A model generated the notes under the pieces. The model saw nothing but the letters and a program-made list of their open reading frames with translations, did not search any database and had not been told where the DNA came from. Shown here one piece after another: positions 1-21,450 of a stretch of DNA of 21,450 bases. The stretch comes from a virus. Every line of letters starts with the position of its first letter. Position 1 is the stretch's first letter. Position numbers and translations under genes: made by a program. The stretch is from the IMG/VR virus record IMGVR_UViG_3300020463_000171, positions 1-21,450 of that record; one strand, 5' to 3'.

Positions 1-377
1 TCTTCATATTGAAATGAAAACTTAGACTTTGCATAAAGAGTTCCCATTGAGAAAGAAACAAATGTTCCTTCTGGCTTTTTCATAGAAGCGTTATATGCAT
101 CGGTTGCAGATGCTTCGTCTTCAAAGATTCCAATATATCTTTTTGAAGTTGTAGATCCAAATCTAACCTCACCTTCTAATCTAACAGTTTGACCATTAAG
201 GTCTGCATTATTATGAGCAAATACTAAGTATTTAGTTTCACCTTTTTCTGGAAGATTATCACTGTGTTCTCCAAATGACGTTCTATCATTATAGTAATAA
301 GATCCGAATGGAATTGACTCATTTACTGGTTTGTAGCCTTCTTCTCTAAAGCCTTCGAATGTTTTTACATTTTTCAT
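1..377 (-). CDS. Partial unknown protein with a capsid-targeting-like N-terminus
   Basis: This reading frame is open from its ATG at 375-377 to the left edge, so the C-terminal end lies outside the window; 125 complete codons are visible. I do not recognise a family. The protein starts MKNVKTFEGFREE, which resembles the capsid-targeting peptide of T4 internal head proteins (MKTYQEFIAE). A VNE tripeptide follows at about residues 18-20, similar to a prohead-protease site. The rest (about residues 25-125) is a mixed strand and helix sequence with many aromatic residues and no membrane segment. It lies 19 bases downstream of the ligase/NMNAT fusion gene on the same strand, so it is probably co-transcribed. 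A packaged head protein is a plausible role, but this is inferred from the N-terminus alone. Confidence 0.75.
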   Translation of the reverse strand, partial: MKNVKTFEGFREEGYKPVNESIPFGSYYYNDRTSFGEHSDNLPEKGETKYLVFAHNNADLNGQTVRLEGEVRFGSTTSKRYIGIFEDEASATDAYNASMKKPEGTFVSFSMGTLYAKSKFSFQYE

Positions 378-396
378 ATTAGTATACTATATTTGT

Positions 397-2256
397 TTAT
401 ATATTCTTCACAAACTCATCGAAGGTTAAGAACTCAGTCTCATTAGATTCTGCCATCACACCCATTGAGTCTTCTAACTTCATCTTTAATTCACCGTACA
501 TACCGTGAACTCCCTTTGGAGTTAATTTTTTAAATAGTCTCTCATCACCATCAAGCATTGCGTTTCTAACTTGAGTAGCTGATATATTTTTACCGGATCT
601 AGGAATTTCAAATAAACCAAAATCATCTCTAACACCTAAGTCTTCTCTATATTCTTGTTTGTCTACTTGATAGCCATATACCTTCATCCTATCAGTTCCA
701 GTTCCCCAAAGTACTGGTTCGTACTTAGGTCTTAATTCGTTGAACATTTTATCAATTGCTGCTGTTGGTAAAATAATTACATCTTCAATTGGATATGAAG
801 CCTTTAATCTTTTTAACATTGCTAATTGAGTTTCTTCATCATAAGGTCTCTTGAATGCATCTTCTGCTTTCTTAGTCTTAGACTTAATTAGGAAGATAAC
901 AACTGGATAACCATTTTGCTTGTAGATGGTTTCTATAACCTTTGCATGTCCTAATGTAAATGGTTGGAATCTACCAACGAACATATTTACTAGTTTCTTA
1001 CCTTGATCTTTATACCTTACAGTTAAACCTTCTGTGATTGGACTAATTTTACCATCAATTGATTGGTTGAGTAGATATTGTTTAAAATTCATGATGTCGC
1101 CTTCGTTTGTTTTTGCCATCACCATATTCTCTATTTTCTCAATGATGTTATTTATTTCTTGCATTAGATCTGCATTGATTAGTGCCGTCTCTTTATGTCT
1201 TTTCTTTCTGAAAGAGCCTAAAGTAATTTTAAACAATTCCATTAAAATTTTATCTTGTACTAATGTTAGAGTTTTCTCGTTATTAATAAACTTTGTGTTT
1301 AACTCAAACATCGGAGATTCTGAAAAATCTGCAGAGTCAAATTTAGCACCAATATATTTTGTTGCGTTTGATTGAATATAGTCATTAAATATAGCTGACA
1401 TTAACTCTAAATATCTATAGCCTGGTTTTTCTTCATTTAATTGTATTGAAGTAAAATCAAACTGAGCTAAGTGTTCAACAATATCTAAGATAGTAATCTG
1501 ATACATGTCAGATGGTTTTCTATCTGGTCTAGGCTTTTTATTAAACTTCTCTAATAAGTATGCTTGAGTGTTTTTACCATCGTGAAAATTAATAATAAAA
1601 CCTGCACCGTCCTTAGCTAGGTCATTCATTAAAGCTGATTGCTTTAAGTTCTCATTGAAGATACCATATATAGTTCTTGTGAAAGAAGGTTTTTCTTCAT
1701 TCTCAAAATTGTCTTCAAATTCATTGATTGACATTGCAAGAGTTTGCTTAAGTCTATCTTTTTGACCTGAGTCTAGTAAGCCTTCAAAAATTACTGGTGG
1801 TTTTGCAACACCTAATTTATCTGCCCACTTATTAAGTACCTTAGTATCTCTAATTACCTTTCTAATTTTATTAGGGTTAGAAGGTTGTAATACTTGTATA
1901 TGTGTTAGTATTAAATTTGATTTCGGTAATAAATCATAGTCAACATCTAGAGTTTTACTATCTGCTAGATATTCAAAACCGAATTTCCAATCGAATGGCA
2001 TATCTTCTACAACATCTTGTGAAACAGATCTAAAATGTCTAATCGCATTCTCATAATATCTAACGATTGTTCTATCGACTACATTCATCTTGTCTTTAGA
2101 ACCTGACTTATAGAATGCAAAATCACTGCCTTGTCTTCTAGCATGAAAAGATGAGCCGTCAATTTTCTCAGTCACAATACATTTGTGGTTGAGAAGTTTG
2201 TCAACGTCTGCGATATTAGCTCCTTCGAAATATGTTTTTAAATTGTTTAGTGCCAT
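397..2256 (-). CDS. Ligase-like nucleotidyltransferase fused to NMN-adenylyltransferase-like domain
   Basis: This 619-residue protein joins two nucleotidyl-transfer domains. Residues 1-245 have RNA ligase 2 (T4 Rnl2)-type features: motif I K31-I-D-G with the presumed adenylated lysine, motif III FGFEYL at 92-97, a motif IV-like DGAGFIINF at 216-224 (Asp where Glu is usual) and lysines near 237-241 that could be motif V. The spacing matches Rnl2. Residues 250-400 are a helical region I cannot assign. Residues 425-595 form a Rossmann nucleotidylyltransferase of the NadR/NadM/NMNAT kind, with GRFQPFTLGH at 428-437 (the HxGH-like loop) and ISATQVR at 558-564 (the ISxTxxR motif). The C-terminal 12 residues include the phrase LTFDEFVKN. 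The gene lies 9 bases downstream of a second ligase-like gene. RNA repair, NAD recycling or counter-defence are possible roles. The substrates cannot be read from the sequence. Confidence 0.85.
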   Translation of the reverse strand: MALNNLKTYFEGANIADVDKLLNHKCIVTEKIDGSSFHARRQGSDFAFYKSGSKDKMNVVDRTIVRYYENAIRHFRSVSQDVVEDMPFDWKFGFEYLADSKTLDVDYDLLPKSNLILTHIQVLQPSNPNKIRKVIRDTKVLNKWADKLGVAKPPVIFEGLLDSGQKDRLKQTLAMSINEFEDNFENEEKPSFTRTIYGIFNENLKQSALMNDLAKDGAGFIINFHDGKNTQAYLLEKFNKKPRPDRKPSDMYQITILDIVEHLAQFDFTSIQLNEEKPGYRYLELMSAIFNDYIQSNATKYIGAKFDSADFSESPMFELNTKFINNEKTLTLVQDKILMELFKITLGSFRKKRHKETALINADLMQEINNIIEKIENMVMAKTNEGDIMNFKQYLLNQSIDGKISPITEGLTVRYKDQGKKLVNMFVGRFQPFTLGHAKVIETIYKQNGYPVVIFLIKSKTKKAEDAFKRPYDEETQLAMLKRLKASYPIEDVIILPTAAIDKMFNELRPKYEPVLWGTGTDRMKVYGYQVDKQEYREDLGVRDDFGLFEIPRSGKNISATQVRNAMLDGDERLFKKLTPKGVHGMYGELKMKLEDSMGVMAESNETEFLTFDEFVKNI

Positions 2257-2265
2257 AGTATTTTA

Positions 2266-3537
2266 TTATCTACCGTATTTAATAATACCCATCAACTGGT
2301 TAATAGCGGCAAAAGTGCCAGTTAACTTGAATGTTTTACCATTGTATTTAAAGACCAGGCCTTCTGTTGGAATAATTGACTCAATACCACCAATACCTTC
2401 TAGTCTCTTTAATTCTTTTTCTACTTTGTCAATCTGTTTTAGATCTCCATTCTTTCTAACTTTATCTGCTTCAGATCTGATTTGCTTATGTAATCTTGCT
2501 TTCTCAGCTTCTGGATTAGCAGCAACAAAATTAGAAACGTTCTTTAAAACATCTGCACCTAATTCTAAAAATAGGTTCTCGAAAGGTAGAATGTTCTCTT
2601 TATACTTCTTGTTTCTTTGACCATCAAAATCTTTGACAGCTTTTGCTTGTTCTGGAGTAACTGCCTTCTTTAACTCTCTCATATTTAGAGTCTTCTTGTC
2701 TAAATATGCCCATCTTAATAGAAGTCCTTCTTTTAATGCCGGGTCTAAATCTGCAAAGTTCTCTTCGATTTGGTTTCTCCACCAAGCCTCGTGATACATT
2801 TTAACCTCATCTTGATCTGATAGACTATAAGTATCTCTTAGTTTATTTATCGCCTTTTCGTAATAGCCGACTCTCTCATCAAAGTTAATGTCTTTTCCTA
2901 TCTTTAAAATTTGAGGGGGAATTATTGTAAATGTTTTACCAATATCAGCTTTTAACTCTCTTAGTGCTTTTACAATATCAGATGCTAAATTCTCTTCACC
3001 AATGATATTACCATTACCATCAGTAACTTTCATACCGTGGAATTGAATAACATCTCTGTCATAGTAAATTACATTAGGGTTTTTAGAGTAAATTAACTCC
3101 ATGTTGATAAAAGACTTACCGTCTTGGAATACAGATTGGTCCTTGAGCTTTGGGAGCGCATCTGCTAGATCTTTAGCAGCAAAGATGAATGTTTCTTCAA
3201 CCAGCTTAGAAGCGTGGCCAGTGAACATCTTAATGATACCGTTTAGGTCGAGTGGATTAGCTAATTGTCCCTTATTTCTAGCAAACATAGCCTTACCATC
3301 CTTTACAGTTGCAAATACATTCTGACCATCTGTCTTTTCAGTTGGAGACTCTTCAAAATCAAGACCTCCCTGTAGAGCAGAATTCACAATTCTCTTAAAG
3401 TCAGCAAATGTAAGTGAGTTATCATCGAATGGGTGCATCATGTGTCCTGCAGCTCCACCCTCAAATACGAAGTTCTCCAAGCTATCCGCCTGGAGTTCTT
3501 CATTTATGAAATCTGTAAAGTTATAGTATATCTTCAT
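2266..3537 (-). CDS. Ligase-like covalent nucleotidyltransferase, probably head-packaged
   Basis: The 423-residue protein has the main motifs of the DNA/RNA ligase and capping-enzyme superfamily: motif I K68-T-D-G, motif III FINMELIY with E147, IQFHGM near 164-169, motif IV TEGLVFK at 391-397, and motif V KTFKLTG at 401-407. About 220 mostly charged, helical residues separate the central motifs from motif IV, far more than in Rnl1, Rnl2 or small DNA ligases. The N-terminus, MKIYYNFTDFINEE, resembles the T4 capsid-targeting peptide with an I-N-E sequence suited to prohead-protease cleavage. This suggests packaging and injection as for T4 Alt, but it remains inference. It lies between the acidic core-like protein gene (19 bases) and the ligase/NMNAT fusion gene (9 bases). 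It could instead be a structural protein that reuses the fold, although the catalytic lysine and glutamates are kept. Confidence 0.82.
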   Translation of the reverse strand: MKIYYNFTDFINEELQADSLENFVFEGGAAGHMMHPFDDNSLTFADFKRIVNSALQGGLDFEESPTEKTDGQNVFATVKDGKAMFARNKGQLANPLDLNGIIKMFTGHASKLVEETFIFAAKDLADALPKLKDQSVFQDGKSFINMELIYSKNPNVIYYDRDVIQFHGMKVTDGNGNIIGEENLASDIVKALRELKADIGKTFTIIPPQILKIGKDINFDERVGYYEKAINKLRDTYSLSDQDEVKMYHEAWWRNQIEENFADLDPALKEGLLLRWAYLDKKTLNMRELKKAVTPEQAKAVKDFDGQRNKKYKENILPFENLFLELGADVLKNVSNFVAANPEAEKARLHKQIRSEADKVRKNGDLKQIDKVEKELKRLEGIGGIESIIPTEGLVFKYNGKTFKLTGTFAAINQLMGIIKYGR

Positions 3538-3556
3538 AAGAAGTTTTAGATTGTTT

Positions 3557-5230
3557 TTATCCTAGTGATGATTGTAATGCGCCAACTGCTGCACCATAGT
3601 CATCGCCGTGTTTGTCTAATAAACCGTCTACTACTTCTTGAGCTTTTTCTTCGTCGAATTTATCACCGAAAGCTTTTCCTAAAACTGAGAAAGCATACTC
3701 TTTAAAATCTTCATCAGACTTTACTTCAGCTTCATTTACTTCTGGAGCTTCTACTGTATCTGCTTCTTCAACTTCTTCTTTTTCTTCTTCAGCTGGAACT
3801 TCTTCTTCAGACTCTTCTTCCTCATCATCTTCTTTTTCAACTTCGATTTCATAATCGCCGTCTACTTTGATTTCGATTTCATCTTCAGTTACTTCTTCCT
3901 CTTTAACTTCAATACCTTCTTCTTCGGCATATTCTTCTGCGTTCTCTTTATCATCTGCGTCTACACCTTCTACATCATATTCTTCATCGCCAACCTTGAA
4001 TTTATCATCACCTTTAGCGATAGCCTCTGCTCTTGCAGCACCGAATGCATTTCCTTCTTCAACTTCTTCCTCTTCTTTTGTTAGAGGGAATGTCTTACCG
4101 TTGAATTCAAATTCATCAGCACCTTCTTCCATTGCTTTAGCTCTTGCTGAAAAGAATGCGTTACCTTCATTAACTATTGCTTCGTTTTGGTAAATTAAAT
4201 TGAAAGCATCTACTATTTTCTGAGCATGTTTGCTTAATCCCCATCCATCTAAATAAAGTGCAATACCCTCAACGATACCAATACCTGACCATCCAGCTGC
4301 GCTAGATATTTTGACGTAGTTATCATCTAAGAATCTCTTGATTGTCTTAGCACCTACTGGAAGTTCCATACCTCCTAGATTCTCTACTTTAATCATCACT
4401 GTTCTAATCTTACCGCCTAGTGCCTTTCCTACGGGTTCAATGTAAGAATGGAAGTTAGCGTCTTGTAGTGCTTCCATAAGTAAATACTTGATTGCACCTA
4501 GGTGAGTAGTTTCATCTCCAGTTAGAGCTGAACCTTCAATCATAATACCTTCTAAAGTCTTAGCAACTTTCTTTGCGTCTTTTACATTACCTCTAGATGG
4601 TACGAATTTTTCGTTAATAACAAGGTGTTCGAAAGCTGGTTTTAATTCTCTTGGCTCAGCATAAGTATCTGCCATATACCATTTGCCATCTCTTTCGTCA
4701 TATAGGTAGACATATTCTGCGCCACCATCATACTCAGCATTTTTGATATACTTTGCAACATCCTTTGCGTCGCCTTTCATTGTAACTTTATCTCCGTAGA
4801 ATTCTATTTCAGAAAACTTTGGTTTCAAGTAAGAGGCACCTCCTTTCTTAAGAATGTTCTTAACTGCACCAACATTCATGTAACTCTTCTTGATAACAGG
4901 TAACATGTGGTCTGGATAGCCATCATAGTGCATATACACTGATTCGATTTTTCCTCTCTTGTTGATAATACCGATTTGAGAACGTGTACCTTCTTCAATA
5001 ATAGCAATTGATTCGCTAATCTCTGAAGCACCTAATTTTCTATAGAAAGAGTTTCTATCTTCTTCGTTTAGGTCTTTTATAGAAGTTACACCAAATTCGG
5101 CTAATAATGTTTTAAATTGATCTGCTGCTTTATTTCTTGCAGCGCTTTGTTCTTCCTCTAATTTCAGAGTAGCGGCTTTTACACTAGCTGTTGTGAAATC
5201 TTCAAAAGATTTTAGTTTTAATGAACCCAT
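3557..5230 (-). CDS. Acidic prohead core-like protein with HYDGYP domain
   Basis: The protein has 557 residues. The N-terminus (LKLKSFEDFTTA) resembles capsid-targeting peptides. Residues 80-200 match a domain I have seen in many phage proteins of unknown function, marked by RSQIGIIN, VYMHYDGYPDH (99-108) and a later WYMADTYAEP. INE and VNE tripeptides at 205-207, 353-355 and 498-500 could be prohead-protease sites. Two imperfect copies of a GNAF...A...G...F repeat occupy 356-383 and 393-420. Residues 384-505 are a long Glu/Asp-rich tract. A short helical domain ends the protein (508-557). An acidic, repeatedly cleavable protein with a targeting peptide would fit a prohead core or scaffold component, comparable in role to T4 gp22 or internal proteins. 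I see no direct homology to gp22. It follows uvsW after 36 bases that contain a promoter-like motif. Confidence 0.8.
   Translation of the reverse strand: MGSLKLKSFEDFTTASVKAATLKLEEEQSAARNKAADQFKTLLAEFGVTSIKDLNEEDRNSFYRKLGASEISESIAIIEEGTRSQIGIINKRGKIESVYMHYDGYPDHMLPVIKKSYMNVGAVKNILKKGGASYLKPKFSEIEFYGDKVTMKGDAKDVAKYIKNAEYDGGAEYVYLYDERDGKWYMADTYAEPRELKPAFEHLVINEKFVPSRGNVKDAKKVAKTLEGIMIEGSALTGDETTHLGAIKYLLMEALQDANFHSYIEPVGKALGGKIRTVMIKVENLGGMELPVGAKTIKRFLDDNYVKISSAAGWSGIGIVEGIALYLDGWGLSKHAQKIVDAFNLIYQNEAIVNEGNAFFSARAKAMEEGADEFEFNGKTFPLTKEEEEVEEGNAFGAARAEAIAKGDDKFKVGDEEYDVEGVDADDKENAEEYAEEEGIEVKEEEVTEDEIEIKVDGDYEIEVEKEDDEEEESEEEVPAEEEKEEVEEADTVEAPEVNEAEVKSDEDFKEYAFSVLGKAFGDKFDEEKAQEVVDGLLDKHGDDYGAAVGALQSSLG
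3971..4165 (-). repeat. Two-copy GNAF...A...G...F protein repeat
   Basis: Two 28-residue units (encoded at 4082-4165 and 3971-4054) share the pattern GNAF-x(2)-AR-A-x-A-x(3)-G-x-D-x-F-x(5)-x-[FY]-x-[LV]. They start 37 residues apart, and each is preceded by Glu-rich sequence. The copies differ at many codons, so this is an old protein-level duplication, not a recent DNA duplication. Short modules of this type occur at the C-terminal ends of phage structural proteins. Their function is unknown to me. Confidence 0.7.
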
Positions 5231-5264
5231 TTTAAATAAATTTGTTTTTAATACTTTACTATTG

Positions 5265-5275
5265 TATTATATATC
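5265..5275 (-). promoter_or_regulatory. Promoter-like motif GATATATAATA upstream of the acidic core-like gene
   Basis: Read on the minus strand, TGATATATAATA lies 35-45 bases before the ATG at 5230 and overlaps the uvsW stop codon. The same 11-mer lies upstream of the genes starting at 9692 and 16003. It contains TATAAT and also resembles the T4 late promoter TATAAATA. Placement and recurrence support a promoter; start-site data are absent. Confidence 0.4.
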
Positions 5276-6775
5276 ACCGTCAAAAGTAACATTTTTTACC
5301 TCATAAGGGAACTTCTGCTCTCTATAGATCTTCTGGCGAGCCTTAGAGTGTCTAATTAGATAGTTGTCCCAGTCTGGTGAGGATAAATCATCTACAAAGT
5401 CTATGATATTTACCTCAGATTTGGTATGGTGTTTTCTTAAACCACGACCAATAGATTGTCTAATAATTACTTCTGATTTGAATGATTCTGTAAAGAAGAT
5501 ATTGTGAATTTTCTTAATTGAAATACCGGTAGAGAAAGTACCATAAGATGCTACAATTACTACTTGCGCACCTACTTCCATCTTCTTCTTATACTCTTCT
5601 CTAATATCTTTATCGGTATTACCATCCACATAATAAATTGGTTTGTCGGAGTCTTGTCTAAGCTTTTCATAGATTCTTTTACCATGTTCGATTCGGTGGA
5701 AAAGAACAAGGCTATTCCCACGTACTCTGGAAATAATGTTACAAATGAAAGCCAAGCGACCTGTTGAATTGATGACGTAGTTGCTCTCGAACTTATATAC
5801 GTCTTTGCTCTCATACCTGTTTTGCGACATTTCTCTAAAAGCATTCTTTGTTGCTTCTGGTGCATAATCCATCTTAATTACTTTCACATTACAACCAGCA
5901 ATATGTCCCTCTTGTTGTAGGAAATTTGCGTTAACTTCAGTAATTACCGGGCCAGTATGTGCCATTAACGTTAATCTATCTAACGTCTTTGCTTTTGGAA
6001 TTGTCCCAGAAAGACCAAATCTATAATTTGCCGCTGTACATTTTTGTAGAATAGTCTTAATAGATTGTGATTTTGCTTTATGAGTCTCGTCAATAATTAC
6101 CGCATCAAATTGTCCAAAATACTCTTTATCCTTCTTAACCAGTGATTGATATGTACCAATTACTACATTTCTACCTGCTCTAATTTTTTGACCAGAATAA
6201 ATCTGTTGTATTTTGATATTAGTTTGATTACGCCAATTGTAATCCATAAAGTCTTCAGAAGCCTGTACGACTAGAGATACATTAGGTACAATAAAAAGAA
6301 TTCTACCTGCTTTCTCTTTCTCTAACATATAGGCAACTACCATATATGAAATTAGAGTCTTTCCTGCTGATGTAGCTAATTCACTCAGACATCTTCTGAA
6401 TTTTAAGATATTAAATGCTGCATCAAGCTGATAGTCTCTAGGTTGTATATCATTACCTTCGAAATACTTAGATGCCCACTCTTCAAATTCTTCTTGCTTA
6501 ACACTTTTATCAAATAGTGAAGTTACACCATTTAATTTTAGTTCGAACTTATACTCTTTAGCCAGATCCATTACATCTTTCCATAAACCAGATGGAATCC
6601 ATTTGTCATCTTTGATATATGAGATATAGCCATCCCATAACCCTTTCTTCACAAGTGGGTGGAATCTCCAGTTTTCAATTCTACGATTAAACGTGATATT
6701 GAGCTGTTCTATCTCTAGCTCACTAGCCTCGTCTATACGCAGAAACTGCTTATTATCTGTAAGAGTAAGTTCCAT
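5267..6775 (-). CDS. uvsW: UvsW-like recombination DNA helicase
   Basis: The 502-residue length matches T4 UvsW (503). Superfamily 2 motifs are clear: ATSAGKT at 134-140 (Walker A, with the ATSAGK wording typical of UvsW), IIDETH at 227-232 (motif II), LSGTIPK at 255-261 (motif III), the motif V-like SYGTFSTGISI at 410-420, and QSIGRGLRK at 440-448 (motif VI). Residues 1-105 form the N-terminal domain that precedes the helicase core in UvsW. In T4 this enzyme unwinds branched DNA and R-loops, moves Holliday junctions and helps switch replication from origin-dependent to recombination-dependent. The gene starts one base after the uvsY stop codon, so the two are probably translationally coupled, which keeps the T4 neighbourhood of uvsY and uvsW. 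All catalytic motifs look intact. Confidence 0.95.
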   Translation of the reverse strand: MELTLTDNKQFLRIDEASELEIEQLNITFNRRIENWRFHPLVKKGLWDGYISYIKDDKWIPSGLWKDVMDLAKEYKFELKLNGVTSLFDKSVKQEEFEEWASKYFEGNDIQPRDYQLDAAFNILKFRRCLSELATSAGKTLISYMVVAYMLEKEKAGRILFIVPNVSLVVQASEDFMDYNWRNQTNIKIQQIYSGQKIRAGRNVVIGTYQSLVKKDKEYFGQFDAVIIDETHKAKSQSIKTILQKCTAANYRFGLSGTIPKAKTLDRLTLMAHTGPVITEVNANFLQQEGHIAGCNVKVIKMDYAPEATKNAFREMSQNRYESKDVYKFESNYVINSTGRLAFICNIISRVRGNSLVLFHRIEHGKRIYEKLRQDSDKPIYYVDGNTDKDIREEYKKKMEVGAQVVIVASYGTFSTGISIKKIHNIFFTESFKSEVIIRQSIGRGLRKHHTKSEVNIIDFVDDLSSPDWDNYLIRHSKARQKIYREQKFPYEVKNVTFDGDI

Positions 6776-6776
6776 T

Positions 6777-7205
6777 TTATAGTCCGTTCAGAGACAGTCT
6801 ATTTCTGATAGCAAAGCCCATGTTATCTAGGGTCTTTACTGAATCTCTATAAAATTCTAGTTGATTTTCTAAATGTGATAAAATCATATTCTCATCTGCT
6901 AAATCATTTTCAAGAAACTTTTCTTTTTGTTTCTCACCTAGTTTATAGTCATAGTTATAGTATCTGATATATGCTTCTCTATATCTAGCAGATACTGCTG
7001 TCTTTTGTTCCTTAATTTTTACGTTGATGTATGCAATCTGATCTACTATAGTCTGTCTAGTAGACAGAACATTAGCGATTACTAGTTCCATACCATCAAC
7101 CTTCTTAAGACCTTTTGCAAGTGCTCTAATTGTATCAGACCATTCTTGTCTTTGTGAACTTAGCTTTTGGTCTAAGGCTTGAATCTTTTCTTTGCTGTTA
7201 CTCAT
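6777..7205 (-). CDS. uvsY: UvsY-like recombination mediator
   Basis: The protein has 142 residues, close to T4 UvsY (137). It is helical and charged, with a basic central stretch around residues 80-110. The C-terminal segment LEFYRDSVKTLDNMGFAIRN resembles the C-terminal end of T4 UvsY as I remember it, where a similar helix leads into a GFAIKH sequence. T4 UvsY loads the UvsX recombinase on DNA covered with gp32. The context fits well: the next gene is uvsW, as in the T4 uvsY-uvsW neighbourhood, and gp32 is three genes upstream. No UvsX is in the window. The assignment relies on a short match, size and location, since most of the sequence has diverged. Confidence 0.72.
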   Translation of the reverse strand: MSNSKEKIQALDQKLSSQRQEWSDTIRALAKGLKKVDGMELVIANVLSTRQTIVDQIAYINVKIKEQKTAVSARYREAYIRYYNYDYKLGEKQKEKFLENDLADENMILSHLENQLEFYRDSVKTLDNMGFAIRNRLSLNGL

Positions 7206-7215
7206 ATTACTTATA

Positions 7216-7431
7216 TTAGAACAGAGACTTTTTGTTTGGATTATTCCTAATAAATTTTGAAGCCTTTTGGCCTTTCTTTAATTTAGGTTTATTCACAACA
7301 AATTCAGCACTCTGAACATTATCATCTAGGTCTTCTACATTAAAGTCAATAATCAACTTATTGTGTTTAAACCCGTCAGATCTCTTAAAAAAATCTTCTA
7401 ATTTATCTTCCATATCTTTTAAACGTACCAT
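7216..7431 (-). CDS. Small protein of unknown function between primase and uvsY
   Basis: The 71-residue protein has an acidic first half (MEDKLEDFF, then DFNVEDLDD at about 29-37) and a strongly basic tail (KLKKGQKASKFIRNNPNKKS). No membrane segment or cysteine is present. The start used here overlaps the primase gene by 13 bases; a second ATG at residue 7 (7411-7413) would remove the overlap and is a credible alternative start. Its place inside the primase-uvsY-uvsW run suggests a replication or recombination accessory role, perhaps nucleic-acid or protein binding through the basic tail. I do not recognise the family. Confidence 0.75.
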   Translation of the reverse strand: MVRLKDMEDKLEDFFKRSDGFKHNKLIIDFNVEDLDDNVQSAEFVVNKPKLKKGQKASKFIRNNPNKKSLF

Positions 7432-8498
7432 AAGTCTAATTGGCTTGATGTAAAATACTTTTCAATTTGTTTCCATGCATCAGATTTCTGCTTGTAACAT
7501 ACTTTCACCAAGTCATTTAGATCTTTGATGTTATATGTATCTAGCTTAAAATCATCTAGAAATTTAGACCACATAAACACTGGTCTACCTTTCCTTAGTT
7601 TCTCTGCCATTTTCTTTTTACCTGTAGCATCATTATCAAACATATATCTGACAGTTGCCATTTCATCAAATTCATCAGTGCTTCGGCCGGCAGTAGCTAG
7701 TGCTAATGAATTATGCATAAACTTAGCATCGAGTGGGCCTTCGAATAGAGTAACTGGTTGTTGAAAATTAACCTGCATAATACCGAATAGCGTTGATGCC
7801 TTTGCTAGTTTATTTAATTCTTCTTGTGGTAAATCAAGTGGTTTATTCCACTCTTCATATATTTTTGGTAGGTCATAGGTTAGATACCTAGAACCATAGC
7901 CTTTCATTCTTCTGGATTGTGCGCCGATAATCTTACCTTCCATTCCCTTATTTAATATCCAAAGTCTATTGCCTTTAGGGGAGAAAAGAAAGTCATCTGC
8001 TTTATTATGTAATAATCTATCTTTAAGTTGGAACCATATCCAGTCTCCTGGTTCAACTTCTTTAGCGCCAAATATACTTTTAAACTCTGCTATAGTTAAT
8101 GCCTTCTCTTGGACGCTTGCTAGTGAAGCATTTTGTAATACTTGTTCTTGAGTAACCTGAGTCTTATTGGCTTTAATATAGTCAATAATGGTAAATGAGT
8201 CGCCTGTGTTAGGCATTCTCACCTGATGGTCTTTTAAGAATGTATGTAAATTTGTGTGGTGTGAACAGTTATAGCAGTGATACTGTAGAGTGTCCCAATA
8301 CATGTTACCTCTTTTCTTGGTATCATCTGTACTGGAATCACCACAATAAGGACACGCCAGGGTTATACGCCCTGGCATGTCTTTAAGTAGTTGCTTATTA
8401 GGAGTAGAATGGTGTTCTACACAAACTTGTTTTAGTGCACCTTTTATTCTAGTCTTAAGCTCCTCTGTTAGCTGTATGTTCTTAGAGGTTGAGGTCAT
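7419..8498 (-). CDS. DNA primase, T4 gp61 type
   Basis: The 359-residue protein has the DnaG/gp61 layout and is close to T4 gp61 in length (342). A zinc-binding domain lies at the N-terminus with CPYC at 49-52 and CYNC at 75-78. A central part (about 130-240) includes LWILNKGMEGKIIGAQSRRMKG. The TOPRIM core follows, with the acidic motif LFEGPLD at 251-257 and MFDNDATGKKK at 286-296. In T4, gp61 works with the gp41 helicase to make the RNA primers for lagging-strand synthesis. The start overlaps the end of the gp32 gene by 17 bases, which implies coupled translation of primase with single-stranded DNA-binding protein. The key acidic and cysteine residues are all present. No gp41 helicase is visible in the window. 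Confidence 0.92.
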   Translation of the reverse strand: MTSTSKNIQLTEELKTRIKGALKQVCVEHHSTPNKQLLKDMPGRITLACPYCGDSSTDDTKKRGNMYWDTLQYHCYNCSHHTNLHTFLKDHQVRMPNTGDSFTIIDYIKANKTQVTQEQVLQNASLASVQEKALTIAEFKSIFGAKEVEPGDWIWFQLKDRLLHNKADDFLFSPKGNRLWILNKGMEGKIIGAQSRRMKGYGSRYLTYDLPKIYEEWNKPLDLPQEELNKLAKASTLFGIMQVNFQQPVTLFEGPLDAKFMHNSLALATAGRSTDEFDEMATVRYMFDNDATGKKKMAEKLRKGRPVFMWSKFLDDFKLDTYNIKDLNDLVKVCYKQKSDAWKQIEKYFTSSQLDLWYV

Positions 8499-9408
8499 TC
8501 AAGAACGAATCTAAATCATCATCTGTGTTAGCTTTCGCTGGTGCCTCTTCTGTTTTCGTAGCTGTTGCTACTGCAGGTTCTGTTTTAGCCGGAGCTGGTT
8601 CAGCCTTTGCAGGAGCTTGCTTTGAAGCAGGAGTTGCAGTTACCTCAGCGATTGAGTCACCTGGATTAAGATACATTCTTAAGACGTTGTTAACGAATGC
8701 TCTTGTATCTTCATCCCATGCTTTGTAATCATAGCCTGCAAGTGAAGGAGCTGCGTCTAGGTCTTCTTTGATAGAAGCCATCGTCTCTTTATTTCTTTCT
8801 GCTGGAGTTTCGCCCATTAAGACTGCAGATTTATTAGAAGAGAATTTAGACTTGTCATAGTTATTATACTCACCTTGTCTTGTGATAACTAACTCAAAGT
8901 TCTTACCTTCGAAAAGGTCGAATACTTGTGTTGGCTCACCAAAGTCAGGCTTTAACTCAGAGTCAATCTTCTCTTTAATCTTGTAACCGAATTTGAATAC
9001 TTTGTAAGTACCCTCTAATTCTGGGTTCTGCGGATCTTTAATAATCTTAATAAGAGAATAGTACTGTTGACGTCTCTTAAGTTTCTCAGACGACTTTCTG
9101 TCTACGGCAGAGTCAGACTTTCTCAATTTCCAGAATACATCTGCAATTGGACAGTGCTCACCGATTGTCTGTGGAGAGTCAACTAGTTTTCCGTCACCGT
9201 TTGAATTGGTCAACCAGTGTACGTATTTTTGAATCAGAGATTTTCTTGGGTTCTCTGGATTAGGTACAAATCTAATTAAAGCTTTGTACGTGCCGTCTTT
9301 ACCGTCGTCGGCTGTAGGTTTGTAAACTTCGTTTACGGTTGTTCTTTCAGGCTGATGCGTTTCTACGTCTTCTACGCCTAAGTTAAAAATGTCAAATGAA
9401 TCACTCAT
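8482..9408 (-). CDS. Single-stranded DNA-binding protein, T4 gp32 type
   Basis: The 308-residue protein (T4 gp32 has 301) shows the gp32 core. The phrase YYSLIKIIKDPQNPELEG at 116-133, then KVFKFGYKIKEKI and later YNNYDKSKF at 181-189, matches the order and wording of the T4 OB-fold core. An Ala/Pro/Glu linker (258-295) leads to the acidic tail DDDLDSFLNDL, the counterpart of the T4 C-terminal tip that contacts replication partners. The zinc site looks lost: a His at 64 and one Cys (86, in HCPIADVF) remain, while T4 has one His and three Cys, with CPVC at this point. This is the only cysteine in the protein. The gene leads the primase-uvsY-uvsW run after an 89-base AT-rich leader that may carry regulatory sites. 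Confidence 0.94.
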   Translation of the reverse strand: MSDSFDIFNLGVEDVETHQPERTTVNEVYKPTADDGKDGTYKALIRFVPNPENPRKSLIQKYVHWLTNSNGDGKLVDSPQTIGEHCPIADVFWKLRKSDSAVDRKSSEKLKRRQQYYSLIKIIKDPQNPELEGTYKVFKFGYKIKEKIDSELKPDFGEPTQVFDLFEGKNFELVITRQGEYNNYDKSKFSSNKSAVLMGETPAERNKETMASIKEDLDAAPSLAGYDYKAWDEDTRAFVNNVLRMYLNPGDSIAEVTATPASKQAPAKAEPAPAKTEPAVATATKTEEAPAKANTDDDLDSFLNDLNL

Positions 9409-9497
9409 AATACTTAAAATTGTTTAATAAAATGTTAATACTCGAAATTACGTTAATGTTCTTTCAGTTCCTTATAGTTGTACAATAATCAATAGTT
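9409..9497 (-). promoter_or_regulatory. AT-rich leader of the gp32-like gene
   Basis: This 89-base gap is the longest within the replication run. Read on the minus strand, the last 30 bases before the ATG are nearly pure A and T, with AAAC/TTTTAAG-like runs and little chance of stable pairing. T4 gp32 represses its own translation by binding an unstructured, A/U-rich leader containing UUAAA repeats, so a similar role is possible here. I see no clear pseudoknot and no 11-mer promoter motif in this gap. Confidence 0.3.
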
Positions 9498-9692
9498 TCA
9501 GTCTAATGTCAAATAAGCTGGTCTATACCCAGACCTTGGGTCTGTAGGCAGTTCCTTCCATGTCCCGTTCTCTTGCTTAATCAGCCCTGATTTGTGTAGC
9601 AACTCCTCACGTTCTTGCGAAGTGATTGCGTTGGCTTCCACCATTTTATTGAGAATCTCACTAAGACGGAAGTAGTCCGCTGTAATCAACAT
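9498..9692 (-). CDS. Small protein of unknown function
   Basis: I chose the ATG at 9690-9692, giving 64 residues. The longer frame up to 9788 would run through the AT-rich divergent control region and add an unlikely Lys/Tyr/Asn-rich leader. The N-terminal half is predicted helical (YFRLSEILNKMVEAN) and is followed by SQEREELLHKSGLI, then a short C-terminal part ending DPRSGYRPAYLTLD. It has no cysteine or membrane segment. A promoter-like GATATATAATA lies 27-37 bases upstream, so this gene may open the transcription unit that continues into gp32. The family is not recognised; a helix-turn-helix-like shape is conceivable but not supported by a clear motif. Confidence 0.65.
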   Translation of the reverse strand: MLITADYFRLSEILNKMVEANAITSQEREELLHKSGLIKQENGTWKELPTDPRSGYRPAYLTLD

Positions 9693-9718
9693 ATTGTCTG
9701 TACTTTGTTTATTATACT

Positions 9719-9729
9719 TATTATATATC
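9719..9729 (-). promoter_or_regulatory. Promoter-like motif GATATATAATA upstream of the 64-residue gene
   Basis: Read on the minus strand, AGATATATAATA lies 27-37 bases before the ATG at 9692, a fitting distance for a promoter with a short leader. It is one of three exact copies of the 11-mer GATATATAATA in the window, all on the minus strand and all upstream of minus-strand genes. Confidence 0.42.
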
Positions 9730-9765
9730 TGTATTTTAGTTTGTTTCTTGATTAGTGTTGTTAAT

Positions 9766-9790
9766 AACTTTTTGCAAAAAAGTTGCAAAA
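9766..9790. promoter_or_regulatory. Operator-like palindrome with TTGCAAAA direct repeat
   Basis: AACTTTTTGCAAAAAAGTT (9766-9784) is a nearly perfect inverted repeat centred on TGCA, with one extra A in the right arm. TTGCAAAA occurs at 9772-9779 and again at 9783-9790, an 11-base spacing or about one helical turn. The site lies about 75 bases from each of the two divergent starts, as expected for a shared regulator site. No protein is known to bind it. Confidence 0.4.
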
Positions 9791-9861
9791 TAATTGCCTC
9801 AGAATTTTTTTATGTCAGATATTTTTCGTATATTAGTACTGTAATTAAAACGTTAAACTAT

Positions 9862-10152
9862 ATGAATACAAAGTTAAATTTATCAGAAAGAAATAAAGAC
9901 CTTCTTTTAATGGGCGCTAAGACCACTGGAAGCTTTACAGATGGTTATTATTACATCGAAGAGAGTTTATACATCGATGAAGCAGACTCGCTCTACGCGT
10001 TCTGTGAATGGATTGAGAACGAGATCGGTGGAGCTGGTCCAATTAACATCCAAGACCTTTGGTATGCATTTAATCATCCCGAAGAGCAATTTTCTAAAAA
10101 CGTTGCAAAGCATTGGAAAGAAGAAATGGACAAAATTAACTCATACTGCTAA
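9862..10152 (+). CDS. Small acidic protein of unknown function
   Basis: The frame is open further upstream, but the first 56 codons would be a hydrophobic, low-complexity translation of the control region, so I chose the ATG at 9862-9864 (96 residues, MNTKLNLSERNKDLL). The protein is acidic and rich in aromatic residues (GYYYIEESLYIDEADSLYAF, then EWIENEIGG and LWYAFNHPEEQF). It has two cysteines and no membrane segment. No Shine-Dalgarno sequence precedes it. It is the first gene of a three-gene plus-strand island, followed after one base by the zinc-ribbon gene. The family is not recognised. Confidence 0.72.
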   Translation: MNTKLNLSERNKDLLLMGAKTTGSFTDGYYYIEESLYIDEADSLYAFCEWIENEIGGAGPINIQDLWYAFNHPEEQFSKNVAKHWKEEMDKINSYC

Positions 10153-10153
10153 T

Positions 10154-10306
10154 ATGAAAGATTTCAAATGTGTAATCTGCAAAAAAGTAATTAAAGGGGA
10201 GTACGGTAATAATCCTGCTCCTGTTGTCAACAAAGGAAAGTGCTGTGATACTTGTAATTTCACTGTCATTCTACCTGAAAGAATTAAACTAGCATACCAA
10301 CAATAA
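10154..10306 (+). CDS. Small zinc-ribbon protein
   Basis: The 50-residue protein carries CVIC at residues 6-9 and CCDTC at about 30-34, a compact four-cysteine zinc-ribbon layout with a third adjacent cysteine. Between them lies KKVIKGEYGNNPAPVVNKGK, a wording I associate with very small phage zinc-finger proteins of unknown role. The start follows the stop codon of the previous gene by one base, which argues for coupled translation and against the longer open frame that begins at 9941. A role in nucleic-acid or protein binding is plausible but not shown. Confidence 0.75.
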   Translation: MKDFKCVICKKVIKGEYGNNPAPVVNKGKCCDTCNFTVILPERIKLAYQQ

Positions 10307-10309
10307 ATC

Positions 10310-10317
10310 AGAGGAGG
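10310..10317 (+). promoter_or_regulatory. Strong Shine-Dalgarno AGAGGAGG
   Basis: AGAGGAGG ends six bases before the ATG at 10324, an ideal arrangement. It is the only extended Shine-Dalgarno sequence I see before any gene in this window; the others have A/T-rich leaders or start directly behind a preceding stop codon. It fixes the start of the 71-residue gene that follows. Confidence 0.8.
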
Positions 10318-10323
10318 TTTCCT

Positions 10324-10539
10324 ATGTCATGGAACCACAGACCTTGGGAAGAACAATCCCGACAACGAGACAGAATGGAATGGGAAAGGCGTGAATTCAA
10401 ACGTCTTGAGATAGCTGAAGAGCTAAAGAGTGAAAAAAAGTTGAACAGCTTTGAAACCTTTTCTGGGAAGTCGCATATAAGTTATGACTTTAACCCTCAG
10501 GGAAAGATTAGTCCCCCGGGGCTTGGAAGCAGAGACTAG
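10324..10539 (+). CDS. Small highly charged protein of unknown function
   Basis: The 71-residue protein begins MSWNHRPWEEQSRQRDRMEW and continues as a charged, probably single long helix to about residue 42 (Arg, Glu and Lys alternate). A polar C-terminal part with SYDFNPQGKISPPGLGSRD follows. There is no cysteine or membrane segment. Its start is set by a strong Shine-Dalgarno sequence that its neighbours lack, which suggests either high expression or acquisition from another source. It ends one base from the stop codon of the convergent resolvase gene. The family is not recognised. Confidence 0.7.
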   Translation: MSWNHRPWEEQSRQRDRMEWERREFKRLEIAEELKSEKKLNSFETFSGKSHISYDFNPQGKISPPGLGSRD

Positions 10540-10540
10540 G

Positions 10541-11239
10541 TCAGTTTGGCAATTTTCCCTCGAGTTGAGTTAGCAAGTAATGGTTAAGAAACCAAGCGTC
10601 GACTAGGTCATCAAAAGGCTTCGGAACTTTTTTCACCTCGCCAATCTCAGAAACACAATACTTATATAGCGGAGTCTTAGCTAACTCAGGAGATTCGCAA
10701 ACATTATTTAAGAACGCAGTCCAGAGTGCGGCTTTATTCATATTACCTTTTCCAGCATGTTTCTTAATTGTAGTCGGAGCAACAGTTAGAATATCTTTGA
10801 CATCTAGCAGTTCCATCATTTGATGTTTTAAGATTGCAGCGCCTGCTGCCATGTCGATAATGTTATTTGTTCCCATCTTTGAACCGTAAGATGAGCCCTC
10901 GAAAGCAATATAATAATCTTTTGTCTCTCCAATTATATTGACTATTTCAGAGATAATGTCTGAAGCCATCTCTCTGTATCTTTTGATTTTTGCGAACTCG
11001 TTCTTAGAGTAATCACCAAATTTTGTTTTCCAATCTGGTTGGTGGAATAGAGTTACGTCTGAGAATGTAGAAATTTCTTCTTGACGTTTTTGTTCGGCTT
11101 TTGTGCCGGTACCAGCTTTAAGATATGAGATGAACTGATATTCATTTGTATCAGATGTCCAAATACAGATACCAGGGGAATTAAGCGAGAAGTCAACTGT
11201 TACTAAATTCAAATTAGATTCTTTTACCCATTGCAGCAC
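10541..11239 (-). CDS. RuvC-like Holliday junction resolvase
   Basis: The 232-residue protein has an RNase H-fold nuclease layout of the RuvC type. The first acidic residue is D16 in VTVDFSLNSPGICIW, the second is E114 in IAFEGSSYGS, and the last pair is D211 and D214 in PFDDLVDAWFLNHYLL, a DxxD spacing like D138 and D141 of E. coli RuvC. APTTIKKHAGKGNMNKAAL at 154-172 resembles the RuvC segment before the last acidic pair. It would cut branched DNA, a role served by endonuclease VII (gp49) in T4. The start at 11239 overlaps the end of the preceding gene by 26 bases, so translation is probably coupled. It is the last gene of the leftward structural block. A related RNase H-fold nuclease with another substrate remains possible. 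Confidence 0.85.
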   Translation of the reverse strand: MLQWVKESNLNLVTVDFSLNSPGICIWTSDTNEYQFISYLKAGTGTKAEQKRQEEISTFSDVTLFHQPDWKTKFGDYSKNEFAKIKRYREMASDIISEIVNIIGETKDYYIAFEGSSYGSKMGTNNIIDMAAGAAILKHQMMELLDVKDILTVAPTTIKKHAGKGNMNKAALWTAFLNNVCESPELAKTPLYKYCVSEIGEVKKVPKPFDDLVDAWFLNHYLLTQLEGKLPN

Positions 11240-11582
11240 CTAGGGCAGCGCCAACTAAACGGGAGGTTAATAAATCGTAGAAGATACCTTTCTGAATACC
11301 AAGTACTTTAGCAACCATCTTACCCATAGATTTTCCTAGCGCGAAACCAGTTAAACCACCGATAATAGAACCTAGAAGGCCTTCATTTACTATATCTTCT
11401 TCAAGTCTATCTAAATCGAAAGAGCCATCTTCATTTTGATATTGTTGTACGAACTCTTCTAGAGCTGTATCAACTTTTTTCTCTAATTCAGGAGTCCATT
11501 CAGATTCTAAACCCTCTTGTAAGAGTTTTATATCCGTGTCCGTGATTTTAGCTTCAACTAAGTATTCATTAAATGTTTTCAT
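11214..11582 (-). CDS. Head-targeted glycine-zipper membrane protein
   Basis: The 122-residue protein begins MKTFNEYLVEA, matching the T4 internal-protein capsid-targeting peptide (MKTYQEFIAEA) at identical or similar residues in nearly all of eleven positions, including the L-x-E that fits gp21-type cleavage. Residues 12-66 are acidic and helical, with LQE at 21-23 and VNE at 65-67 as further possible cleavage sites. Residues 68-95 and 100-120 are two hydrophobic helices with small-residue spacing (GLLGSIIGGLTGFALGKSMG; LVGAALGAAMGK), a glycine-zipper pattern suited to membrane insertion. Cleavage after VNE67 would release a membrane-active fragment. It may be a packaged protein that acts at the cell envelope during DNA entry. 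The gene sits between the tail-tube-like gene and the resolvase gene, which it overlaps. Confidence 0.82.
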   Translation of the reverse strand: MKTFNEYLVEAKITDTDIKLLQEGLESEWTPELEKKVDTALEEFVQQYQNEDGSFDLDRLEEDIVNEGLLGSIIGGLTGFALGKSMGKMVAKVLGIQKGIFYDLLTSRLVGAALGAAMGKRI

Positions 11583-11596
11583 AATGTATATATCTT

Positions 11597-12148
11597 TTAA
11601 TCTATTTCCATTCTTAAGTTAAACTTATTGTAGAAGAAGTTGACTTCAAAAGTAGCGAAGTCAGCAACATTTTCTGCCATATTAAGATTTAACTCGTTGA
11701 TTGAATTCATAATTATTTTCTCGAATTGCATAAAAGCAACCGATGAACCTTCAGCATCTAGAATTCTAAGAGTCATAGGTTCAATATAAGGTTGTTTAGT
11801 AGTTCTAGCATAATAGTAGAGTAGAGTGTCTGTCATAATCCAATAATTAATAAAACCATCTAATAACTGCATAGTTACCGTGAATTCTCTTTGGACTGTG
11901 TTTTGAATTGGCACTGCACCTCTGTGATACCTAGTTGTACCGTCATTATCTGCTTGAGTAACTGGGTCAAAACTTATACCTGGAATACTTACACCTTGAA
12001 TTGAGTAATTAATAAAGTCAATTGGTTCTGCTAATAGATTACCAGGTACTTTGTTTAAATACTTCTTGTATTTCTCAGCTACTTCCTCAGGGATAAAACC
12101 TCTAGGAAATCTAAAATCGTATGAATTGTTTCTGCTATTTAAAATCAT
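11597..12148 (-). CDS. Tail-tube-like virion protein
   Basis: The 183-residue protein has no membrane segment and looks beta-rich. The part from about residue 85 on (REFTVTMQLLDGFINYWIM, then MTLRILDAEGSSVAFMQFEK, and finally FATFEVNFFYNKFNLRM) follows the general pattern of phage tail-tube proteins of the gp19 kind: a strand with an aromatic N-Y-W segment, a middle hairpin and a final strand ending in F-x-V-x-F-x-Y. T4 gp19 has 163 residues. The start codon overlaps the stop codon of the 704-residue gene (TAATG), so translation is coupled. A baseplate or tail-completion protein with the same fold is an equal possibility, and I give the tube assignment only moderate weight. Confidence 0.78.
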   Translation of the reverse strand: MILNSRNNSYDFRFPRGFIPEEVAEKYKKYLNKVPGNLLAEPIDFINYSIQGVSIPGISFDPVTQADNDGTTRYHRGAVPIQNTVQREFTVTMQLLDGFINYWIMTDTLLYYYARTTKQPYIEPMTLRILDAEGSSVAFMQFEKIIMNSINELNLNMAENVADFATFEVNFFYNKFNLRMEID

Positions 12149-14262
12149 TATCCAAGAGTGAATTTACCTTTAGTTACCATTGACTCGTCAGCTCCGTTAT
12201 CTATGCTGATATAGAAATCTCTGTTTACCATACCTCTAATAGTATTAGCATTCTGTTCATTAATCTTAAACAAGACTTCACCTTTACCCATATCTATTTC
12301 TTTATTGTAGACGTGGTTGAACTTCAATTTAGTTTTACCATCATTGAAAGTTAAGATAACTAGTTCTGCATTCTCAAATGATACTAATTCGAAATCATCA
12401 CCTCTTTTCTTAGCGATTACAAATTTAATATATGTTGAAAAAGGAGGAATTGCGACTGTTAAATCACCCTCGTTTACAAACTCAGTTGTATCAAACTCTT
12501 CAACTTCAGCAAATAACTCTACACCTCTACCACCACCGAAACCAGTACCTGCACCGGATCCAGATCCAGAACCTATGCTTCTAAGATCTACTCTAGAGCT
12601 AGACGCAATTACATTATGTCTCTCGATAAATGAAGGTACAAACTTAACTGAACGTGGTAAGTTGTCTGTAATAAAACCAGAGATTGTTTTGTTAGAAGAA
12701 AGACTTGGCAATATATTGTAGACTTCTGTCATGATATTTGGATTATCAATCTTAAGTGCTGATAGTCTCTTACCATACTTAGAAGCTTCCGCTACAGTTA
12801 AAGCTGCTTTCTTTACAATTTGTGTATTATCTGTTTGGTTGTAAATTCTCATCGTAACATCTATTGAGAAGTTTACAGCCACATTAGCATTTTGAATTAC
12901 AGGTCTGAAAACTAGAGGAGTACTAAAGTCTTCATACTGTGTAAATGTTGTTCCACCTGTTTTAATAAACGAAGTACCTACCTGTTCAAATACCTCTACT
13001 TCAAAGATAACCACTATGTCATCAGATGAAGTCTGTATTCTATCTAGTATATGTCCCTCGAATGCTGCAATAGAATTATCTTTCTCTCCGTAAATCTTAA
13101 AGTAATCTCCGTCTGTTGCATTTTCTACCGTAACAGTGAAATCTACAAACTCATCTTCTCTAGGAACTGTAAATACATTTTCTTCTCCAGTATAAACGTA
13201 GTCGAAACCATTAATAGTTTTTAGACTATCTAGGAGTGCAAACCTAATACCATAATTTGAGAATGGGTCTAAATCACTTGAACCTGTAGTACCATCTCCA
13301 TAAAATCTATCCGTGAACTCTGCATTCTGTCCAACTAAACTAGGAATCTTAATGTTAATAAACTTGGACCACAGAGTTTCGCCTAAAATAAATGGCTTAG
13401 GATTAGAGTGCTCATAGTTACTCTGATTTAAGTAGACTAATTGAGTTAAGAAATTATTAAGACCTGTTGTTCTACCAGCAGTTACTTCAAATAGAAAGCC
13501 TTCATAGCCTCTAGCTGAAAAACTAAAACCAGATCTTAAGTGTAGTCTTACAGTATCATATAGAATAAAGTTGATATTCTGAGTTGCTTCTGTCTGATAA
13601 TTTAAAAGATCTGCTTCATTACCACCTGGCCATTCAACTGAATTATTAATAAAGTTGTGCATCTCATAGTTACCTGTAGAGTCATAGCCTAAGAGTGCAT
13701 ATTTAGTTGCATCTTCACCAGGTACATTGACCCCATGGTATCTACCAATAGTCTGATTAATATCATTTCCAGTAGCTTCATCTGGTGAAGCGAATAGAGG
13801 ATTAGCTCTAGTATCTACTATAACCTTACCGCCAATTAAACCAGGATATGTGTATTCAACTGTACCGTTTGTATTCGGAGTAAATTCACCTATTTGTGTT
13901 GTAGGTGAGTAAGAGTAAATACCTAAACTACCTGTGATTGCAAATTGAGAAGGAGCAGCAAGAGCACTTAAGTCAAACTTATATGTCTTACCATTCTGTA
14001 ATAGTAGGGTTCTAGCAGCAAAGTTTTCTACCGCTATATAACCAGACACGCTAGTTACATCAAAATTCACTACAGCAGAGCCTAGTTCATTAATTAAATG
14101 TCTAGTCTTAAATGGATCTTGGTCCACTGTGTCCAAGAACATTACCTCACTACCATTGTCATCTACCTCAATACGATACTTCTCTGGATCGCCTTGGTCG
14201 TGGTAGATAAACTCAAGTAGAATGTCCTGGTCTATCTTATAGTATCTTGATGATTGCGCCAT
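12148..14262 (-). CDS. Large virion structural protein, unknown role
   Basis: The 704-residue protein is beta-rich, polar and free of membrane segments and cysteines, typical of tail or baseplate parts. Recognisable phrases include LWSKFINIKIPSL (297-309), ENATDGDYFKIYGEKD (380-395) and RIQTSSDDIVVIFEVEV (408-424), which I associate with structural proteins of marine T4-like phages but cannot name. A flexible Ser/Gly linker at about 563-580 (SIGSGSGSGAGTGFGGGRG) separates a 560-residue body from a C-terminal beta domain of about 120 residues. It follows the membrane-anchored coiled-coil gene by three bases and overlaps the tail-tube-like gene by one base. The role within the tail or baseplate cannot be read from the sequence. 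Confidence 0.82.
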   Translation of the reverse strand: MAQSSRYYKIDQDILLEFIYHDQGDPEKYRIEVDDNGSEVMFLDTVDQDPFKTRHLINELGSAVVNFDVTSVSGYIAVENFAARTLLLQNGKTYKFDLSALAAPSQFAITGSLGIYSYSPTTQIGEFTPNTNGTVEYTYPGLIGGKVIVDTRANPLFASPDEATGNDINQTIGRYHGVNVPGEDATKYALLGYDSTGNYEMHNFINNSVEWPGGNEADLLNYQTEATQNINFILYDTVRLHLRSGFSFSARGYEGFLFEVTAGRTTGLNNFLTQLVYLNQSNYEHSNPKPFILGETLWSKFINIKIPSLVGQNAEFTDRFYGDGTTGSSDLDPFSNYGIRFALLDSLKTINGFDYVYTGEENVFTVPREDEFVDFTVTVENATDGDYFKIYGEKDNSIAAFEGHILDRIQTSSDDIVVIFEVEVFEQVGTSFIKTGGTTFTQYEDFSTPLVFRPVIQNANVAVNFSIDVTMRIYNQTDNTQIVKKAALTVAEASKYGKRLSALKIDNPNIMTEVYNILPSLSSNKTISGFITDNLPRSVKFVPSFIERHNVIASSSRVDLRSIGSGSGSGAGTGFGGGRGVELFAEVEEFDTTEFVNEGDLTVAIPPFSTYIKFVIAKKRGDDFELVSFENAELVILTFNDGKTKLKFNHVYNKEIDMGKGEVLFKINEQNANTIRGMVNRDFYISIDNGADESMVTKGKFTLG

Positions 14263-14265
14263 GTT

Positions 14266-15075
14266 TTAAAATTGTAAAAATTTAGGAGACCAGTATAGAC
14301 CAACGCCAAGCGAAGGACCTGTACTAATTACCTGGTTATTATTTAAGTTAACACCATATCCAACACCAAAACCGATTAACCATCTAGATTTCTTCTGTTC
14401 CTGTCTGTTTAGTCTAGTGTTGACTAAATTTATATTTTCAATATCCTTAATCACTAACCCTGGGTATGAAGTAGATAATTTAAGTCTATCTGCTCCGTCT
14501 TCACCCTCTTCAATCGCAGCCATCAGGCTTAGAGTTTGCTTTAATTCAAATTGTGTATTCAAGACTTGGAATTGTCCAAAGTCGTATTTTACCGTCGAGA
14601 ACCCAGATAAAATTCTTGAGTTGCCATTACCAAAATCTTTCGCTGAATTGAAATTAATTTTAGTAGTAACAGAATCTATCGCTGCAGTGTTCGTCGTTAC
14701 GTCCAGGCTATCTTTAATCTCTAACTCTGCAGAAATCAATGAGTTAACCTGTTTCAAATCTTTATTTAACGCGAGTGCCTTTCGGTACTTCTTTGTTAAA
14801 TTCTCCTGACTCTCTTCAAGCTTTGATAGATCGAACTCAAAGGATCTGATCTCAGCTAGCTGATCGCCATTCTCATTTCTTAGTACTGTAACAGAATCTT
14901 GTGCTGCCTTATAGTTATTTAAACTTCTATCGGCATCCTCTTGTGCAAATTTCACATCTTGTTTAAGATTAGAGATCTGGTTACACTGTCTAAGAAAGAG
15001 CATAACGAAAAGAGCTCCAGCAATAAATGTTACTAGAGTCTTATTCGAGAGTATGTTTTTTATTTTGTCTTTCAT
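14266..15075 (-). CDS. Membrane-anchored coiled-coil protein with glycine-rich C-terminal hairpin
   Basis: The 269-residue protein has a short basic N-terminus, one transmembrane helix at about 13-29 (TLVTFIAGALFVMLFL), a long coiled coil from about 34 to 120, a polar middle part, and two amphipathic, glycine-rich strands at the end (WLIGFGVGYGV, then GPSLGVGLYWSPKFLQF) that finish with Phe. The layout suggests an inner-membrane anchor, a periplasm-spanning rod and a C-terminal end like the final strands of outer-membrane proteins, which also end with an aromatic residue. A spanin-like lysis role is therefore conceivable, although the orientation differs from lambda Rz/Rz1 and from single-protein spanins. 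It sits unexpectedly among virion genes. It could instead be a tail-associated protein. Confidence 0.8.
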   Translation of the reverse strand: MKDKIKNILSNKTLVTFIAGALFVMLFLRQCNQISNLKQDVKFAQEDADRSLNNYKAAQDSVTVLRNENGDQLAEIRSFEFDLSKLEESQENLTKKYRKALALNKDLKQVNSLISAELEIKDSLDVTTNTAAIDSVTTKINFNSAKDFGNGNSRILSGFSTVKYDFGQFQVLNTQFELKQTLSLMAAIEEGEDGADRLKLSTSYPGLVIKDIENINLVNTRLNRQEQKKSRWLIGFGVGYGVNLNNNQVISTGPSLGVGLYWSPKFLQF

Positions 15076-15085
15076 AATTTATTAT

Positions 15086-16003
15086 TTACTGGAGTACTCC
15101 TTGGTCATCAAACGTTACGTTACTATTATTCGTCATCGCGATTGAGTTACCAGCCGGACCACCCGCTGCGTTCAAGCTCAGATCACCTGCAGGGATAATT
15201 TCAATTGAATATCCACCTCCTTGACCGCATGGTGCTAAACAAATTTCTTTCCACTCAAAAACACCAGCGACTGCAGATTCTACAGACACTTGTGCTACAC
15301 TTCCAGTCCAACGTAATAGACCTGCTTCATTTGCATTAACATTACTTGTTGGTAACTTGAATAAAGAAGCGGTACCTTGAAAATTCATTTTAGTACCTTC
15401 ACCGATTTTGAATTGATCGGCATCAATCATAATTTGTGTTTCTAAACCAGATGGGTTATTAAACGAAGGTCCAAACTTATACCTTACACCAGCTCCTGTT
15501 TCATCATTTAATGCACTGTAATCTACAGACTGAACATCTATCGCTGAATTACCCTGACCATCAGAGTCTCCGTGATAGAATGCTAAATAAATGTCAGATG
15601 GTGCGTTACCACCAGCAGCATGTTTACCTATTGTTAAGGTAGATGAAAAGTTAATTATACCATTCTCGTTTTGTACTTCATCGAAAGTCTGGTCACCTAA
15701 GAAGATAGTTGGATGATATACATCTCCTTCTAATTTAGGCTTAAGAATATCATAATCACCTGAATTGGAAGCAATAACTTTCCAACGAGAAGTAACGGCT
15801 CCTGTTTCACCTTTCAGACCTGTGTCACCTTTTTGACCCTTTTGTCCCTGTGGTCCAGCTGCACCTTGTGCACCAAGTCCACCTTTCTGGCCAGTCGGTC
15901 CGCCTCCATTTGCAACAATCTGATCGAAATTATAGTTTACCTTCTCAAACTTAATAGCATCAGAGTCACTAGGGTGTAGTATTTCTTGTATATTGATAGC
16001 CAT
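15086..16003 (-). CDS. Collagen-repeat fibre-like protein
   Basis: The 305-residue protein starts MAINIQEILHPSDSDAIKFEKVNYNFDQIV, an N-terminal segment of the kind that attaches phage fibre or baseplate proteins. Twelve uninterrupted Gly-X-Y triplets (residues 35-70) follow, enough for a short collagen-like triple helix. Residues 71-305 are a beta-rich C-terminal part (RWKVIASNSGDYDILKPKLEG, then KIGEGTKMNFQGTASLFKLP, and a C-rich CLAPCGQGGGYSIEI near 253-267) that could form a trimeric tip. Its ATG lies behind AAGG, a weak Shine-Dalgarno match, and two bases after the stop codon of the giant virion gene. A short tail or whisker-type fibre is the likely role; the receptor is unknown. Confidence 0.85.
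   Translation of the reverse strand: MAINIQEILHPSDSDAIKFEKVNYNFDQIVANGGGPTGQKGGLGAQGAAGPQGQKGQKGDTGLKGETGAVTSRWKVIASNSGDYDILKPKLEGDVYHPTIFLGDQTFDEVQNENGIINFSSTLTIGKHAAGGNAPSDIYLAFYHGDSDGQGNSAIDVQSVDYSALNDETGAGVRYKFGPSFNNPSGLETQIMIDADQFKIGEGTKMNFQGTASLFKLPTSNVNANEAGLLRWTGSVAQVSVESAVAGVFEWKEICLAPCGQGGGYSIEIIPAGDLSLNAAGGPAGNSIAMTNNSNVTFDDQGVLQ
15794..15901 (-). repeat. Collagen-like Gly-X-Y repeat tract
   Basis: Twelve Gly-X-Y triplets are encoded in a row without interruption. Lys and Gln are common in the Y position (GQK occurs three times) and charged pairs such as KGD and KGE favour trimer stability. Codons vary between the triplets, so the tract does not look like a recent slippage expansion. 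Confidence 0.85.
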
Positions 16004-16005
16004 CC

Positions 16006-19000
16006 TTACGACGTTATTTTTATCATAGGCTTAATTCTATAAGAATAACCTAATCTTTTATTATATATCAATCTAAAATTAAGAGGCTTTTGTTCATGAG
16101 CTCTAAAAGAGAAGTTTTGATCTTGTACAAAACCTCCATCATCTAAAGCATCAACTGTAGCAGCAAGTTCTACACTAGATGCTACACCTTTAATTCTTTG
16201 AGTGAATAGTTTTATTTGTTGAACCCCAAATAGATTTACTAAGTTTTCATCAATGTAAAGCTCGGCATCATCTTTCAGAGTAGTTTTATCTTCAGCAGAG
16301 TCAGCAACAGCTACATAATCCTGAATAGTTGCTAAAACTCCGTCTGTAGAAAGTTCTTTTCTAATAGCTGTAGTAATATAGAAGTCCATTACAAGTCTTG
16401 TTTTATCTTCAAATACAACTATATCTGCTTGATTAGTAGAGTTTAATAATATATCTTCTTGCTCTTCTTCTGAACCAACCATGTTGATTGAGAAATTAAG
16501 TAATGTGTAAGAGTCTTTTACCTTCATAATCGTAGACGACAGGTAAGACTTTTCTTCTTTAGTTTCAAAAGTACCTGGTACTAACTCTGACTCTCCACCA
16601 GATAAAGACCTAATGTAATAGTTTTTATCCCAAGAAGATCTGAACGTATGTACATCTCTCTTGTCAATTGCAATCTCACCAATTAGTGGGTATAATGGTG
16701 GTTTATCTGAAGTTGCAGATAATTTAGTTACACCACTTGCGTTAAACTCATTTACTTTTCTGTAGAAGTGATTTCTAATATAACCCCATCCTCTATCATG
16801 GGCTCCATCGTCATAGATAAAACCTAAGTTCAATGCAACACCACATCTATTGTATCTCTTATAGAAATCTCTAGCTAAAGAAATTTCATCAGCATCACTT
16901 AGAGAGTGTTTGTACATTTGTTCTTCTAATAGTAATTCACCAGTATTTGCAGTACTCTGTAGAGTGTTAGTCTTCATGTGAGTATAAACATCTGTAAATG
17001 TAATTACAGGCCTAGTATCAACAGTATAACTACTATTTTGTCTAATTAAGAACGGATAATAAGTTAAACCCTGTGCTAGGTTAAAGCCGATATTACCAGA
17101 GAATAATTTGAAAGATTCTGGTTTGTCGTCATCTTCAACAGTAACTATATAAGATTCTTTTACAACTTCAGTACCGTCTTCTAATAAGATAATAAACTTA
17201 TTGTTACTTGAAGTACCATCTGTATCGATTGTTGTATAAGTTACATTGTTAGGTTGTCTTAACAACATCTCTGCTACTTCTTTAGCCGCTAAGCTATCTA
17301 ATATATTTCTGTATGCATTTACACCACCATTTACATAAGTGTACTCAGCGTTGTACTGGAATGAATAAGGCATATTACTGAAATCTGCAACAGGATACGG
17401 GGTTACACCATCCGTAATATCTAATGGTGGTTCAGATAAAAGTAATGTATCTTGTCCCTCAACAGAAGCTAATTTTAATTGGTATATTCTAGGACCAAAC
17501 CAAGTTTGAACTTTAACTTCAATAGTACCAAACTCATCTTCTTCATTCTTGTTGATTTGCTCAAAGTATTGAGGTAGTGTATCATCACCATGTACTAGAC
17601 CATTTACTTTTAAATAGTCTGAAGAGTTCGAATCCAGATTTATGTTAATTAAATCCATTGAACCATCTAACTTAATGTCTGAGAAAGCAAAAGTATTCTG
17701 TTCACCTTTCCAAACTAGAGAGTGGTTTAATTCATAGAGTAGTTTTCTATTCAGAGCTCCATCTGACCATAAGTCATCTAGATTTAAGTTAATAAAGAAT
17801 ACAACATACTTAAACTTCTTGTTTTGAATTACTTCATAAGATACATCATTTGTTTCTTCTGCAGTTCTAACGTTTAATAATATACTGAATCTATATCCGT
17901 TAAACTCCGAGGATCTTACGAAATCTACTGGGTTATCTGCTATAAATTCTTTTCTATTCTTAAAGATAACTTTTAAACCTTTAAATATAGTAGTTGCAAA
18001 AGCTTTATTATTACCACCATCTACTTTAGTATATTTCTTTTGTAGATTAGTCTTAACGAAAGTCTTATACGAGTTAGGAGCTTTACATTCAAAACCTTCT
18101 GTTACAAAGAATCTATCAAAGTAATCGAAATTAGTATCTTTAAAAATAGAAGGTGTAATCTCAAAACCATCCATAAAGTTAATATAACTAAATGAGTCAT
18201 TTAATCTATAGAATGGACTTGCATTAGTATTTTGATTTTCTTTTAAATACTTAGGTAGATTATTAAGGTAGAACCACTCATGTGTCATACCTAATCTGTT
18301 TCTACCATCAGAAGTTAAATCGGGTGCAAAATTAGATCTACCGAAAGCTTCATTTGTATTTAAGTAATAAGGTTGTTCTCTTACAGTCTTAGTGTCTTTT
18401 AATACCCACTTATTAATCGTAGGTACTACTCTAGAAGTAACCGCGTATTCTTTTAGATAATTCTCTTGCAGTCTATCAAACTCACTATTTACAATACTAT
18501 TATTATCGACATCAGTAACTTCTTCTTGTAGAATATCTTGTAGTCCAGTAAAGTAACTAACAGGATCTGTAGTAAACTCATTGTTTTGTTTATCACCGAA
18601 TGGGTAAATATCATTTGAGTTATCTGTCTCAGGTTCGTATGCGATATTAGCTGGAGTCTCATACTGTAACTCTTTTAAGTCTGAGTTTGCAGTATCATAG
18701 AAATCAAAGTTCATATCGTGAATATCGAACGCAGAGAACATACCCAGCCTTACCAGGTTATCTGCATATATTTCAATCTCACCAGACTCAATCGTGTTTA
18801 CTTTCTCTAAAATTAACTTGTTGTATTGTAAAGGTAATCTATCAATGTCATCTACAATATCAACTATCTTGTTGTATATTCCCGAAGACTTAGTCTCGAT
18901 AAAGTCGCCTACATTAACATCACTTACTGAATCTAAAGTAACTAGGGCAGATTTACCAGTGGCATTACCTCCTGAGAAATAATAAATTGAACTGTTAGTT

Positions 19001-21450
19001 AACAATGTAGCACCGCTTGCTGCATCTTTAAATAACCTTAGTTCATTTAATGTATCTAGGTTGTTTGAGTCTATACTAATCCATTGGTTAGCATTAGAAT
19101 TAGGTATTGCGATACCAGCCTGTAGTAATCTATAACCTTGTACATCCGTCTTAACATATAAGTGATCTGCTCCATCATAGTTTAGAGCAGTAAAGCCATT
19201 ATCAATTGAGTTAATAGACTTTGTGATTGCGGCTGCAATCTCAGCGTTTGTTCCTAGTGCTGAGAAATTAGTAGAATTGAAAGTACCAGCAGCTAAAGTA
19301 GTAGAAGCTCTAAAAGTATTGTTCTCTAAATCATAAGGTACTTGTAGTTCTTCAAATCTAAAGATAGAATTGAAATTACCTTGACCAGCTATCTGTGGCA
19401 TTAGAGGATATAGAGAAGCTTTCTTTTCATATAATACAATAGAAGTATCAGTTTCTTTTTCGAAAACTACATTTAAGTTTTCTAATAATTCAGCATAAGT
19501 CCATGTAAGGGAAGATATACTAAAGAACATCATACCTAACTTAACATTAAGGTCTTCAACTAGATCAGCAATATCTGCAGTTGTAGTTAATCCTGTCATA
19601 TTGTATACACTTCCACTTCCAGGGTTTCTGAGCGATATTGTAAGCTGATCTCCAGCTGAATATCTAGTAAACTTAAGTCTGTATGTCTGTTCTTTAGAAG
19701 GGAAGATTGCAAACTGGTCGTTAATTGCTGGAGCACCTAGTATTGTAACTTTTACAAAGTCACTACCAGGGTCAGCATTAGTTATCATGTCTATTGAATT
19801 ACCAGTTCTAGCCAATTTAACTTCAGCAGGTATTGCATTACCAGTGTCTTCTACATTTACCTCTAGGTTACTAGTATCGTAGAATGTATTAGCATTAATC
19901 TTATAGAACTTCTCAGATATATTAGCATAACCTAATGTAGGTAATTCATCAATTAGTTTAAAAGATGGGATAGCCGACTTAGGGTCATCACTAATATATG
20001 AGTTTAGAGTTTTAAATCTTAGCTTACCACTGTTAGCAGATTCTAGAGTACCATAACCTGAATCAATATCGTTTACATATATTCCAAAATATCTATTAAC
20101 TGAGTAGTCTGCAGTCGTATTATCATCAAACAAGAACTCTAAGTTAATTAAATTAGCACAAGCTAATGAGTTTCTTTCAAAACCACCTGTGATTAAATTA
20201 TTACTTGCGATTAGAGTTTGGTCTTGTCTTACAAAGTCTTTATGTAGGTATTCACCCTTGCTAGTGAAACCACCTTTCTTAATATCGATACCATTGAATG
20301 AAGTTCTTTCATTCTCATCAAAGTTTACAGTGATTGGGTTTTTAGGGAATGACTCAGACTGAACGTGGTTTCTAATATAAGTACCTAATTCAGAGTCTCT
20401 CGTTAAGTCAAACGTCTCTACAATCTCACTGTTATTTAGAATTTCTTTCATGTTAGCGAAGTTAGAACGCGTATCGAAATCTAAAGTACCTACTGGATCT
20501 TTTACTCTGAAGATAACAAATTTCTGAGGGATATTTTTATCTAACCAGATTGGTGCCATCATTCTAAGATCTTCCTCATGAAGCTTAGAATAGTTATACA
20601 CCGTACCGTAGTGATAATCCTCTTCTATTTGGTTTTCAAAAGTCTCTTGTACTGTTAGATTAGAGAAAGACTCTTTCGCTAAATATACTTGGTCTGATGG
20701 AGTATTAGTATTCATAAAGAATCTAGGTAAATCATAAGACCATTGTCCTGTTTTGCTTAAAGCAAATTTCTTATATTCAACCGACGCTAACTCTTTAGTA
20801 GCCTCAATTGATTCGATAAACATTTTACCGTTTGAGTTAACCACTAACTTAGCATTAGTTGATAGTTTTGGGTTTGTTCTTAACAGAGGTTTAGATAAAT
20901 CATCTAACTCATAGTTCTTCTCTAACGTAAAGTTAGGTACTGATCTGTTAACTATCTCAGCATTATCTACTGTAGCTAGAGTGTACGAGCCAAGAGGAGT
21001 CTGTCCAGTTACACACGCGTTACAGTCTGCATAGCCATGGTTAATAACAGCGCCAGAAGTAAGACCTAAGTCTACTGCATTTATCTCTAGTGGTCGAATA
21101 TCAGTATTTTGATATTCTGTCATAAGGCTTATTTGCTCAACAGCATCATCAATGTTTACTGCTTCAAGACGATGTAATATCTGCATACAACTTATTAGTG
21201 TATCTCCACCGATAACCGATTGGACCTCTGAATTGAAATTGTTAAATCCGTTCGCATAGACTGCAGCATTCACGAACTCACTAATATATGATGAAGCGCC
21301 ACTCTCTGTAGTATGTAGACCATCTACAATATACAGCGGCCAATAGGGTATTCCATTTTCTATTTTAGCAACACATGAGTAGAAAGCATAGAATACATTA
21401 ATTCTTGAGTCAGTACCACCAGGAATTCGGTAATTAGTATTACCTACTGG
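16006..21450 (-). CDS. Giant virion structural protein, 5' end outside the window
   Basis: The frame is open from its stop at 16006-16008 to the right edge in phase, giving at least 1814 residues. A GTG at 21271-21273 could be taken for the start, but the upstream 59 codons also read as normal protein (for example YWPLYIVDGLHTTESGASSY) with no stop codon and no ATG, so I treat the gene as partial. The protein is polar, beta-rich and rich in Asn, Asp and Phe, without membrane segments. It includes WLDKNIPQKFVIFRVKDPV about 270 residues in from the visible end, and the end KPLNFRLIYNKRLGYSYRIKPMIKI. I do not recognise the family. The size and its position before the fibre-like gene suggest a baseplate or tail-associated component. 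Confidence 0.85.
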   Translation of the reverse strand, partial: PVGNTNYRIPGGTDSRINVFYAFYSCVAKIENGIPYWPLYIVDGLHTTESGASSYISEFVNAAVYANGFNNFNSEVQSVIGGDTLISCMQILHRLEAVNIDDAVEQISLMTEYQNTDIRPLEINAVDLGLTSGAVINHGYADCNACVTGQTPLGSYTLATVDNAEIVNRSVPNFTLEKNYELDDLSKPLLRTNPKLSTNAKLVVNSNGKMFIESIEATKELASVEYKKFALSKTGQWSYDLPRFFMNTNTPSDQVYLAKESFSNLTVQETFENQIEEDYHYGTVYNYSKLHEEDLRMMAPIWLDKNIPQKFVIFRVKDPVGTLDFDTRSNFANMKEILNNSEIVETFDLTRDSELGTYIRNHVQSESFPKNPITVNFDENERTSFNGIDIKKGGFTSKGEYLHKDFVRQDQTLIASNNLITGGFERNSLACANLINLEFLFDDNTTADYSVNRYFGIYVNDIDSGYGTLESANSGKLRFKTLNSYISDDPKSAIPSFKLIDELPTLGYANISEKFYKINANTFYDTSNLEVNVEDTGNAIPAEVKLARTGNSIDMITNADPGSDFVKVTILGAPAINDQFAIFPSKEQTYRLKFTRYSAGDQLTISLRNPGSGSVYNMTGLTTTADIADLVEDLNVKLGMMFFSISSLTWTYAELLENLNVVFEKETDTSIVLYEKKASLYPLMPQIAGQGNFNSIFRFEELQVPYDLENNTFRASTTLAAGTFNSTNFSALGTNAEIAAAITKSINSIDNGFTALNYDGADHLYVKTDVQGYRLLQAGIAIPNSNANQWISIDSNNLDTLNELRLFKDAASGATLLTNSSIYYFSGGNATGKSALVTLDSVSDVNVGDFIETKSSGIYNKIVDIVDDIDRLPLQYNKLILEKVNTIESGEIEIYADNLVRLGMFSAFDIHDMNFDFYDTANSDLKELQYETPANIAYEPETDNSNDIYPFGDKQNNEFTTDPVSYFTGLQDILQEEVTDVDNNSIVNSEFDRLQENYLKEYAVTSRVVPTINKWVLKDTKTVREQPYYLNTNEAFGRSNFAPDLTSDGRNRLGMTHEWFYLNNLPKYLKENQNTNASPFYRLNDSFSYINFMDGFEITPSIFKDTNFDYFDRFFVTEGFECKAPNSYKTFVKTNLQKKYTKVDGGNNKAFATTIFKGLKVIFKNRKEFIADNPVDFVRSSEFNGYRFSILLNVRTAEETNDVSYEVIQNKKFKYVVFFINLNLDDLWSDGALNRKLLYELNHSLVWKGEQNTFAFSDIKLDGSMDLININLDSNSSDYLKVNGLVHGDDTLPQYFEQINKNEEDEFGTIEVKVQTWFGPRIYQLKLASVEGQDTLLLSEPPLDITDGVTPYPVADFSNMPYSFQYNAEYTYVNGGVNAYRNILDSLAAKEVAEMLLRQPNNVTYTTIDTDGTSSNNKFIILLEDGTEVVKESYIVTVEDDDKPESFKLFSGNIGFNLAQGLTYYPFLIRQNSSYTVDTRPVITFTDVYTHMKTNTLQSTANTGELLLEEQMYKHSLSDADEISLARDFYKRYNRCGVALNLGFIYDDGAHDRGWGYIRNHFYRKVNEFNASGVTKLSATSDKPPLYPLIGEIAIDKRDVHTFRSSWDKNYYIRSLSGGESELVPGTFETKEEKSYLSSTIMKVKDSYTLLNFSINMVGSEEEQEDILLNSTNQADIVVFEDKTRLVMDFYITTAIRKELSTDGVLATIQDYVAVADSAEDKTTLKDDAELYIDENLVNLFGVQQIKLFTQRIKGVASSVELAATVDALDDGGFVQDQNFSFRAHEQKPLNFRLIYNKRLGYSYRIKPMIKITS
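16059..16069 (-). promoter_or_regulatory. Promoter-like motif GATATATAATA upstream of the fibre-like gene
   Basis: Read on the minus strand, TGATATATAATA lies 56-66 bases before the ATG at 16003, inside the end of the giant virion gene. It shares 12 bases with the copy at 5265-5275. Because it overlaps coding sequence, its AT-rich codons could have produced it by chance, so this copy is weaker evidence than the one in the 9719-9729 gap. Confidence 0.33.

Follow-up and report, generated by a model that had tools for sequence, protein, structure and literature searches.

The window, a 21,450-nucleotide viral fragment (21 kb), belongs to a large clade of T4-like giant phages. It encodes T4-type replication proteins (SSB, UvsW), a RuvC-like resolvase, a tail tube protein and large genes that are baseplate- or fibre-like by position and composition only. 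Comparison of the window proteins with the T4 ORFs by phmmer recovered matches to UvsW, primase and SSB only, and no tRNA or Rfam RNA was found in the window. The gene of interest here, established by ORF calling, occupies 11214..11582 on the minus strand (122 codons plus stop); the plus-strand reading of the same interval is full of stops. It lies directly downstream of the gene for the tail tube protein (11597..12148, minus strand, phrog_45) and directly upstream of the gene for the RuvC-like resolvase (10541..11212, minus strand, phrog_159), and we term its product GZ, for a putative glycine-zipper head-targeted protein. The RuvC-like gene probably begins at the TTG at 11212, just past the GZ stop, rather than at the upstream GTG at 11239 (window 11210-11239, minus strand); its homologues start with MNLVTVDF. 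Our best guess for the host of the clade, extrapolating from Lak and Prevotella, is Bacteroidota.

The GZ protein (122 aa; MKTFNEYLVEAKITD...EEDIVNEGLLGSIIGGLTGFALGKSMGKMVAKVLGIQKGIFYDLLTSRLVGAALGAAMGKRI) starts with MKTFNEYLVEA and is divisible into three parts. Residues 1-10 (MKTFNEYLVE; 11553..11582, minus strand) resemble a capsid-targeting peptide with an L-x-E cleavage motif at its end. Residues 11-67 (11382..11552, minus strand) form a linker with a low-confidence helix prediction, whose acidic character, remarked upon in the first-pass annotation, is borne out by a computed net charge of -13. Residues 68-122 (11217..11381, minus strand) constitute a Gly-rich C-terminal domain with a net charge of +6 and a near-invariant LLTSR motif, the best-conserved stretch of the protein. 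Two further candidate prohead-protease sites lie within the linker, namely LQE at residues 21-23 followed by G24 (11514..11522, minus strand), and the VNE that had been pointed out earlier and is indeed present in the translation at residues 65-67, followed by G68 at the start of the Gly-rich domain (11382..11390, minus strand). Searches against PHROGs and Pfam placed GZ in no family above the cut-offs, and a PDB sequence search with the GZ profile returned chance matches only.

We recovered 55 distinct homologues of GZ, and confirmed relatives are encoded on at least 528 stretches of viral contigs. The homologue in the 462-kb LR756500 genome is 50% identical, a conservation comparable to that of the tail tube protein (47%) and SSB (45%) between the same two phages. 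Among loci that extend far enough to tell, the tail tube gene immediately precedes that of GZ in 105 of 121, and the RuvC-like gene immediately follows it in 119 of 119. Its conservation, similar to that of the tail tube protein and SSB, and its place in one fixed operon suggest that GZ is a core protein of assembly or ejection. The internal proteins of T4, by contrast, are fast-evolving and variable, and hence GZ more likely serves head assembly or DNA delivery in some general way than anti-restriction. The gene is placed in the tail operon, outside the head cluster, and its position immediately downstream of the tail tube gene could be taken to mean that GZ is an accessory of the tail or tail tube, acting in tube assembly or in the lumen, with a convergently acquired T4-like N-terminus. 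However, as the next gene codes for a RuvC nuclease, the operonic neighbours are not all tail genes; moreover, the homologue in Lak is encoded about 4 kb from the protease gene, and the N-terminal peptide is common to 27 other families, including proteins encoded beside the prohead protease. We therefore regard a tail function as very unlikely.

The C-terminal domain is the only part of GZ clearly common to Lak megaphages and gut relatives. The Lak homologue (108 aa, L060:11863-12189, Lak-C1) shares with GZ the Gly-rich domain, the E|G boundary and the LLTSR motif, but differs in having no recognisable targeting peptide and in its gene neighbourhood, where the gene about 4 kb away encodes an S77 protease and there is no adjoining tail tube gene. 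Certain gut contigs that encode the C-terminal domain alone have been binned as Clostridia (homologues at L230:6001-6168 and L231:4494-4664). S77 protease genes are present in both of these assemblies, which suggests that the contigs are misbinned phage; in the latter, the protease gene is on the same contig as the GZ homologue, with a gp23-like gene nearby.

The N-terminus of GZ had been likened to a T4 peptide, MKTYQEFIAEA, and the T4 record does have this peptide on two proteins, at 65.4-66.4 kb. In T4 IPIII, residues 4 and 7 were mapped as determinants of targeting and residues 8 and 10 as those of processing, and gp21 cuts after L/I-x-E (PMC9026906). The GZ peptide agrees with MKTYQEFIAEA at these four residues and conforms to the N-terminal pattern MK-T-[FY]-x-x-[FY]-[IL]-x-E of the capsid-targeting sequences of IPI, IPII and IPIII. 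The form FxxYLxE is retained in 48 of the 55 distinct homologues; where the N-terminus is alignable, F4, Y7 and L8 are each present in 50 of 50 and E10 in 48 of 50, with free variation at residues 6, 11 and 12. Thus, like a capsid-targeting sequence, the family combines aromatic residues at positions 4 and 7 (50 alignable sequences) with the processing motif I/L8-x-E10 (L8 50/50, E10 48/50). E10 is absent from two relatives (L056 and L057), and in the LR756500 homologue the motif is at residues 17-23. The resemblance is confined to the peptide, as phmmer against the T4 ORFs detected no homology of the GZ body to IPI-III. We also observed that T4 gp61.1 (L146:18966-19130), an uncharacterised protein of 54 aa, starts with MKTFKEFIKED, an exact fit to the targeting and processing motif; it is possibly an overlooked T4 internal protein.

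We then counted the motif [FY]xx[FY][ILV]xE at the N-termini of mechanical longest-ORF gene calls, with internal positions and shuffled N-termini as controls. In ten kin sequences, most of which are fragments, this yielded 65 tagged proteins with 28 unrelated body families, against approximately 3.6 expected from the shuffles; the number of families is given beside that of proteins because orthologues are present in more than one of the ten. Every genome of the window clade shows N-terminal enrichment of the motif (observed versus shuffle mean: 8 versus 0.3 in G001, 5 versus 0.1 in G004, 8 versus 0.5 in G013 and 21 versus 1.9 in LR756500), which mostly starts at residue 4 or 7; C-terminal copies show no enrichment. 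One and the same peptide is therefore found, above chance, on several unrelated proteins of a single genome, as is characteristic of a capsid-targeting sequence. Applied to T4, the motif finds the known MKTYQEFIAEA pair, and among 514 RaK2 proteins it finds none; the expectation that RaK2-like jumbo phages carry the tag was thus wrong, and RaK2 serves as a negative control. Together, these two outcomes indicate that the signal is specific to the clade. Among the 115 proteins of a partial Lak genome, a single instance was observed, with no clear enrichment. A scan of viral contigs with the tag pattern, which was too narrow, matched contigs of one sample only, including a 429-kb relative of LR756500.

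In LR756500 itself (L059/L092-L116, e.g. L092:11706-14282 and L108:9909-13720), roughly 21-27 proteins bear an N-terminal MKYIKEYEEF[IL]xE-like peptide, often in clusters and on bodies that are mostly unrelated. The tags on unrelated bodies employ differing synonymous codons, which argues that selection acts on the peptide and not on the DNA. The situation parallels that of the T4 internal proteins in that one tag is found on many unrelated bodies and an S77 protease is encoded by the kin genomes. It departs from it in that the GZ body is related to no T4 protein and is conserved and syntenic rather than fast-evolving, in the possible additional cuts in the long acidic linker of GZ, and in the sheer number of tagged proteins, 21 in one kin genome. 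A search of the literature available to us found no such tag described in giant phages beyond T4, phiKZ and SPN3US.

Two other genes of the window illustrate the kinds of proteins so marked. The first (2266..3537, minus strand) codes for a 423-aa protein starting with MKIYYNFTDFINE, which we assign as an RNA-ligase-like nucleotidyltransferase on the basis of its KTDGxN and EGLVFK motifs with invariant columns; its Foldseek matches are weak and nearly all to RNA or DNA ligases. A strict tag is present in 36 of its 44 distinct relatives, which keep the four key residues and vary in linker length, and residues 1-33 are modelled by AlphaFold with low confidence, apart from the body. As the tag is kept in most relatives, this ligase-like enzyme may be carried in the phage head. 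The second (3557..5230, minus strand) codes for an acidic protein of 557 aa with a phrog_1987 domain and a variant tag (MGSLKLKSFEDFTTAS...), the SFxxF stretch of which recurs in kin. Its N-terminal KSFEDFTTAS resembles KTFKEFTSTT of the IPI-type targeting peptide of T4 (MKTFKEFTSTTT), and the T4 record has a 95-aa protein with this start, which we take to be internal protein I. Near these two genes, the minus-strand gene at 397-2256 codes for a protein of 619 aa that combines a ligase-like KIDGSS motif at the N-terminus with a cytidylyltransferase/NMN-adenylyltransferase-like domain at the C-terminus and has the appearance of an RNA-repair enzyme fused to an NAD enzyme.

Across the kin sequences, the tagged cargo includes the RNA-ligase-like protein, a PNK-type 3'-phosphatase, leucine-rich repeats, one DUF2201 metallopeptidase/VWA protein and R2K/RimK-like ATP-grasp ligases; in LR756500, the leucine-rich repeat, PNK 3'-phosphatase and metallopeptidase/VWA bodies are all represented. 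The recurrence of the same signal on 28 unrelated families suggests that phages of this clade pack an entire suite of proteins into their heads. Since some of these proteins are enzymes (ligase-like, 3'-phosphatase, ATP-grasp) and no obvious head proteins, the peptide could instead sort proteins to a destination outside the prohead, for instance a replication compartment or the membrane. We consider this quite unlikely, as the peptide matches the T4 determinants exactly, ends in a protease motif and is found on genes of the interval between portal and protease.

The protease that a targeting peptide of this kind calls for is encoded by the relatives: PF03420, the S77 (T4 gp21-type) prohead protease, was detected in LR756500, Lak and six longer kin contigs, while none was found in the 21-kb window fragment, which stops short of that region. 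In G001 and G003, genes for small tagged proteins lie between a portal-like gene and the protease gene; we take the former to be the portal, and the position corresponds to that of the core genes 67 and 68 in T4. At the start of the gp23-type capsid proteins, the kin have INE|A or INE|S and I-x-E stretches, which is what substrates of the protease should show. GZ offers LVE10, which fits the L/I-x-E rule of T4. LQE23|G fits this rule better than VNE67; E23 is invariant in an alignment that includes Lak, and 53 of the 55 homologues have [LIVMF]xE[GSNA] somewhere in the stretch from residue 13 to residue 40, a count that is partly expected by chance in an E-rich linker. The dipeptide E67|G68 is invariant, even in Lak. 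Nevertheless, although P1 is always E, P3 is occupied by V in the window protein and by T in 22 of the 55 homologues, so that the gp21 rule (P3 = L/I, P1 = E) does not predict a cut there, and E67|G68 may equally be a structural turn. Of the proteolysis proposed in the first-pass annotation, cleavage after LVE10 is thus well supported by the conserved T4 determinants, the 28 tagged families, the tagged genes next to that of the prohead protease and the S77 protease of the kin, whereas the cut at VNE67 appears weak.

An invariant E|G exactly at the border of the linker and the Gly-rich domain also accords with a different proposal, under which GZ would be an assembly factor of the prohead core that is never injected: the tag would bind it to the core, the Gly-rich hairpin would oligomerise or tether the growing prohead to the membrane, and cleavage by the protease would free the head. 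That GZ is a single conserved core gene and no variable effector is in keeping with this, yet the core proteins of T4 are mostly degraded and lost, whereas the C-terminal domain is the best conserved part of GZ. T4 heads do nucleate on the inner membrane (PMC5694885), which speaks for such a role. On balance, we view it as rather unlikely.

The C-terminal domain had been described as two glycine-zipper hydrophobic helices. Its Gly-rich nature stands, and the first helix shares Gly-rich spacing with Pfam Gly-zipper_Omp (PF13488) and related 2TM zippers. However, GZ falls below the curated cut-offs of the zipper models (20.6 versus 25 bits for Gly-zipper_Omp; 14.8 versus 24.2 and 13.3 versus 28.9 for others) and differs in its own LLTSR signature and its Lys residues. 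The helices are only weakly hydrophobic, with a Kyte-Doolittle maximum of 1.42 over 19 residues (1.88 in the relative L057). A simple insertion-energy sum, not position-dependent, gives about +4.9 and +6.5 for the two, versus +0.1 for the TM segment of the protein encoded at 14266-15075 in the window. AlphaFold models of the family (18 sequences) reached a pLDDT of 48 and, being unusable, were kept out of the fold search. With such poor TM segments and models, the suggestion that the released piece inserts into the membrane and helps DNA across is so far unsupported. A plain TM hairpin is likewise not supported, an oligomer or a binder of DNA or membrane surfaces being equally possible, and a membrane role of any kind appears doubtful. 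The zipper-like helices and sub-threshold Pfam matches might mark an ordinary membrane protein that acts in lysis or superinfection exclusion and resembles the T4 peptide at its N-terminus by chance; but the weakness of the TM segments, the retention of the tag in 48 of 55 homologues and its genome-wide enrichment make this highly improbable.

Hence, we favour targeting of GZ to the head with N-terminal cleavage after LVE10, to which we assign a probability of roughly two in three. The idea that a T4-type peptide takes GZ to the prohead, already voiced on first inspection, is strengthened by the conservation of residues 4, 7, 8 and 10, the non-chance reuse of the tag, the S77 protease of the kin and the tagged genes between portal and protease. 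We propose that GZ is a late core component of the head in this clade, whose first ten residues would act like the T4 capsid-targeting sequence and bring it into the prohead core. The S77 prohead protease would then cut after LVE10, with further cleavage of the acidic linker being probable (at LQE23, perhaps at VNE67), and the basic Gly-rich C-terminal piece would stay in the mature head. This piece would most likely exit with the DNA and have the cell envelope or the entering DNA as its site of action; ejection is a possibility to which we give nearly even weight, and its mode of action, as a membrane hairpin or an oligomer, is a guess. The tag, its conservation and genome-wide reuse, the protease of the kin and the fixed operon are documented here; packaging, cleavage and ejection are inferred. 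A precedent is gp47 of the phiKZ-like giant phage SPN3US, an ejection protein bearing an N-terminal propeptide thought to target it to the prohead, with a hydrophobic TM segment in the mature part, which is considered to be ejected (PMC5694885). It differs in that no sequence relation to GZ has been shown, several SPN3US propeptides exceed 100 residues, and the protease motif of that phage group is of another type.

More broadly, we tentatively posit that the clade employs the T4-style peptide as an all-purpose loading tag, by which an enlarged and exchangeable cargo (some 21-27 proteins in a 462-kb genome) is packed along with a universally conserved Gly-rich delivery protein, amounting to a ready-made counter-defence and RNA-repair kit that is injected. 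Previously, the T4 targeting sequence had been recognised on a few small internal proteins. If it is indeed a general loading tag across giant phages, the injected proteome of hundreds of uncultured viruses would be readable from sequence alone, with the list of tagged cargo as a testable prediction of it, and very large capsids could be loaded with proteins by means of the peptide. GZ itself represents one defined candidate for a factor in DNA entry or head assembly throughout the clade. Were the proposal true, RNA-repair-like and protein-modifying enzymes would enter together with the DNA instead of having to be expressed first, and early counter-defence would have to be pictured differently.
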